Shown here piece after piece: positions 1 to 64,000 of a stretch of 64,000 nt of DNA; the stretch's first letter is position 1; each line of letters opens with the position of its first letter. This DNA comes from Neorhizobium sp. SHOUNA12A (GTDB lineage: Bacteria; Pseudomonadota; Alphaproteobacteria; Rhizobiales; Rhizobiaceae), in the NCBI RefSeq assembly GCF_023006505.1, contig NZ_JALBGV010000011.1, positions 1-64,000 of the forward strand. The letters run 5' to 3'. Both the position numbers and the translations under genes were made by a program. The notes under the pieces are model-generated. The model did not search any database. It was not told where the DNA came from and saw only the letters and a program-made list of their open reading frames with translations.

Positions 1-153
1 GACCCAGGCTCTGCCACGGGCTTGATGTCCCAAGGGAGGTTCGGTCTCCCATCCGCCACCGCATCTGGCAGTAAATCGCCAAAAGCGGATAAAGGGAAGT
101 TACAAGGGGGGTGCTGCGGGCACTCTTCTGCAGTTGAGTTCGCTGCACCGCCG

Positions 154-197
154 CCCTCTGTCACCTCCGGTGACATCTCCCACAAAGGGGGAGATTG
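154..197. repeat. RIME-like double palindrome
   Basis: Two adjacent stem-loops: TGTCACC/GGTGACA (159-165 with 169-175) and ATCTCCC/GGGAGAT (175-181 with 189-195). This architecture (CTCTG, short palindrome, then a CTCCC/GGGAG palindrome) matches the palindromes at 20554-20600 inside nasA and resembles the RIME elements known from Rhizobium intergenic regions. It sits just after the stop of the sulfoquinovosidase gene and could end or protect that transcript. The family assignment is from memory of the motif. The rest of 1-153 shows no supportable gene. Confidence 0.6.
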
Positions 198-215
198 GGA
201 ATTTACCGCAGCGCC

Positions 216-2207
216 TCACATTTCCCTCAACGCCGCAAACATCTCCGCAAAAGCCGCATCCGTCCGATAAAAGACCGGCGGACAACCGATCGGCGACGCA
301 ACCGTCACCTCTTCCCCGCCTGCATATTCGACGCCGCTCCATACATGCACCCACCTCGCCCCTTCCGGCAGATAAACGTTCCGCACATCCTGCGCCGCAT
401 GCCAGACCGGTGCCACCAGCAGTTCCGGGCCGTAAAGATAGGCATCCTGAATGGCGTAGGTCTTCGGGTCATGCTCGTAATGCAGAAAGAGCGGCCGCTG
501 CACCGGCAGGCCACGGGCGGCGGCTTCCTTGGACAGCGTCTTCAGGTACGGCGTCAGGTGCACGTAGATCCGCGTCATCCGGGCGAAATGCTCCAGCACT
601 TCCGGGTCCTGGTCGATCTGGATATTGTCGCGCGGACGGTTGCCCTCGTGGCTGCGCATGACCGGTGTGAAGGCCGCCATCTCGGCCCAGCGCATCAGCA
701 GTTCCGGGGTGCGGACATTGCCGAACAGGCTCGTATAACCGCCGATATCGGAATGATGATAGGCGTTTCCGAGCAGGCCAGACGAGAGGGCTGCGCACAT
801 CACCGTGACGAGCCCGTCATGGCGCGAGAAGTCCACCGACTGGTCGCCACCCCACAGCAGCGGGCAATGTTTCTGCACGCCGGTAAAGCCGGCCCGCATG
901 AAGAACAGCGCCTCGCCCGTCTTGCCGCGGCTGGCGATCGCCTTGGCGTTGACTTCGGCCCAGAGAGTCGGCCAGGCATTGTGCATCAGCTTGGCATCGA
1001 TGCCGTTCGCAAGTTCCACATCGATCGGCAGGTATTCGCCGAAATCGGCCATCCAGCCGGTCAGCCCGAAATCCAGCATACGGCGGCCGATGACCTCCTC
1101 GGCGAACCAATCGGCCGCTTGCCGGTTGGTGAAATCGACGACGCCGCAATCGAACTCGCCGAAATCGACGATCGCCGTGCGGCCGAGCGGGTCCTTGGCG
1201 AAATAACCCGCGGCTTCCGCTTCCGGAAACAGCGAACCGTCGACGCAGAGATAGGGATTGACGTAACCGAGGAAACGGATGCCTTCGCCGTTCAGTTCGG
1301 CGATCCGCTCGTGCAGACCCGGATAACGCTGATCGTTCGCCTGCCAATCCCAGAACAACCGCGATCCGAACGAGGTCTGGCGAAGCCCGACCCAATCCTC
1401 GCACCAGAGACCGGAGACCTGCACGCCGGCATTGCGCATCTTTTCCAGCCGCTCGAAGGAATTGACGCCGTCCTTGAGGCCAATGATCGCGCCTTTGTAG
1501 ACCCAGTCCGGCAGTTCCGGCTGCCGCCCGAACCGCAGCGACAGGGCCTCGACCAGCTCGACGAAATTCGGTGCGGCAAACAGCTCGATCCGCTCCGGCA
1601 CCGCCCAGGTTTCGATCTCGTGAAAGGTCTTGCGCCGGAAATCGAAGACGGAATAGGCGGCCGTCTCCACATGCAGCGCATAGCGCGCCGAAGAAATGTA
1701 GGTCGGCTGCGGGTAGTTGGTGTTGTAATAGTCGCCGCCCGCCTTGTCCTTCAGGTCTGACTTGAAGGTGATCTCACTCGTCTTGTCGCGACCAACGCCG
1801 GGCTCCGAGGTCCACAGCGGAAAGCGGCGTCCGCGCATGTCGAAATAGGACATCTGCTCGCCGCCGCCCCAGACATGCTCGTCGTTGTCCGCATGAATTC
1901 GGATCCAGAAGCGGTTGATCGTTTCGTCCAATGACCGGAAATGCACGGCCGTTTCCGAGACGGTCAGTTCCAGGCGCGGCGCCCGGCCCTCGGCCTCAGA
2001 AAGGTTGATCGTGTTGCCGTCGATATCCGCGTGGCGCAATGCGCTGCGCTCGACGATGTAATCCTCGACCTCGAAATTGCCGCGGTACATGTCCATCCGC
2101 TCCTGCCCATGGCCGACGAATATGCAGGGCGAGGCAGCGCTGTGCCGCAGGATGCTGCGGCCATTCAGCGATATGGAAAAACCGTCTTGTGTCGTTTCGA
2201 ATTTCAT
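216..2207 (-). CDS. smoI: Sulfoquinovosidase, GH31 family
   Basis: A 663-residue glycoside hydrolase family 31 protein expected to hydrolyse sulfoquinovosyl glycosides, such as sulfoquinovosyl glycerol from plant sulfolipid, to free sulfoquinovose. The likely nucleophile is D388 in GWMADFGEYLP and the acid/base is D455 in WGGDQSVDF. R283 and W286 in GSRLFWDW and Y491 in DIGGYT fit the sulfonate-recognition residues that separate sulfoquinovosidases (E. coli YihQ, Agrobacterium SmoI) from ordinary alpha-glucosidases. No signal peptide is seen, so it is probably cytosolic. The start at 2207 removes an out-of-character basic N-terminal extension and leaves 22 bp to the upstream GntR gene, with which it is probably co-transcribed. 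Identity as a sulfoquinovosidase is strong because of these residues and the neighbouring smoCBA genes. Confidence 0.92.
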   Translation of the reverse strand: MKFETTQDGFSISLNGRSILRHSAASPCIFVGHGQERMDMYRGNFEVEDYIVERSALRHADIDGNTINLSEAEGRAPRLELTVSETAVHFRSLDETINRFWIRIHADNDEHVWGGGEQMSYFDMRGRRFPLWTSEPGVGRDKTSEITFKSDLKDKAGGDYYNTNYPQPTYISSARYALHVETAAYSVFDFRRKTFHEIETWAVPERIELFAAPNFVELVEALSLRFGRQPELPDWVYKGAIIGLKDGVNSFERLEKMRNAGVQVSGLWCEDWVGLRQTSFGSRLFWDWQANDQRYPGLHERIAELNGEGIRFLGYVNPYLCVDGSLFPEAEAAGYFAKDPLGRTAIVDFGEFDCGVVDFTNRQAADWFAEEVIGRRMLDFGLTGWMADFGEYLPIDVELANGIDAKLMHNAWPTLWAEVNAKAIASRGKTGEALFFMRAGFTGVQKHCPLLWGGDQSVDFSRHDGLVTVMCAALSSGLLGNAYHHSDIGGYTSLFGNVRTPELLMRWAEMAAFTPVMRSHEGNRPRDNIQIDQDPEVLEHFARMTRIYVHLTPYLKTLSKEAAARGLPVQRPLFLHYEHDPKTYAIQDAYLYGPELLVAPVWHAAQDVRNVYLPEGARWVHVWSGVEYAGGEEVTVASPIGCPPVFYRTDAAFAEMFAALREM

Positions 2208-2229
2208 CTTGTCGGTACTCGATTGTTGT

Positions 2230-2934
2230 CTACCGCAGCCGCGATACGTATCGCGCCACGGAATGGTCGAACCATGTGCGGGAAACCTCGGCCAGTGCGC
2301 CATCCTGTGCCTGGCTCGTCCGGAGCACATGGGGGATCGGCGCACCCGGCTTCTGGCCGAAGGCCGGCGGCGCCCAGTCGGGCACGGTGCCGAGGTCGAT
2401 CTTGTCTTCCGCCCTGACGATCCAAAGACCCAGCCGCGTGCGGTAGAAGAGGTAGAGGGATTCCGACAGGTCTTCCGGGGTGATCGCCGCCACATAGGAA
2501 CCGTCGAGCCAGATCTCCTCGAGCGCCGCCACCTTGCCAGACAGCCGACGAATGCGGCGGATGCGATGGCCCTCCGGCGAAAAGCCGAACCTCGGCAGGT
2601 CCTTGGGTTTGTCGAGCCGCATCACATCGAGCAATTCCGCGGTCGGCAGACCGCCGCCCTGGATCAGTTCCAGCCGGAACATCGCATAAACGCTCTTCGG
2701 ATCACTGATCGCCCGGACATAGTTTCCGGACCCCTGCACCCGTTCCAGCAGCCCGCGGTTCTGCAGTTCCGCCAGCGCCTTGCGCAGCGTGCCGACCGCA
2801 ATGCCGAGCTGCACCGCCATGTCGCGCTCCGGCGCCAGCTTCTCCCCGTCGACAAGCCGGCCGGCCGCGATATCGCGAACCAGAAGTTCGGCGATTTGCA
2901 GATAGATCGGCAGGCTGCCCGGATAACTGTCCAT
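2230..2934 (-). CDS. GntR/HutC-family transcriptional regulator of the smo cluster
   Basis: A 234-residue regulator with an N-terminal winged helix of GntR type (residues about 8-70, with PIYLQIAELLVRDI, GEKLAPERDMA and GTLRKALAEL) followed by a UTRA-type effector domain of the HutC subfamily. It is divergent from smoC and lies 22 bp ahead of the sulfoquinovosidase gene, so it is well placed to control both transcription units. The effector is not visible from the sequence; sulfoquinovose or a derivative is an inference from context. It corresponds in role to the regulator of the Agrobacterium smo cluster, but orthology was not tested, so no symbol is given. A candidate operator lies at 2969-2989. 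Confidence 0.85.
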   Translation of the reverse strand: MDSYPGSLPIYLQIAELLVRDIAAGRLVDGEKLAPERDMAVQLGIAVGTLRKALAELQNRGLLERVQGSGNYVRAISDPKSVYAMFRLELIQGGGLPTAELLDVMRLDKPKDLPRFGFSPEGHRIRRIRRLSGKVAALEEIWLDGSYVAAITPEDLSESLYLFYRTRLGLWIVRAEDKIDLGTVPDWAPPAFGQKPGAPIPHVLRTSQAQDGALAEVSRTWFDHSVARYVSRLR

Positions 2935-2968
2935 AAGCCGCTCCCCCTCCCCGAGGAATGACGCATCG

Positions 2969-2989
2969 AAATTGATACACTATTGATTT
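2969..2989. promoter_or_regulatory. Candidate GntR operator between regulator and smoC
   Basis: A 21-bp interrupted dyad in the 103-bp divergent intergenic region. The outer arms are AAAT (2969-2972) and ATTT (2986-2989), the inner arms ATA (2975-2977) and TAT (2981-2983), around a central CAC. Its symmetry and AT-rich character fit a GntR dimer site, and the position would let one site control both directions. No experimental support. Confidence 0.45.
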
Positions 2990-3037
2990 ACACGAACGCG
3001 GATGATATTCAAGTCCCAGGAGTCGAGGAGAATTTTG

Positions 3038-4195
3038 ATGACCGTCGTGCCCATAACATCACAGGATCTCGATGCCGCCGAGGTATCGTGGTTCGCCGCT
3101 CTGTGCTCAGACGACTACGCCTATCTCGGCGTCCCGGATGACGCGTTGAAGTCCAGCTGGGAACATTGCTCCGACATCGTCCAGCGCGCCGAGACGCTCG
3201 GTTTCCGCAACATCCTCTGCCCTTCGTCTTACCAGGTCGGCCAGGACACGCTGAGCTTCGCCGCAGCCGCCTCGCAAATCACGAACCGGATCAATCTGCT
3301 GGCTGCCATCCGTTGCGGTGAGATGCAGCCGATCATGCTTGCCCGCACGGTCGCCACGCTCGACCACATGCTGAAGGGCCGGCTGACGCTCAACGTCATC
3401 AGCTCCGATTTCCCCGGCGAAGTCGCCGACAGCGCCTTCCGTTATCGCCGCAGCCACGAGGTCGTGCAAATCCTCCGCCAGGCCTGGACCCGCGACACGA
3501 TCGACCACGAGGGCGAGGTCTACAATTTCAAGGGTATCACCACCGAGCCCGCCCGCCCCTACCAGCAGAACGGCGGCCCGCTTCTCTATTTCGGCGGCTA
3601 TTCGCCGGATGCGCTAGAGCTCTGCGGCGCCCAGTGCGACGTCTACCTGATGTGGCCGGAAACCAGGGACCAGTTGGTCGAACGCATGAAGGCGGTCCAT
3701 GCCCGCGCCTCGGCCCATGGCCGGACGCTGGACTACGGCCTGCGCGTCCACATGATCGTTCGCGACACAGAGAAGGAGGCCCGCGAATACGCGGAACACC
3801 TCGTCTCCAAGCTGGACGACGAATACGGCCAGTTGATCCGCAGCCGCGCCCATGACAGCACCTCGCTCGGCGTTTCGCATCAGGCGAAGGCCCGCGAACT
3901 CGCCGACAAGTTCGGCTACGTCGAACCTCACCTCTGGACCGGCATCGGTCGGGCTCGCTCCGGCTGCGGCGCGGCACTTGTCGGCTCCGCCGACCAGGTG
4001 CTTTCGGAAATCGAGGCGTATAAAAAGATGGGCATCCGGGCCTTCATCTTTTCGGGCTACCCGCATCTCGACGAGGCGGAACATTTCGGCCAGAAAGTCT
4101 TGCCCGAGCTCAAGACCTGTTCGCTGCCGCATGCCTATGGCCGCGTGCCGGCCGAGACACCCCCAACGCCGCTCGGCAACGGGAGACGACACTGA
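3038..4195 (+). CDS. smoC: FMNH2-dependent sulfoquinovose monooxygenase
   Basis: A 385-residue bacterial luciferase-like (SsuD-type) flavin monooxygenase. In the sulfo-SMO pathway this enzyme uses reduced FMN and O2 to cleave the C-S bond of sulfoquinovose, giving sulfite and 6-oxo-glucose. The protein shows a TIM-barrel flavin monooxygenase pattern, including RINLLAAIRCGEMQP, ARTVATLDHMLKGRLTLNV and YRRSHEVVQILRQAW. The ATG at 3038 is preferred over an upstream start at 3002 because GAGGAG lies at 3025-3030 with good spacing. The stop overlaps the start of the next gene by one base. An alkanesulfonate monooxygenase is possible from the sequence alone; the sulfoquinovosidase and sugar-aldehyde reductase neighbours favour sulfoquinovose. 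Confidence 0.88.
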   Translation: MTVVPITSQDLDAAEVSWFAALCSDDYAYLGVPDDALKSSWEHCSDIVQRAETLGFRNILCPSSYQVGQDTLSFAAAASQITNRINLLAAIRCGEMQPIMLARTVATLDHMLKGRLTLNVISSDFPGEVADSAFRYRRSHEVVQILRQAWTRDTIDHEGEVYNFKGITTEPARPYQQNGGPLLYFGGYSPDALELCGAQCDVYLMWPETRDQLVERMKAVHARASAHGRTLDYGLRVHMIVRDTEKEAREYAEHLVSKLDDEYGQLIRSRAHDSTSLGVSHQAKARELADKFGYVEPHLWTGIGRARSGCGAALVGSADQVLSEIEAYKKMGIRAFIFSGYPHLDEAEHFGQKVLPELKTCSLPHAYGRVPAETPPTPLGNGRRH

Positions 4196-5103
4196 TGGCC
4201 CCTCATCACCTAGACCGCATTCAACTTTCGCCCGATCTCCAGCTCAGCCGCCTCGTTTATGGCATGTGGCGGATCGGCGACGATGCTGATACCTCGCCGA
4301 AACATGTTCAGGCGAAGATCGAAGCCTGCCTGGCGCAGGGCATCACCACCATGGACCAGGCCGATATCTATGGCGGCTATACGGCGGAAGCGATTTTGGG
4401 CGGGGCGCTGAAGGCCTCGCCTTCGCTGCGCGACAAAATCGAGATCGTCACCAAATGCGGCATCGTCGCGCCGGCTGGCCGCCACTCCGCCGTCCGCGGC
4501 AAGCACTACGATACGAGCGCTGCCCATATCACCGCCTCGGTCGAGGCCTCGCTACGTGACATGGCGACGGACTATATCGATCTGCTGCTGATCCACCGGC
4601 CCGACCCGTTGATGGATCCGGACGAAACCGGCCCGGCGCTCGATGCACTGGTCGTATCCGGCAAGGTGCGTGCCGTCGGCGTCTCGAATTTCCGCCCCTG
4701 GGACTTCTCGCTGCTGCAATCCTCCATGGAAGCCGAACTCGTCACCAACCAGATCGAGATCAGCCTCCTCGCTGCCGAGGTATTCACCAATGGCGATCTT
4801 GCCTATCTGCAGGAGCGCAATATCGCGCCGATGGCCTGGTCACCGCTCGCCCGCGGCGGCATTTTCAAACCCGAACACCAGCCTTTGATGGCCGTGCTGG
4901 AACGGGTGGCGGCAGAGCAAGGCGTCGATGCGTCGGCTGTGGCGCTCGCCTGGCTGCTGCATCACCCGGCAAACATTCTTCCGATCATCGGAACCAACAA
5001 TATCGCCCGCATCGCGACGAGCGCGGACGCCACCAAGGTGACGATCGACCGTCAGACCTGGTTCGAACTCTACACAGCCGCAATCGGAAAGCAGGTGCCA
5101 TGA
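4195..5103 (+). CDS. smoB: Aldo-keto reductase, probable 6-oxo-glucose reductase
   Basis: A 302-residue aldo-keto reductase. In the sulfoquinovose monooxygenase pathway SmoB reduces 6-oxo-glucose to glucose with NADPH. The catalytic tetrad is visible: D and Y in MDQADIYGGY, K in VTKCGI and H in LLIHRPDP. The barrel continues through AVGVSNF and MAWSPLARGG. The ATG overlaps the smoC stop (TGATG) and the 3' end overlaps the flavin reductase start by four bases, so the three genes are translationally coupled. The family is certain; the substrate is inferred from the gene set. Confidence 0.87.
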   Translation: MAPHHLDRIQLSPDLQLSRLVYGMWRIGDDADTSPKHVQAKIEACLAQGITTMDQADIYGGYTAEAILGGALKASPSLRDKIEIVTKCGIVAPAGRHSAVRGKHYDTSAAHITASVEASLRDMATDYIDLLLIHRPDPLMDPDETGPALDALVVSGKVRAVGVSNFRPWDFSLLQSSMEAELVTNQIEISLLAAEVFTNGDLAYLQERNIAPMAWSPLARGGIFKPEHQPLMAVLERVAAEQGVDASAVALAWLLHHPANILPIIGTNNIARIATSADATKVTIDRQTWFELYTAAIGKQVP

Positions 5104-5636
5104 TGATCACTGCCGACACCGCAAGCATATCCAGCGAACAGATCTTCATTCCGGATGCGTCGACCGCGCGGCATTATCGCAACGCGCTCGGGGCGTTCAC
5201 GACCGGTGTGACTGTGGTGACGGCAACAACGCCGGATGGTCCGATCGGCATGACGGTCAACAGCTTCACCTCGGTGTCGCTCGATCCGCCGCTGGTTCTC
5301 TGGTCGCCGGCAAAGAGCTCGTCTCGTCATGGCGCCTTCACGGCGGCGAACCATTTCGCCATCCATGTGCTCAGCGCCGAACAGGATCTGCTCAGCGCCC
5401 GGTTCACCCGCGGCGGTCTCGGCTTTGAGGAGCTTTGCTGGAACCTGAACCGTGAAGGCGTGCCGGTCATACCCGGCACGCTCGCCCGTTTCGAATGCGA
5501 GCTGTCCTCGATGCACGATGCCGGCGATCATACGCTGATCCTCGGCCGCGTGCTGCGCGCAGCCCACCGCGAAGGCGATCCGCTGTGTTTTTCGCGCGGC
5601 ACTTTCGGCCGTTTCGCAAGCACCACCAGCCAGTAA
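5100..5636 (+). CDS. smoA: Flavin reductase supplying FMNH2 to SmoC
   Basis: A 178-residue flavin reductase of the HpaC-like domain family (YRNALGAFTTGVTVVTA, MTVNSFTSVSLDPPLV, FAIHVLS). It would reduce FMN with NAD(P)H for the two-component monooxygenase SmoC. It starts at an ATGA overlap with smoB; a second ATG at 5103 is an alternative start. It is the last gene of the rightward smo unit. No clear terminator follows, and about 90 bp separate it from the aminotransferase gene. No sugar transporter of the smoEFGH type is present here, so uptake genes must lie left of position 1 or elsewhere. Confidence 0.87.
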   Translation: MMITADTASISSEQIFIPDASTARHYRNALGAFTTGVTVVTATTPDGPIGMTVNSFTSVSLDPPLVLWSPAKSSSRHGAFTAANHFAIHVLSAEQDLLSARFTRGGLGFEELCWNLNREGVPVIPGTLARFECELSSMHDAGDHTLILGRVLRAAHREGDPLCFSRGTFGRFASTTSQ

Positions 5637-5729
5637 ACAATAAAATCCGACACGGGAAATATTGACCCGCGGGCGCGGTTGGGCCAAGTCAGTTTTGCGA
5701 CAAACCAGCCAGGACCGACAGGGCAATTC

Positions 5730-6899
5730 ATGACAATCATCAGACCGGAGATCAGCGCCCGCGCCGCAGCAGCGCCCCGCAGCGGCATTGGCGAAATCGT
5801 CACCTATGCCCGAGGCCGCGAAAACCTGATGCCACTCTGGATCGGCGAAGGCGATCTGCCGACGCCCGATTTCATTACCCGCGCCGCCAGCGAAGCCCTG
5901 CTCGCCGGTGAGACCTTCTACACCTGGACGCAGGGCATCCCGGCGCTCCGCGAGTCGATCGTACGTTATTACCAGCGGCACTATGGACGGGACCTGTCGG
6001 TCGACAACATCTATGTCACCGGCTCCGGCATGCAGTCGATCGTGCTCGCCATCCAGACGGTGGCCTCCGCCGGCAACGAGATCGTTTACCTCTCTCCTGC
6101 CTGGCCGAATGTCGTCAACGCCATCGGTGTTTCGGAAGCCAAGCCGGTGACCGTCGAACTCGACTTTACCGACGGTCGCTGGGCGCTCGATATCGACCGG
6201 CTGAAGGCGGCGATCACCCCGAAGACCAGCGCCCTCTTCATCAACTCGCCCTCCAACCCGACCGGCTGGACCGCGACGCAAGACGACCTCAAGGCCGTCC
6301 TTGAACTCGCCCGCAAGCATGGCCTGTGGATCGTCGCCGACGAGATCTACGGCCTCTATTATTTCGAAGGCGCCCGCGCGCCGTCTTTCATGGACGTCAT
6401 GGAGCCGGAAGACCGGATCATCTTCGCCAATTCCTTCTCGAAGAACTGGTGCATGACCGGCTGGCGGATCGGCTGGATGGTCGCGCCCGCTGAAATCGGC
6501 CAGACGCTGACCAACCTCATCCAGTATTCGACCTCGGGCGTCGCCCAGTTCATGCAGAAGGGCGCGATTGCCGCACTTGAGCAGGGCGACGAATTCGTCC
6601 GCACCAATATCGAGCGGGCGCGAAAATCCCGCGACATCCTCTGCGACGCGCTGATCGCCACCAACCGGGTGGAAACGCTGAAACCGGCGGGCGCACTTTA
6701 TGCCTTCCTGAAGATCGACGGCGTCACCGACAGCCGCGAGGAAGCCTTCAGGATCGTCGACAAGACCGGTGTCGGCCTTGCCCCGGGAACCGCCTTCGGC
6801 CCAGGCGGCCAGGGTTTCATGCGGGCCTGTTTCCTGCGCGATCCGTTGCAGGTCGAGGATGCCGCGAACCGGCTCAGCGATTATATCCGCAGCCGGTAA
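5730..6899 (+). CDS. Class I/II PLP-dependent aminotransferase
   Basis: A 389-residue fold-type I aminotransferase of the aspartate aminotransferase group. The SPSNPTG motif, the VADEIY aspartate and tyrosine that contact the cofactor, the PLP lysine in SFSKNWCMTGWR, and the late arginine in FMRACF are all present. The substrate cannot be told from the sequence. The ATG at 5730 was chosen because the family alignment begins about there (TIIRPEISARAAAAPRSG) and AGGACCGACAGGG lies just upstream; an ORF start at 5679 adds 17 residues of doubtful character. It may be transcribed with the preceding flavin reductase gene, but a link to sulfoquinovose metabolism is not established. Confidence 0.85.
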   Translation: MTIIRPEISARAAAAPRSGIGEIVTYARGRENLMPLWIGEGDLPTPDFITRAASEALLAGETFYTWTQGIPALRESIVRYYQRHYGRDLSVDNIYVTGSGMQSIVLAIQTVASAGNEIVYLSPAWPNVVNAIGVSEAKPVTVELDFTDGRWALDIDRLKAAITPKTSALFINSPSNPTGWTATQDDLKAVLELARKHGLWIVADEIYGLYYFEGARAPSFMDVMEPEDRIIFANSFSKNWCMTGWRIGWMVAPAEIGQTLTNLIQYSTSGVAQFMQKGAIAALEQGDEFVRTNIERARKSRDILCDALIATNRVETLKPAGALYAFLKIDGVTDSREEAFRIVDKTGVGLAPGTAFGPGGQGFMRACFLRDPLQVEDAANRLSDYIRSR

Positions 6900-6928
6900 T
6901 CCGCCGGAGCCATCGATCCGGGTGCCAC

Positions 6929-7258
6929 ATGACTAGAATTCTATTGATCCTTGTCGTCACTCTGGCGAGCTTCGGTCCCGCCCGTGCCGAGGATGCTGAA
7001 GTCGAAGCCTGGGCCAAGGAAAAATGCGTCCGCTACGAGCGCGCCTGGAACCGGGCCAAGGATTTCATTGGGCTCGAGGGCGTTAGCGCCGAGTTCATCA
7101 AAGGCAACGAAAAGTTCATCGCCGATGGCTGTTCGAGCGGTGCGGACGTCTGCCCGCGCTCGCCCAAGGAGATCGAGCTCGCCAATGCGCTGACCATGGC
7201 GGCGATGAATTTCGGCACCGCGAGCAGTTTCCTGCCCTTCATCTGCCGCCAGCGGTAA
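6929..7258 (+). CDS. Small secreted protein of unknown function
   Basis: A 109-residue protein with a clear Sec signal peptide (MTRILLILVVTLASFGPARA, cleavage after ARA). The mature part of about 89 residues has four cysteines, in KEKCVRY, DGCSSG, DVCPRS and FICRQR, so one or two periplasmic disulfides are possible. No family was recognised. It starts 29 bp after the aminotransferase stop and ends 13 bp before the converging ftsK-like gene. Confidence 0.7.
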   Translation: MTRILLILVVTLASFGPARAEDAEVEAWAKEKCVRYERAWNRAKDFIGLEGVSAEFIKGNEKFIADGCSSGADVCPRSPKEIELANALTMAAMNFGTASSFLPFICRQR

Positions 7259-7271
7259 GGGCTGCCGGCGA

Positions 7272-9713
7272 TCAGTCCCCGAAATCCTCGGCTGCGGCGG
7301 AACGTCCGCCGGCAATGATCTCTCGTTTGCCGACATGGTTGGCGGGGCCGACCAGGCCTTCCTGCTCCATGCGCTCGACCAGCGATGCCGCGCGATTGTA
7401 GCCGACCGAGAGGCGGCGCTGGATATAGGAGGTCGAGCACTTGCGGTCCTTCATGACCACCTTGACGGCCTTGTCGTACAGTTCGTCGCTGTCGTCTCCT
7501 CCCATCGCGCTCTTGTCGAACACGGCTTCCTGGCTCGAAACGTCCTCGTCTTCCTCGGCGTCTTCATCCTCGGTAACCGTGCCGAGATAATCCGGCCGGC
7601 CTTGGGTCTTCAGGTGGCGGACCACCAGTTCGACTTCGGCATCCGAGACGAACGGGCCGTGGACGCGGGAAATCCGCCCGCCACCCGCCATATGCAGCAT
7701 GTCGCCCTGGCCGAGCAGATGTTCGGCACCCTGCTCGCCGAGAATGGTGCGGCTGTCGATCTTCGACGTCACCTGGAAGGAGATGCGGGTCGGGAAATTG
7801 GCCTTGATCGTGCCGGTGATGACATCGACCGAGGGACGCTGGGTCGCCATGATCAGGTGGATGCCGGCGGCACGTGCCATCTGCGCCAGTCGCTGGATCG
7901 CACCTTCGATATCCTTGCCGGCGACCATCATCAGGTCGGCCATCTCGTCGACGATGACGACGATATAGGGCATGGGGGAGAGATCCATCTCCTGCTCTTC
8001 GTAGAGGATTTCGCCCGTCTGCCGGTCGAAGCCCGCCTGGACGCTGACGGAGATGACCTCGCCTTTTTCGCGGGCGCTTGCGGCACGCTGATTGTAGCCG
8101 TCGATATTGCGTACGGCCAGGCGCGACATCTTCTTGTAGCGATCCTCCATCTCGCGGACCGCCCATTTCAGCGCCAGGACGGCCTTCTTGGGATCGGTCA
8201 CGACAGGAGTCAGCAGGTGCGGGATGCCGTCATAGACGGAAAGCTCCAGCATCTTCGGATCGATCATGATCAGCCGGCACTCCTCCGGCCGAAGCCGGTA
8301 GAGAAGCGACAGGATCATCGTATTGATGGCGACCGATTTGCCCGAGCCGGTGGTGCCGGCGACAAGCAGATGCGGCATCTTGGCGAGCTCGGCGATAACA
8401 GGTTCGCCGCCGATCGTCTTGCCGAGGCAGAGCGCCAGCCTGTGCTTGGTCTCCCAATAGTCCTCGCACTCGATCAGTTCGCGAAAATAGACGGTTTCGC
8501 GCGTCGCGTTCGGCAGTTCGATGCCGATGACGTTGCGGCCGGGTACTACGGCGACGCGGGCCGACAGCGCCGACATCGACCGGGCGATATCGTCCGCAAG
8601 GCCGATGACACGGGAGGATTTGACGCCGGGCGCCGGCTCGAATTCGTAAAGCGTCACGACCGGACCCGGCCGCACATCGATGATCTCACCGCGGATGCCG
8701 AAATCCTCGAGGATGCTTTCGAGCAGGCCGGCGCTCTGCTGCAGCGCATCCGGCTGCATGGCCTGGCCACGCTCGCCCTGCGGTTCCTGGAGCAGTGAGA
8801 TCGGCGGGAATTCGTATTCCGCTTCCGCCGGCCGCACGGTCCGCGGACGTGCGATTTCGGGTTGGACGGGAGCCGGTTGCAGGGCAACAGGCTCCGCGGC
8901 CATGACCGGCGCGGGTACGGGTACCTGCTGCGCGACAGGGGCAGGCACGGGTGCGACGACGACCGGTGTCTTGGTTTTCGCCACGCGTTGCGGAGCGGCC
9001 TGAACCGGTTCGGGTGCCTTGACCGGCTCCGGTCTCGGAGACGGCGCGACGACCACGGTCCTGGCTGCCGTCCTGCGCGGCACTTCGCGATAGAGATCCG
9101 TGACCGGGGCGCCGGGTTGCGCCACGACGATCGGCAACACCTGCGATTCGACCGGTCGGGCTTCGTCCTCAACGACATTTGGCCCTTCGAGCTCGAACGG
9201 CATCGCGTCCCAGAAGGCGAAATCGGAGATCGCGATGTCCTGGCGCGGCGCCACGAGAGGTGTCGCCTTCTGAACCGGTTCGGGCCGCGTTACGATCACC
9301 GAATGCGTTTCCGGCACGTGATAACGCATCGTCGCGGCAAGCTGCTGCAGGCCTGCGATCTGTTCGAGGGGGGCGGCGGACGGCTGATAGGTTACCGGCG
9401 AATCATGAGTGGCAGCTGTCAGGAACACTTCGGACGGAATCACTTCGATCTCTTCGGCAACAGGCATATTGACCGGCCCTTCGGGAGCCTGTCCGGCATT
9501 CGCCTTGCGGGTGAGCACACTTTCGGGCGTGCGGGTGAACCGCACATTCGGCGCCAGTCGGAAAGCCGCCTGCCAAGGCGCCTGCTCCAGAACCGGTTGA
9601 TTGAAATCCGCAAGGCTCTGCGCGGGACGAGGCTGCTGCGCCGCGTCGACGGCATCGTCTTCGGCGTTAGGGAGGTCAGAACTCTGGGGATGATTATTGC
9701 GTGAGAACTGCAT
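7272..9713 (-). CDS. ftsK: FtsK/SpoIIIE-family DNA translocase lacking the membrane domain
   Basis: An 813-residue FtsK-type motor. The C-terminal half has the alpha and beta RecA-like domains, with Walker A in [13 protein letters not shown] and Walker B in [10 protein letters not shown], and ends with a gamma winged helix ([14 protein letters not shown]) that in FtsK reads KOPS sites. The N-terminal 300 residues or so are rich in Pro, Val, Ala and Gln and contain no hydrophobic membrane segments, unlike classical FtsK with four. It is therefore probably soluble or tethered by a partner. Rhizobia commonly encode two FtsK-like proteins, and this looks like the second, non-membrane one. It is a single gene, divergent from nasT. 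Confidence 0.88.
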
Positions 9714-9864
9714 GACAACCAGACGAGATACGGGAACGGCACATTCTCACAGGAAGTAGAAAATAAAGGTTAACCGGTTCTTTCCACGCGATGGATGATG
9801 GCACGATTTGATTAGCGGATTAGCAGGCTTGCCAAGATTGCTGCGCTGCGTCATTCCTATAAGG

Positions 9865-10452
9865 ATGCCGGCACCCGATCTCACCATTCTGGTTATCGAT
9901 GAAAATGCCATCCGCGCTTCCATCATCGAGGAAGGGCTGCGGGAGGCTGGGCATAGCAAAGTCACGGTCATTCACGAGGTCCAGGGCGTCGCGCGCATCA
10001 TCGAAACGTTGAAGCCGGACGTTATCGTCATCGATATCGAGAACCCCAACCGTGACATGATGGAGCATCTGTTCCAGCTCACCCGCACCGTCAGCCGGCC
10101 GATCGCCATGTTCGTCGACCGTTCCGATACGGCCCTGATCGAGGCGGCGATGGATGCGGGCGTCTCGGCCTATGTGGTCGACGGGTTGAAGAAGGAACGC
10201 GTCAAGGCGATCCTCGACATGGCGGTCAGCCGCTTCAACGCCTTCAGCCGGCTTCAGCGGGAACTCGCGGAGGCGAAGTCGGCGCTCGAGGAACGCAAGG
10301 TGATCGAACGCGCCAAGGGTATCCTCATGAAGATGCGCGGCCTTTCCGAAGAGGATGCCTTCGCTCTGCTGCGCCAGACGGCGATGAACGAAAAGAAGAA
10401 GATATCGGATATCGCCCAGAGCGTTGTGACTGCCGCGGGCTTGTTGATGTGA
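9865..10452 (+). CDS. nasT: NasT, ANTAR-domain nitrate/nitrite antiterminator
   Basis: A 195-residue response-regulator-like protein. The N-terminal receiver-type domain (TILVIDENAIRASII, VIVIDIENPNRDMM) is followed by a coiled coil and a C-terminal ANTAR RNA-binding domain (residues about 130-190: ERKVIERAKGILMKMRGLSEEDAFALLRQTAM). NasT binds leader RNA and prevents early termination upstream of nitrate assimilation genes; NasS holds it inactive until nitrate or nitrite is present. The ATG at 9865 is preferred because the conserved receiver domain starts there; an upstream TTG at 9808 would add 19 residues. It precedes nasS by about 43 bp. Confidence 0.9.
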   Translation: MPAPDLTILVIDENAIRASIIEEGLREAGHSKVTVIHEVQGVARIIETLKPDVIVIDIENPNRDMMEHLFQLTRTVSRPIAMFVDRSDTALIEAAMDAGVSAYVVDGLKKERVKAILDMAVSRFNAFSRLQRELAEAKSALEERKVIERAKGILMKMRGLSEEDAFALLRQTAMNEKKKISDIAQSVVTAAGLLM

Positions 10453-10495
10453 TGATGTCGAGTACCGAAATGTCCGGGAGAAAGCCGGAGTGAAC

Positions 10496-11767
10496 ATGAT
10501 GACCAAGACCGACCGATCCGGAAGCAATCTCGGCGCCCCTGCCCGCGCCGACGGTGAAGGGCCCAAAGTCCTGCGAGCCGGCTTTATTCCGCTGGTGGAT
10601 GCATCCGTGCTGATCGCCGCCGCCGAATTCGGCTTTGCCGCGAAGGAAGGACTGACGCTCGATCTGGTCAAGGACGTTTCCTGGGCCAATGTCCGCGACC
10701 GCCTCGCCTTCCGCCAGTTCGACATCGCCCACATGCTGTCGCCGATGCCCGTCGCCTCGATGCTCGGCCTCGGCTCCAACCCCTCGCCGACCATCACGCC
10801 GTTTTCGCTCGGCCGCGGCGGCAATGCCATCACGCTCTCGACCCGCCTCTTCGACCGGATGCGCGAGACGGCCGGTCTTTCCGAGACTGCGGGAGCGCTG
10901 GAAAATGCCCAGGCTCTGGCAACCGTGATCCGCAGCATGAAGGCCAATGCCGAGACCCTGCCGACGCTCGGCATGACCTATCCGTTCTCTTCGCACAATT
11001 ATGAATTCCGCTACTGGCTCGCCGCCGGCGGCATCGATCCGGACCGTGACGTCAAGCTTGTCGTCGTTCCGCCACCGCTGACATCGGATGCGCTGGCAGC
11101 CGGCGCTATCGACGGTTTCTGTGTCGGCGCGCCTTGGAACATGGTCGCCTCCGAACGCGGTGTCGGCCGCATCGTCGCCGCCAAGCAGGACATCTGGCCG
11201 TCGGCGCCGGAAAAGGTGATCGCCATGCGGCCGCAATGGGCCGAAAGCCATCCCGAAACCGTTTCCCGCCTGATCGTGGCGCTCGATGCCGCAGCCCGCT
11301 GGTGCGACAAGGCGGAGAACCATGATGCGCTGGCGGAAGTCCTGGCCGGCCCCCGCTTCATCGGCGCCCCGGTCAATATCATCCGTCACGTATTGTCCGG
11401 CGAATTCAGCCTCGACGCCAAGGGCAACCGGCGCGTCATCGCCGACTATTTCACCTTCCATCGCGGCTTTGCGAACTACCCGCGGCCAAGCCACGCATTG
11501 TGGCTCTACAGCCAGATGATCCGCTGGGGCCAGGTAGAGTTCAGCGAGGACGGTTTGGCCGCCGCGGCGGCGGCCTATCGTCCCGATCTCTATCGGACCG
11601 CGCTCGGCATCGGGCCGACGCAACCCGACATCGGCGTCGAAGGCGATCGCGACGGCGACCGCTTTATGGACGGCCATGTCTTCGACCCTTCCGAGGTTTC
11701 GACCTATGTCGAAAATTTCGCCGTCAGCAGCTCTCTCGCAATCCCCGCCGACCGCGACGAGGTCTGA
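10496..11767 (+). CDS. nasS: NasS, cytosolic nitrate/nitrite sensor
   Basis: A 423-residue protein of the NrtA/CmpA periplasmic-binding family but with no signal peptide, as expected for NasS, which stays in the cytosol and binds NasT. Family motifs include LRAGFIPLVDASVLIAAAE, FDIAHMLSPMPVASMLG and FRYWLAAGGIDPDRDVKLVVVPPP. The paralogous stretch is seen in NrtA (IRYWLAAGGIDPNKDVSTIVVPPP). An ATG at 10496 follows GGAG at 10487-10490; a GTG at 10490 is an alternative. The gene lies directly upstream of the promoter-leader that the NasS-NasT pair should control. Confidence 0.9.
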   Translation: MMTKTDRSGSNLGAPARADGEGPKVLRAGFIPLVDASVLIAAAEFGFAAKEGLTLDLVKDVSWANVRDRLAFRQFDIAHMLSPMPVASMLGLGSNPSPTITPFSLGRGGNAITLSTRLFDRMRETAGLSETAGALENAQALATVIRSMKANAETLPTLGMTYPFSSHNYEFRYWLAAGGIDPDRDVKLVVVPPPLTSDALAAGAIDGFCVGAPWNMVASERGVGRIVAAKQDIWPSAPEKVIAMRPQWAESHPETVSRLIVALDAAARWCDKAENHDALAEVLAGPRFIGAPVNIIRHVLSGEFSLDAKGNRRVIADYFTFHRGFANYPRPSHALWLYSQMIRWGQVEFSEDGLAAAAAAYRPDLYRTALGIGPTQPDIGVEGDRDGDRFMDGHVFDPSEVSTYVENFAVSSSLAIPADRDEV

Positions 11768-11783
11768 TCTTCCGAGATGTGCT

Positions 11784-11831
11784 GCACAGCAATTGCGCGC
11801 ATTCAATTTAGCAACCGCACAAAAATATTGC
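11784..11831 (+). promoter_or_regulatory. Two candidate NtrC-binding sites
   Basis: GCAC-N7-GCGC at 11784-11798 and GCAC-N7-TTGC at 11817-11831, 33 bp (about three helical turns) apart and roughly 90-140 bp upstream of the sigma-54 element. They partly match the NtrC consensus GCAC-N7-GTGC. Position and phasing suit an upstream activating sequence, but each site has an imperfect right half. Confidence 0.5.
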
Positions 11832-11919
11832 AGTCGCACAGATTGCCGACAATTTAAGCCAAAAGTTTCATAGAAGAAATTCATTTCATTTTCAACGGCC
11901 TAGAAGATTACATTGGACT

Positions 11920-11935
11920 TGGCACGCCGCTTGCT
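11920..11935 (+). promoter_or_regulatory. Sigma-54 promoter of the nitrate assimilation operon
   Basis: TGGCACG-CCGC-TTGCT is a full match to the sigma-54 consensus TGGCACR-N4-TTGCW, with the -24 GG at 11921-11922 and the -12 GC at 11933-11934. It points at nrtA and predicts transcription starting near 11946. Nitrogen-limitation control through NtrC follows from the promoter class. Confidence 0.85.
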
Positions 11936-11945
11936 TCTTCATAAT

Positions 11946-12117
11946 CGCCCCAGTCAATGGCGATTGGAGCAGATAAGCGCGCGATAAGCGCTTCCAGAGA
12001 CATCGACGTCGCAAGGTTTTTGCTGCCCGGAAACTCCTCCCAGTTTCCGCAGGCGCAATCTCCAAGCGGCGTTTTTTTGTGCCTGAATTCCTAAGAACCA
12101 GCAGAGGGAACCTGCGC
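11946..12117 (+). ncRNA. nrtA leader RNA, likely NasT-responsive attenuator
   Basis: About 170 nt of untranslated leader. Visible dyads are TCGCC/GGCGA (11945-11949 with 59-63 of the same line), AAGCGC/GCGCTT (11975-11980 with 11988-11993) and a strong CGGAAACT/AGTTTCCG stem with a six-base loop (12028-12035 with 12042-12049). A GC-rich stretch runs into seven T residues at 12072-12078, 39 bp before the nrtA ATG, as expected for a factor-independent terminator. Tandem hairpins followed by a terminator are the known target layout of ANTAR proteins, and nasT lies just upstream. The exact pairing of the terminator stem was not resolved by eye. Confidence 0.65.
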
Positions 12118-13431
12118 ATGACCAAGATTTCGAAGACTGGGATTTTGACGAGCGGCATCACCCGCCGCAGCCTGATCAAGACCACAGCCACTGTCGCCCT
12201 CGTCGGCGCCGTCAAGACCGCATTCCCGTCCGGCGCCTTCGCAGCCGGGGCCGGCCCGGAAGTCAAAGGCATCAAGCTCGGCTACATCGCGCTCACCGAC
12301 GCCGCCCCGCTGGTCATCGCCAAGGAAAAGGGTTTCTTCGACAAGCACGGCCTCCCCGATGTCGACGTCGCCAAGCAGGCTTCCTGGGGTGCGACCCGCG
12401 ACAACCTCGTGCTTGGCGGTGCCGCCAACGGCATCGACGGCGCCCATATCCTCTCGCCGCTCCCCTACCTGATGCACACCGGCAAGGTGACCCAGAACAA
12501 CAAGCCGGTGCCGATGGCGATTCTCGCCCGCCTCAACCTCGACAGCCAGGGCATTTCGGTCGCCAAGGAATATGCCGAGACCGGCGTGCAGCTCGATGCC
12601 TCCAAGCTGAAGGCGGCGTTTGAGAAGAAGAAGGCGGAGGGCAAGGAGATCAAGGCCGCCATGACCTTCCCGGGCGGCACCCATGACCTCTGGATCCGCT
12701 ACTGGCTCGCCGCCGGCGGCATCGACCCCAACAAGGACGTCTCGACCATCGTCGTGCCGCCGCCGCAGATGGTGGCGAATATGAAGGTCGGCAACATGGA
12801 CGTCTTCTGTGTCGGCGAACCCTGGAACGAGCAGCTCGTCAACCAGGGCATCGGCTTCACCGCCGCCACCACCGGCGAACTCTGGAAGGGCCATCCGGAA
12901 AAGGCGCTCGGCCTGCGCGCCGACTGGATCGAGAAGAATCCGAACGCCGCCAAGGCTCTGCTGATGGCTGTCATGGAGGCCCAGCAATGGTGCGAAAGCA
13001 TGGACAACAAGGCGGAGATGGCCGAGATCCTCGGACGCCGCCAGTGGTTCAACGTGCCGCCGAAGGACGTCCTCGGACGCCTGAAGGGCGATATCAACTA
13101 CGGCAACGGCCGCATGGTTCCGGGCACCGACCTGTACATGAAGTTCTGGAAGGACGGCGCGTCCTATCCGTTCAAGAGCCATGACACCTGGTTCATGGCC
13201 GAGAACATCCGCTGGGGTTACCTTCCGGGCAATACCGACATCAAGGCGCTGGTCAACCAGGTGAACCGCGAGGACATCTGGCGCGATGCCGCCAAGGATC
13301 TCGGTGTCGCGGCAGCCGACATCCCGGCTTCCTCCTCGCGCGGCAAGGAAACCTTCTTCGACGGCAAGGTCTTCGATCCGGAAAACCCCTCGGCCTATCT
13401 CGACAGCCTTTCCATCAAGGCCGCGTCCTGA
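12118..13431 (+). CDS. nrtA: Nitrate ABC transporter substrate-binding protein
   Basis: A 437-residue NrtA/CmpA-family nitrate-binding protein. The N terminus has a twin-arginine export signal (ITRRSLIKTTATVALVG, cleavage near FAA at residue 42), so it is exported folded to the periplasm. Conserved blocks include IKLGYIALTDAAPLVIAKEKGFF and IRYWLAAGGID. ATG at 12118 with GAGGG nine bases upstream; an ORF start at 12079 falls in the terminator T-run and was rejected. It is the first gene of the nrtABC-nirBD-nirC-nasA-cysG operon. Confidence 0.92.
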   Translation: MTKISKTGILTSGITRRSLIKTTATVALVGAVKTAFPSGAFAAGAGPEVKGIKLGYIALTDAAPLVIAKEKGFFDKHGLPDVDVAKQASWGATRDNLVLGGAANGIDGAHILSPLPYLMHTGKVTQNNKPVPMAILARLNLDSQGISVAKEYAETGVQLDASKLKAAFEKKKAEGKEIKAAMTFPGGTHDLWIRYWLAAGGIDPNKDVSTIVVPPPQMVANMKVGNMDVFCVGEPWNEQLVNQGIGFTAATTGELWKGHPEKALGLRADWIEKNPNAAKALLMAVMEAQQWCESMDNKAEMAEILGRRQWFNVPPKDVLGRLKGDINYGNGRMVPGTDLYMKFWKDGASYPFKSHDTWFMAENIRWGYLPGNTDIKALVNQVNREDIWRDAAKDLGVAAADIPASSSRGKETFFDGKVFDPENPSAYLDSLSIKAAS

Positions 13432-13493
13432 TTTCCCCACCTCCGGCGCGTGGACGCACGCGCCGGCCTTTTCCCTTTCTAAGGAGCGCGCAG

Positions 13494-14387
13494 ATGTCCG
13501 CCCTGGCAAAAAAAGAAAATGTTTCCGCAGTCGCCACCGCAAAGCCGGCAGCAACTATCGTCCCCTTTTCCGGCAAGCCCGTATCGAGGATCGATTTCAA
13601 GCAGATCGGCATGACGACACTGCGCAACGTCGTGCCGCCGGTTATCGTGCTGGCGCTGATCCTGCTCGTCTGGCAAGTCCTCTGTTCGGCGCCGAATGCC
13701 TCGCTTCCTTCGCCGCATGTCGTTTGGCAGCAAAGCTATGACCTGATCGTCTCGCCATTCTTCTACAACGGTTCGCAGGATATCGGCCTGGGGCTGCGCG
13801 TCCTCGTGTCGCTGCAGCGCGTCGCCTATGGCTTCGGTCTTGCGTCTGTAGCCGGGGTGTTGATCGGCGCGATCATCGGCCAATCCGTCTGGGCGATGCG
13901 CGGGCTCGACCCGATCTTCCAGGTGCTGCGCACCGTGCCGCCACTCGCCTGGCTGCCGCTGTCGCTCGCCGCCTTCCAGGACTCGAACCCCTCTGCGATC
14001 TTCGTGATCTTCATCACCTCGATCTGGCCTGTCATCATCAACACCGCCGTCGGCGTGCGCAACATCCCGCAGGATTATCGCAACGTCGCGCAGGTGCTGC
14101 GGCTGAACCAGATCGAATTCTTCTTCAAGATCATGCTGCCGTCGGCCGCCCCGTACATCTTCACCGGCCTCAGGATCGGAATCGGCCTCTCGTGGCTGGC
14201 GATCGTCGCCGCCGAGATGCTGACCGGCGGCGTCGGCATCGGCTTCTTCATCTGGGATGCGTGGAACTCTTCGCGCCTGCCCGACATCATCGTCGCGCTG
14301 GCCTATATCGGCGTCGTCGGCTTCGCCCTCGACAAGCTGGTTTCCGCGCTCGGCAAGATCATCACCCGCGGCGCTTCGGCAAACTGA
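13494..14387 (+). CDS. nrtB: Nitrate ABC transporter permease
   Basis: A 297-residue inner-membrane permease of the NrtB/SsuC/TauC type. About six hydrophobic segments are visible, and the ABC-interacting EAA-like loop lies around NVAQVLRLNQIEFFFKIMLPSAAPYIFTGLRIG. AAGGAGCG precedes the ATG at 13494. It would form the membrane channel with NrtA and the ATPase encoded 10 bp downstream. Confidence 0.92.
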   Translation: MSALAKKENVSAVATAKPAATIVPFSGKPVSRIDFKQIGMTTLRNVVPPVIVLALILLVWQVLCSAPNASLPSPHVVWQQSYDLIVSPFFYNGSQDIGLGLRVLVSLQRVAYGFGLASVAGVLIGAIIGQSVWAMRGLDPIFQVLRTVPPLAWLPLSLAAFQDSNPSAIFVIFITSIWPVIINTAVGVRNIPQDYRNVAQVLRLNQIEFFFKIMLPSAAPYIFTGLRIGIGLSWLAIVAAEMLTGGVGIGFFIWDAWNSSRLPDIIVALAYIGVVGFALDKLVSALGKIITRGASAN

Positions 14388-14397
14388 GGAGCGGACC

Positions 14398-15195
14398 ATG
14401 AACGCCTATCTGAAGCTCGACCATATCGACAAACATTTTGACCGCGGCGGCAATCGTGCCGAAGTTCTGAAGGATATCAACCTGACGATCTCCAAGGCCG
14501 AGTTCGTTTCGATCATCGGCCATTCCGGCTGCGGCAAGTCCACGCTCCTCAACCTCATCGCCGGTCTGACGCCCGTCTCGGCAGGTGCTGTCCTGCTCGA
14601 AAATCGTGAGGTCAACGCACCGGGGCCGGAACGCGCCGTCGTTTTCCAGAACCATTCGCTGCTGCCCTGGCTGACGGTCTACGAAAACGTCAACCTCGCC
14701 GTCTCAAAGGTCTTCGGCCGCACCAAGAGCCGGACCGAACGGCACGAATGGGTCATGGCCAATCTGGACCTCGTGCAGATGGCCCATGCCAAGGACAAGC
14801 GCCCATCCGAGATTTCGGGCGGCATGAAGCAGCGCGTCGGCATTGCCCGGGCACTCGCCATGGAACCGAAGATCCTGCTGCTCGACGAGCCCTTCGGCGC
14901 GCTGGACGCGCTGACTCGTGCCCACCTGCAGGACGCGGTCATGGAGATCCATTCGCGGCTCGGCAACACGATGGTGATGATCACCCACGATGTCGACGAG
15001 GCAGTACTGCTTTCCGACCGCATCGTGATGATGACCAACGGCCCGGCCGCCAAGATCGGCGAGGTGCTCGACGTGCCGATCCCCCGGCCGCGCAACCGCA
15101 TCGAGCTTGCTTCCGACCGTACGTATCTCAAGTGCCGCGAGGCAGTGCTGAAATTCCTCTACGAACGCCACCGCTTCGTTGAAGCCGCGGAGTAA
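14398..15195 (+). CDS. nrtC: Nitrate ABC transporter ATP-binding protein
   Basis: A 265-residue ABC ATPase with Walker A in GHSGCGKSTLLNL, Q-loop in VVFQNHSLLPWLTV, signature EISGGMKQRVGIARAL, Walker B in ILLLDEPFGALDA and the H-loop in VMITHDVDEAV. It has only the ATPase domain; the cyanobacterial NrtC fusion to a binding domain is absent, so it corresponds to NrtD in cyanobacterial naming. GAGGAGCG lies just upstream of the ATG at 14398. An in-frame upstream start inside nrtB was rejected. Confidence 0.9.
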   Translation: MNAYLKLDHIDKHFDRGGNRAEVLKDINLTISKAEFVSIIGHSGCGKSTLLNLIAGLTPVSAGAVLLENREVNAPGPERAVVFQNHSLLPWLTVYENVNLAVSKVFGRTKSRTERHEWVMANLDLVQMAHAKDKRPSEISGGMKQRVGIARALAMEPKILLLDEPFGALDALTRAHLQDAVMEIHSRLGNTMVMITHDVDEAVLLSDRIVMMTNGPAAKIGEVLDVPIPRPRNRIELASDRTYLKCREAVLKFLYERHRFVEAAE

Positions 15196-15200
15196 AAACC

Positions 15201-17651
15201 ATGACAGAAAAACTCATCATCATCGGCAATGGCATGGCGCCGGGACGCATGCTGGAACACCTCTTCGAACAGGCGCCCGGCCGCTACGACGTCACGATCT
15301 TCAACGCCGAACCACGCGTCAACTACGACCGCATCATGCTCTCGCCGGTGCTTTCCGGCGAAAAGAGCTTCGAGCAGATCGTCATCCATGGCGACGGCTG
15401 GTACATCGACCACGGCATCACGCTCTACAAGGGCCACAAGATCGTCGCGATCGACCGGGCGGCGAAGACCGTTACCTCCGATCACGGCGTCACTGAAAGC
15501 TACGACAAGCTGGTGATCGCCACCGGCTCGGTGCCGTTCATCATCCCGGTACCGGGCAAGGACCTGCCGGGCGTCATCACTTATCGCGACCTCGACGACG
15601 TCCAGGCCATGCTTCTCGCCGCCCAGTCGCGCGAAAAGGCGATCGTCATCGGCGGCGGTCTGCTCGGTCTCGAAGCGGCAGCCGGTCTTGCCCAGCGCGG
15701 CATGGACGTGACCGTGCTGCACGTGATGCCGACGCTGATGGAGCGCCAGCTCGATCCGGCCGCCGGTTACCTGCTGCAGAAGGCCGTCGAAGAACGCGGC
15801 ATCAAGGTGATCTGCAAGGCCAATACCAAACAGATCATCGGCAATGGCAAGGTCGAGGGCGTCGAACTCGACAACGGCACGATCATCCCGGCGACGCTGG
15901 TGGTCATGGCCGTCGGCATCCGCCCGAGCGCCGGCCTCGCCAAGCAAGCAGGCCTTGCGGTCAATCGCGGCATCGTCGTCGATGCGGGAATGCAGACGTC
16001 TGACGGCGACATCTATTCCATCGGCGAATGCGCCGAAGTGGGCGGCATGGTCTATGGTCTCGTCGCACCGCTCTACGAAATGGCCCGCATCGCGGCATCG
16101 CATCTGGCAGGCGATACGAAGCCGGCTTTCGTGCATTCCGACACGCCCACCAAACTCAAGGTCACCGGCATCGACCTCTATTCGCTCGGCGACTTCGCCG
16201 ACGGTGACGATCGGCAGGAAATCGTGCTGCGCGATGCTACCGCCGGCATCTACAAGCGCCTCGTCCTGAAGGACAACCGCATCATCGGCACGGTTCTTTA
16301 CGGCGAGACCTCAGACGGCGCCTGGTTCAACGACCTGAAGAAGAAGGCGACCGATATCACGGAGATGCGCGATACGCTGATCTTCGGCCAGGCCTACCAG
16401 GGAGGGTCCCCGCTGGACCCTATGGCGGCCGTTGCAGCCTTGCCGGATGATGCGGAAATCTGCGGCTGCAACGGCGTCTGCAAGGGCAAGATCACCTCGA
16501 CCATTACCGCCAAGGGCCTGACATCGCTCGACGACGTGCGCGCCCACACCAAGGCTTCCGCCTCCTGCGGCACCTGCACCGGCCTCGTCGAACAGCTGAT
16601 GGCTCTGACGCTTGGCGACGCCTACAATCCTAAGGCTGTGCAGCCGATGTGCACCTGCACCGAACTTGGCCACGACGACGTCCGCCGCCTGATCAAGGCG
16701 AAGGGCCTGAAGACCATCCCCGCGGTCATGCAGGAACTGGAATGGAAGACCTCCTGCGGCTGCGCTAAATGCCGCCCGGCGCTCAACTATTACCTCGTCT
16801 GCGACTGGCCGGATGAATATGCCGACGATTACCAGTCGCGCTACATCAACGAACGCGTCCACGCCAATATCCAGAAGGACGGCACCTATTCCGTCGTGCC
16901 GCGGATGTGGGGCGGCGTCACCAACTCGAACGAACTGCGCGCCATCGCAGACGTCGTCGACAAGTTCGAGATCCCGATGGTGAAGGTCACCGGCGGCCAG
17001 CGCATCGACCTTCTCGGCATCGAGAAGGAAGACCTGCCTGCCGTCTGGGCCGATCTGGGCAAGGCCGGCTTCATCTCCGGCCAGGCCTATGCCAAGGGCC
17101 TGCGCACGGTGAAGACCTGCGTCGGCTCCGATTGGTGCCGCTTCGGCACGCAGGATTCGACCGGCCTCGGCATCCGCATCGAGAAATTCATGTGGGGCTC
17201 CTGGACACCGGCCAAGCTGAAAATGGCGGTCTCCGGGTGTCCGCGCAACTGTGCGGAAGCGACCTGCAAGGACATCGGCGTCATCTGCGTGGACTCGGGC
17301 TTCGAGATCCATTTCGCCGGCGCCGCAGGCCTCGACATCAAGGGCACCGAAGTGCTCGGACTGGTGAAGACCGAGGACGAGGCGCTCGAATACATCGTCG
17401 CACTTACGCAGATGTACCGCGAACAGGGTCGTTATCTCGAGCGCATCTACAAATGGGCGAAGCGCATCGGCCTCGACGAAATCCGCCGGCAGATCATGAC
17501 CGATACGGAGAAGCGCGAGGCCTACTACGAGCGTTTCGTCTTCTCCCAGAAATTCGCCCAGGTCGACCCGTGGTCGGAGCGTGTCTCCGGCAAGGACAAA
17601 CACGAGTTCCGGCCGATGGCGACAGTCGGTTACTCGCATGCAGCCGAGTGA
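15201..17651 (+). CDS. nirB: NADH-dependent nitrite reductase large subunit
   Basis: An 816-residue assimilatory nitrite reductase that reduces nitrite to ammonium. Order of domains: FAD/NAD-binding reductase (LIIIGNGMAPGRML near the start and VIGGGLLGLEAAAGLAQRG near residue 150), a BFD-like [2Fe-2S] domain with CGCNGVCKG near residue 420, a second cysteine-rich segment CGCAKCRPALNYY near residue 520, then the ferredoxin-like and siroheme/[4Fe-4S] domains with TCVGSDWC and SGCPRNCAEATC. It starts 5 bp after nrtC. Siroheme would be supplied with the help of CysG at the end of the operon. Confidence 0.95.
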   Translation: MTEKLIIIGNGMAPGRMLEHLFEQAPGRYDVTIFNAEPRVNYDRIMLSPVLSGEKSFEQIVIHGDGWYIDHGITLYKGHKIVAIDRAAKTVTSDHGVTESYDKLVIATGSVPFIIPVPGKDLPGVITYRDLDDVQAMLLAAQSREKAIVIGGGLLGLEAAAGLAQRGMDVTVLHVMPTLMERQLDPAAGYLLQKAVEERGIKVICKANTKQIIGNGKVEGVELDNGTIIPATLVVMAVGIRPSAGLAKQAGLAVNRGIVVDAGMQTSDGDIYSIGECAEVGGMVYGLVAPLYEMARIAASHLAGDTKPAFVHSDTPTKLKVTGIDLYSLGDFADGDDRQEIVLRDATAGIYKRLVLKDNRIIGTVLYGETSDGAWFNDLKKKATDITEMRDTLIFGQAYQGGSPLDPMAAVAALPDDAEICGCNGVCKGKITSTITAKGLTSLDDVRAHTKASASCGTCTGLVEQLMALTLGDAYNPKAVQPMCTCTELGHDDVRRLIKAKGLKTIPAVMQELEWKTSCGCAKCRPALNYYLVCDWPDEYADDYQSRYINERVHANIQKDGTYSVVPRMWGGVTNSNELRAIADVVDKFEIPMVKVTGGQRIDLLGIEKEDLPAVWADLGKAGFISGQAYAKGLRTVKTCVGSDWCRFGTQDSTGLGIRIEKFMWGSWTPAKLKMAVSGCPRNCAEATCKDIGVICVDSGFEIHFAGAAGLDIKGTEVLGLVKTEDEALEYIVALTQMYREQGRYLERIYKWAKRIGLDEIRRQIMTDTEKREAYYERFVFSQKFAQVDPWSERVSGKDKHEFRPMATVGYSHAAE

Positions 17652-17661
17652 GGAGATGGAC

Positions 17662-17991
17662 ATGAACTGGATCGCAATCGGCAAGCTGACCGACATTCCG
17701 CTCCGCGGCGCGCGCTGCGTGAAGACGCCCCAAGGCAAGATCGGCGTGTTCCGCACCGCCGAAAACCAGGTCTTCGCCATCGAAGATCATTGCCCTCACA
17801 AGGGTGGACCGCTCAGCCAGGGCATCGTGCACGGCACTTCGGTGACGTGTCCGCTGCACAACTGGGTGATTTCGCTCGAAACCGGCAAGGCGCTCGGCGC
17901 TGACGAAGGCTCAGTCCGGACCATCCGGCTCGAACTGCGCGGCGAAGACATCTTCATGGCACTCGAAGAACAGTTGGCCGCAGCCGAATAA
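17662..17991 (+). CDS. nirD: Nitrite reductase small subunit
   Basis: A 109-residue Rieske-fold protein, the small subunit of the NADH nitrite reductase. It keeps the Rieske cluster ligands (CPHKGGPL and CPLHNW), whereas many NirD proteins have lost them, so it may carry a [2Fe-2S] centre. GAGGAG at 17650-17655 supports the ATG at 17662. It begins 10 bp after nirB. Confidence 0.92.
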   Translation: MNWIAIGKLTDIPLRGARCVKTPQGKIGVFRTAENQVFAIEDHCPHKGGPLSQGIVHGTSVTCPLHNWVISLETGKALGADEGSVRTIRLELRGEDIFMALEEQLAAAE

Positions 17992-18039
17992 TCGGCGCGG
18001 CCATTTCAAACGACTACGCTCTAGGGAGACGAGAAAAAA

Positions 18040-18891
18040 ATGTCCTATGTCACACCAACGGAATTCGTGACGAAGATGATCGACGCCGGCGAGGCGAAGA
18101 TCTTCATGTCCACGCGCGACACCCTGATCCGGGCTTTCATGGCGGGCGCAATCCTTGCGCTTTCCGCCGCCTTCGCCGTCACCATCACGGTGCAGACCGG
18201 CAACGCTCTCGCCGGTGGCATCCTCTTCCCGGTCGGCTTCTGCCTTCTCTACCTCATGGGCTTCGATCTCCTGACGGGCGTCTTCACGCTTACACCGCTC
18301 GCCCTGATCGACAAGCGGCCGGGTGTGACCGCCAGCGGCGTGATGCGCAACTGGACGCTCGTCTTCGTCGGCAATTTCGCCGGCGCCTTCCTTGTTGCGG
18401 TGATGATGGCGATCATCTTCACCTTCGGCTTCAGCGAGGCACCAAACGAAGTCGGCCAGAGGATCGGTCATATCGGCGAAGGCCGCACGCTCGGTTATGC
18501 GGCGCACGGCGCGGCGGGCATGCTGACGCTCTTCGTCCGCGGCGTTCTCTGCAACTGGATGGTTTCGACCGGCGTCGTCGCGGCGATGATGTCGACCTCG
18601 GTGTCCGGCAAGGTCATCGGCATGTGGATGCCGATCATGCTGTTCTTCTACATGGGTTTCGAACATTCCATCGTGAACATGTTCCTGTTCCCTTCCGGCC
18701 TGCTGCTGGGCGGCAAGTTCTCGTTCATGGATTACATGATCTGGAACGAAATCCCGACCGTCATCGGCAATCTTGTCGGCGGCCTCACCTTCGTCGGCCT
18801 CACCCTCTATTCGACCCACGGCCGCAAGAAGAGCAAGCAGAGCGTTCCGGCTGGCCATATCGGCAATCCTGCCGGCGTTCCGGCGGAGTGA
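18040..18891 (+). CDS. nirC: Formate/nitrite transporter family protein, probably nitrite
   Basis: A 283-residue FNT-family channel with six hydrophobic segments. Conserved features are the N-terminal helix near MIDAGEAKIFM, a signature near GVLCNWMVSTGVVAAMM and the pore histidine in MGFEHSIVNMF. Its place between nirD and nasA argues for nitrite rather than formate, for uptake or for relief of nitrite build-up. AGGGAGACGAG lies ahead of the ATG. Confidence 0.88.
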   Translation: MSYVTPTEFVTKMIDAGEAKIFMSTRDTLIRAFMAGAILALSAAFAVTITVQTGNALAGGILFPVGFCLLYLMGFDLLTGVFTLTPLALIDKRPGVTASGVMRNWTLVFVGNFAGAFLVAVMMAIIFTFGFSEAPNEVGQRIGHIGEGRTLGYAAHGAAGMLTLFVRGVLCNWMVSTGVVAAMMSTSVSGKVIGMWMPIMLFFYMGFEHSIVNMFLFPSGLLLGGKFSFMDYMIWNEIPTVIGNLVGGLTFVGLTLYSTHGRKKSKQSVPAGHIGNPAGVPAE

Positions 18892-18895
18892 ACCG

Positions 18896-21754
18896 ATGGG
18901 GGCGGGCCTTCTGGAAACGGAAATGCAGGCGGGTGGAAACACCACCAGGACGACCTGCCCCTATTGCGGCGTCGGCTGCGGCGTCATCGCCACAGTGGCG
19001 GACAACGGCGCCGTGACGGTCAAAGGCGATCCCGAGCATCCGGCCAATTTCGGCCGGCTCTGTTCCAAGGGATCGGCGCTCGCCGAAACCATCGATCTCG
19101 ATGGGCGTGTCCTCGTCCCCGAGATCCTCGGCCGGCAGACGGATTGGGATGAGGCGCTCGATCTCGTCGCCGAAAGGTTCTCGAAGACTATTGCGGAACA
19201 CGGGCCGGATTCGGTTGCCTTCTACGTCTCCGGCCAATTGCTGACCGAAGATTATTACGTTGCCAACAAGCTGATGAAGGGCTTCATCGGCTCGGCAAAT
19301 ATCGACACCAATTCCAGGCTTTGCATGTCTTCGTCCGTCGCCGGCCACCGCCGCGCTTTCGGATCCGATACCGTTCCCGGCACCTATGAGGATATCGAAC
19401 TCGCCGATCTGGTCATCCTCACCGGCTCCAACCTCGCCTGGTGTCACCCGGTGATCTATCAGCGGCTCGCAGCAGCCAAGACCGCGCGGCCGGGCATGAA
19501 GATCGTCGTCATCGATCCGCGCCGGACGATGACCTGCGACATTGCCGACCTGCATCTGGGCATCCGGCCGGATGGCGACGTGGCGCTGTTCATGGGCCTG
19601 CTCGCCCACCTGGCGCAAAGCCCGGTGATCGACCAGAACTATATCGCCGCGCATACGCAAGGTTTTGGCGAAGCCTTTGCCGCCGCGGCCACGCTTTCCT
19701 TCACGGAACTGATGGAGCGAACCGGCCTGCCCGCGATGCAGCTTCGCGAGTTCTTTCACCTGTTCGAGACGACGGAAAAGGTCGTCACCTGTTATAGTCA
19801 GGGTGTCAACCAGTCGGCGTCGGGGACGGACAAGGTCAACGCCATCATCAACTGCCATCTGGCGACGGGCCGCATCGGCCGGCCGGGCACGGGACCGTTT
19901 TCGCTGACCGGCCAGCCGAATGCCATGGGTGGCCGCGAGGTCGGCGGTCTCGCCAACATGCTCGCCGCCCATATGGCGATCGAAAGCGCGGACGATCGGG
20001 ACCGCGTGCAGCGTTTCTGGGCCTCGCCTAGGATTGCCGAAAAGCCGGGCCTGAAGGCCGTCGACATGTTCCGCGCCGTCGCCGATGGGCGGATCAAGGC
20101 GCTGTGGATCATGGCCACCAATCCGGTGGTGTCGATGCCGGATGCCGATGCGGTCGAGGCTGCCATCAAAGCCTGTCCTTTCGTGGTGGTCTCCGACATT
20201 CTTCGGGACACCGATACGGCCCGCCACGCGCATGTCCTGCTGCCTTCGGTCGGCTGGGGCGAGAAGGACGGCACCGTCACCAATTCGGAACGCCGCATCT
20301 CCCGCCAGCGCTGGTTTCTGTCCGCCCCCGGTGAAGCCAAAGCCGATTGGTGGCAGATGGCAGAGGTCGGCAAGCGCATGGGCTCTGACGGCTTCGATTA
20401 TAAATCTGCGGCCGAAATCTTCGCCGAACATGCCGCACTTTCGGCCTTCGAGAACGAGGGCAGCCGGGATTTCGATATCGGAGCGTGTGTCGAAATCGGC
20501 GAAGAGGGATACGATGCACTGACGCCGTTCCAATGGCCTGCTCCGCTGGGAGATACCCCCCTCTGGCCTGCCGGCCATCTCCCCCTCAAGGGGGGAGATC
20601 ACAAGCGGCAGGATCGTCGCTTCCAAAGAAACGAGACGGCCTGCTCGACGGATGATTTTGGACAAAGAGTTGGCGCCCAGCCGATCTCCCCCCTTGAGGG
20701 GGAGATGGCCGGCAGGCCAGAGGGGGGTAGCGACAAGCGCTTCTTCGCCGATGGCGGCTTCTATCACCCAGATCGTAGGGCACGTTTCATCGCCGTCCAG
20801 GCGCCGGCCACCGACCGCACCAATGAACAATACCCGCTGACGCTGAATACCGGCCGCATCCGCGATCACTGGCACACGATGACGCGAACGGCGAAAAGTG
20901 CCAGGCTTTCCGGCCATATCGCCGAGCCCTTTGCGGAACTCCATCCGCGCGATGCGATGGAACTCGGCATTCGCGGCGCCGGCCTGGTCGAACTCGAAAG
21001 CCCCCACGGCAAGGCAATCGTCCGGGCGCTGGTCACCGAACGCCAGGCCCGTGGAAACGTCTTCGTGCCGATGCACTGGAACGACCAGTTCGCCGCAAAG
21101 GCGCGCATCGATACGCTGGTCGCACCCGTCACCGACCCGTTTTCCGGTCAACCGGCGTCGAAGAACATAGGGATCGCCGCCCGGCCGTTCGCCGCTTGCC
21201 TCTACGGCTTTGCCGTTTCCGCCTCGAAACCCCTGAACCCCCAGGCGGATTACTGGGCGCTCGCCAAGACCGATGGCGGCTGGCGGATCGAGCTCGCGTT
21301 CGCGGACCCGGTCGAGGACTGGGTGACCTGGTGCCGGGGAGCATTCGGCATCCCGGCCGAGATCGAGCCGCTCGGTTATGCCGACCATCAGTCCGGCGAT
21401 CTGCGCCTCGCCTTTTTCGAGGGCGGAAAGCTGCTCGCAGCTCTTTTCCTGGCGAACGAGCCGGTCGCCGTCGCACGCAACTGGGCAATCGGCCAACTTG
21501 CCGCCGAACATTCCGACCTGCGCAAGCGCTTTGCGATCGTTGCCGGACGGCCCGGGGCCGACCAGCCCGATCCCGGCGCCACCGTCTGCTCCTGCTTTTC
21601 GGTCGGCGTCAACCGGATCATCGGCGCCGTGCGAGGCGGCTGCCACAGCGTCGAGGCCGTCGGAAAAGCAACCAATGCCGGCACCAATTGCGGCTCCTGC
21701 CGCGCTGAAATCAGGGGGATCATCGATGGATGTCTTGCAGCAGCCGCGGAATGA
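18896..21754 (+). CDS. nasA: Assimilatory nitrate reductase catalytic subunit with inserted palindrome
   Basis: A 952-residue molybdopterin guanine dinucleotide oxidoreductase that reduces nitrate to nitrite. An N-terminal [4Fe-4S] motif (CPYCGVGCGV, then LCSKGSAL) is followed by the Mo-bisMGD domains (LTGSNLAWCHP, QGVNQSASGTDKVNAI, GRIGRPGTGPFSLTGQPNAMGGREVGG). The C terminus carries a BFD-like [2Fe-2S] domain (VCSCFSVG and NCGSCRAE), typical of NAD(P)H- or ferredoxin-linked NasA. Codons about 553-611 come from a 176-bp palindromic element inserted without a frameshift; removing it restores GDSDKRFFADGGFYHPD, a normal-looking NasA segment. The ATG at 18896 follows the nirC stop by 4 bp. The gene overlaps cysG by 29 bp. 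Confidence 0.93.
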   Translation: MGAGLLETEMQAGGNTTRTTCPYCGVGCGVIATVADNGAVTVKGDPEHPANFGRLCSKGSALAETIDLDGRVLVPEILGRQTDWDEALDLVAERFSKTIAEHGPDSVAFYVSGQLLTEDYYVANKLMKGFIGSANIDTNSRLCMSSSVAGHRRAFGSDTVPGTYEDIELADLVILTGSNLAWCHPVIYQRLAAAKTARPGMKIVVIDPRRTMTCDIADLHLGIRPDGDVALFMGLLAHLAQSPVIDQNYIAAHTQGFGEAFAAAATLSFTELMERTGLPAMQLREFFHLFETTEKVVTCYSQGVNQSASGTDKVNAIINCHLATGRIGRPGTGPFSLTGQPNAMGGREVGGLANMLAAHMAIESADDRDRVQRFWASPRIAEKPGLKAVDMFRAVADGRIKALWIMATNPVVSMPDADAVEAAIKACPFVVVSDILRDTDTARHAHVLLPSVGWGEKDGTVTNSERRISRQRWFLSAPGEAKADWWQMAEVGKRMGSDGFDYKSAAEIFAEHAALSAFENEGSRDFDIGACVEIGEEGYDALTPFQWPAPLGDTPLWPAGHLPLKGGDHKRQDRRFQRNETACSTDDFGQRVGAQPISPLEGEMAGRPEGGSDKRFFADGGFYHPDRRARFIAVQAPATDRTNEQYPLTLNTGRIRDHWHTMTRTAKSARLSGHIAEPFAELHPRDAMELGIRGAGLVELESPHGKAIVRALVTERQARGNVFVPMHWNDQFAAKARIDTLVAPVTDPFSGQPASKNIGIAARPFAACLYGFAVSASKPLNPQADYWALAKTDGGWRIELAFADPVEDWVTWCRGAFGIPAEIEPLGYADHQSGDLRLAFFEGGKLLAALFLANEPVAVARNWAIGQLAAEHSDLRKRFAIVAGRPGADQPDPGATVCSCFSVGVNRIIGAVRGGCHSVEAVGKATNAGTNCGSCRAEIRGIIDGCLAAAAE
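20554..20729. mobile_element. RIME-type miniature palindromic element inside nasA
   Basis: A 176-bp element whose ends, 20554-20600 and 20683-20729, are 47-bp perfect inverted repeats. Each repeat itself contains two palindromes (TGGCC/GGCCA and CTCCCCC/GGGGGAG). Both outer ends carry TA, consistent with a TA target duplication. Counting one TA as duplicated host sequence, the net insertion is 174 bp, exactly 58 codons, which explains why nasA stays in frame. There is no transposase gene. It resembles Rhizobium RIME sequences, and the translation (LWPAGHLPLKGGD and ISPLEGEMAGRPEGG) is a phrase I recall from rhizobial proteins carrying such repeats. Confidence 0.88.
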
Positions 21755-23213
21755 AGCATCTCCTGATCGTGGTGCCCGCATGGCGCCGCTTGCGAAGCTC
21801 CCGGTCTTCTGGGCGCTCGAAGGCAGGCCCGTCATCGTTGCCGGTGGGTCGGATGCGGCTGCCTGGAAAGCCGAGCTGCTTGCCGCCTGCGGCGCCAATG
21901 TGCATGTCTATGCGGATAGACTGTCCGAGACCTTCGAAAAGCTGATCGAACGCGGGGCGGAACATCCGCAGGGCCGCTTTATTCATCATCTAAACGTGTG
22001 GGACGCTTCGATTTTCGAGGTCGCAACGATCGCGATTGCGATTGCGGATTGCGACGATGAGGACGAGGCGCAGGCGTTTTTCAATGCTGCCCGCGCGGCG
22101 GGCGTGCCGGTCAATGTCATCGACAAACCCGCCTTCTGCCAGTTCCAGTTCGGTTCGATCGTCAACCGCTCGCCGGTCGTCGTATCCATCTCGACCGATG
22201 GCGCGGCGCCGATCCTGGCGCAGGCGATCCGCCGCCGTATCGAAACCCTGCTGCCAGCCTCGTTGAAAAGCTGGGCGGAACTCGCCCAATCGCTCAGGGA
22301 AAAGATCAACGACCGCCTGGCGCCCGGCCCGCAGCGAAGGGCCTTCTGGGAACGTTTCGTGGACCGCGCCTTCGGCAGCGAACCGGGATCGGGCAGCGAA
22401 GCCGCTATCTTCGCCGATGCCGGCCGCGTCGCATCCTCGACCCAGAAGGGCCGTGTCACCCTTGTCGGCGCCGGCCCCGGCGATGCCGAACTTCTGACGC
22501 TGAAGGCGGTGCGTGCGCTGCAGGCGGCCGACGTCATCCTGTTCGACGATCTCGTCTCCGACGAGGTGCTGGAGCTCGCACGCCGCGAGGCGAAACGCAT
22601 GCTGGTCGGAAAACGCGGTGGCCGGGTAAGCTGCCGCCAGGAAGACATCAACGACATGCTGGTGAAGTTCGCCAAGGCGGGCAAACGCGTCGTCCGCCTG
22701 AAGTCCGGCGATCCGATGGTCTTTGGCCGTGCCGGCGAAGAGATCGCCTGCCTGGAACGAGAAGGCATCCCCGTCGACGTGGTGCCGGGCATCACTTCGG
22801 CGAGCGCCATGGCATCGCGGCTCGGCGTGTCGCTGACCCATCGCGACCATGCGCAGGGCGTTCGTTTCGTCACCGGCCATTCGCGCAAGGGCGTGCTGCC
22901 GGACAATCTGGACTGGAAAAGCCTCGCCGATCCGAAGACCACGACCATCTATTACATGGCGGGACGCACGGCGGGAGAGATCGTCAGCAAGCTGACAGAC
23001 GCCGGCATGACGCCCGACATGCCGGTGGTGATCGTCAGCGCGGTGACCCGGCCGAACGAGCGGCGTTGGGCCGGACGGCTGAGCGACATGGCTGCGGCCA
23101 TGGCAGAGATCGGTATCGACGAACCCGTGCTGATCGGCATCGGCCACGTATTTCGCAAGGTCGATTTCGGCGACTGCACGCAGTGGAACGACCAGGCCGC
23201 AGCAAGCGCCTGA
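21726..23213 (+). CDS. cysG: Siroheme synthase, fused dehydrogenase and methyltransferase
   Basis: A 495-residue bifunctional protein. Residues about 20-220 are the precorrin-2 dehydrogenase/ferrochelatase-type domain (KLPVFWALEGRPVIVAGG, then NVIDKPAFCQFQFGSIVNRSP). Residues about 240-490 are the SAM-dependent uroporphyrinogen III methyltransferase (VTLVGAGPGDAELLTLKA, RLKSGDPMVFGRAGEE, VVPGITSASAMA). It makes siroheme, the cofactor of NirB, which explains its place at the end of the operon. AGGGGG at 21712-21717 precedes the ATG at 21726, within the nasA 3' end. A terminator follows at 23219-23242. Confidence 0.92.
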   Translation: MDVLQQPRNEASPDRGARMAPLAKLPVFWALEGRPVIVAGGSDAAAWKAELLAACGANVHVYADRLSETFEKLIERGAEHPQGRFIHHLNVWDASIFEVATIAIAIADCDDEDEAQAFFNAARAAGVPVNVIDKPAFCQFQFGSIVNRSPVVVSISTDGAAPILAQAIRRRIETLLPASLKSWAELAQSLREKINDRLAPGPQRRAFWERFVDRAFGSEPGSGSEAAIFADAGRVASSTQKGRVTLVGAGPGDAELLTLKAVRALQAADVILFDDLVSDEVLELARREAKRMLVGKRGGRVSCRQEDINDMLVKFAKAGKRVVRLKSGDPMVFGRAGEEIACLEREGIPVDVVPGITSASAMASRLGVSLTHRDHAQGVRFVTGHSRKGVLPDNLDWKSLADPKTTTIYYMAGRTAGEIVSKLTDAGMTPDMPVVIVSAVTRPNERRWAGRLSDMAAAMAEIGIDEPVLIGIGHVFRKVDFGDCTQWNDQAAASA

Positions 23214-23218
23214 CGGAA

Positions 23219-23242
23219 AAGGGGCGGTAAAAACCGCCCCTT
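23219..23242. terminator. Bidirectional terminator between cysG and exoP
   Basis: A perfect ten-base stem AAGGGGCGGT/ACCGCCCCTT with an AAAA loop. A and T runs flank it on both strands, so it can end cysG transcripts rightward and exoP transcripts leftward. Confidence 0.85.
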
Positions 23243-23269
23243 GAATCACAGATCAACTGAATCACAGGC

Positions 23270-25606
23270 TTATCGAGGCGCAGAGGCGGACCCGTCCTTG
23301 TAATAGGAGACGTAGCTGCTGTGCAGCCGCTCCGGCGCGCCCGGATCCGCATAGCGGTGCAGCTCCGACATCTCTGTCTTGTTGAGGATCACGCCCACCG
23401 TTTTCGAGGCGATCTGCGGTTCGGACCGGATCACCGACTGCACCGCCTTCGCAGGCGTCACGCCCCATTCGGTAACGAAGACGAAACCATCGACATAGGG
23501 CTCGAAGGCCTTCGCATCGATAACCGGGAGGAGCGGCGCCAGATCGACGACGATGACGTCGAACGTATCCTTGATGCTTTCGAGGAAATGGCTCATGCCG
23601 GAAGAAGCGAGGAGCTCGCTCGTATGGGCAAGCTGCTTGCTACGCGTCGTCATCGGCAGGATCGTCAGGCGCGACCGGCGGTCGACCCGCGCGGCATTGG
23701 TCCATGGCGTCTGCTGGAGCACCACCTCGACCAGTCCGACTTCCGGTTCGGAGGCCAGCATGCGGCTGAGGCCCGGATTGCGCAGGTCGGCGTCGATCAC
23801 CAGCGTGCGAACGCCCGTCGAGGCGATCAGTCCGGCGAAATTGGCGGCGACCATGGATTTGCCTTCGCCCGGCAGGCAGGAGACCACGCCGATCACCCGG
23901 CACTTCCGCTCCTGCAGCATGATATCGCAGGCAAGCTTGGCATTGCGTAGCGTCTCGGCGAATTGAGACCGCGGCGCCTCGACCGCGACCCGCATCAATC
24001 GGCGGAACGAGATCGGGTTGCCGGGAGGCGCTCCGGCCGCCTCGGCCTCAGTTGGTGGCGGTGGCGGCGCGTCCTCCGCGAAGGCACCGCTGACCTTCGG
24101 CAGGTAGCCGAGGAAGCGAAGGCCAAGCTTCTCCTGCACATCGTCGCCGGTCCGGAAGAACCGCTCGCGGAATTCCAAGAGCGTTGCCGCCGCGCCGCCG
24201 ATCAGCAGGCCAAGCACGACGGAGAGCGCCATGGTCAGCGTCTTGCGCGGGCTGGACGGGGCAGTCGGCAGGCCAGCGTCAGAGATCACGCGAGCCTTGG
24301 CGATCGGGAAGGATTGCCGTTGTGTTGCCTCTTCGAAACGACCGAGGAAGGATTCGTAGAGCGTCTTCAGCGCCGCCGCCTTCTGCTCCAGTTCGCGCAG
24401 CTGGACCATCGAGACATTCGCCTCCGAATTGCGGCCCGCAACCCGGTCGATGCTCTCACGCAGCGATTTTTCGCGCGAACTCGCCACTTCGAACACGTTG
24501 CGGAAGCTGCCCGTCAACTGCTGCAGCTCGCGATAAATCTGCTGCGCGAGTTCGCTCTTTTCCGTCTTGAGCGCGACCGCCTGCGGATGGTTCGCGCCGA
24601 ACTGCTGGATGATGCCCTGCTCGCGGTCGGAAATGTTGATATACCGCTTGCGGAGGTCCTGAATGACCGTGTTGTCCGTATCGCGAGCCGAAACGACTGC
24701 GTTCTGAACGGCCGCGTCAGGCCCCTTGTCGATGATCGCCTGATATTGGTTGTAGCGTGCCGAAGCGGTTGCCGCATCGGCCTGGGCGACGATCAGCTGG
24801 CTGTTGAGATCCGAAAGCTGCTGCGTCGACAGGAGTTCGCCGCGCGGCGAAACCAGACCGTGTTGGGTCTTGAATTGCTCGACGGCAAGCGAGGCCTGCT
24901 GCGAGCGGGTGTTGAGGTCGTTCAACCGTTCCTGCAACCAGAGCGAAGCCCGCTCCGTCGCATCGAAATTGGCGTTCAGCTGTTCGGTCAGATAGGATTC
25001 CGCATAGGTCCGCGTGATCAGCGCGGCAAGTTGCGGGTCTGGCGAACGAATGGACAGAGCGATCACCGAGCTGCGGCCGACACGCTCCACAGTCAGCGAT
25101 TGCTGCAGAACGGCCGCCGCTTTTTCGACCCGGCCCATCCTGACATTCTCCTCGGAAGGCGGTGGGCTGCCGGGCGTCAGAAGCGCAACGACACTGCGGA
25201 TGGCGCCCTTGGCAAGATCGACGGGCGACTGCGGCGGGTTGACCACCGCCTCGTTCTGATCGAGCTTGGCCTTGTCGACCACCCTTACCGCCAAGGCCTT
25301 GGATTTCAGGATCTCGACCGCACTCGACATGCGATTGTCGATCTGCTGGGCCGTCTGACTGTCCTGAGGGTCGTCGGCGTAACGCGAAAGGTTATCATCG
25401 ATCAGTATCTGCGTCAGCGCAGTATAAATCGGCTGCGCCATCACGAGGTAAACCCCGGCAAGGACAACCGTCACAACGAGGCACACGACGATGACGCCCG
25501 AACGACGGATCGCCGCTGCCCAGAGCTTATCGAGATCGATGAATGTGTCGTGATCCCGCGTTTCGCTCGGAAATATCGTTCTCGGTCTGAAGTTTACCTG
25601 ATCCAT
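23270..25606 (-). CDS. exoP: Succinoglycan chain-length and export protein, Wzz/BY-kinase
   Basis: A 778-residue inner-membrane polysaccharide co-polymerase fused to a bacterial tyrosine kinase. An N-terminal Wzz domain begins with a membrane segment near residues 37-58 (VIVVCLVVTVVLAGVYLVM) and ends with a second near residues 450-470 (LTMALSVVLGLLIGGAAA). Long coiled-coil regions lie between them. The kinase has Walker A in CLPGEGKSMVAANFA, Walker A' in TLVIDADLRNP and Walker B in VIVVDLAPLLP, with tyrosines near the C terminus (SSYVSYYKDG). ExoP sets polymer length together with ExoQ. It is the last gene of the leftward exoHKLAMONP unit. Confidence 0.92.
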   Translation of the reverse strand: MDQVNFRPRTIFPSETRDHDTFIDLDKLWAAAIRRSGVIVVCLVVTVVLAGVYLVMAQPIYTALTQILIDDNLSRYADDPQDSQTAQQIDNRMSSAVEILKSKALAVRVVDKAKLDQNEAVVNPPQSPVDLAKGAIRSVVALLTPGSPPPSEENVRMGRVEKAAAVLQQSLTVERVGRSSVIALSIRSPDPQLAALITRTYAESYLTEQLNANFDATERASLWLQERLNDLNTRSQQASLAVEQFKTQHGLVSPRGELLSTQQLSDLNSQLIVAQADAATASARYNQYQAIIDKGPDAAVQNAVVSARDTDNTVIQDLRKRYINISDREQGIIQQFGANHPQAVALKTEKSELAQQIYRELQQLTGSFRNVFEVASSREKSLRESIDRVAGRNSEANVSMVQLRELEQKAAALKTLYESFLGRFEEATQRQSFPIAKARVISDAGLPTAPSSPRKTLTMALSVVLGLLIGGAAATLLEFRERFFRTGDDVQEKLGLRFLGYLPKVSGAFAEDAPPPPPTEAEAAGAPPGNPISFRRLMRVAVEAPRSQFAETLRNAKLACDIMLQERKCRVIGVVSCLPGEGKSMVAANFAGLIASTGVRTLVIDADLRNPGLSRMLASEPEVGLVEVVLQQTPWTNAARVDRRSRLTILPMTTRSKQLAHTSELLASSGMSHFLESIKDTFDVIVVDLAPLLPVIDAKAFEPYVDGFVFVTEWGVTPAKAVQSVIRSEPQIASKTVGVILNKTEMSELHRYADPGAPERLHSSYVSYYKDGSASAPR

Positions 25607-25634
25607 AGGGCTCGCTTTCTGGAGCTTTGGGGGA

Positions 25635-25659
25635 CGGATGGCGGAACCGCCGCCATCCG
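25635..25659 (-). other. Stem-loop in the exoN-exoP intergenic gap
   Basis: A ten-base stem, CGGATGGCGG paired with CCGCCATCCG, and a five-base loop, in the 75-bp gap between exoN and exoP. No T-run follows on the coding strand, so it is not a standard terminator. It may serve in mRNA processing or stability or in partial attenuation before exoP. Confidence 0.5.
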
Positions 25660-25681
25660 CCTCGTATGACTTGAATGCGCG

Positions 25682-26587
25682 TCAGGCGGCCTTGACCCGC
25701 GTTTCGTGCGACATCAGCAATTCCTTGATGGAGGCGTAAATCTCGGCCCCCATGTCCTGGCGAAGCATGGCGAAGGCGACATTCGCCTCGATGAAGCCGC
25801 GCTTGCTGCCGCAATCGAATGTGCGTCCCTGATAGGGATGCGCATGGAACGGCTGGACCTGCGCAAGCTTGTGCATGCTGTCCGTCAGCTGAATTTCGTT
25901 GCCGGCGCCGCGTTCCTGCCGGGCCAGCAGTTCGAAGATTTCCGGCTGCAGAATATAGCGCCCATTCAGGTAATAATTGGACGGCGCCTCGGCAGGTTTC
26001 GGCTTTTCGACCATTTCCGTCACCTCGAAACCGTGCGGCACGCTGTGGCCGACCCCCACGATGCCGTAGCTCGACGTCTCTTCGGGTGCGCATTCTTCGA
26101 CCGCGAAGACATTGCCGCCGACTTCTTCATAGAGATCCATCAGCCCCGCCATGCAACCCTGCGAACCGTAGGAGACCATGTCGGGCAGAAGCAGTGCGAA
26201 GGGTTCGTTGCCCACCAGTTCGCGGGCGCACCAGACCGCATGACCAAGCCCGAGCGGCACCTGCTGGCGCGTATAGCTGACGGTGCCGGCGACCGGCAGC
26301 ATCTTTTCGAGCTGGGTAACCTGGACCGTCTTGCCCGAGCGGGTCAGCGTCGCCACGAGCTCCGGCGCGCTGTCGAAATAGTCCTCGATCGCGGTTTTGT
26401 TGCGGCTGGTCACGAAAATGATGTTCTCGATTCCCGCCTGCATGGCTTCGTCGACCGCATATTGAACGACGGGCCGGTCGACGATCGTCAACATTTCCTT
26501 CGGCATGGCCTTGGTGGCCGGCAGGAACCGAGTGCCGTTGCCTGCGACGGGTATCACCGCCTTTCGAACTGGTCTTTTCATGTCCAT
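25682..26587 (-). CDS. exoN: UTP-glucose-1-phosphate uridylyltransferase
   Basis: A 301-residue GalU-family nucleotidyltransferase making UDP-glucose, the donor for most sugars of succinoglycan. The N-terminal [18 protein letters not shown] signature is complete, and further motifs are [17 protein letters not shown] and VEKPKP. The start at 26587 lies within the 3' end of exoO (10-bp overlap); a second ATG at 26581 is possible. Position between exoO and exoP matches the Sinorhizobium meliloti exo cluster, which supports exoN over a housekeeping galU. Confidence 0.9.
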
Positions 26588-27603
26588 TCCTTCGTCCTTT
26601 CTGAGGGCGCCCCCGCCCTATTGATCGGATTTTCAAGTGACGTCGGCCGTTTCACCAGCCGACGCATGCGAACGGCGATCGGCATGCGCAGAAGTCGGAG
26701 CGCACGTGGGTTTTCGATTGCCGTTTTCAGGAAGCCGCCGACGGAACCCTTCTTGATTTCGTCGACGAGCGTGAGAAATGAACCCGCTTCAAGAATGCTG
26801 CGGGTGCGCCTGCGCTGGGCAGCCGAGGCTTTCGCATCCAGCTTGTAGCGGGCGAGAAAAGTGCTGTCGGAGGCCAGCATCGCATCCAGATGGCTCTGCT
26901 CCAGAACGCGCGAGATCGAACCCTGACGCAGGTGATAGACATATCCGATCTCCGGCACGATCGCGCATCGCGCGCCGCTCGCCAGGGCGGAAGCAAGCAA
27001 CAGGTAGTCCTCGCCGACCCGCAGCGCCTCGTCGAAGCGCAGCCCGTGCTCGACGAGAAATGCGCGTTCGAAAATTGGCTTCATGTAGCCGAAGTTGAAG
27101 GTCGACTGGAAAATCACGTTCGAGCCGATGAATTCGGCAAGCGTCAGCATCGACCGCTGCCTGAGCGCCTCCTTGGAGAACATCTCATAAGGCTCGCCGG
27201 CATCGAACGGGATGACGTCGAGATTGTCGACGACGATCTGCGCCTGCGCGTTCTCGGCCCGCTCCAGCATGGTCAAAAGCCTGGTGGGGTAAATCGAGTC
27301 GTCGGAATCGAGGATCGCGACCCAACGCCCCCTTGCCGCGGCAAGTCCGGCATTACGTGCGGCGGCCGGCCCGCCATTCACCGCCTGGGCGATCAACCTG
27401 ACACGCTGATCCGAATAGGCTTCCGCGACGGCTCGCGTTCCATCGGTCGAGCAATCGTCGACGACGATCACTTCGAGCGTCACGCCGATTTGCGCAAGCG
27501 CGCTGTCGATCGCGCGCGCAAGCGTCTCCTCGGCGTTATAAGCCGCAATCACGAAACTCACGTCGGGCTGGAAATCCGGGGCCTGCAGATCATGCATCGT
27601 CAT
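26578..27603 (-). CDS. exoO: Succinoglycan glucosyltransferase ExoO
   Basis: A 341-residue GT2 glycosyltransferase ([60 protein letters not shown]). In S. meliloti ExoO adds the fifth sugar of the octasaccharide, a beta-1,6 glucose that starts the side chain. It has no membrane span and probably works at the inner face of the membrane. The ATG at 27603 overlaps the exoM stop by ATGA. The function follows from cluster synteny and family. Confidence 0.88.
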
Positions 27604-28529
27604 GTGGCTTCGGCGGCTCCGTATTGGCGGATCTCCCGGACACCGAGCGTGCCCGTGACGGCGCCGGCATGGAGTGCCGCACGAAGGGCGTAGCGAACGC
27701 GGGTAACCGGCGAGGGAATGGTTGCCGCCGTCACCGCTAGACAATAACCGAGCTTCAGCATCGCGAGACCGGTCTGCTTGAGGCGGCCGAGACCGGAGTT
27801 CTTGGCGGCGAGAATGCGTCCATGCGTCTGTCCGGAGCGGAAACGGCGCTTGGCAAGCCAGGAAAAGCTTGCCCGCTTTTCGGGCACCAGTTCCTCGATC
27901 ACCGCATCCGGCGCAAATTCGATCCGCCCGCCGGCATCGGTCAAAGCAGTGAAGAAATGTGTATCCTCGCCGCCGCTTTGGCCGAGCGAAAGTGCAAACC
28001 TGCTGCCCGCGACGACCGGCGAGCGCAAATGGAGGAGGACGTTACAGGTATAACCGGTCCTGATCTGCCCGCCGACCCAGACAGGCATCGTCGAGTGGAA
28101 ATCGCCATTGCGCATCCAGCTGGCGCTTTGCGATCCGTAGACGGCTCGGACCGGCCCGAGAACGGCGTCCGCCCCCGTGTTCCTCGCCATCGCCATCAGT
28201 CCGGCCAGCCATTCCGGCTCCGCCGTCTCGTCGTCGTCGATGAAGGCAAGGTAGTCCGCATCGCTTTCGGCGAGGCAGGCATTGCGGGCGATCGAGATAT
28301 TCGACTTCGGGCAATGCACGTAGCGGATCGGGAACGGCGAACGCGCCCGCAAACCATCCACCAGCCCGCTTGCGCTCGGGCTCGCATCGTTATCGGCGAC
28401 GATCAGGCGCAATTCCGCGCCGCCCGGGATGGCGATCTCGAAGAGCGAGATCAGCGTCTCGGCCAGCTCCGGCCGCCGATAGGTGCAGATGCCGATATCG
28501 ACGCGGACCGGCTTTTCCTCTGCCGTCAT
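27600..28529 (-). CDS. exoM: Succinoglycan glucosyltransferase ExoM
   Basis: A 309-residue GT2 enzyme (DIGICTYRRPELAETLISLF, LIVADNDASPSA, NISIARNACLAES, FIDDDETAEPEWL). ExoM of S. meliloti adds the fourth sugar, a beta-1,4 glucose. The ATG at 28529 overlaps the exoA stop by one base and the stop overlaps exoO by four, so translation is coupled. Longer upstream ORF sequence was rejected because it lies in another frame over exoA. Confidence 0.88.
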   Translation of the reverse strand: MTAEEKPVRVDIGICTYRRPELAETLISLFEIAIPGGAELRLIVADNDASPSASGLVDGLRARSPFPIRYVHCPKSNISIARNACLAESDADYLAFIDDDETAEPEWLAGLMAMARNTGADAVLGPVRAVYGSQSASWMRNGDFHSTMPVWVGGQIRTGYTCNVLLHLRSPVVAGSRFALSLGQSGGEDTHFFTALTDAGGRIEFAPDAVIEELVPEKRASFSWLAKRRFRSGQTHGRILAAKNSGLGRLKQTGLAMLKLGYCLAVTAATIPSPVTRVRYALRAALHAGAVTGTLGVREIRQYGAAEAT

Positions 28530-29539
28530 CAAGCGATCCTCCGCGGCCGGATGCCGATCAGCTCCAGCCAAAAGCCGGCCGACCAGGCGAAATGCATGAT
28601 CATCGCCGAAAGCGAGGCAAGCGGGCCGTAAGGGTTCTTCTGCCCCACCGCGAGCCAGAAGCCGTAACCGATGCAGGCCGCGGCCCAGACGACCATCGGC
28701 ACCGCCGCCCACCAATAGAGGAGTGCAAGCAGCGCAGCGACGACGACCGGCGCGACTGCAAGCGGGATCGCTTGCCGGAGCTTCGGAATGGTACGATGCT
28801 TGACGAGGTTCTTCGCCCGGCCCCGGCCATAGGCGAGATATTGCCGGAACAGCGCCGAGGCGGTCGAACGCGGATAATAGGTCATGTAGGTCTTGCCGGT
28901 CATCCAGATGCGGAAAGCGCCCGCGCGCAGCCGGAAGTCCAGTTCCGCATCCTCGTTGTGACTGAAACTCTCGTCATAGCCGCCAACGGCCCGGAAGGCC
29001 GAAATCCGCATCAGCGCGTGGTGGCCATGATCGACCCACTCGCCGCCGCCGCCGGCGCGATGTTTCGAACCGCCGTTTCCAAGCTTCGAGTTCTGCGCCA
29101 CCGCAGTTGCCTTCTGGAAAGTGCCGAAGCCGATCGTCTCCATGCCGACGACGACGGAGTCGGCGTCCATTTCGACGGCCTCCTGCAGAAGCGTCCGGCA
29201 GTAATCGTCCGGATAATCCCCATGCGCATCAATGCGGATGAGAAAGTCCCGATCCTCGCCGAACCGGTCGACGGCGAGGTTGATGGCCGCACTCTGGATA
29301 CGCTTGCGATTTCCGATCAGCACGAGGTCGCGGATTTCCGGAATAAGGTCCTGGACGATGTCCGGCGTGCCGTCCTGGCTGCCGCCGTCGGCGACAACGA
29401 TCAGCATGTCCATGTCGCCGCGCTGGCCGTTCAGCTTATGCAGCAACGGCGCGATCGTCGCCGCTTCGTTGAGGCATGGGATCACCAGAAGCGTCCGGAT
29501 CTCGGACATCTGGGCATTGGAGTGAGAACGCAAAACCAT
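28529..29539 (-). CDS. exoA: Succinoglycan glucosyltransferase ExoA
   Basis: A 336-residue GT2 enzyme with a C-terminal membrane region (PLAVAPVVVAALLALLYWWAAVP, then MVVWAAACIGYGFWLAV). Catalytic-domain motifs are LVIPCLNEAATIAPLL, VADGGSQDGT, IRIDAHGDYPDDY and FSHNEDAELDFRLR. In S. meliloti ExoA adds the second sugar, a beta-1,3 glucose, to the galactose lipid made by ExoY. AGGTGGAG just before the ATG supports the start at 29539; an internal ATG at 29509 is an alternative. Confidence 0.88.
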   Translation of the reverse strand: MVLRSHSNAQMSEIRTLLVIPCLNEAATIAPLLHKLNGQRGDMDMLIVVADGGSQDGTPDIVQDLIPEIRDLVLIGNRKRIQSAAINLAVDRFGEDRDFLIRIDAHGDYPDDYCRTLLQEAVEMDADSVVVGMETIGFGTFQKATAVAQNSKLGNGGSKHRAGGGGEWVDHGHHALMRISAFRAVGGYDESFSHNEDAELDFRLRAGAFRIWMTGKTYMTYYPRSTASALFRQYLAYGRGRAKNLVKHRTIPKLRQAIPLAVAPVVVAALLALLYWWAAVPMVVWAAACIGYGFWLAVGQKNPYGPLASLSAMIMHFAWSAGFWLELIGIRPRRIA

Positions 29540-29547
29540 ACTCCACC

Positions 29548-30756
29548 TCACGATTGTACGGTTGAAACGGCCGGCATTTCGGCCGGCGACGGGACGTTGG
29601 GATGTAGGGCGGCGAGCCGCGAAACAAGAGCGCGGCATTCCGCCGGTCCGGTCACCCACTGACAGCGCTCGACGGCCGCAAGCCGGGAAAAAAGGTCGAC
29701 GTAGCGCGCTTCCGTCATCTCGTTGAACAGCGTTTCGAGGGTCTCCCCCGTCACGTGATTGCGCACCAGACCGATGCCTCGCTTGCCGACGAAACGGCCG
29801 GTCTCCGTGCCGGCAAGCGCAATCGGCACCGCTCCGTAAAGCCCGCCTTCGTAAAGGCGGTTCGGCAGCAGCCAGCTGGAATTCAGCCCCTCCTCGAAGA
29901 AATCGATCGCCCAAGTGAACTGCACGTCGCCGTAGATCGCAGCGAGATCCTCCGGATTGCGGTAGGCACCGTAGAACTCCACATGCGGGGCAGCCGCGAC
30001 CGCCGCATCGAAATCGTCGAATTCGCTGTAGGCGGGGCGGCCGCGTAATACGATCTCAACCTTGCCGTCCATGCGGGCCGCAAAATCGATCAGTATATCG
30101 AGCGACTTGCGGCAGCGGATCGCTCCGAACCAGCCGATCCGCCAAGGTTTGCCCGGTTCCGGCGGACGGGGCAGGAGTGGCTCGGACACCGGTTCCGGCT
30201 CGAGAGCGAGCACCTTGTTTTCCAGAAGCAGAACCGGAAGGTCGAGGCCTGAACGCGGTTTGAAGAAATTATCCACGAACGCCGGGGAACTGGTGATCAG
30301 CAGGCTCGCCCGGCGGCCGAAGAACCGCTGCGCCTGGCGCATCAGACGACCCTTCATCCCCTCGTCGAGAAGCAGGCGGTGAATATCAAGGCATTCGTAA
30401 ACGACAGGAATCCGGCGGCTGAACATGGACGCAGCACGTCCGGCAAGCGCCAGCGTCTCCAGGTTGCGGGCGATGATGACGTCGGGCACGGCGATACCGG
30501 CCAGCGTTCGCTTCAGCCTCATGCGCGCGGCAAGAACCGCTCCGATGCGCTGCGCAAAACGCCCGTCCGCCGTCTGCCCGAGTGAAACGGTCGTCACATC
30601 CCGCTCGTCGGCAAGCACGTTCGCGCCGCGCTCGAAGCCGGCGACGGTGACGCTCGCACCACCGGCCTTCAAGGTCAGCACGCGCCGCCGGATAGCCGCG
30701 TCGGCCATGTCATGCGCGAGATAGAGAACGTTCAACGTCAAATCGTCCAACTCCAT
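29548..30756 (-). CDS. exoL: Succinoglycan glycosyltransferase ExoL
   Basis: A 402-residue GT4-like protein (NVLYLAHDMADAAIRRRVLTLKAGG, VIIARNLETLALAGRAA, WRIGWFGAIRCRKSLDIL, NRLYEGGLYGAVPIAL). In S. meliloti ExoL adds the third sugar, a beta-1,4 glucose. It lies 20 bp downstream of exoK and 8 bp upstream of exoA, as in the reference cluster. Confidence 0.88.
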   Translation of the reverse strand: MELDDLTLNVLYLAHDMADAAIRRRVLTLKAGGASVTVAGFERGANVLADERDVTTVSLGQTADGRFAQRIGAVLAARMRLKRTLAGIAVPDVIIARNLETLALAGRAASMFSRRIPVVYECLDIHRLLLDEGMKGRLMRQAQRFFGRRASLLITSSPAFVDNFFKPRSGLDLPVLLLENKVLALEPEPVSEPLLPRPPEPGKPWRIGWFGAIRCRKSLDILIDFAARMDGKVEIVLRGRPAYSEFDDFDAAVAAAPHVEFYGAYRNPEDLAAIYGDVQFTWAIDFFEEGLNSSWLLPNRLYEGGLYGAVPIALAGTETGRFVGKRGIGLVRNHVTGETLETLFNEMTEARYVDLFSRLAAVERCQWVTGPAECRALVSRLAALHPNVPSPAEMPAVSTVQS

Positions 30757-30776
30757 TGTCGAGCCGCCGAGGCGGC

Positions 30777-31574
30777 TCAGCCGAGCGTGCAGAGCACGGA
30801 TTCAGGAAAACGGCAGGGCTCGCCGAGCGCGGTAAAAGCGACCCGGTCGACGGTCATCGAGGTCGGCTGAGTGTAGGAAAATGCGCCCATCCACTGCTTG
30901 AGCGTGTCGGTTCCCCAGAGACTGAGAAAAATCTTCTGAGGGTTCTGCGGTATCTTCGCCTTGTCCGTTACTTCTTGAACGAGCTTGCCGTTCACGAAGT
31001 AACGGAGGCGGTTTTCCTCCCAGATGAAGGCATAGTCGTTGAAGCCCTGGTCCGCACCGCCGGCGACCGGCACCAGTTTTTCGTTATTGCCCTTGGCGGA
31101 AACATACTGGTTGACCTGAACTTGGCCGGTATTCTTGCCGAGCACTTCGAAGTCGATCTCGTCATGCGGCTTTTTGTCGGTCGGGCCGATATAGGTGAAG
31201 AACGCCGAATTGAGCCCTGAGCCCGATGCGGATTTCATCCGCACCTCATAGGTGCCATAGCCGAAACGCACATTGGTCTGGATTTCGCCGCAGGCGAAGT
31301 CGCGGTCGCTGGCCTTGTCCTGCGCAAAGCCGAGCTGCAGAGTACCGCCCTCGACTTTCACCTGTTTCTTCGACCAGTTGCAATTCTGATGCTTGCCGTT
31401 GTTCCAGCCGTCCGAGACGTACCAGAAGGAACGGTTGAGTCCGTCGAAGTTTTCCACGAAGGACTTGCCCGCGTTAGCCTGCTGGGCCTGTGCTGCGGGC
31501 GAGAGAAGTCCAGACACCGCGGCAGCGATGATAACCTGGCAGGTTAGTTGAATCTGTCTGGCCTTAGCCGTCAT
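30777..31574 (-). CDS. exoK: Secreted succinoglycan depolymerase, GH16 glycanase
   Basis: A 265-residue GH16 beta-glycanase. A signal peptide (QVIIAAAVSGLLSPAAQAQ) precedes the catalytic jelly-roll, with the HDEIDFEVLG active-site motif holding the nucleophile and acid/base glutamates. ExoK cuts nascent succinoglycan to lower molecular weight. It starts 3 bp after exoH, so succinylation and cleavage are encoded together; in S. meliloti succinylation makes the polymer easier to cleave. Confidence 0.9.
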   Translation of the reverse strand: MTAKARQIQLTCQVIIAAAVSGLLSPAAQAQQANAGKSFVENFDGLNRSFWYVSDGWNNGKHQNCNWSKKQVKVEGGTLQLGFAQDKASDRDFACGEIQTNVRFGYGTYEVRMKSASGSGLNSAFFTYIGPTDKKPHDEIDFEVLGKNTGQVQVNQYVSAKGNNEKLVPVAGGADQGFNDYAFIWEENRLRYFVNGKLVQEVTDKAKIPQNPQKIFLSLWGTDTLKQWMGAFSYTQPTSMTVDRVAFTALGEPCRFPESVLCTLG

Positions 31575-31577
31575 GTT

Positions 31578-32735
31578 TCACCTGTGCTGTTGCGTTATTG
31601 CGGGTTCGCCGGGACCGGAAGCCTCGGCGAGTGGGTGGGATTTGGTGGCGGCCAGAAGCTTGGCCTTGCGACCGCGGCTGCCGGTCAACACCTCGTAGAG
31701 ACCGCGCATTCTGTGCGAGACGAGGCGGTTGCTGACAACAAGGATGACGAAGCTTGCAACGGCGGCGACGCCGTAGAAGAGCGGGTAAAGGTCGTCGCCT
31801 GCCACGCGGTTCCACACCATCCACATCAGGACGAGCAGCGGATAATGGGCGCAGAACATCCAGAAGCTCAGGCTTCCGGTGGCAGCCAACCGCTGACCGA
31901 TCCAGGAACGGATGACGATCGCCGACATCAGCCAGAAACCACCGGCTCCGAGGATCGAAAGCGCGTTGCGCGCCATGTCGAGAGGCCAGGGGAAATCCGG
32001 GCCGGTCCAGTAGAGGCCGATGGACAACAGCACCGCGGCGGCAAGCATCACCGCCGTACCCGGTCCCGCAAACCGGTCCGCAGACTTGAGGTCCACCTGG
32101 TAGAGCGCCAGGAAGATGCCGAGGGTGAAGCTGAACAGGATCGATTTCTTCAGCACGATGCCGACCGTCAGCATGGGGGTGATCGCCAGCAGGAACAGAA
32201 CGCCGAGCGTCGCTGCCGGAAAACGCCGCACCAGCACGGCAAGGATCGGCGACAGCAGGATGCAGACGATCAGGTCGCGCAGGAAGTAGAGCGGAATATT
32301 GATCGGCAAGCCTTCCGTCGCGAACGCGTTACTTAGGAGTTCGCGCGTCGAGATGTTCCAGAGATCGGGAAAATATCCAACGCCCATGTCGACGCGTTGG
32401 ATGACGAACATGGCTCCAAGCAGACCGAGGTTCCACAACAGGAAAGGCAAGAGGACGGTCTTCGCCTTGGAGCGAAGCGTCTTGGAATAGTTGAACGTCT
32501 CCCAACCCCGCTGGAACAGTAGATAGCCGGAAATCGCGCTGAGGCAGGGTACGCCAATGCGGAATAGGCTATCCCCGAGGAAAACCCTGAGCCAATCGAA
32601 CAAACCATTCAGCCCGAGGAACGGGCTGGTGTCGGGATCATGCGGCACATGGACGAAGAGAATGCCGGAGATCAGCAGGATGCGCATCAAATTGATACGG
32701 GAGGATATATTTGGATCGACAGTCAAACGAGTCAC
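31578..32735 (-). CDS. exoH: Succinoglycan O-succinyltransferase, acyltransferase-3 family
   Basis: A 385-residue integral membrane acyltransferase with about ten hydrophobic segments. The N-terminal RINLMRILLISGILFVHVP contains the family histidine, and FWMFCAHYPLLVLMW is a late helix. ExoH adds succinate to succinoglycan. The GTG at 32735 is proposed as start because the family region begins at SSRINLMRIL; a GTG at 32828 would add 31 residues of untypical sequence with no ribosome site. The start is therefore uncertain. It is the first gene of the leftward exo unit. Confidence 0.82.
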   Translation of the reverse strand: MTRLTVDPNISSRINLMRILLISGILFVHVPHDPDTSPFLGLNGLFDWLRVFLGDSLFRIGVPCLSAISGYLLFQRGWETFNYSKTLRSKAKTVLLPFLLWNLGLLGAMFVIQRVDMGVGYFPDLWNISTRELLSNAFATEGLPINIPLYFLRDLIVCILLSPILAVLVRRFPAATLGVLFLLAITPMLTVGIVLKKSILFSFTLGIFLALYQVDLKSADRFAGPGTAVMLAAAVLLSIGLYWTGPDFPWPLDMARNALSILGAGGFWLMSAIVIRSWIGQRLAATGSLSFWMFCAHYPLLVLMWMVWNRVAGDDLYPLFYGVAAVASFVILVVSNRLVSHRMRGLYEVLTGSRGRKAKLLAATKSHPLAEASGPGEPAITQQHR

Positions 32736-32828
32736 CCTTTTTGGGCAGTGCCTCCCCGCCACTACCGTTTCAATCAGAGCAGACTTGAGCCCGCAGTCAC
32801 CCAAAAAGGATCGTGCCGAGTTTGGCAC

Positions 32829-33577
32829 AAAATGTGGCGGCGCAGCAAAAAAGGAGCTCGTAGCGGAATGTGAAGGGCACGAAGAGGCGCCCCTCCGGCG
32901 GCCCGCTGCCGCTCCTTGGGCTTATGATTTTCAAGGATTCACGGCATGTTGGAGCCAGGGCAATGCTGCACCGCAGCAGCACAAAAAAATCTTTTTGCAA
33001 TAGACCAAAACGGCTAATGCGTTTGTATCTGGATACCTCTTTACGTCGAGGCTGTCCCGTAATGTGGCGAAATAAAGGCAAATCTGCGACACAATCAAAC
33101 GAAAGGGACACCGGCTGCGCTGCTCAATCCGAGTCGCCGGACGAGTTCGAGAACGCTCCATGAAACTGCGCGTATTCGGGCATCAGAAATGGCCCCGATG
33201 AAGTGATCGCCCGACAAACTCCGCCCCGCCCGCTCCCGGTAGGAGTTCATTAACCTCTCCGCAAAGACGTGCGGGACGGCTCGGCGATCGCTGCCAAAAA
33301 CCACATAAGAGTGAGCGTCACCGCCACCGATCCAGGATCTTCCAAGGTCGGCACTCTTGTCAGAATGAGGGCTGTGACAAATTTCAGCCCGAATGTAGCG
33401 GTCTTTGATAGCGCGCTCCACCGACATTGGTCGCGTTTGTCTTTACGCCTTGGCAGGGGGCGAAATGGTCAAGTCTTGTTACTGGGAGGTCATTCGATAC
33501 GGCAGCGAACTGCCGCTAACCCGAAGCCCGGCAACTGTCGGCGGCTTGCAATTGTTTGAGAAAGCAGGGGCGAACAC
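32829..33577. other. Intergenic gap between exoH and exoW
   Basis: About 750 bp with no convincing gene. Short ORFs here (for example 33095-33427 on the minus strand) show no family motif. In S. meliloti exoT and exoI lie between exoW and exoH; here there is nothing resembling them. The region must hold the divergent promoters of exoH and exoW. The clearest signal is the palindrome at 32964-32978. Confidence 0.7.
32964..32978. promoter_or_regulatory. PhaR-like palindrome TGCTGC-N3-GCAGCA
   Basis: TGCTGCACCGCAGCA is a perfect six-base inverted repeat with a three-base spacer. It fits the CTGC-N3-4-GCAG motif described for PhaR/AniA carbon-flow regulators of alphaproteobacteria. It lies upstream of exoH on the minus strand and about 600 bp upstream of exoW. 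Binding is inference. Confidence 0.5.
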
Positions 33578-34546
33578 ATGGCGACGTTCACCGTAATTAT
33601 CCCATTTTTCCAGAAGGAAGCCGGCATTCTTCGCCGCGCACTGAAATCGATTTTCGATCAAACCTATCAGGACTTCGAGATCGTCATCGTCGACGACGAA
33701 TCACCCCTACCCGCTGACGTGGAGCTTCAAGGTATTGAAGATGCTTGGAAAACCCGCATCCGCGTGATTCGCCAGCAGAACGGCGGGCCAGGTGCCGCAC
33801 GCAATACCGGCCTCGACAACGTCCCGGCTTCGACCCGTTTCGCGGCGCTTCTCGATTCGGACGACGTCTGGCTGCCGGATCATCTGAAAAACGCCTTTGA
33901 GAGCATGACCGGCTTCGATACCGAGTGCTATTGGGCCTCGATGCAGGCGAGCGACGAGTTCTATTACCACTTCGGCATGGCCGAGCTCGAACAGGCGGAG
34001 GGCGGCACGCGGCTTTCCGAAAACCCGCTCCTGATCGAAATGCCGGATCTCGCGAGTGTCATGCTGAAGAACTGGAGTTTCCTGCATCTCTCCTGCATGG
34101 TCATCGCCCGGCCGGTCTTCGAGACGGTTCGCTTCGAACCCTCCCTGCGGCTGGCGGCTGAAGACGTGCTGTTCTTCGTCGACTGCATCCTGAAATCGAA
34201 GCGAACCCTGCTTTGCGACGAAGAGGGTGCGGCCCGCGGCATGGGCCTCAATATCTTCCACAGCATCGACAATCGCTCTCCGCAGTTCCTGCGACAGCAG
34301 TTCAACACCTGGGTGGCGCTCGATACGCTGGAGGAGCGCTTCCGCTCCCGCCCCAGCGACGTCGCCTCAATCGCATCCTACAAGAACACCGCCCGCCGGC
34401 AGGCGCTCTGGAGCCAGGCCGGACGAGTGAAACGCCGCCAGGCGCCGGACCTTGGCCTGCTCGCCCGCTGGGTCATGCGCGATCCCGCGCTGATCCGGGC
34501 GGCATTCGAACTCGGAGCCGGGAAACTCGGCCGCAGCGCACGCTAA
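33578..34546 (+). CDS. exoW: Succinoglycan glucosyltransferase ExoW
   Basis: A 322-residue GT2 enzyme (TVIIPFFQKEAGILRRALKSI, VIVDDESPLPADVE, NGGPGAARNTGLDN, LLDSDDVWLPDHL) with the ExoW-like middle part NWSFLHLSCMVI and NIFHSIDNRSPQFLRQQFNTW. In S. meliloti ExoW adds a late beta-1,3 glucose of the side chain. Length matches the family. Forty-four bases separate it from exoV. Confidence 0.88.
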   Translation: MATFTVIIPFFQKEAGILRRALKSIFDQTYQDFEIVIVDDESPLPADVELQGIEDAWKTRIRVIRQQNGGPGAARNTGLDNVPASTRFAALLDSDDVWLPDHLKNAFESMTGFDTECYWASMQASDEFYYHFGMAELEQAEGGTRLSENPLLIEMPDLASVMLKNWSFLHLSCMVIARPVFETVRFEPSLRLAAEDVLFFVDCILKSKRTLLCDEEGAARGMGLNIFHSIDNRSPQFLRQQFNTWVALDTLEERFRSRPSDVASIASYKNTARRQALWSQAGRVKRRQAPDLGLLARWVMRDPALIRAAFELGAGKLGRSAR

Positions 34547-34590
34547 ATGCTTGCGTTTCCTTTCAAATTCATCATCCCACGGAGGGCCGC

Positions 34591-35535
34591 ATGAAAGCGT
34601 ACTACTGGGAATCGCATCACGGCAATTTCGGCGACGATCTCAATCTCTGGCTCTGGGATGCGCTGCTACCCGGCTTTCGGGACGTCCATCCTGAAGTCCT
34701 GCTGGTCGGCGTCGGCACGGTCCTCAATCCGGTCCTGCTGCCTGTCGGCCAGAAGAAGCTGGTGATCGGCAGCGGCTACGGTTATGGCACGCCGCCTGAT
34801 GTCACCGACGCCGCGGAATGGGACGTGCGGACAGTCCGCGGTCCGATGACGGCCGCCAAGCTCGGCATTTCGACCGACAAGGCGATCACCGACCCGGCGG
34901 TCATGATCGCCGACATGCCGGAATTCCAGAACCTGCCGAAAATCCACAGGAAAACCTTCATTCCCCATTGGGAATCGGCCGAATTCGGCATGTGGAACGC
35001 CGTCTGCGAGCCCGTCGGCCTCACCTATCTCGATCCGCGCGGGGAAGCGAAGTCGGTCATCCGCCATATCGCCCAGTCGGAACTGATCATTGCCGAATCC
35101 ATGCATGGTGCGATCCTGGCGGATGCGTTCCGGGTTCCCTGGGTGGCCGTCAGCAGCTCCCGTTCCATCAACAATTTCAAATGGAATGACTGGGCCAAAT
35201 CTGTCGGGACAACATACGAACCTCGCTACGTGCCGGTCTCCACCCGAGCCGAAGCTGTAGCCAAACGCTCGCGTTTCTGGGGCATCAGCTTCGACGGTCA
35301 GGAGCAGCCAAGTCAGGCCGCATACGACACTCATGGCGGCGAAGTCATGACCCACCCGGCGCCGTCACAAAGCGGCCTTCGCGGGATGGCGAAACAGTTC
35401 CTCGCAGCCCCATCCGTGCTGGCGCTCTGGCAGGCAAGCCGCGCTGAACCGCGGCTCAGCCCCGTCGAGGTTCTGGAGGAGCGCAAGGAGAAATTCCGGG
35501 CGATGCTGGAAGGGATCCGCCGCGACTATTTCTGA
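34591..35535 (+). CDS. exoV: Succinoglycan ketal pyruvyltransferase ExoV
   Basis: A 314-residue polysaccharide pyruvyl transferase (YYWESHHGNFGDDLNLWLWD, VLLVGVGTVLN, TVRGPMTAAKLG, AESMHGAILADAFRVPW). ExoV puts the 4,6-pyruvyl ketal on the terminal glucose, which is needed for polymerisation and adds negative charge. GGAGGG at 34581-34586 supports the ATG at 34591; a longer ORF from 34213 is out of frame with exoW and was rejected. The last 10 bp overlap the converging exoU. Confidence 0.9.
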   Translation: MKAYYWESHHGNFGDDLNLWLWDALLPGFRDVHPEVLLVGVGTVLNPVLLPVGQKKLVIGSGYGYGTPPDVTDAAEWDVRTVRGPMTAAKLGISTDKAITDPAVMIADMPEFQNLPKIHRKTFIPHWESAEFGMWNAVCEPVGLTYLDPRGEAKSVIRHIAQSELIIAESMHGAILADAFRVPWVAVSSSRSINNFKWNDWAKSVGTTYEPRYVPVSTRAEAVAKRSRFWGISFDGQEQPSQAAYDTHGGEVMTHPAPSQSGLRGMAKQFLAAPSVLALWQASRAEPRLSPVEVLEERKEKFRAMLEGIRRDYF

Positions 35536-36530
35536 GCGGCGGGTATGCCGGGCAGAAGATAGCGCATGCCGACCGGCTGTGCCTGCGGTTTGGACGACCT
35601 GGCGCGCAGGAGATCGAGCTTGTCGAGGAATATGCCGGTCGCCACGGCCGGCAGGACCTGCGGGTGGGAGAGCAAGTGCCGGATGGCCGCACCGTTCCCC
35701 GCCTGCGACTTGATGTCGAGGAAGGCACGCAGTTCGTAGCGGTCGCGCGTATGGTCGCGATGCCGGACGATCACCGCCCGCTCCTCCTCGCTGAGCGCCG
35801 GATCGGCAAGGAGCGCGTCGTCCGCCTCGTAGAATTTGCGCAGGTCGTCGGTGCGATGCCGGCCGCTCAGCGAATCCTGGCGCACGATGGCGCCGTAGCC
35901 GCAATGCTCGATCACCTTGTAGCGCGCGCCCTTGGCGAGCGCCCGGGCGTAGAAGTCGTAATCCTCGCCGAACCGCATGTTTTCGTCGTAGCGAAGACCA
36001 TGGGCGTCGAGAAACGCCCGGCTCATCACCGGCTTCAGGAAACCGGTCTCGCCGCGCTTGACCCCGCGCTTGGAAATATTGCCTTCCACGAATTCAGTCA
36101 GCGACATGCTCCGCGCCCGCGTCTCGAACCTTTCCGGGCGAATGAATTCGCTTGGCTCGTAGATGAAGGCGATATTGTCGGCAATCAGGTCCCAGCCGTC
36201 CTCCGCCAGCATCGGCGCAAACCGGCCCGGAAAAAAGAAGTCGTCGGCATCGAGAATACCGATCAGCGGCGCCGCCGATATGGCAATGGCATGATTGCGG
36301 GCAGCAGAGGGTCCGCGATTCTGATCGAACGAGACAACCGTCAGCCGTCCTGACCTATCATCCGATCTGCGCGCGACATCCGCGGTCTCGTCGGTGGAGC
36401 CGTCGTCGACCACCACGACTTCGCTGACATGCGCCTCGTTCAAGGCGGATTGAATCGCGATTCCAATGGTTTCAGCGGCGTTTTTGGCCGCGATGATGAC
36501 GCAGATCGTCTGGGAAGCGTGTTCAACCAT
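35526..36530 (-). CDS. exoU: Succinoglycan glucosyltransferase ExoU
   Basis: A 334-residue GT2 enzyme (TICVIIAAKNAAETIGIAIQSAL, VVDDGSTDET, NRGPSAARNHAIAIS, ILDADDFFFPG). In S. meliloti ExoU adds the sixth sugar, a beta-1,6 glucose. GGAGAGG just before the ATG at 36530 favours this start over 36542. Its 3' end overlaps that of exoV. Confidence 0.87.
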   Translation of the reverse strand: MVEHASQTICVIIAAKNAAETIGIAIQSALNEAHVSEVVVVDDGSTDETADVARRSDDRSGRLTVVSFDQNRGPSAARNHAIAISAAPLIGILDADDFFFPGRFAPMLAEDGWDLIADNIAFIYEPSEFIRPERFETRARSMSLTEFVEGNISKRGVKRGETGFLKPVMSRAFLDAHGLRYDENMRFGEDYDFYARALAKGARYKVIEHCGYGAIVRQDSLSGRHRTDDLRKFYEADDALLADPALSEEERAVIVRHRDHTRDRYELRAFLDIKSQAGNGAAIRHLLSHPQVLPAVATGIFLDKLDLLRARSSKPQAQPVGMRYLLPGIPAAQK

Positions 36531-36617
36531 AGCCCTCTCCATGTTGCATCCGTCCGCAACTATGGGCTCAGGAAAATGGCCCTCGTGTGAAACTGGCGGA
36601 AAAAAGCGTCAGAACGG

Positions 36618-36914
36618 TCAGGTATCGCCGGCAGGAAGGTTCGGGGCGGCATCGGCACGCAATCCGTCGCGCCGGCTGCCATCCTTGGAGCTTTTGGCAG
36701 CCGCGGCAGCATCCGAAGTCGCTCCCGTCTCCCGTATCTGCTTTTCACGGCGAACGAGGTAAAGGACAGCAGCGAAATATCCGGCCTGGATCAGGACTGC
36801 ACAGATCAGCGTCTGTATAACTGCCGTATAGAACGACCCGGTGATAAGATACGCAGCCACCGCGAACACGATCAGAGTCACTGTCATGCTGATAAAGACG
36901 CGTGGCGCGTACAT
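36618..36914 (-). CDS. exoX: ExoX, small inner-membrane repressor of succinoglycan synthesis
   Basis: A 98-residue protein with two N-terminal hydrophobic segments (VFISMTVTLIVFAVAAYLI, then AVIQTLICAVLIQAGYFAAVLYLV) and a charged tail. Size, topology and position between exoU and exoY match ExoX, which lowers succinoglycan synthesis post-translationally through ExoY. GGGAGGAACG lies before the ATG at 36914; upstream ORF extension to 37115 is intergenic. It is divergent from exoY. Confidence 0.87.
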   Translation of the reverse strand: MYAPRVFISMTVTLIVFAVAAYLITGSFYTAVIQTLICAVLIQAGYFAAVLYLVRREKQIRETGATSDAAAAAKSSKDGSRRDGLRADAAPNLPAGDT

Positions 36915-37248
36915 GATCGTTCCTCCCGAACGTGGCTGTTCAGTTCGTGGTTTTTCAGGCTCCTCTCCCGATAAGACAACCATATGAGTCTGCAGGAGAG
37001 GATTCAAGTTTTCCGATCTCGATAATGCCAGACTATTGGTGAAACTTTCGTAAGGTCCATGAGGTTCCGAACAAATACTGCGGGCAGCAGGCCCATCTCT
37101 ATCACAGCGCCACAAGCACTGCGCCTCTCTTTTGCCACATTTATGCCCGGATTCGCCGCTGTTGGAACGAACTCGCCAACCGCAGCTCTCAATTCCCCTC
37201 GAACCCGATCAACTTTTGTTACAAAGCTAACTCGAAACCGACAGGCGT

Positions 37249-37281
37249 TGTTGCGCCGCAGCATTGTATTGCGGCGCAGCA
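37249..37281. promoter_or_regulatory. Paired PhaR-like motifs in the exoX-exoY region
   Basis: TGTTGC-GCC-GCAGCA (37249-37263) and TATTGC-GGC-GCAGCA (37267-37281) have centres 18 bp apart. Both share the TGC-N3-GCAGCA core seen at 32964-32978. The two also form a larger inverted repeat, TGCGCCGCA/TGCGGCGCA (37252-37260 with 37270-37278). Confidence 0.5.
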
Positions 37282-37540
37282 GGAGTGGGCCTTTGGTCCC
37301 AGACGCAAGCTACTTTGGTCCCCGTCCCCAAGCAGCTGGGCGATCTATGACTAGGCGGCCGACAGGAGAGAATGCCGGGATAAGTTTGAACCAGGTCGGG
37401 AATATTAGCCACTAGACCGCTTTTACACGCCCAGTACAGTATTGACTGCGCTTCCGGCGTATATCTCCCAAGTTGTTCCCGCCCAATCGCGGGTTGGAAA
37501 CCGCGCCCCGACTCCGGCGGGATGCGGTTGACGGAAAAGT

Positions 37541-37554
37541 TTGATCTTCATCAA
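37541..37554. promoter_or_regulatory. FNR/FixK-type box upstream of exoY
   Basis: TTGATCTTCATCAA matches the anaerobox TTGAT-N4-ATCAA exactly and is centred about 96 bp before the exoY start codon. It implies control by a FixK/FnrN-type regulator responding to low oxygen. No start of transcription was mapped, so activation or repression cannot be told. Confidence 0.7.
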
Positions 37555-37643
37555 ATTGCGAACACAGACTTATTATCACATTAACGCTCAATGACGCGCC
37601 GTAATGGCACCGACTATCGCAAAACATAAGTGGAGTTCACTCT

Positions 37644-38324
37644 ATGAAGTCAGCGACACGTTCGGCAGGTTCGCCGTTCTCAACGTCAGACCAAGCCCGC
37701 ATGACTCTCCCAACTGGGGGCTTGGCAAAACGAAGTTTCGATATCACCGCCGCCGCCCTGGCCCTCATCCTGTTCAGTCCCATCTTCCTGATGATCGCGG
37801 CGTTGGTAAAGTTCTCCGACAATGGCCCCATTTTTTATGGACATCGCCGGATCGGCCACAACGGTCGTACCTTCAAATGCCTCAAGTTCCGCACGATGGC
37901 CGTGAATGGCGATGAAGTCCTGCGAAACTATCTGAAAGCCAATCCGCAAGCGGCGGAGGAATGGCGAGCGACGCGCAAACTCAAGTTCGATCCCCGGGTG
38001 ACGGTTGTCGGCACTGTGCTGCGTAAGCTTAGCCTCGACGAACTTCCGCAGCTTCTCAACATCCTGCGTGGCGAAATGAGCGTGGTCGGTCCTCGCCCCG
38101 TGGTCGACGAGGAACTGAACCTCTATGACAGCTTTGCGGCTTTCTACCTGAGCACGCGCCCGGGCCTCACCGGTCTGTGGCAGATCAGCGGTCGCAATGA
38201 CGTTTCCTATGATACCCGCATCGCGTTCGACACCCAATACGTCCAGAACTGGTCGCTGATCGGCGACGTCGCAATCATTGTGAAAACGATTCCCGCCGTC
38301 TGCATGGCGCGCGGCAGTTACTGA
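37644..38324 (+). CDS. exoY: Undecaprenyl-phosphate galactose phosphotransferase ExoY
   Basis: A 226-residue polyprenyl-phosphate sugar-1-phosphate transferase. One N-terminal membrane helix (DITAAALALILFSPIFLMIAALVKF) precedes the catalytic part (IGHNGRTFKCLKFRTM, LRKLSLDELPQLLNILRGEMSVVGPRP, RPGLTGLWQISGR). ExoY starts succinoglycan by putting galactose-1-phosphate on the lipid carrier. TGGAG at 37631-37635 supports the ATG. ExoX is the presumed antagonist. Confidence 0.92.
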   Translation: MKSATRSAGSPFSTSDQARMTLPTGGLAKRSFDITAAALALILFSPIFLMIAALVKFSDNGPIFYGHRRIGHNGRTFKCLKFRTMAVNGDEVLRNYLKANPQAAEEWRATRKLKFDPRVTVVGTVLRKLSLDELPQLLNILRGEMSVVGPRPVVDEELNLYDSFAAFYLSTRPGLTGLWQISGRNDVSYDTRIAFDTQYVQNWSLIGDVAIIVKTIPAVCMARGSY

Positions 38325-38425
38325 TAGTCCATCCTCTCTGCTGAGGCGCCGGACCGCTTGACGGGATCGGCAAATCTGGCGGCTTCGAGCGCGGACTGGT
38401 TCCGCGCCTTTTGAAGGAAAAATCC

Positions 38426-39682
38426 ATGCAGACACAAACCGCCTCCGCGAGGAGCTTGCGTGCGTTATGTTTTCTGGCCGGTGCGATCACAGTCGCTCTG
38501 GCCGGGAACGCGACTGCGGGAGAGACCGGTTATCGCCTCGGGGTGATGGACAAGCTTCGCGTCCGCGTCGCCGAGTGGCAGCCGGCCGACGGCACGATCC
38601 GCAACTGGGATGCGGTGAGCGGCGACTATACCATCGGGCCGACCGGATCGCTCTCGCTCCCCTTCATCGGCGACCTCCCGGCTGCCGGCAAGACGGCCGG
38701 GGAAGTCGCAAAAACCATCGGCGAGGAATTGCGCGGCAAATTCGCGTTGCGCAACCTGCCGTCGGCTTCCGTGGAAATCGCCCAGTTCCGGCCGGTTTTC
38801 CTGGCTGGCGACGTGCATACGCCGGGCGAATATCCCTATACCCCCAACCTGACCGTGCTGAAGGCCATCAGCCTCGCCGGCGGTCTTCTCCGGTCTGATT
38901 CGGGCCAGCGTTTCGCCCGCGACTTCATCAATGCCCGCGGCGACGCCTCGGTCTACGATTCCCAACGCGGCCGGCTTCTCGCCCGCCGCGCCCGGCTGTT
39001 GGCGGAAGTCGCCGGTGCTACCGAATTGAAAGTCCCGCCGGAACTCAAGGACGTCGGCAATGCCGAAAAGCTGATCGCCAGCGAAGTCTCGCTGATGAAA
39101 TCGCGGCGAGAACGCTACGAGCTTCAGTTGAAGGCTCTCACCGACCTGCGGACGCTGCTCGAAAACGAGGTCCAGTCTCTCAGCCAGAAGACCGACACCC
39201 AGAAGCGGCAGCTGCAGCTCGTCAGCGAGGACCGGGAAAAAATGGCGAAGCTGACCGAACAGGGACTGGCGACCTCCAGCCGCCGCATCACCGCCGAGGA
39301 AAGGGCCGCGACCATCGAAGCGAACCTCCTTGATATCGACACGTCAATACTTCGCGCCAAGCAGGATATCAACAAGGCGAACCAGGACGAGATCAACCTG
39401 CGCAACGACTGGGAAGCCCAGCGCGCCCAGGAGCTGCAGAACACCGAAGCCGAACTCGAAAAGCTCGGATTGCAGCTCGGAACCAGCCGCGAGCTGATGT
39501 CGGAAGCCGTGGCTCAATCGGCCGAGGCGCTGAAATTCGACCCTTCGGGCAAGTCCGCCACCATCAAATACACCGTGGTGCGGGACGAGGGCCAGGGGCC
39601 GAAAGAGGTCGCCGTCGGCGAAAACGACAAGCTTCTGCCCGGCGATGTTGTCAAGGTCGCTGCTGAACTCCTGATGCAATGA
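38426..39682 (+). CDS. exoF: Polysaccharide export protein ExoF
   Basis: A 418-residue periplasmic export protein. A signal peptide (ALCFLAGAITVALAGNATAG) is followed by a polysaccharide-export domain (YRLGVMDKLRVRVAEW, YTIGPTGSLSLPFIGDLPAAGKTAGEVAKTI), an SLBB-like repeat (VFLAGDVHTPGEYPYTPNLTVLKAISLAGGL) and a long coiled coil (residues about 190-370). In S. meliloti ExoF is needed with ExoY for the first sugar step. AAGGAAA precedes the ATG at 38426; a TTG at 38411 is less likely. Confidence 0.9.
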   Translation: MQTQTASARSLRALCFLAGAITVALAGNATAGETGYRLGVMDKLRVRVAEWQPADGTIRNWDAVSGDYTIGPTGSLSLPFIGDLPAAGKTAGEVAKTIGEELRGKFALRNLPSASVEIAQFRPVFLAGDVHTPGEYPYTPNLTVLKAISLAGGLLRSDSGQRFARDFINARGDASVYDSQRGRLLARRARLLAEVAGATELKVPPELKDVGNAEKLIASEVSLMKSRRERYELQLKALTDLRTLLENEVQSLSQKTDTQKRQLQLVSEDREKMAKLTEQGLATSSRRITAEERAATIEANLLDIDTSILRAKQDINKANQDEINLRNDWEAQRAQELQNTEAELEKLGLQLGTSRELMSEAVAQSAEALKFDPSGKSATIKYTVVRDEGQGPKEVAVGENDKLLPGDVVKVAAELLMQ

Positions 39683-39689
39683 GGATCGC

Positions 39690-40952
39690 ATGAGGATTGC
39701 GAAATCTGCGCTGATCGACCCGGCTCGCAATGAAGTCTACGGCGTGGCTGCGGTCGCGCTGTCCTTCTTCGTGTTCGCCTATTCGAGCCGGTTCGGGCAG
39801 ATTTCGATCCTCGCCTATTATGGCCTCTGGTTCCTGCTGGTAGTTGCCGACTATCGGCAGGCTCTCGGTAATTATCTGAAATATCTTTGGATATTCGGAT
39901 TTGCGCTGTTCTGCTTCGTCTCCGCCTTCTGGTCGCCCGCCTTCGGCATCTCGCTGCGAACCGCGATACAATACCTGACGCATGTCGTCTGTGCGCTGAT
40001 CGCCATGCGCACGATCAGCGTGCTGACATTGACCCGCGGTGCGATCCTGGGCACGGCGATCGTGCTCGTCTTCTCCATCCTGTTCGGAACCTACCTCTAC
40101 GACGCCATTGACGGCAGTTATAGTTTCGTCGGAGCCTTCTCCTCGAAGAACCAGCTCGGTTTCTACGCTTCGCTCGGCCTTTTCTTCGCCGCGTCCTATC
40201 TGCTCATCTGGCGGCAGAAAGGCCCCTGGTTGATGGCGTCGGGCGGCGTCGGCCTGCTCAGCGCCTATTGCCTTCTCGCCTCGCAGTCGGCGACCTCTGC
40301 CATTACGACCGCCGGCGTCTTGGCGCTCTGCGCCGGTTATATGCCGGTCGCACAGCTTTCCCCCAATCACCGCAAGCTGCTGGTCTCCGGGCTGGTGGTG
40401 GTCGGCGTGGTCGCGATCATCGGAGCGCTGCAGATGGGCGCTGTCGATGCCGTTCTCGGCATCTTTGGCAAGGATTCGACGCTGACGGGACGGACCTATC
40501 TCTGGCAGCAGGGAATCGAGGCGATCCGCGACAACCCGATTCTCGGCACCGGTTATCAGGGTTACTGGGTTCCCGGCTTCGCCGATGCCGAGAGGCTATG
40601 GGATGATTTCTTCATCACGGCCCGTAGCGGCTTTCATTTCCACAACACGTTCATCGAAGTCACCGTCGAGACCGGCCTGATCGGGCTCGCCCTATTGTGC
40701 ATGATCATGTTGATAAACGTCTTCGGCCATCTGAGCGCGATGCTGAGCCACAATCGCGATCCCGCGTCGACGCTGTTATGCGCGCTGAGTGTTCTGTTGC
40801 TGATCAGGGCCTTCGTCGAAGTCGACGTACTTTTCCCCTACCAGATCGGTTCATTCCTGATGTTCTACGCGGCCGGCCGGTTGACCCTTCGCCAGAAGTC
40901 CACCGTGTTGACCTCTCATCCCGTTGGAGGCTGGCGGACCGTTACCGCTTGA
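39690..40952 (+). CDS. exoQ: Succinoglycan polymerase ExoQ, Wzy-like
   Basis: A 420-residue membrane protein with roughly ten to twelve hydrophobic segments and a Wzy/O-antigen-ligase core (TLTGRTYLWQQGIEAIRDNPILGTGYQGYW, then FHFHNTFIEVTVETGLIG). ExoQ polymerises octasaccharide units together with ExoP and ExoT. GAGGATCGC lies before the ATG at 39690, 7 bp after exoF. The end overlaps the converging oxidoreductase gene by 11 bp. Confidence 0.9.
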   Translation: MRIAKSALIDPARNEVYGVAAVALSFFVFAYSSRFGQISILAYYGLWFLLVVADYRQALGNYLKYLWIFGFALFCFVSAFWSPAFGISLRTAIQYLTHVVCALIAMRTISVLTLTRGAILGTAIVLVFSILFGTYLYDAIDGSYSFVGAFSSKNQLGFYASLGLFFAASYLLIWRQKGPWLMASGGVGLLSAYCLLASQSATSAITTAGVLALCAGYMPVAQLSPNHRKLLVSGLVVVGVVAIIGALQMGAVDAVLGIFGKDSTLTGRTYLWQQGIEAIRDNPILGTGYQGYWVPGFADAERLWDDFFITARSGFHFHNTFIEVTVETGLIGLALLCMIMLINVFGHLSAMLSHNRDPASTLLCALSVLLLIRAFVEVDVLFPYQIGSFLMFYAAGRLTLRQKSTVLTSHPVGGWRTVTA

Positions 40953-42543
40953 GCTTTTCGAAGAGGTGCTCGGCGAGCCGGAGCGCCAGCGCCACGGCCG
41001 GCAGTGTCGGATTGGCATGGCCTCCTGTCGGGAACAGGCCGCTGCCGGCGAGATAAAGATTGCCGATGCCATGCACGCGGCAATTGGCATCCGTGACGCC
41101 ATCATCGGGTGTATCGGACATGCGGCTGAGGCCGATCTGGTGATAACCGTCGAATGCCTGGCTCAGCACGGCCTGCCGCCGCTGGGCAGCATCATGCAGA
41201 TATTCCAGCCGACCGACCCCGGTTCGACGTAACCACGTATCGAGAATCTCGTGCGATTTCAGGACCGAACTGACGTCCTGTTCGACCACTTGATAATCGA
41301 CGACAAGGGCGGCCTGCCTGCCCGCTCCACCCTGTTGAAGGTGGACCCGGCTTTCCGGATTGGGCACCTGTTCGGCATGGTAGCGAAGCAGATAACGACC
41401 TTTCGGATTGATCAGCGTACGCCACGGCTCGATGCGCCTCTCCAACATATTGAGAAGCGACCCGAACAGATCGAATACCAGGCGGCGATCGGCGCGGATA
41501 TTCCGCCAATGCTGCCGGCGGTCGATATTCTCAGGCCCCTTAGCCGTCGGTGCCAGGCCATTCGAGAGACGGCGGTAGAGGCCGAACATTTTCAGGAACA
41601 GATAGATCAGCGACAGCGCGCCGGAGGCATGCGCGGGGTCGGCGACCGAAATTGCGTCGATCCAGAAGACGCAGTTGAGAAGCCCCTCCTCTGCCTGGAT
41701 CTCCGGTACGATCTGCAGCCTGCGACGAAAGACATAGTTTTCGTCGTCGACATTGAAGGCGAAATGGCTCGCGCGCCCGGGCTTGTCGAATTGCAGCATG
41801 GCAATATAGCCTGTGAGATGCCCTTGATAAAAACGGCCGAGCGGACCGCCCGTACCACCCAATGCCTCTGGCTGCCTCTCCCGCAGAGCAAGCAGCAGGC
41901 GGGCATTTTCCAGCCCTCCTCCGGCAAGCACGAAAGTCCTTGCCGTAATCTGGCCTTCCCGCCCTCCGCGTGAGGTGGCGAGAGCTTCGACAAGTCCACC
42001 AGAACGATCGAGTGTAATCCCGGTGACGATCGTGTTCACGAGACGAATACGCTTGGAAGCCTTGAGCCGCTCTCTGTAAACCGGGCCAAGATCCGGAGAC
42101 CGGCTCCATCGCTCCAGAGCGTTCGTATCGACCCCATGGTCGGAAACGTCGATCGCCTCAAAAGCAGGCTCGGCGGCATTGCAATTGAGAAATGTCAGCG
42201 CCTCCCGGTAGTGGCGGCGAAGCTCCTCGTGAGAAATAGGCCAGCCGGAAAAGGGCACATGATCTCGCTTCTGTAGATCGATATCGTCGAAGGTAACGCA
42301 CCGGCCGCCCCAGAGCGCGGAAGCTCCGCCGATGCCTGGCCGGGACATCGCCATCGAAGCTGCATGATGGCCGTTGGTGAATTCGATACCACCGGCACCG
42401 GCATCATCCGTTGCTCCGCCAGCACCCATCTCGACAAGGGTTACCGAGAGCCCCAACTCCTCCAACTTGAAGGCGAGTGCCAACCCGACGGGGCCGGCGC
42501 CGACGATGCAGACATCCGTCGTCTCAGTATCTGCTGAAGCCAT
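40942..42543 (-). CDS. GMC-type FAD-dependent oxidoreductase
   Basis: A 533-residue flavoprotein. The N-terminal FAD site (DVCIVGAGPVGLALAFKLEELGLSVTLVE) and the C-terminal GMC domain (GNLYLAGSGLFPTGGHANPTLPAVALALRLAEHL) are clear. The N-H pair (GGHANPT) fits GMC catalytic residues. The substrate is unknown; sugars, sugar alcohols and polysaccharide-linked substrates are all possible. It is not one of the canonical exo genes and is transcribed toward exoQ. The ATG at 42543 is preferred over 42612 because the FAD domain follows closely. Confidence 0.8.
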   Translation of the reverse strand: MASADTETTDVCIVGAGPVGLALAFKLEELGLSVTLVEMGAGGATDDAGAGGIEFTNGHHAASMAMSRPGIGGASALWGGRCVTFDDIDLQKRDHVPFSGWPISHEELRRHYREALTFLNCNAAEPAFEAIDVSDHGVDTNALERWSRSPDLGPVYRERLKASKRIRLVNTIVTGITLDRSGGLVEALATSRGGREGQITARTFVLAGGGLENARLLLALRERQPEALGGTGGPLGRFYQGHLTGYIAMLQFDKPGRASHFAFNVDDENYVFRRRLQIVPEIQAEEGLLNCVFWIDAISVADPAHASGALSLIYLFLKMFGLYRRLSNGLAPTAKGPENIDRRQHWRNIRADRRLVFDLFGSLLNMLERRIEPWRTLINPKGRYLLRYHAEQVPNPESRVHLQQGGAGRQAALVVDYQVVEQDVSSVLKSHEILDTWLRRTGVGRLEYLHDAAQRRQAVLSQAFDGYHQIGLSRMSDTPDDGVTDANCRVHGIGNLYLAGSGLFPTGGHANPTLPAVALALRLAEHLFEKLKR

Positions 42544-42618
42544 GTATGCCTTTGAGAGAGAACCTTGGATTACCAGCACATAGAGCATGCCGGCAGAAAG
42601 GGAACCGCCCATGCACCG

Positions 42619-43773
42619 CTAGAAGCTGACCGCCTTCGGCTCGATGGCCACCAACCGGCCGCCGTCGATCTTGTAAAGCCCGATCCTGCGCTCCGCCATA
42701 CCACTCGGCGTAAAGCGGAACAGACCCGTAACCCCTCGAAAACCGGTCTTTGTCGTCAGCATTTCCGACGTCAGTGCCGCAGCACCCTTGCCTCTGACGA
42801 TGCCGGCAGCGACCGCGATACTGTCGTAACCCTCGGCGGCATAGACCGAGAGCGAACGCTTGTTGAAACGACGATAGCGCTCGCCGATCAACAGGGAAGC
42901 ATCCGGATCGACCGCTGCGATGATGACGCCGCTGGCTGCCGGATCGGAATAAAGCTCCATCGGCCAGTGGCTGGTTCCGACAACGGCCAGTTTGGCGAAA
43001 GAGGCCCTGACACCCTTCAAGATAGGCCCGATCGCCGCAGAATCACCCATCAGCACCAGGGCACCGGCATCATCGAGCAAAGCCTTGTTGCGGGTAAGCA
43101 GGTCACCAAGCGGCGCGGCTGGATCATAACGAACCACGCCGATCAGCGCACCGCCGGCCTGGGTGACGGCCGATCTTAGGCGCTCTTCGTCAACGCCGGC
43201 TATGCTGTTGGGCGTCAGAACGACAACTCTCTTGTGGCCGGAAGCGATGACCGGGTGCACACCCCGAGCAACGCTCGCCACTTCGTCAAACCCGAAATTG
43301 AAGACTTTCGCGCCGGTTACAGGACTTGAAAGATTGATCAGCGGCGGTCGCTGATCGGCCGGAATGGCGGCAATCGCCGCCGTCGTCGCCTGCGGCGCAT
43401 AACTGATCAGCAGACCGGAATTGCGTGCCTTGGCAGCTGCGAGCGCCGCAGCCACCGTAGTTGGCCCTCCCGCCACGTCGACCACCTTGATCTTCATCAC
43501 AGCGGCATCGTCAAGTTCGCCGATGGCAAGCGCCGCACCGTCGCGTATGTCGCGCGCGGCGCCCTCATAGACGCCGTTCGGCGCCTTTGTCAGAAGCAGC
43601 GTAATTTCCGTCGAGCCCCGGCCGAATGTTTCCTCAACCATGGACGGCGGCGGCTTCAGCGCCTTGTCGTCCAGAACCTTATCGGCGACGGACGAGGACT
43701 CGCAGCCGGAGAGAACGGCGGCAGCAAACAGACTTAGCAGCCATAAGCGTACCGGACGCAGGCGCATCGTCAT
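42619..43773 (-). CDS. Lipoprotein with periplasmic-binding-protein fold
   Basis: A 384-residue predicted lipoprotein: a signal sequence (LRPVRLWLLSLFAAAVLSGC) ends in a lipobox LSGC with the acylated cysteine. The rest resembles the branched-chain amino-acid-binding (LivK/LpoA-like) fold (ITLLLTKAPNGVYEGAARDIRDGAALAI, PPLINLSSPVTGAKVFNFGF, AAEGYDSIAVAAGIVRG). No ABC transporter genes adjoin it, so it may act as a sensor or cell-wall factor rather than in uptake; LpoA-type penicillin-binding protein activators share this fold. ATG 43773 or 43767. Confidence 0.75.
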   Translation of the reverse strand: MTMRLRPVRLWLLSLFAAAVLSGCESSSVADKVLDDKALKPPPSMVEETFGRGSTEITLLLTKAPNGVYEGAARDIRDGAALAIGELDDAAVMKIKVVDVAGGPTTVAAALAAAKARNSGLLISYAPQATTAAIAAIPADQRPPLINLSSPVTGAKVFNFGFDEVASVARGVHPVIASGHKRVVVLTPNSIAGVDEERLRSAVTQAGGALIGVVRYDPAAPLGDLLTRNKALLDDAGALVLMGDSAAIGPILKGVRASFAKLAVVGTSHWPMELYSDPAASGVIIAAVDPDASLLIGERYRRFNKRSLSVYAAEGYDSIAVAAGIVRGKGAAALTSEMLTTKTGFRGVTGLFRFTPSGMAERRIGLYKIDGGRLVAIEPKAVSF

Positions 43774-44035
43774 CCGGAAGGTTTTATGAGCAATGTCGGC
43801 GAGATCTGAACAGTAAAAAAATGAACGTCCCTGGGGCATTTCGTGGACCACTCTGCGGCCTTCTTGATTGTCGCGGCGGCATGCTAGCCCAGACAAAACT
43901 CATTAACAAGCGCCCACGTATGAATATAAAATTTTATGCTTTTTCTCTCAAATAACTTATTTATAGATTATCTATCTTCAAAAACCAGAAATTCAGGCGG
44001 CTTTGCTAACTTCTCCTCAACAAGGGAGACAGAAA

Positions 44036-45013
44036 ATGGCAAACAAAAAGAATACGCTGAAAGCCGCAGTCGTCGCCACACTAGTATTACCATTCATTGC
44101 TTCAACAGCACTATCCGCCCCCATGAACAAGCAACAATTTCAGATCAATACCGGATCAACGGTATCGATCATCGGAAGTCATTTTCTTGAATATCTTCCG
44201 AAGCCGCTTTCCATCATGGCTTCGCTTGCATTCGGAAACGTACAGGTTGCCGCAGCATTTCAGACATTCAGCGAGCTCGGCTCGAAGATCGCTCTGCCTG
44301 CGGCAAGACCTGCGAACGTGACCGAGGTCGCAATTAAGCCGGCCGACCTTTACCCGTCCCGGCGAGTAGAACCAGCACCGTCCAACGGCGCCGTGTTCGA
44401 TACGGTCGCTATTCCTTTCAAGCGGCTTGCCGCCTTGAAGAAGCTCGCTCCGGCTCTCGAAGAGATGGACAATGGCACTGCAGTGAAATGCAACGGCAAG
44501 GGCTGCAGCCCTGCCTTTGCCGCCATCCAGCTTGTCGGCATGAACACGTCGCAATCGTCGCTCCGCGACAAGCTCAATGCTGTCAACGCCGCGGTGAACC
44601 AGTCCATCCGCTACCGCACCGACCAGGACGCCTACAAGGTCGCTGACCGCTGGAGCACTCCGCAGGAAACGCTCAGCCTCCAGCAGGGCGACTGCGAAGA
44701 TTTCGCGATCCTCAAGATGGCGGCGCTTCGTGCGGAAGGCATCGATCCCAACCAGATGTCGATCGTCGTCCTGTTCGACCAGAAACGCCACTTTTACCAT
44801 GCCATTCTCTCGGTCGAAGCCGGCGGCAAGTTCTTCATTCTCGACAACATGCGCAATCAGGTTCTCCTGGACACCCAGCTTCCCGACTATATGCCGCTCT
44901 ACTCCATCAAAGGCGGCAAGGGCTTCCTGCATGGCTCACGCCGCAAGGACCAGAACGTGGCGATGGTGACGCCGCTGGAAAAGATTGCGCCGGGCGAAGG
45001 CGCCAACTTCTAA
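44036..45013 (+). CDS. LapG-like periplasmic transglutaminase-type cysteine protease
   Basis: A 325-residue member of the bacterial transglutaminase-like cysteine proteinase family (BTLCP). A signal peptide (AAVVATLVLPFIASTALSA) is followed by a core with the likely triad C220 in QQGDCEDFA, H255 in HFYHAILSV and D270 in FFILDNM. LapG proteins of this family cut the N-terminal anchor of giant RTX adhesins and release them from the cell surface. A giant adhesin and its type I secretion genes lie 50 bp to 19 kb away on the opposite strand, which strengthens this role. LapD, the usual c-di-GMP-controlled inhibitor, is not in the window. GGGAG precedes the ATG; the 260 bp upstream are AT-rich. Confidence 0.82.
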   Translation: MANKKNTLKAAVVATLVLPFIASTALSAPMNKQQFQINTGSTVSIIGSHFLEYLPKPLSIMASLAFGNVQVAAAFQTFSELGSKIALPAARPANVTEVAIKPADLYPSRRVEPAPSNGAVFDTVAIPFKRLAALKKLAPALEEMDNGTAVKCNGKGCSPAFAAIQLVGMNTSQSSLRDKLNAVNAAVNQSIRYRTDQDAYKVADRWSTPQETLSLQQGDCEDFAILKMAALRAEGIDPNQMSIVVLFDQKRHFYHAILSVEAGGKFFILDNMRNQVLLDTQLPDYMPLYSIKGGKGFLHGSRRKDQNVAMVTPLEKIAPGEGANF

Positions 45014-45023
45014 GCTCTCCCAT

Positions 45024-45048
45024 GGCCGGCGCGCGTTACGCTCCGGCC
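45024..45048. terminator. Probable shared terminator between converging genes
   Basis: GGCCGG (45024-45029) pairs with CCGGCC (45043-45048) around an inner GCG/CGC, in the 51-bp gap between the protease gene and the leftward secretion operon. T residues follow weakly on the plus strand. Moderate support only. Confidence 0.5.
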
Positions 45049-45064
45049 TTAAACCTTGAGAACA

Positions 45065-45715
45065 TCAATAACGGGAAATATAGCCGACCAGCATCGGCTT
45101 TTCGTGTGCCGGGGCAAGGGCCAGATTGATCTGACCCTTGATGACCTGCCTGGCGCAGGAGATCGTGAAGCCGGTATTCAAGGTCTTGCCACGGTTCATC
45201 TGCAGCGTATCCATGGCATCCTCGATCTGCGTGTCGATCGAGAACTTCAAGGTCTTCATCAGCTGCGACGTATCCTCCCCCACCAACCGCTGCCGAAGCA
45301 TGACCAGAAACGGCTCGTTGAAGAATTGCAGGCGCTTTTCACGTGTCAACACCACCGTCGGCGACGGTGAAGCCTGGACCAGCGCGTTGAGATTTTCGAG
45401 CGACGAGACATCCTCGACCGTCGCCAGCCGCCCAAGCGCCCATTTAAGGCTGAGGACGCGCAGCAACGAGGTGAGATTGCCCGCTTCCGGCATCTGGGCC
45501 GCAGTGTACTGAACCAGATCGCCCGTGGTTATCTTGCCCGCCGCCGACATCCGGCTGAGGCCTTCCCAATAGATCTTCTCAAGCCTGATACCACGGCGCT
45601 CGCCATTGCGCGCGACAACCGCGCGAAAACGCGGCTCGACTTCTTCCTTGTCGATGATCGGCAGCGGGTCGCCCGCAGGTTCGATGACGGACATTGAAAG
45701 CGCACCTGATTTCAT
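45065..45715 (-). CDS. Ribbon-helix-helix protein linked to the type I secretion genes
   Basis: A 216-residue protein. Residues about 25-95 look like the RHH_4-type ribbon-helix-helix domain (RFRAVVARNGERRGIRLEKIYWEGLSRMSAAGKITTGDLVQY), a DNA-binding fold of small alphaproteobacterial regulators. The C-terminal half (LNALVQASPSPTVVLTREKRLQFFNEPFLVML) reads like a PAS-type sensory domain, as judged by eye. It is the last gene of the tolC-hlyB-hlyD unit, 9 bp after hlyD, so it may regulate adhesin or secretion genes. The start is at 45715 or 45694. Confidence 0.7.
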   Translation of the reverse strand: MKSGALSMSVIEPAGDPLPIIDKEEVEPRFRAVVARNGERRGIRLEKIYWEGLSRMSAAGKITTGDLVQYTAAQMPEAGNLTSLLRVLSLKWALGRLATVEDVSSLENLNALVQASPSPTVVLTREKRLQFFNEPFLVMLRQRLVGEDTSQLMKTLKFSIDTQIEDAMDTLQMNRGKTLNTGFTISCARQVIKGQINLALAPAHEKPMLVGYISRY

Positions 45716-45724
45716 TGGAGGCCT

Positions 45725-47017
45725 CTACCGCTCGGTAAGCGCATCGGAACGCGCCCGATTGATAGGCTTCATAAGGTAGCTGAGGACTGTCTTGCGGCCC
45801 GTCATGATTTCCGCGGACGCGATCATGCCAGGGATGATCGGATAGGACTTGCCGTTGCGTTCCAGCTCCGATTTGTTGGTCTTGACCTGAACGAGGTAGT
45901 AAGTCTCGCCCTTTTCCTTCTCGACAATACTGTCAGCGGAAACGTTGGTCACTTCGCCTTCGAGTCCGCCAAAGATCGCGAAATCATAGGCCGTGATCTT
46001 GACGATCGCCGGTTGCCCGCGGCGGACGAACGCAACGTCGCGTGGCGATATCCGCGCTTCGATCAGCAGCGTATCGGCCGTCGGGACAATTCCGGCAACC
46101 ACACGGCCCGGATCCACGTAAGCGCCGATCGTGTTGACTTCCAGGGTATTGACGATGCCGTCGACCGGCGAGCGAATGTCGGTACGCTTGACGCGGTCCG
46201 AAGCACCGCGGATCGTTTGGTCGATGACCGAGAGCTCTGCGAGAGCTTGCGCCTTGTCGGTGAGGGCCTGTTGACGAACCGCCAATGAAATTTCACCCAC
46301 CTGGAGTTTTGCTTCATCGACAGCACCACGAAGGCGTATCAGGCTTTCCTGATAGACCTTGAGCTGACCCTGCTGGTCCGTAAGCTGGCTTTCGATCGTC
46401 AGAAGCTGCGTCTGCGAGACCAGCCCCTTTTTAGCGAGAGGACCGTAAAGATCGCGCTGCCGCATCGAGGAGGCGATATTCTGTTCAAGCCGATCGATAT
46501 TGGCATTGGCTTCGCTGAGTTCGTTCTGACGCTGCTTCACGCGCTCCTGGAGCACATCGAACTTGTTCTTGTAGCTGGCCTTGTTTGCCGAAAACAGCCG
46601 ATCTTCGTTGTCGCAGACGTTCTTGGCGACCTTCAAGACATCCGCCGGACATACGAACGGCTGGTCGTACTCGCCTTTTTCTTCCATCTGTAACCGTGCG
46701 ATCTTCGCACCGATCGCCCTTGCCTTGGCAACCGATTCCCCGAGCGTCGATTCGGTTGTCGTATTGTTCAGCTGAACGATCAGATCGCCTTTGCGAACCA
46801 CCTGGCCGACCTGAACCGCAATGTCCTGCACAACCCCGGCTTCGGATGACTGGATGATCTGGGTTTTGGAAATGGGAATGACCTTGCCTTCGCCCCGGGC
46901 GATCTCGTCGATCTCCGCAAGTGCGGCCCAGGCAAGGAATGTCGCCATGCAGGCGGCCACCAGCCCGACCAGCATGCGAGCGAAGAACGGAGGATTGTCG
47001 TGAACGCCTCTGCTCAC
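45725..47017 (-). CDS. Type I secretion membrane-fusion protein, HlyD family
   Basis: A 430-residue periplasmic adaptor. It has an N-terminal membrane segment (MLVGLVAACMATFLAWAALAEI), a lipoyl half-motif (GVVQDIAVQVGQVVRKGDLIVQL), a long coiled coil (residues about 100-270) and a beta-barrel part (IRSPVDGIVNTLEVNTIGAYVDPGRVVAGIVP). The GTG at 47017 overlaps the hlyB stop (GTGA) and has GGGAG about seven bases upstream. It links the ABC exporter to the TolC-type channel for adhesin export. Confidence 0.88.
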   Translation of the reverse strand: MSRGVHDNPPFFARMLVGLVAACMATFLAWAALAEIDEIARGEGKVIPISKTQIIQSSEAGVVQDIAVQVGQVVRKGDLIVQLNNTTTESTLGESVAKARAIGAKIARLQMEEKGEYDQPFVCPADVLKVAKNVCDNEDRLFSANKASYKNKFDVLQERVKQRQNELSEANANIDRLEQNIASSMRQRDLYGPLAKKGLVSQTQLLTIESQLTDQQGQLKVYQESLIRLRGAVDEAKLQVGEISLAVRQQALTDKAQALAELSVIDQTIRGASDRVKRTDIRSPVDGIVNTLEVNTIGAYVDPGRVVAGIVPTADTLLIEARISPRDVAFVRRGQPAIVKITAYDFAIFGGLEGEVTNVSADSIVEKEKGETYYLVQVKTNKSELERNGKSYPIIPGMIASAEIMTGRKTVLSYLMKPINRARSDALTER

Positions 47018-49170
47018 GGCTTTGCTCCCTTGCGCTGCATTGCCTCGAGCACGGCAGCCTTCGGCCCGTCGGCAACGATGCGGCCCTTGTCGATCACCAC
47101 CAGCCGTTCGCACAGTTCCAGCATGCTGAAACGGTGCGTGGCGATCAGCAGCGTCGTGTCGCGGCTGAATGCGGTCGAGAGCTTGGCGAGCAGGTGGCGC
47201 TCGCTCGCAAGATCCATGGCGCCTGATGGCTCGTCAAGAAAGACAATCTTCGGCTTGGTCAGCAGCAGGCGCGCGATCGCCAGGGCCTGTTTCTGGCCGC
47301 TGGAGAGATTGCTGCCGCGTTCGCCGACCGGCATGTCGAAACCGCGCGGATGGTTGGAAACGAACTCGTCGACGCCGGTCATCTGCGACACGTGGAGCAA
47401 TTCCTCGTCCGTCGCATCGGCGCGGCCGATCAGCAGGTTTTCCTTCACCGTCCCCGAAAACAGATCGGATGATTGCCCGGCCACTGCCACCGCCGAGCGG
47501 ACTTCCGACATGTGATACTGGCGAATATCGACGCCGTCGATCAGCAGGCGACCGTCGGACGGCAGGAAGAGGCCGTCGAGAAGGCGGCCGAGCGTCGTTT
47601 TGCCCGAGCCGATGCGGCCGATGATCCCGACCCGCTCGCCAGGAGCGACGGTCAGCGAAAGCTGATTGATGACCTTGTAGTCAGAGCCCGGATACTGAAA
47701 GGAAACGTTCTGGAAGCTGAAGCCGCCCCGCTTGATCTCGCGGTTCACGAAACCCACCGTGGAGGGACGATCCTCCGGCTGTTCCATGATCTTGTCGAGG
47801 ATCTTGAGCGACGTCATCGCCTGCCGGAACCGGGCAAGCGCCATGGCGATCTGGCCGAGCGGCGCCCCCGCACGGCCTGCCAGCATGACGGTCGCGATGA
47901 TCGCGCCCATTGCCAGATGGCCCTCGGAAAACTCGTAGGTACCGGCGATCACGATCAGGACGCTAACCATCTGCTGGACAAGATTGGTGAGGTTCACCGC
48001 ATTCGAAGAGACATGCTTGATTTCTTCGCTGGTGCGGCTCGAGAGCTTCATCAGTTCCTGCCAGCGACGCAGCATGCCCGCTTCGGCGCGAAGGCTCTTC
48101 ACGGTCTCGATCGTCGAAATCGTCTCGACCAGCAGCGACTGACGGCGTGACGCCTCGTTGGTGGCCGCTGCCATGCGGTGACCGATCTTGGCCTGGGCAT
48201 GCAGGCCGATCAGCACTGACAGCAGCAAGGCTACCGACGGGATCACCACAAGCCAGCCGGAAAGCGTGTAGATCACGATCAGGAAGATGAACACGAACGC
48301 CGTATCGATCAGCAGGCCGACCGTGTTGGACGTGAAGAATTCACGGACGAACTCGTACTGCGTGACACGGTTGGCATATTCGCCCGTCGATAACGGACGC
48401 GAAGCGAGCGTCGAATTCAACACCTTGTCGAAGATCATCTGGGACAGGCGCAAATCCGCGTTTCGCCCGGCATGGTCGATGAGGGCGGCACGGGCGGTCT
48501 TCAGCAGGAAATCGAACGTGTAGGCAAGCGTAATGCCGATGGCGAGCACCCAAAGCGTCGGAAACGCCTTGTTGGGAAGCACGCGGTCGTAGACGTTCAT
48601 CGTGAACAGCGGCGAGCCGAGCGCAATCAGATTGATGAACAGCGCAGCCATGATGACGCGGATATAGGTGCGCCAATAGGGAACCAGCGCCCGCAACAGC
48701 CAGTGGCGGCGCTCGATTTCTCCGGCTGTACCAACCGAGGCATGCTCGGACGCGTTCTGATAATAAAGAGTGAAGGCAAAACCGAAGCTCGGCTTCAGGG
48801 CCACGAGTTCCTGACGCGTCAGCTTGACGGGATTTCCCGAGGCCGGAACGAGATCCGTGATGTAGTTTCCATCGGGATCGGTTTCGAGTAGCGGCAGCAC
48901 GCCGCCGTTCTCGAAGACGATGATGGCCGGGCAGTCGAAATTGCCCTCGCGACACTCGCGTTCGCCGTGGCGGATGACTTCCAGCCCGATACGCTGGGCA
49001 AGGTGTTCGACATCGTCCAGTTCCAGAGATTCGGAAACCTCATCCGGCAATCCGGAGAACAGGACGATGTCTGACGTCGGGCGCCCGTAAAAGCTCGCAA
49101 CAGACCTGAATGCAGTTTTAAATGTCCGAAACGGCGTAGTATCTGCGTGGTCGAGCTTTACGTTGAGCAT
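47014..49170 (-). CDS. Type I secretion ABC exporter, HlyB/LapB family
   Basis: A 718-residue ABC transporter. An N-terminal C39-like domain (about 130 residues) lacks the peptidase cysteine motif, as in exporters of RTX proteins. A six-helix membrane domain follows (TYIRVIMAALFINLIALGSPLF and others), then an ATPase with Walker A GRIGSGKTTLGRLL, signature LSSGQKQALAIARLL and Walker B IVFLDEPSGAMD. It is the inner-membrane motor that exports the downstream-encoded type of giant adhesin. It begins 18 bp after the tolC-like gene. Confidence 0.88.
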   Translation of the reverse strand: MLNVKLDHADTTPFRTFKTAFRSVASFYGRPTSDIVLFSGLPDEVSESLELDDVEHLAQRIGLEVIRHGERECREGNFDCPAIIVFENGGVLPLLETDPDGNYITDLVPASGNPVKLTRQELVALKPSFGFAFTLYYQNASEHASVGTAGEIERRHWLLRALVPYWRTYIRVIMAALFINLIALGSPLFTMNVYDRVLPNKAFPTLWVLAIGITLAYTFDFLLKTARAALIDHAGRNADLRLSQMIFDKVLNSTLASRPLSTGEYANRVTQYEFVREFFTSNTVGLLIDTAFVFIFLIVIYTLSGWLVVIPSVALLLSVLIGLHAQAKIGHRMAAATNEASRRQSLLVETISTIETVKSLRAEAGMLRRWQELMKLSSRTSEEIKHVSSNAVNLTNLVQQMVSVLIVIAGTYEFSEGHLAMGAIIATVMLAGRAGAPLGQIAMALARFRQAMTSLKILDKIMEQPEDRPSTVGFVNREIKRGGFSFQNVSFQYPGSDYKVINQLSLTVAPGERVGIIGRIGSGKTTLGRLLDGLFLPSDGRLLIDGVDIRQYHMSEVRSAVAVAGQSSDLFSGTVKENLLIGRADATDEELLHVSQMTGVDEFVSNHPRGFDMPVGERGSNLSSGQKQALAIARLLLTKPKIVFLDEPSGAMDLASERHLLAKLSTAFSRDTTLLIATHRFSMLELCERLVVIDKGRIVADGPKAAVLEAMQRKGAKP

Positions 49171-49188
49171 TTGGTCCTTGCCAATCCG

Positions 49189-50670
49189 TTACTGTCGGAT
49201 CGGCGCCAGGAGATCCATGGGCATGCCAGCCTTTTGACGGGAGTCAACTTCGACATAGCCAGGATTCGTGACGCCACCCGGGACAGCAAACTCATTCCGG
49301 GCATACGCCTCAGCCTGGCCGACCGGCTTCAGCTTCATCGATTGAAGCAGACTGCCGGATGCGGCCAGGATCTTGTATTCGGCGAAAAGGGAAGCAAATC
49401 GTGCGGTTTCCGCAAGAATACTGGTGTTGAAACGGGTATTCTGAGCATCCAGCACATCGAGAAGCGAACGCTGATTGACCTTGAACTGTTCGCGATACGA
49501 GGTGACAAGGCTGCCGTTCGTCGAGGACTGGCGCGCCAGGATCCCGGCCAGTTCGCCGCGGCCGCTACGCTCGTTCCACGCGGAGCGAATGGATTCTTCG
49601 ACCTCGCGATGGGCCTGGGCCAAACCGTAACGCTGCTCGCTGGCGCGACGGATCTGCTCCTGCTCGCGCGCCTGATCGATACCACCGCGATAGAGGTTCC
49701 AGCGGGCGGTCACGCCGACCTGAACGTCGTTGGTATTGCCCTGGTTGCCATCGATGTCGTTGCCGACCCGCGCACTGCCCTGAAGATCGACCTTCGGCAG
49801 ATAGTTGGCGCGCGAGCCACGCACACCGGCATCCGCCGCATCGACATCGGCATCCGCCGCATGAATCTGCGGGCTGTTTTTCTTGGCGATGAAGATCGTA
49901 TCGTTGAGCGTCTTCGGAATGAACTTCGCGAGCGATACCGGCGCCTTCACAGGGCCGATCGGCTCGCCGACCGTCTTCAGGAAACGGATCTTCGTAAGTT
50001 CCAGCTCTTCCTGGGCTTCGCGCAACCGGGCACGTGCCGCCTCGAGTCGCTCGCGGCCTTGCAGACGATCGGCGTCGGTCAGCGCACCACCCTGGATGCT
50101 GGCACCGATATCGCCGAGGATCTGATTGTGGGCAGCAACGTTCTGCTGAGCAATAGCGACGATCTTGGACTGAAGGATATACTCGAGATAATCTTGAGTG
50201 ACCTGAAGAGCCAGCGACTCGGACCGCTCAACAACGCGGAACGAAGCGCCATCAACGCGCGATGCCTGCTGCTCGACCTGAGAACGGCGACTACCGCCGT
50301 CAAACAACGTTTGAGTAATCGTCAGGCTCGCATCGGACCCTTTGAAGTTTTCATAGTCGCGGGTAAGCGTACCTGTACTGCTGTTCGACAGTCTACGCCG
50401 GCTTACACCTGCCTGCAAATCTATCGAAGGAAGATAAAGGCCGCGTGCCTGCCTCAACTCGAACTCCACAGCCTCGCGGTTTTCCACCGCCTGCATGATC
50501 TGTGGGTTCGTTTTCAAGGTTTTTGCTACCGCTTCATCAAGCGTCATTGCATTGGCAGGCGCGCTAAACACGATCCCCAAAGCTACAGTCGCCAACAGCG
50601 TCGCCAAAATTCTTTTGCTCTTAAACAATCGGAAGCCCCTCGCCGATCTAAATCCCATTACGGCATTCAT
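49189..50670 (-). CDS. TolC-family outer-membrane channel for type I secretion
   Basis: A 493-residue outer-membrane efflux protein. It has a signal peptide (RILATLLATVALGIVFSAPANA) and the TolC repeat pattern (MTLDEAVAKTLKTNPQIMQAVENREA, LTITQTLFDGGSRRSQVEQQ, VGVTARWNLYRGGIDQAREQEQIRR). It is the outer component of the secretion system and the first gene of the operon running to 45065. ATG at 50670; a second ATG lies at 50658. Confidence 0.9.
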   Translation of the reverse strand: MNAVMGFRSARGFRLFKSKRILATLLATVALGIVFSAPANAMTLDEAVAKTLKTNPQIMQAVENREAVEFELRQARGLYLPSIDLQAGVSRRRLSNSSTGTLTRDYENFKGSDASLTITQTLFDGGSRRSQVEQQASRVDGASFRVVERSESLALQVTQDYLEYILQSKIVAIAQQNVAAHNQILGDIGASIQGGALTDADRLQGRERLEAARARLREAQEELELTKIRFLKTVGEPIGPVKAPVSLAKFIPKTLNDTIFIAKKNSPQIHAADADVDAADAGVRGSRANYLPKVDLQGSARVGNDIDGNQGNTNDVQVGVTARWNLYRGGIDQAREQEQIRRASEQRYGLAQAHREVEESIRSAWNERSGRGELAGILARQSSTNGSLVTSYREQFKVNQRSLLDVLDAQNTRFNTSILAETARFASLFAEYKILAASGSLLQSMKLKPVGQAEAYARNEFAVPGGVTNPGYVEVDSRQKAGMPMDLLAPIRQ

Positions 50671-51058
50671 ATACTGCGGCGATTTCGTTGGGAAGTATTA
50701 TCATTTCTAATTCAGAGGCCCAAGCCCGCTCGGAATATTCCATAGCCTAGGGTTAATTACCAAATGGAAACTATCTATATAATTGTTTTCTATGTGAAAT
50801 TTCTGACGACAAAATATCGGCCTAAAAACTTGTGGTTTGGCATCTAATTGCCCAGGCGTATACATTTACCTCTTGTGTAGCCTCCGAGACACATCGGTAT
50901 GTCCCTTCCGTAGTTGGCCGCAAATCACGTAACGCCTCAAAAGTGTATAAAATTGAAGAGACTCAAGTTTTGGTATTATTTTATTGATCAGCATCTTCTG
51001 AAACAAGAAAAGGCGCTTGCGCGCCTTTTCCGTTGTTTCGATTTTGGGCAATCTTCAC
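50671..51058. other. AT-rich region between adhesin and secretion operon
   Basis: A 388-bp stretch much richer in A and T than its surroundings. It holds the adhesin terminator (51008-51029) and presumably the promoter of the tolC-hlyB-hlyD unit. No gene is supported; the short ORFs here lack any coding character. Confidence 0.65.
51008..51029 (-). terminator. Terminator of the adhesin gene
   Basis: AAAAGGCGC/GCGCCTTTT, a nine-base stem with a four-base loop, 30 bp after the adhesin stop. T-rich sequence follows on the minus strand. Confidence 0.8.
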
Positions 51059-54000
51059 TTAGACATGAGATATGTTGGCCGCGTGCTTGTCGTCGTCGAA
51101 GAGGATCTTGACGGCTTCCGTGTGATTCTGAAGCACGGCGACGTCCTTCCAGCTATCGGTCGCCACCTGAACGCCGACGGTCGTGTCGTTCCCGGCAATC
51201 GTGGTGCGAACGTTCGCGGCAGCCTCTTCACCGGTTGCCTGATGACCAAGCAGGGTGTCAAGGAGCTTCGAAACATCGACCGCATCGCCTTCGCTCGACT
51301 TGTAGTCGGTGATGATGTCGGCCATGTCGAGTTCGTGCAGGGCCGAAGGGTCGAGCACGAAGGTATCCGCGCCGGCACCGCCGGTCATCTGCGTCAGGCC
51401 CGGCATGCCGGCAAGGATGTCGTCGCCATCCGTTCCGACCAGGGAGTGGTCAGGCGCATCGCTGAACAGAGTGTCGAACCCGACTTCCACGAACGAGCCG
51501 GTCGAACCGTCTGCGTAGGTGAACGAACCCTCTGCAAACAGTGACTGACCGTCGATATAACCTTCCGCGCCATGAGCATCGAGCGAGATGCCGGTGATGC
51601 CGTAATCGTGGAGGCCCTTCAGCTCGCCGGCGTCGCTGATGCCGTTGCCGTTGGCATCCAGCCAGACCAGCAGCTTGTCGAAGCCGGTGTCGGAGGCATC
51701 GATCTTGCCGTCATGATTGACGTCAAGCGTCGAAAGCGCCGCCACACCGCCGGCATGCGTGCCGCCGCCAAAGTTCGGGGTGAAGATCTCCGAACCGTTG
51801 TCGATCTTGCCGTTGCCATCGACATCGAAGGCAAGGATGCCGTCGGTCTTGGTCCAAGCCACCTGGTCCTTGTGGCCATCGGCATCGATGTCGAACTTCA
51901 CGCCATTTTCGACCGAGGTGAAGGTGAAGCCGTTGTGATCGAGATCGAGGATGATGGGGTCAATAGACGATACGACACCATTAGGGTTGAAGGGGGTGGT
52001 GTAGATGTCGGTGAGCGGTGCCCCGGTCAACTCTACCAGTGTTCCGCCCGCGCCACTTCCGGTTTGCTGATACACGTAGCCGTTACCCATTGCGTTAAAC
52101 GCAAGTGTCGCGCCGGCTTCGCCAATGTTAGTGGCCATAAGATATTGCACAACAGCGGCAAGAGCCTGTGTCGAGTTTATCGAAAGGGGCGGGTAATTCT
52201 GATAGGTCTGCAAGTTATCGGTGCCATAGAACGTAGCAATACCCGTTTGATAGTTGACCGTGTGCAGTTCGACGGTATCTCCGCCGATTGCGAGAGTAGA
52301 GTCAACACCATTGGTGACGAATAGATTGGCCTGCTTCACTGGCACCGAGAAGTCGAGCTTGTCCGCAGTTCCGCCGGTACCCCAGTCGGTGATCACGTCA
52401 TAGCCCGTGATGGTGCCGTCGTTTAAGGTCCCGCCAATTTGAGGCGTGGAATCGCCGGCAGCAATCACGAACGTGTCGCTGCCTGCGCCACCCGTAAGAG
52501 TGTCGCCGCCGCCACCGCCGGTGATGGTGTCATTGCCACCACCGCCGGTAATGGTATCCTTGCCCGCACCGCCGCTCAGCGTATCGTTGCCCGAACCGCC
52601 CGTGATGGTGTCGGCCTTGGACGAACCGGTCAGCGAGACAGCCGTGGAATCACCATCATTGGTCAGTGTCCAGCCATTCGCGCCGGTGGCATTGGCAACG
52701 CTGATGTCGTGGCCAGCCGCGATGATCGTTGCCGAGCCACTGTTGGAGGAAAGCGAACCCGAACTGCTCGACGCCGACCAGTTAGTGTCAGCTGTCGCAA
52801 CGGTGGTTCCCGCCGCCACGAGAATGTCTCCGTTGCCCAGGTCGGTGATGGTGTTGGTCCCCGTGCCAAGGGTGAACCTGTCGTTACCGCTGCCGCCGGT
52901 GATCGTGTTGGTGCCATTGCCGGTCGTGATGGTGTCGTTACCGCCTCCACCATAAACCGTGTTTACACCGTTGCCGGTTGCAATGGTATCGGCACCGGTG
53001 CCGCCAATAAAGATATTGTCACCATTGCTGCCGGTCATTGTGTTAACGACCCCGTCTCTGGCTACGAGAATATAATTCCCGTTGTCCGGCGTTGTGATCG
53101 TGGAGCCACCGACCACCGACACAGTTCCCGTCGATCCGTCGCTCAACTGATAGGTAAACGAACCACCGCTCGTGATGCCGATGTCCTTGATCTGAACGGA
53201 TTTACCATCAGCGGATATATCACCGCCATCTAGATCAAGGCTGCTTACATTCGAAATTGCAGTGATCGTCGCGGAAGACGAAGTATTACCGGTAAGCTCC
53301 GATGCTTGAATGGTCATGGCATTGCCCTGACCATTGCCCGCAATATCGGCGATGACGGAATAAGTCGGCGCATCGCTTGTGCCGGCAATATTGACGGTGA
53401 TCGTCGTCGTCGCGCCGTCTGCGGACGACACCGTGATGCTGTCCGTATAGGTCTGGCCGGCCACGAACTCGTCGTGGGCAGTGTTCGTGGCGTAAGTCCA
53501 CGTTCCATTCGTGTTGATCGTGAACTTGCCATAGCCGTTCGAACCAGCAGCATTCGTCTGAGCGACGAAGGTCTCCGGGCTGTCGACATCGCTGATCGTC
53601 AGAGTGCCGCCCGTGGTCAGGACTGCGTTGGTTTCCGTCAGGTTCACAGTCACCGGCGTCAGAACCGCGGCGTCGTTCGTGCCGGCAATGTCGACGGTGA
53701 TCGTCGTTGTCGTGCCGTCTGCGGACGACACCGTGATGCTGTCCGTATAGGTCTGGCCGGCCACGAACTCGTCGTGGGCAGTGTTCGTGGCGTAAGTCCA
53801 CGTTCCATTCGTGTTGATCGTGAACTTGCCATAGCCGTTCGAACCAGCAGCATTCGTCTGAGCGACGAAGGTCTCTGGGCTGTCGACATCGCTGATCGTC
53901 AGAGTGCCGCCCGAGGTCAGGACTGCGTTGGTTTCCGTCAGGTTGACGGTCACCGGCGTCAGAACCGCGGCGTCGTTCACAGGAGTGACCGCGATGTTGA

Positions 54001-57000
54001 ATGTGTCCGAAACGCTGTTCAAACCATCGGTGGCGGTCACCTTCACATCGAAGCTGCCATTGTAGTTCAACGGCGCATCACCGCTGAACGTCCCTGTGCT
54101 GGGATCAAAATGCAGCCATGCCGGCAGTGCCGAACCATCGCCGAGGGTGGCCGTGTAGGTCAGTGTCGAGTCCACGTCCGAGAATGTGTCTCCCGGAACC
54201 TGGAAGGAAATCGTGCCTTCCTCCGGAATGCTCTGGTCGGCAATCGCATTCGCAAGAACCGGCGCATCGTCAACCGCCGTGATGGCCACCCCGATCGAAC
54301 CGGTCGAAACCAGAGTATCGGTGTGCAGACCATCGGTGAGCGTGGCGCTGTCAAGGACCGTCGCCGCAACGTTCAGGTCGAAGTTGCCGGCGAAGTCGTG
54401 CGGCGGTGTCATCGTCAGGCCGGAGGTATTGACCCCGGCGGTATCGGTGATGACCCAAACCGCACCTTCGAGCGCGCCTTGGCTGAAGGTCGCACCGGCC
54501 GGGAAGCCCGACAGTTCGACCCGCGTCACCTTTTCCGACCCGTCGGTGTCGCCAAGGGCAATGTTGAGCGCGATGTTGGCCGCTGCGTCTTCAGCGCCGA
54601 GACCAGAACCGGAGATCGTCGCAGTATCAGCCACCGGCCGAATATTGACCGTGATGGTTGCCGAAGCCGTGGCGTTTGCGGCGCCGCTGCCGTCAGATAC
54701 CGTATACTGGATCGTGGTGATACCGCTGGCGTTGGCGTGCGGCGTGTAGACCAGGTCCCCGTTGGAGTACAGGAGGCCGCTGCCCGTCGGCCCCGACGTG
54801 ATGGTCGCCGCGGTCGGATGCAGAGTATCCCCGTCGACATCGGTGTCGTTGGCGAGGGTATTGACGCCGGAGAGCGTATGGTCCTCGTCGACGAAAAAGA
54901 CGTCGTTGTGCGGGGTCGGTGTATCGTTGACCGGCGTGACCGCGATATTGAAGGTGTCCGAAACGTCGTTCAAACCGTCGGTGGCAGTCACCTTCACATC
55001 GAAGCTGCCGTTGTAGTTCAACGGCGCAACACCGCTGAAAGTCCCTGTCCCGGCGTCAAAGTGCAACCAGGCCGGCAGTGCCGAACCATCGCCGAGGGTT
55101 GCCGTGTAGGTCAGTGCCGAGTCGATGTCCGAGAACGTGCCTGCCGGAACCTGGAAGGAAATCGTGCCTTCCTCCGCAATGCTCTGGTCGGCAATCGGCT
55201 GGACGAGAACCGGCACATCGTTCACCGCTGTGATGGCAACCTCGATCGAACCGGTCGAAACCGCGGTATCCGTGTGAAGGCCATCGGAGAGCATAGCGCT
55301 GTCGAGGACCGTTGCTGCCACGTTCAGCGTGAAGTTGCCGTTGTAATTGGCCGGCGGAGTCATCGTCAGCCCGGTGGTAACAACCCCGGCAGCATTCTCG
55401 ATGACCCAGACACCACCCTGCAACGAGCCCTGGTTGAAGGTTGCACCGTCCGGGAAACCGCTCAACTCAACTCGTGTCACCTTCTCGGAATGATCCGTGT
55501 CGCCAAGAGCAATATTGAGCCCAATGGCGGCCGCACCATCTTCGCTGCCGGAGCCGGAGCCGGAGATGGTGGCGGCGTCCGCGATCGGACGGATATTGAC
55601 GGTGATCGTACCCTGGCTCGTGAGGTTGCCGTCGGAGACCGTATAGCCGATGACCGAATAACCGCTCTCGTTTGCCTCCGCGTGATAGGTCAACGCGCCG
55701 CCTGTCTCCAGCGATGCGGATGCGGCCGGGTTCCCCCCAACCGTTATGTTGCCAACCCTGATGAGGGTATCGCCTTCGGCATCCGTGTCGTTCGTCAATA
55801 CGTTGACGCCCGAGAGGGTGGTGTCCTCGTCGATGAAATAGACGTCGTCATGCGCCACCGGTGCATCGTTGACCGGCGTCACGGTGAAGTTGAAGGTGCC
55901 GGTGCCGGGTGCCGAGTTGTCCTCGTTGCCGTCCTCGACCTTGACCGAGAAGGATGCGGTCGGACCTTCCGAACCGTCATGGGTGTAGGTGATCAGGCCG
56001 GCCTTGAGTTCGGCGGCGGTGAACGAGGTCGCCGAAGCTCCGCCGTTGGAAATCACCCCGTGCGTCTCGCCGGAGACGGAGACCTGGAAGACCACGCCGC
56101 CGTCGACATCGTCCGGATCGGTATAGCCGAGTTCGGCGAAAGTGAGGACGTGGCTGCCGCCTTCGGCGACCACCCCAGTCAACGTGCCGGCCAATACCGG
56201 CGCGTCGTTGATGGCGATCATGTGAACGGTCGCAACCTGCGGCGCGCTATCGGAAACCCCATCATTGACCACAACGGTCAGGGTGCGGTCGATCGAGGTA
56301 TCCGGGTTATCGCTGTTGTCCTGGTAGACGATGTTCTTGAGGATCGTCTCATAGGTGGCGATCGATGCCAAACCGGTGACCGACAGCACGCCGGTGGTTG
56401 AATTGTAGCCGACGTTCAAGCCCACGGCGGCGGCGGTTGCCGTCGCGTTGAGGAAGAGCGTCTCGCTTGCTCCATCAAGGTTGTGGGCAAGCGTCACCGT
56501 CATCGACTGCAGCGTCGAAGAGTCGACGTCTGCAAGACTTGCCTGCCAGGCGAACTGCTGCGGTGTCTGTTCCGTGGCGTTGGTCGCCGCACCGTTTCCG
56601 CCAGCCGCGCCATTCAGGTCGATGACCGTGGCGTCGTTGGTGCCGGTGATCGCGATGGTCAGCGACGCAGTCGAAGTCAGGCCATGGGCATCCTTCATCC
56701 CGTAGGTGAAGACTTCGCTGGCGTGCGTGTTCTGGACAAGCGCCTGGGTGTCGGCGTCATTGTTGTCCAGTGCATAGGCATAGCTGCCATCCGCATGGAT
56801 TGTCAGCGTGCCGTAGGTGCCGGCAACCGTGACATCGCCATTATTGCCGGGAACGGCCGTCAATCCGCCGCCGGCGAACTGGATCGAGGTGACGGTCCTG
56901 GTGTCGAAGATATCGGCGTCGGTATCGTTGGTCAGCACATTGCCGGTTGCCGAAGCGTCGCCGGCCGTGCCGTTGGCGATGCCGCCGGCCTCGATTACCG

Positions 57001-60000
57001 GATCACCCGCATTGGTGTCGGCAATGGCATGCGGCGCATCGTTGACCAGCTCGATGGCCTGCACGGTGCCGCCGTTGCCGTTGTTCTCACCGGCAAAGGT
57101 GAACTGCTCGATGTTCTTCGCCGTCGCCACGACGGTGCCGCCGAGGCTGAAGGAGAAGGTGCCGTCGGAGGCCCGAACGATGTCGTAGTCGGCCCATTTG
57201 CCGGCCAGGATCATCGTATCCACGTCGCCGCCAGTGGTGTCGTCGGCGTCGGTGACGACCACCTTGGTGCCGGCAAGACCGGCCAGGTTGATGACGTCGT
57301 CGCCGGTACCGCCGGTGATGACGATGGTCGAAGGTGCGATGGCGGTGCCGGAGAGATCGCCGACATTGATCGTGCCGCCGCCTGCATGCAGGGTGATCTC
57401 GATGCCTTCGATTTCGTCGGCCCGTACAGTCGTTCCGCCGGTGCCGCTATAGGTGACCAGCACGTCGGGCCGATCGTCGGCCGGCGCAACATTCTGCGGG
57501 TCCGCCAGGGTCGATTTGCCGATCGTGAAGGTGCGGCCCTCGGCATCGCCGGCGATCTTGAGGACGTCGTAGTCCGGGAAGATCGAGCCGGTTTCCGTGC
57601 CGCCGTCGATCACGTCGGCAGCGCTGCCTACCTTGTAGATGATCGTGTCGTTGCCAGCACCGCCGCGGATGATGTCAGCGCCAGCCGAGCCGGTGATAGT
57701 GTCGCTACCAGCACCGCCATCCACGGTCAGGGAGACCGAGGCGTCGAGCCCACTTGCATTGATGACGTCATTGCCGCCGTTGGCTTCGATCCTCACCGCG
57801 GAGGTGCTGATCCCTGAAATGGACGGCAAGCCGCTGCCATGGATCTGCAGGAGGTTGGAATTGCCCTCGATCGTGATCGTTTCGGCGTTATCCAGTGAGC
57901 GCAGGGTGATCGTGTCGGCCCCGCCCATCTGGTTGAGGATGACCGATTCCACGCTGCTGGTGGTAACGTCCACGATGCCGTCGCCATCGACATCCAGCGT
58001 GAAGCCGGTTGCAGTCACCGAGACGACCGACTGCTCCACATTGGCGCTGCCATTGGCGATCAGAAGGTCCATCCCGCTGTCGTCGTTGATGGTGTCGACG
58101 CCGTCGCCAACGGTGTAGTTGAAGGTATCGCCTCCCGCTCCGCCGTTGATCGTATCGTTGCCGAGGCCGCCGGTGATATTGTCGGTGTTGTCGCCGCCGT
58201 CGATCGTATCGTCGCCGGCGCCGCCCCAGATCTCGTCATTGCCGGCACCGCCCTTGAGGATGTCGTTGCCGCCGAGGCCGGAGATCAGGTCGTTGCCCGT
58301 GCCGCCGTTGATGATATCGGCAGAATTCGAGCCGCCGAGGATGTCGTTGCCGTCACCGCCTTCGATGGTGATCGGTCCGCCGTCCGCAGTGGAGCCTGCA
58401 GCCAGAAGAATGACGTCGTTGCCATCGGTACCGACGATCTTTTCGACGCCGGAGAGATAGCCCGGAGCCGTGCTGTAATCGGCCACGAAGCCCGATTTGC
58501 CATCCCGCTCCAGGATGATCGTATCGTTTCCTGCGCCACCGACAACCTTGTCGGCAGTGCCGGCAAGACCAGCGATATTGACCGCCAGGAGACTGCCGTC
58601 ACCTAGCTGAATGTTACGGGTACCGGAACCGGTCACGTCCGCACCGAGGACGAAAGTGTCGTTACCCTCGCCGCCGTCGAGAACATCGGCTCCGAGGCCG
58701 CCATCCAGATAATCGTTGGCACCATTGCCCGTGAGCTTGTTGGCTTCGCCGCCGCCGATCAGCACATCGTTGCCGGCACCACCCAGGGCATCGACGATGC
58801 CCGAGACGCTGTCGATACCGACGACCTTGTCGATCACGGAGGCACCGTCGGTCGCAGTGTCAGCTGCAACGGTCTGGCTGCCGACCATATGGGCAACGTT
58901 GTCAAGGTTGACGAAGACGCTGGTGGAAAGGCTGGAATAGTTGATCGAGTCGATCGAGCCTGCCGCGTCGACGCGAACGGTCACAGTCGAAGCGGCGGCG
59001 TCGCCGTCCGTGTCGGTGGCGGTGAAGCCGAGGGCCAGATCGAGATACTGGCTCGTCGCATTCGGCGCCGTATGATCGAGCGGCTGAAGCAGCGAGAAGC
59101 TGTAGGCGCCGGTGGCCACATTGAGCGATGCCGTGAAGACGATATCGCCGGCGGCCGGCGGATTGGTCGAGCCGATGAACCCGGTCAGCACATCATTGAT
59201 GACATCGATCGTCACCGGATGGCCGTTCGAGCTGAGCGCCGTCACCGAAACGCCGTTCTGATCCGTTGTCGCGACACTTCCGGTAAAGGAAAGCGTGCGC
59301 GCGCTTCCGGCATCCGCGCCCCAGGAGAGGCCCGTCAGAGCGGCGGTGATGGTTTCCGTGCCGCCTTCCTCGACTGTTCCGATGGCATTCGGGCCGGCCG
59401 TCGGCACGCTATCGGTGACGGTGACGATCAGCTGGTCATGGAGCGCCACGCTGTCGCCGTCGCCATCGGTTACCGTGACAGCGGAGGAAAGGTCCAGCGC
59501 CAGCGAACCGTCGCCGTCGGTGAAGGTAATCGAGTGGCCATTGTTGACGGTTGTAGAGCCATTCGGCGAACCTACGCCGTCAAGACCGAATTTCGTCTGA
59601 TTGGCGACGTTGCCGACATTCACATACCAGGTGGTGTGGGCCGGGATTTGCAGGACAGAATCCGCCCCGCCTGCGTCGTTATGAAGCGTCCAGGTGACTG
59701 CGCTGTTGCCATCATTGCTGACGCGGATGATCGCGTCGCCATCCGGCATGTGTCCCACGAAGGCGAGATCGTTGCCGCCGACATCAGCGACAGCCGCATG
59801 ACTGCCCGCAACGTCGAGAGCAGCAGCTGGGATCGATACGCCATCAATAACTACACTGTCGGTATGGTCGAGCGGGCCGGTCTGCGTAAAGGTGTAATGG
59901 CCGGTGGCCGGATCGACGCTGAACGTGAAGATCGTCGCCGTACCGGCTTTCGCCACCAGGGCATTGCCGACTACGGAATAGGTAAGCGCGACACCGCCGG

Positions 60001-63000
60001 ACGTCAGCGAAGTCAGGCTGGAGGACAGATCGGTGGTTTCGACAGAGTAGCGGCCGATGCCGTCAGCGCCCGGCGATACCAGGGCGGCAAGCTCGCCGGA
60101 AATCGAACCGCCTGCGCCGCTTTCAGTGATCGCGCCGGTTCCGATCACACCGGTGGAAACCGGCGTGTCGTCGTCGATATTGACTGTAAGCGTGCCGGTG
60201 GCAACGTCGCCGTCACCGTCGGTCACCCGATACTGGAAGGAAACCTGGGCATTGTCTTCCGATCCGGCCACGCCATGGGCCACCGGGTTGAGCGGCTCGA
60301 CCTTGTAGGCGCCGGTCGCGGTGTCGGTGATGGTCACCTGGAAGACGTTGACATAGGAGCCGTTCTGCAGCTGCGTGATCGTCATCGTCTTGCTGTCTGC
60401 GGACAGGTCGTACCAGAAGCCGTTCGGAAGGGTGAGGCCGTTCGGCGCCCACAGGACCGAGGCCGTGCCGTCGGCACCGCCGTGGTTGGCAAGCGTACCG
60501 GTCAGAACCTGGGATTCGACGTCGTCGCCGACGCCGCCCGGATTGCCGCCGGTCAGCATGTCGTCGTCCAACTGGATCACCGCGTTGGTTTCCACCGTCG
60601 GCGTGTCGTCATCGACATTGACGCTGATCGTGCCGCGCACGCTGTCGCCATCACCGTCCGTGACGTCGTAGGACACCGTGAATTGGACATTGTCCTCGAA
60701 GCCCGGGATCGTTCCCTGGGGATGGTTGATCGGCGCGACCTGGGCTACGGAATAGGCGCCCGTCGCGGTGTCGGTGATCGTCAAGGTCACGACCGGCACA
60801 TAGGTGCCGCCCTTGTCCTGCGTGATGGTCATTACCGTGCCATCGGTCGAAACCGAGAACCAGAAGCCGGAAGGAAGCGTCACGCCGGCCGTCGACCAGA
60901 GAACCGAGGCCGTACCGTCCGCGCCCGATGCATGAGTGAGAACGCCGGTCAGAGCCGTAGCATCGATGTCGTCGCCATTGCCGTTTGGGTTCCCGTGGGC
61001 AAGCGCGTCCTCATCGATCTGCACCAGCGTGTTCGTACCGGTGATCTGCGGCGTATCGTCGTTGACATTGACCTTGAGGGAGCCAGTCGCCTTGTCGCCG
61101 TCACCGTCGGTGACTGTGTAGGAGAAGGTCAGCGACAGGTTTTCTTCCGTCGTGCCGGAGGCCGGATGTGCCAGGGGTGCGGAGGTCGTGAAATTGTAGG
61201 AACCATCGGCGTTGATAACCAGCGTCGCAACCGTCGCATGGCTGATCACACCGGTCGCCGTCCAGATGGTTGCACCATTCGCACCCGGGGTGCCGGCAGA
61301 CCAATGGACGGATTCCGAGTGGGCGATACCCTGAGCATCCGTGTAGATGGCGCTGAAGGTAGTGCTACTGTTGAGCGTCACGCTCTTGACGCCGTCGGCG
61401 CCTGCGGTGAACAGCGCACCGGCTGCGCCGGTGGCCGAGTTGGCATTGGCGACGTCGCCGGTGCCGCCGGCATTGCCGCCGGCAAAGCCGTCGTCGTCCA
61501 GAACCGTCGTCGAGGTTACCACGCCCTTTGATACTGGCGTATCGTCATTGACCTGGATGATCAGGGCACCGCCCGCCTTGTCACCGTCGCCGTCCGTCAC
61601 CGTGAAGTTGAACGACAGCGTTTTGTCGTCTTCGACGCCTGGCAGAGAAAAGTCATGCGCAACCGGCGCGCCCAGCGTGAACGTGTAGGAACCGTCCGTC
61701 TTGATCACCAGGACCGCAGCCGGAGTACCGGCCGGATAGTTGGCGCTCGTCGCCGTGAATGTCGTCGTCCCGTCGGAACCGACCACGCCGCCACTCCACG
61801 AAACCGCTTCCGTCTTCGCAAAGCCCTGAGCGTCTTTGTAGATCACATCAAAGGCGGGACCCGAGATCGCGACCGACTTCACCCCGTCCGCACCCGCCGT
61901 GAACAGCGCACCCGCGCCGCCCGATACCGTGCTGTAGTTCGGGTTCGCATCGTTAAAGCCGCCATTGTTGGCCGGCGTGAATTCGCTCTGCGCCTCGTCG
62001 TCGAGAATGCGCGACGCCGTCACGATGATCTGCGACACCGGCGTGTCGTCGTCGATCTCGACCTTCAGCGTACCGGTCGCCTTGTCGCCGTCGCCGTCCG
62101 TCACCGTGAAGTTGAACGACAGCGTTTTGTCATCTTCGATGCCCGGCAGAGAAAAGTCATGTGCGACCGGCGCGCCCAGCGTAAACGTGTAGGAGCCGTC
62201 CGCCTTGATCACCAGGACCGCAGCCGGAGTTCCGGCCGGGTAGTTGGCGCTCGTCGCCGTGAACGTCGTCGTCCCGTCGGAACCGACCACGCCACCACTC
62301 CACGAAACCGCTTCCGTCTTCGCAAAGCCCTGAGCGTCCTTGTAGATCACATCAAAGGCAGGACCTGCGAGCGCAACCGACTTCACACCGTCCGCACCCG
62401 CCGTGAACAGCGCGCCCGCGCCGCCCGACACCGTGCTGTAGTTCGGGTTCGTATCGAAGAGGCCGCCATTGTTGGCCGGCGTGAATTCGCTCTGTGCCTC
62501 GTCGTCGAGAACACGCGAAGCCGTTACGGTGCTCTTCGAGACTGGCGTGTCGTCGTCGATCTCGACCTTCAGCGTACCGCCCGCCTTGTCGCCGTCGCCA
62601 TCCGTCACCGTGAAGTCGAACGACAGCGACTTGTTGTCCTCCGAAGTGCTCACCGTGTCATGCGCGACCGGAGCACCGAGCGTCAGCGTATAGGAACCGT
62701 CCGCCTTGATCACCAGGACCGCAGCCGGAGTACCGACAGGATAGTTGGCGCTCGTCGCCGTGAACGTCGTCGTCCCGTCGGAACCGACCACACCGCCGCT
62801 CCACGAAACCGCTTCCGTCTTCGCAAAGCCCTGAGCGTCCTTGTAGACCACGTCGAAGGCAGGGCCTACAAGCGCGACCGACTTCACACCGTCCGCACCC
62901 GCCGTGAACAGCGCGCCCGCGCCGCCCGACACCGTGCTGTAGTTCGGGGTAACGTCTCCCGGGCCGCCATTGTTGACCGGCGTGAATTCGCTCTGCGCCT

Positions 63001-64000
63001 CGTCGTCGAGAACACGCGACGCCGTCACAGTACCCTGTGACACCGGCGTATCGTCGTTGACATTGATCTTGAGGGTACCGGTCGCCTTGTCGCCGTCACC
63101 GTCGGTAACCGTGAAGCCGATCGACAGCGTCTTGTTCTCTTCAGTGGTGCCGGCGGTCGGATGAACGATCGGCGCTCCCGCGGTGAAGCTGTAGGAACCA
63201 TCGGCGTTGACGACCAAAACTGCGGCGGTCTGGCCGGAGACGTGGCCGGTCGCTGTGAACGTCGTGGAGCCATTCGCGCCCTTGACGCCATTGCTCCAGT
63301 CGACGGATTCCGTCTTGGCAAAGCCGCCCTCTTCATAGACCACGCTGAAGGCTGGGTTGTTGAGCGTCACTGACTTGACGCCGTCGGCGCCTGCGGTGAA
63401 CAGCGCACCGGCTGCGCCGGTGGCCGAGTTGGCATTGGCGACGTCGCCGATTCCACCCGCATTGCCGCCGGCAAAGCCGTCGTCGTCCAGAACCGTTGCC
63501 GACGTCACCACATAGGCCTTCGGCGTGTCGTCATTGACCTGAATGGTCAGGGCGCCGACGGCCTGGTCGCCATCGCCGTCCGTCACGAGATAACCGAACC
63601 TCAGCGTCTTGTCATCTTCGACGCCCGGCAGAGAAAAGTCATGCGCAACCGGCGCGCCCAGCGTGAACGAATAGGAGCCGTCTGCCTTGATCATCAGGAT
63701 CGCAGCCGGAGTACCGGCCGGATAGTTGGCGCTCGTCGCCGTATAGGTCGTCACACCGTCGGCGCCGCGAACGCCGCCGCTCCACGAAACCGATTCCGTC
63801 TGGGCAAAGCCATTGCCGTCCTTGTAGACGACGCTGAACCCGGGAAGATTGACCGCAAGTGTGCCGAGCCCGTCTGCACCCATCTTGAACAGCGTGCCCG
63901 CACCGCCCGTGACGATCTTGACGTCCGAAAATGCGTCATTGGTACCGCCGAGGTTGGCTGGCGTGAACTCGCTCTGCGCTTCGTCGTCCAGAGTGGCCGA
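51059..64000 (-). CDS. Giant RTX/T1SS-143-repeat adhesin, 5' end outside the window
   Basis: The reading frame is open from 64000 to its stop at 51059: 4313 residues visible, N terminus missing. In coding order: eight repeats of the T1SS-143 kind with DDTP linkers (64000 to about 60160); two further repeat-like domains; glycine-aspartate RTX nonapeptides (about 58790-58110 and 57740-57640); VCBS/cadherin-like modules (about 57060-53980); two near-identical 100-residue VCBS units (53980-53380); a second RTX block (53010-52450); an EF-hand-like aspartate-rich region (about 51960-51640, LDLDHNGFTF, FDVDGNGKIDNGSE, DVNHDGKIDASD); and a last RTX motif with a type I C-terminal secretion signal (DIITDYKSSEGDAVDVSKLLD). 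It is acidic and poor in cysteine. Expected to be exported by the adjoining secretion system and to bind calcium on the cell surface. Resembles LapA/BapA-type biofilm adhesins. Confidence 0.92.
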   Translation of the reverse strand, partial: SATLDDEAQSEFTPANLGGTNDAFSDVKIVTGGAGTLFKMGADGLGTLAVNLPGFSVVYKDGNGFAQTESVSWSGGVRGADGVTTYTATSANYPAGTPAAILMIKADGSYSFTLGAPVAHDFSLPGVEDDKTLRFGYLVTDGDGDQAVGALTIQVNDDTPKAYVVTSATVLDDDGFAGGNAGGIGDVANANSATGAAGALFTAGADGVKSVTLNNPAFSVVYEEGGFAKTESVDWSNGVKGANGSTTFTATGHVSGQTAAVLVVNADGSYSFTAGAPIVHPTAGTTEENKTLSIGFTVTDGDGDKATGTLKINVNDDTPVSQGTVTASRVLDDEAQSEFTPVNNGGPGDVTPNYSTVSGGAGALFTAGADGVKSVALVGPAFDVVYKDAQGFAKTEAVSWSGGVVGSDGTTTFTATSANYPVGTPAAVLVIKADGSYTLTLGAPVAHDTVSTSEDNKSLSFDFTVTDGDGDKAGGTLKVEIDDDTPVSKSTVTASRVLDDEAQSEFTPANNGGLFDTNPNYSTVSGGAGALFTAGADGVKSVALAGPAFDVIYKDAQGFAKTEAVSWSGGVVGSDGTTTFTATSANYPAGTPAAVLVIKADGSYTFTLGAPVAHDFSLPGIEDDKTLSFNFTVTDGDGDKATGTLKVEIDDDTPVSQIIVTASRILDDEAQSEFTPANNGGFNDANPNYSTVSGGAGALFTAGADGVKSVAISGPAFDVIYKDAQGFAKTEAVSWSGGVVGSDGTTTFTATSANYPAGTPAAVLVIKTDGSYTFTLGAPVAHDFSLPGVEDDKTLSFNFTVTDGDGDKAGGALIIQVNDDTPVSKGVVTSTTVLDDDGFAGGNAGGTGDVANANSATGAAGALFTAGADGVKSVTLNSSTTFSAIYTDAQGIAHSESVHWSAGTPGANGATIWTATGVISHATVATLVINADGSYNFTTSAPLAHPASGTTEENLSLTFSYTVTDGDGDKATGSLKVNVNDDTPQITGTNTLVQIDEDALAHGNPNGNGDDIDATALTGVLTHASGADGTASVLWSTAGVTLPSGFWFSVSTDGTVMTITQDKGGTYVPVVTLTITDTATGAYSVAQVAPINHPQGTIPGFEDNVQFTVSYDVTDGDGDSVRGTISVNVDDDTPTVETNAVIQLDDDMLTGGNPGGVGDDVESQVLTGTLANHGGADGTASVLWAPNGLTLPNGFWYDLSADSKTMTITQLQNGSYVNVFQVTITDTATGAYKVEPLNPVAHGVAGSEDNAQVSFQYRVTDGDGDVATGTLTVNIDDDTPVSTGVIGTGAITESGAGGSISGELAALVSPGADGIGRYSVETTDLSSSLTSLTSGGVALTYSVVGNALVAKAGTATIFTFSVDPATGHYTFTQTGPLDHTDSVVIDGVSIPAAALDVAGSHAAVADVGGNDLAFVGHMPDGDAIIRVSNDGNSAVTWTLHNDAGGADSVLQIPAHTTWYVNVGNVANQTKFGLDGVGSPNGSTTVNNGHSITFTDGDGSLALDLSSAVTVTDGDGDSVALHDQLIVTVTDSVPTAGPNAIGTVEEGGTETITAALTGLSWGADAGSARTLSFTGSVATTDQNGVSVTALSSNGHPVTIDVINDVLTGFIGSTNPPAAGDIVFTASLNVATGAYSFSLLQPLDHTAPNATSQYLDLALGFTATDTDGDAAASTVTVRVDAAGSIDSINYSSLSTSVFVNLDNVAHMVGSQTVAADTATDGASVIDKVVGIDSVSGIVDALGGAGNDVLIGGGEANKLTGNGANDYLDGGLGADVLDGGEGNDTFVLGADVTGSGTRNIQLGDGSLLAVNIAGLAGTADKVVGGAGNDTIILERDGKSGFVADYSTAPGYLSGVEKIVGTDGNDVILLAAGSTADGGPITIEGGDGNDILGGSNSADIINGGTGNDLISGLGGNDILKGGAGNDEIWGGAGDDTIDGGDNTDNITGGLGNDTINGGAGGDTFNYTVGDGVDTINDDSGMDLLIANGSANVEQSVVSVTATGFTLDVDGDGIVDVTTSSVESVILNQMGGADTITLRSLDNAETITIEGNSNLLQIHGSGLPSISGISTSAVRIEANGGNDVINASGLDASVSLTVDGGAGSDTITGSAGADIIRGGAGNDTIIYKVGSAADVIDGGTETGSIFPDYDVLKIAGDAEGRTFTIGKSTLADPQNVAPADDRPDVLVTYSGTGGTTVRADEIEGIEITLHAGGGTINVGDLSGTAIAPSTIVITGGTGDDVINLAGLAGTKVVVTDADDTTGGDVDTMILAGKWADYDIVRASDGTFSFSLGGTVVATAKNIEQFTFAGENNGNGGTVQAIELVNDAPHAIADTNAGDPVIEAGGIANGTAGDASATGNVLTNDTDADIFDTRTVTSIQFAGGGLTAVPGNNGDVTVAGTYGTLTIHADGSYAYALDNNDADTQALVQNTHASEVFTYGMKDAHGLTSTASLTIAITGTNDATVIDLNGAAGGNGAATNATEQTPQQFAWQASLADVDSSTLQSMTVTLAHNLDGASETLFLNATATAAAVGLNVGYNSTTGVLSVTGLASIATYETILKNIVYQDNSDNPDTSIDRTLTVVVNDGVSDSAPQVATVHMIAINDAPVLAGTLTGVVAEGGSHVLTFAELGYTDPDDVDGGVVFQVSVSGETHGVISNGGASATSFTAAELKAGLITYTHDGSEGPTASFSVKVEDGNEDNSAPGTGTFNFTVTPVNDAPVAHDDVYFIDEDTTLSGVNVLTNDTDAEGDTLIRVGNITVGGNPAASASLETGGALTYHAEANESGYSVIGYTVSDGNLTSQGTITVNIRPIADAATISGSGSGSEDGAAAIGLNIALGDTDHSEKVTRVELSGFPDGATFNQGSLQGGVWVIENAAGVVTTGLTMTPPANYNGNFTLNVAATVLDSAMLSDGLHTDTAVSTGSIEVAITAVNDVPVLVQPIADQSIAEEGTISFQVPAGTFSDIDSALTYTATLGDGSALPAWLHFDAGTGTFSGVAPLNYNGSFDVKVTATDGLNDVSDTFNIAVTPVNDTPTPHNDVFFVDEDHTLSGVNTLANDTDVDGDTLHPTAATITSGPTGSGLLYSNGDLVYTPHANASGITTIQYTVSDGSGAANATASATITVNIRPVADTATISGSGLGAEDAAANIALNIALGDTDGSEKVTRVELSGFPAGATFSQGALEGAVWVITDTAGVNTSGLTMTPPHDFAGNFDLNVAATVLDSATLTDGLHTDTLVSTGSIGVAITAVDDAPVLANAIADQSIPEEGTISFQVPGDTFSDVDSTLTYTATLGDGSALPAWLHFDPSTGTFSGDAPLNYNGSFDVKVTATDGLNSVSDTFNIAVTPVNDAAVLTPVTVNLTETNAVLTSGGTLTISDVDSPETFVAQTNAAGSNGYGKFTINTNGTWTYATNTAHDEFVAGQTYTDSITVSSADGTTTTITVDIAGTNDAAVLTPVTVNLTETNAVLTTGGTLTISDVDSPETFVAQTNAAGSNGYGKFTINTNGTWTYATNTAHDEFVAGQTYTDSITVSSADGATTTITVNIAGTSDAPTYSVIADIAGNGQGNAMTIQASELTGNTSSSATITAISNVSSLDLDGGDISADGKSVQIKDIGITSGGSFTYQLSDGSTGTVSVVGGSTITTPDNGNYILVARDGVVNTMTGSNGDNIFIGGTGADTIATGNGVNTVYGGGGNDTITTGNGTNTITGGSGNDRFTLGTGTNTITDLGNGDILVAAGTTVATADTNWSASSSSGSLSSNSGSATIIAAGHDISVANATGANGWTLTNDGDSTAVSLTGSSKADTITGGSGNDTLSGGAGKDTITGGGGNDTITGGGGGDTLTGGAGSDTFVIAAGDSTPQIGGTLNDGTITGYDVITDWGTGGTADKLDFSVPVKQANLFVTNGVDSTLAIGGDTVELHTVNYQTGIATFYGTDNLQTYQNYPPLSINSTQALAAVVQYLMATNIGEAGATLAFNAMGNGYVYQQTGSGAGGTLVELTGAPLTDIYTTPFNPNGVVSSIDPIILDLDHNGFTFTSVENGVKFDIDADGHKDQVAWTKTDGILAFDVDGNGKIDNGSEIFTPNFGGGTHAGGVAALSTLDVNHDGKIDASDTGFDKLLVWLDANGNGISDAGELKGLHDYGITGISLDAHGAEGYIDGQSLFAEGSFTYADGSTGSFVEVGFDTLFSDAPDHSLVGTDGDDILAGMPGLTQMTGGAGADTFVLDPSALHELDMADIITDYKSSEGDAVDVSKLLDTLLGHQATGEEAAANVRTTIAGNDTTVGVQVATDSWKDVAVLQNHTEAVKILFDDDKHAANISHV
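53381..53980 (-). repeat. Two near-identical 300-bp VCBS repeats
   Basis: Units 53381-53680 and 53681-53980 have an exact 300-bp period and only scattered mismatches. Each encodes 100 residues (VTVNLTETNAVLTSGGTLTI, GYGKFTINTNGTWTYATNTA, ITVSSADG), the VCBS domain pattern. Confidence 0.88.
53980..55880 (-). repeat. Tandem 951-bp cadherin-like modules
   Basis: Two modules with a 951-bp (317-codon) period, located for example by CTTCACATCG at 54041 and 54992. Each contains an NDxDxDGDT-type linker, a GSGxGxED segment, SGFPxGATF and LPAWLHFD. They are more diverged than the 300-bp pair. Confidence 0.82.
60163..64000 (-). repeat. T1SS-143-type tandem repeats in the adhesin gene
   Basis: Repeats counted between DDTP-encoding linkers begin at 60163, 60601, 61051, 61537, 62041, 62545, 63046 and 63523. 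Unit lengths are 146, 150, 162, 168, 168, 167 and 159 codons. Those between 61537 and 63046 are nearly identical in DNA, which suggests recent duplication or gene conversion. Conserved cores are GGAGALFTAGADGVKSV, VSWSGGVVGSDGTTTFTATS and FTVTDGDGDKA. Confidence 0.9.

Follow-up and report, generated by a model that had tools for sequence, protein, structure and literature searches.

In the window, that is, the whole 64-kb stretch of DNA that was analyzed, a gene for the catalytic subunit of assimilatory nitrate reductase (nasA) carries a palindromic element within its reading frame. The gene was named on account of its domains and neighboring genes. Fe4S4, molybdopterin, dinucleotide-binding, and BFD-like [2Fe-2S] domains were found in its product, and the top NCBIfam matches were formate dehydrogenase alpha, NasC, and NasA models, every one below its cut-off. 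The nitrate and nitrite genes beside nasA were intact. The features of the locus are as follows.

14389..17991, + strand: nitrate ABC transporter ATPase, NirB, and NirD, named from gene context
18040..18891, + strand: formate/nitrite-family transporter, NCBIfam match below its cut-off
18896..21754, + strand: nasA, assimilatory nitrate reductase catalytic subunit, named from domains and gene context; 952 amino acids including the insert, frame open throughout
19136..20377, + strand: NasA molybdopterin oxidoreductase domain (PF00384), upstream of the insert
20554..20729, + strand: palindromic element; net insertion of 174 bp, equal to 58 codons, NasA residues 554–611
20554..20600, + strand: left arm, 47 bp, perfect inverted repeat; reads as (D)TPLWPAGHLPLKGGD
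20601..20682, + strand: element center, between the two arms
20683..20729, + strand: right arm, 47 bp; reads as ISPLEGEMAGRPEGG
20837..21166, + strand: NasA molybdopterin dinucleotide-binding domain (PF01568), downstream of the insert
21780..23213, + strand: siroheme synthase CysG, named from gene context

The original prediction had described an element with perfect 47-bp inverted repeats and no transposase, inserted as exactly 58 codons without a stop. All of this was borne out: the arms were perfect when counted from both ends, the element is 176 bp long and thus too small to encode a transposase, and the frame was open across all 952 amino acids. The reading frame was also rejoined as foreseen, since taking 174 bp out of nasA left an 894-amino acid frame reading GDSDKRFFADGG. 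The very strong mRNA hairpin that had been expected was recovered as a predicted fold with a minimum free energy of −149 kcal/mol (z = −13.3), and an equally good fold was obtained in 0 of 200 shuffles. Six Rfam microRNA matches over the element (E up to 1) all fell below their gathering scores and were taken as hairpin artefacts. According to Pfam, the element lies between the molybdopterin domain (to residue 494) and the dinucleotide-binding domain (from residue 648) of NasA, and because of this position the predicted placement of the insert in a surface loop is plausible. PDB alignments of NasA pass over the linker that holds the element, and a PDB search with an insert-like peptide gave no match.

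Element family in the genome and on plasmids

No further copies of the arms were found in the 64-kb window at up to three mismatches. In the draft genome of the strain (6.56 Mb, 217 contigs), 111 blastn pieces matched the element when both orientations were counted and 40 of 82 candidates were scored. Arm matches with up to three mismatches numbered 79 versus 0 with a backward control, and 31 two-armed copies were recovered from the fetched loci of this genome. The element is a member of a dispersed, high-copy family, far beyond chance. It was also present in 178 records of rhizobial and related plasmids. Among the best 60 places listed there, one per record, 51 had no listed gene beneath them and 9 were in unannotated records, the gene table being incomplete. 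A plasmid search with a second, nested element gave no match.

The original prediction had further pointed to TA at both ends of the element. The TA is present, but its reading as a target-site duplication gained no support from the rest of the family. Ends could be scored in 26 of the 31 two-armed copies, and their flanking dinucleotides were mostly pyrimidine–purine (22 on the 5′ side and 23 on the 3′ side). Identical flanks occurred in only 5 of the 26, namely three TA and two CG, all self-complementary; reverse-complementary flanks occurred in 7, these 5 included, and CA...CA or TG...TG flanks in none of the 26. On these counts, the TA more plausibly marks where the inverted repeat ends. 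A two-base target duplication is possible but, with TA as the target, unsupported, and so is an IS630-type mover.

The element is poor in stop codons. In the 27 copies that the genome has besides the four in genes (not necessarily all intergenic), a mean of 2.52 of the six frames was open versus 1.43 after mononucleotide shuffling. Within the set compared, the center of the window copy was closest to copies from elsewhere in its own genome and not to the NasA inserts of other species; these best matches were short, covering 33–34 of 84 bases at 82–85% identity.

Insertions in NasA and other conserved proteins

The same linker was examined in 120 NasA loci, one of which had no anchor at a contig end (L109) and three of which were duplicates (L140, L024, and L137). 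A full element was present in 11 distinct NasA genes, namely, those of the window genome, X. oryzae/G017, M. temperatum (L035), Mesorhizobium sp. (L039), G279, G373, G323, G230, G259, G394, and G356. Six genomes of genus g50 were also examined, and G105 among them supplied a 12th distinct NasA gene with a full in-frame element. In this genus, the full element was present in four of the six linkers, while G312 had a short, remnant-like linker and G196 a different insert. In G045, two contigs end within the two arms, and this genome is likely one more carrier.

Clear remnants, defined by at least 13 shared bases and with 0 of 100 same-gene control windows as good, were found in three NasA linkers (L115, L041, and L063/L137). 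Shorter arm matches in L110, L113, and L114 were hardly separable from chance, as 9, 3, and 11 of 100 controls were as good, respectively, and L059, with 10 bases in common with an arm and 0 of 100 controls as good, was left out of the remnants for falling below the limit of 13. A pattern search of 394 genomes of the family matched 11, of which 8 were full elements, 1 a remnant, 1 unclear (L135), and 1 not NasA (L144); this search undercounts because exact bases were required. The X. oryzae insert (L024) was the same as that of its genus mate G017, and it was reversed relative to the window copy and still read through. This orientation fits a separate insertion; the flipped center could also have resulted from an inversion between the arms.

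Related NasA proteins had been expected to lack the insert and to offer a TA-flanked empty site. The first expectation was confirmed: some close homologs lack the insert, and no full element is present in the nearest relatives of the window NasA, including the 97% identical L106. The second failed, the exact TA-flanked site being found in none of the NasA relatives read. The linker has 13 and 14 residues in the two nearest relatives, 10 in L112, and 8 in the window NasA after removal of the element. On a NasA tree built by a quick method without the linker (79 rows kept, with 37 further rows of bit score below 1120 left out), parsimony requires no fewer than 9 changes in insertion state; for the insert-free group, 8 changes were forced by well-supported branches. 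Carriers are clustered on this tree, because shuffling gave a mean of 13.1 changes. Gain is not separable from loss on the tree, and the number of independent insertions is uncertain, as losses that leave scars could lower the count. The window copy itself seems to have inserted in its own lineage only, into a variable linker between two domains, judging from its perfect arms, the lack of a full element in the nearest relatives, and a center closest to copies of its own genome.

A search of the genome for the repeat, as the original prediction had proposed, showed that at least 4 of the 31 two-armed copies lie in frame within conserved genes, namely, NasA, RibD, CobN, and FtsY, the last being a protein-targeting factor that is usually essential. 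Frames at L002, L011, L013, L015, L017, L018, L022, and L172 of the same genome were not counted as in-gene. The earlier picture of a single palindrome turned into part of a catalytic enzyme was therefore right about the in-frame insert and understated in scope, given the 12 NasA genes and the copies in RibD, CobN, and FtsY. A lone oddity in one gene is ruled out by the same carriers.

RibD, CobN, and FtsY were each searched in 57 genomes of the genus, and carriers were counted among the best-scoring loci of insert-containing queries, which favors carriers. By this count, both arms were in frame in 26 of 30 FtsY loci, with the right arm filled in all 30, and in 11 of 30 RibD loci, and both were likewise present in 8 of 20 CobN loci. 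Many of the 27 unfetched genomes may have no FtsY insert, because in many of them the FtsY match started only at about residue 190. In RibD, the element is within the C-terminal Pfam domain and not in an inter-domain linker; in FtsY it precedes the SRP54 helical-bundle domain, and in CobN it is close to the N-terminus. For the centers of the RibD and FtsY inserts, the best matches were orthologous inserts in genus mates (88% and 80%, respectively). The same held for the first part of the CobN insert (94% over 66 bases), an insert that also contains a nested 121-base segment identical to another copy of its own genome. As their centers match orthologous inserts best, these three inserts were inherited through speciation.

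In genus g50, 20 stretches were fetched, picked for an element in a long open frame, and a spanning frame was present in 8 of them by the criteria used. In 2 of these frames the element was, by Pfam, within a domain or between domains; in 3 it was upstream of the domain, and in the other 3 Pfam found no domain. Only the first 2 were counted as in-gene, the other frames perhaps being read-through. The element was in frame in two g50 proteins with the domains of penicillin-binding protein 1C.

Selection, arm stability, and origin of the insert

Alignment A1 held 44 of the 51 sequences sought. With the linker left out, the window NasA and L106 differed by dN 0.0143 and dS 0.174 (omega 0.082). Omega against five others was 0.075–0.123, the value for the window branch being an average over the times before and after insertion, and it was 0.062–0.108 in three pairs of relatives that have no full insert. 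NasA outside the linker is, by these substitution ratios, under purifying selection. In four pairs of carriers, dN/dS inside the inserts was 0.62–1.08 versus 0.14–0.20 in the remaining NasA. The enzyme is thus kept while the insert drifts almost neutrally.

The arms behaved differently from the centers. In FtsY, pS of the arms was about 0.10 and pN 0.10–0.14 (means over pairs, 15–16 codons each), whereas the flanking regions (pS 0.60 and 0.62), the GTPase part (0.45), and the center of the insert (0.63) differed more. The RibD arms gave pS values of 0.04 and 0.10. For NasA, group means were 0.03–0.13 in the arms versus 0.37–0.38 in the centers and, by a rough ungapped comparison, 0.35–0.36 at third positions. 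An orthologous copy outside the four genes, at the L002 site in 11 carriers, had values of 0.06–0.07 in the arms, 0.35 in the center, and 0.11–0.12 in the flanks. Arm stability is accordingly independent of a coding role, as this copy shows the same pattern. Some close FtsY pairs had centers differing by about 0.4, through indels or replacement of the center, which is a point against a simple story.

The pairing of the two FtsY arms was at least 0.84 in 26 of 29 loci and lower in L238, L239, and L251 (with Ns). Two facing bases within each arm were complementary in 53 of 56 cases at the FtsY loci, 25 of 25 at the RibD loci, and 69 of 71 arms at the loci of the own genome, versus 53%, 78%, and 40%, respectively, expected from base frequencies; these counts include other copies in the same loci and are inflated by kinship of the copies. 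When eight genomes were checked at up to one mismatch, the divergent FtsY arm type of G016 occurred only once in its genome, which in this one case disfavors FtsY arms as simple copies of arms elsewhere in the genome.

The preferred explanation takes the insert for a copy of a rhizobial mobile element that is non-autonomous, forms hairpins, and is tolerated inside proteins; as a whole, this explanation is given a probability of about 0.84. The element would move, or would have moved, by a putative transposase; it is open in frame in NasA and several other conserved genes. The window copy would have entered the variable inter-domain linker of NasA, which is occupied in several other lineages too, and would be translated as a flexible loop with NasA activity retained. 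The host protein stays under purifying selection, the added peptide of the inserts drifts almost neutrally, and partial copies remain as in-frame scars. Survivors would be found mostly in linkers because any insertion that disrupts the frame or a folded region would be purged; the RibD copy inside a Pfam domain is a point against the explanation, and "tolerated" is a judgment made from surviving insertions only. The arms would be kept near-identical either by a process at the nucleic-acid level, be it copying from one element to another or fold-back repair, or else through selection for the hairpin, and this upkeep would be independent of the protein.

Three other explanations were weighed against this one. 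The insert may have been recruited, its extra peptide or mRNA hairpin being useful to NasA in regulation or partner binding. Repeated occupation of the same linker, the few changes of the arms at silent sites, and the complementary facing bases of the FtsY and RibD loci (53 of 56 and 25 of 25) would agree with such a use. However, the nearest NasA relatives read have no full insert, dN/dS within the inserts reaches 0.62–1.08, and stable arms with a drifting center also occur in a copy outside the four genes, so that recruitment is improbable. Loss of function is still less probable. A catalytic enzyme with 58 added residues and a hairpin of −149 kcal/mol might be thought inactivated and its gene a young pseudogene, but the frame is open throughout, the neighboring genes are intact, the omega of 0.082 against L106 resembles that of the three pairs without a full insert, and other species keep the insert in frame. 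The sequence thus agrees with the original view of an otherwise intact gene.

Removal of the element from the product, through RNA processing or through ribosomes bypassing the hairpin, is the least probable of the three, with only a very slight chance of being correct. A perfect hairpin would be a natural substrate, and the part of PMC6649704 that was available refers to palindromes being bypassed during translation of yeast mitochondrial genes. The in-gene copies examined nevertheless read through in frame and without stops, which bypassing would not need; as these copies were chosen as open frames, broken ones could escape notice.

Within the preferred reading of a tolerated mobile element, a broader proposal is put forward tentatively, at somewhat less than even odds. 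Mobile hairpins may have settled for the long term in rhizobial protein genes, among them the FtsY gene of 26 or more of the 57 genomes in one genus. Conversion between copies, fold-back repair, or hairpin selection would maintain their arms at the level of nucleic acid, independently of how the protein is read. If this is true, the same selfish palindrome would lengthen proteins repeatedly, and linkers such as that of NasA would be favored landing places.

Comparison with known elements

RIME (Rhizobium-specific intergenic mosaic elements) are palindromic repeats of rhizobia, and the present family is like them in this respect. The 1995 work of Osteras on RIME reportedly names chvG–chvI of S. 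meliloti as the system in its title. No match to the element was found in a 49-kb chvG–chvI stretch of one strain, S. meliloti Ak57, at an E value of 1e-3. Identity with RIME is therefore unsupported, RIME having been compared by place and not by sequence. The family resembles MITEs in its terminal inverted repeats, small size (below about 500 bp), lack of a transposase, and high copy number, and differs from them in its 47-bp arms with facing complementary bases of their own; a target duplication (identical flanks in 5 of 26 scorable copies) and a parent insertion sequence are putative here. The QMITE of Coxiella burnetii has copies in frame in some ORFs, which in the available part of the source are gene ends or hypothetical proteins (PMC5896051), unlike the rhizobial element inside conserved enzymes and FtsY. 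A 2024 review, as far as its text was available, states that it is in itself nothing unusual for intragenic MITEs to give in-frame fusions, that such fusions are unusually frequent in Rickettsia, and that it is "conceivable" for proteins of other prokaryotes to evolve in a like manner (PMC10969869). Among the best-ranked matches of a literature search, in which subscription journals were poorly covered, no earlier report of the element in rhizobial proteins was found.

The closest precedent is the Rickettsia palindromic elements (RPE), which are described in the available part of that review as short palindromes in frame in unrelated protein genes that remain intact (Ogata et al. 2000, 2002, cited in PMC10969869). 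The likeness, as judged from descriptions of RPE, is one of behavior: the rhizobial family, too, lies in frame in unrelated protein genes (NasA, RibD, CobN, and FtsY). Unlike RPE, its hosts are large-genome Rhizobiaceae and not Rickettsia, and the NasA relatives are rhizobial. Moreover, the rhizobial arms stay near-identical, whereas the identity of RPE repeats is reported as lost over time in the part of PMC6649704 available. The family appears compatible with translation, being found in conserved proteins of several rhizobial genera and repeatedly in one NasA linker. A stop-poor palindrome thus lengthens rhizobial NasA, the vitamin and cofactor enzymes RibD and CobN, and FtsY in frame, and its drifting centers and stable arms raise the question of how palindromes persist in genes. 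As the hosts are large-genome rhizobia and not Rickettsia, the old question of how such inserts affect proteins and mRNAs becomes testable.

Second palindromic element and other inserts

At two places in the window genome, one in CobN and one in C139 (a handle of that genome), a second palindromic element was located inside a copy of the first element.

L148, about 1495-1805: second element in CobN, lying within the first element's arm loop
L185, about 1530-1845: second element in C139, likewise within the first element's arm loop

The arm of this second element contains CATATG, and 121 of its bases were identical between the two loci. A candidate 7- to 8-base duplication, judged by eye, flanks it at both, and in CobN the reading frame was kept through the nested element as well. 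A similar element was nested, also in frame, in the NasA insert of a relative (G373, L136), where a further inner repeat was present and the linker reached 121 residues. In other NasA linkers, an extra repeat-like stretch adjoined the first element (G279, L134), or the linker was occupied by a different insert (G196, L292).

Other proteins and the opposite strand

In the FtsY gene of G016 (L247) the arms were of a divergent type whose facing bases are A and T, and this type was present once in that genome. The pair looks as if both bases had been changed in place. In G356 and G394, the first element was found in frame in proteins with transglycosylase, transpeptidase, and BiPBP_C domains (L318 and L327), at nearly equal positions, the left parts being 505 and 508 residues. 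Opposite nasA, an open frame passes through the element; it was attributed to the GC richness of the sequence and regarded as a side effect.

Window 18800-21898, minus strand: open frame of 1032 aa

Draft assemblies and element load

Two contigs of G045 (L193 and L194) terminated within the two arms of the first element in nasA. Because these contigs break there, such palindromic inserts may be hidden, and so go unseen, in draft assemblies. With an element-containing query, first-look candidates numbered 539 in the 4.9 Mb genome of G105 and 489 in the 3.7 Mb genome of G196 (150 scored in each). Judging from these first-look counts, the element burden of both genomes, which belong to genus g50, is very heavy.
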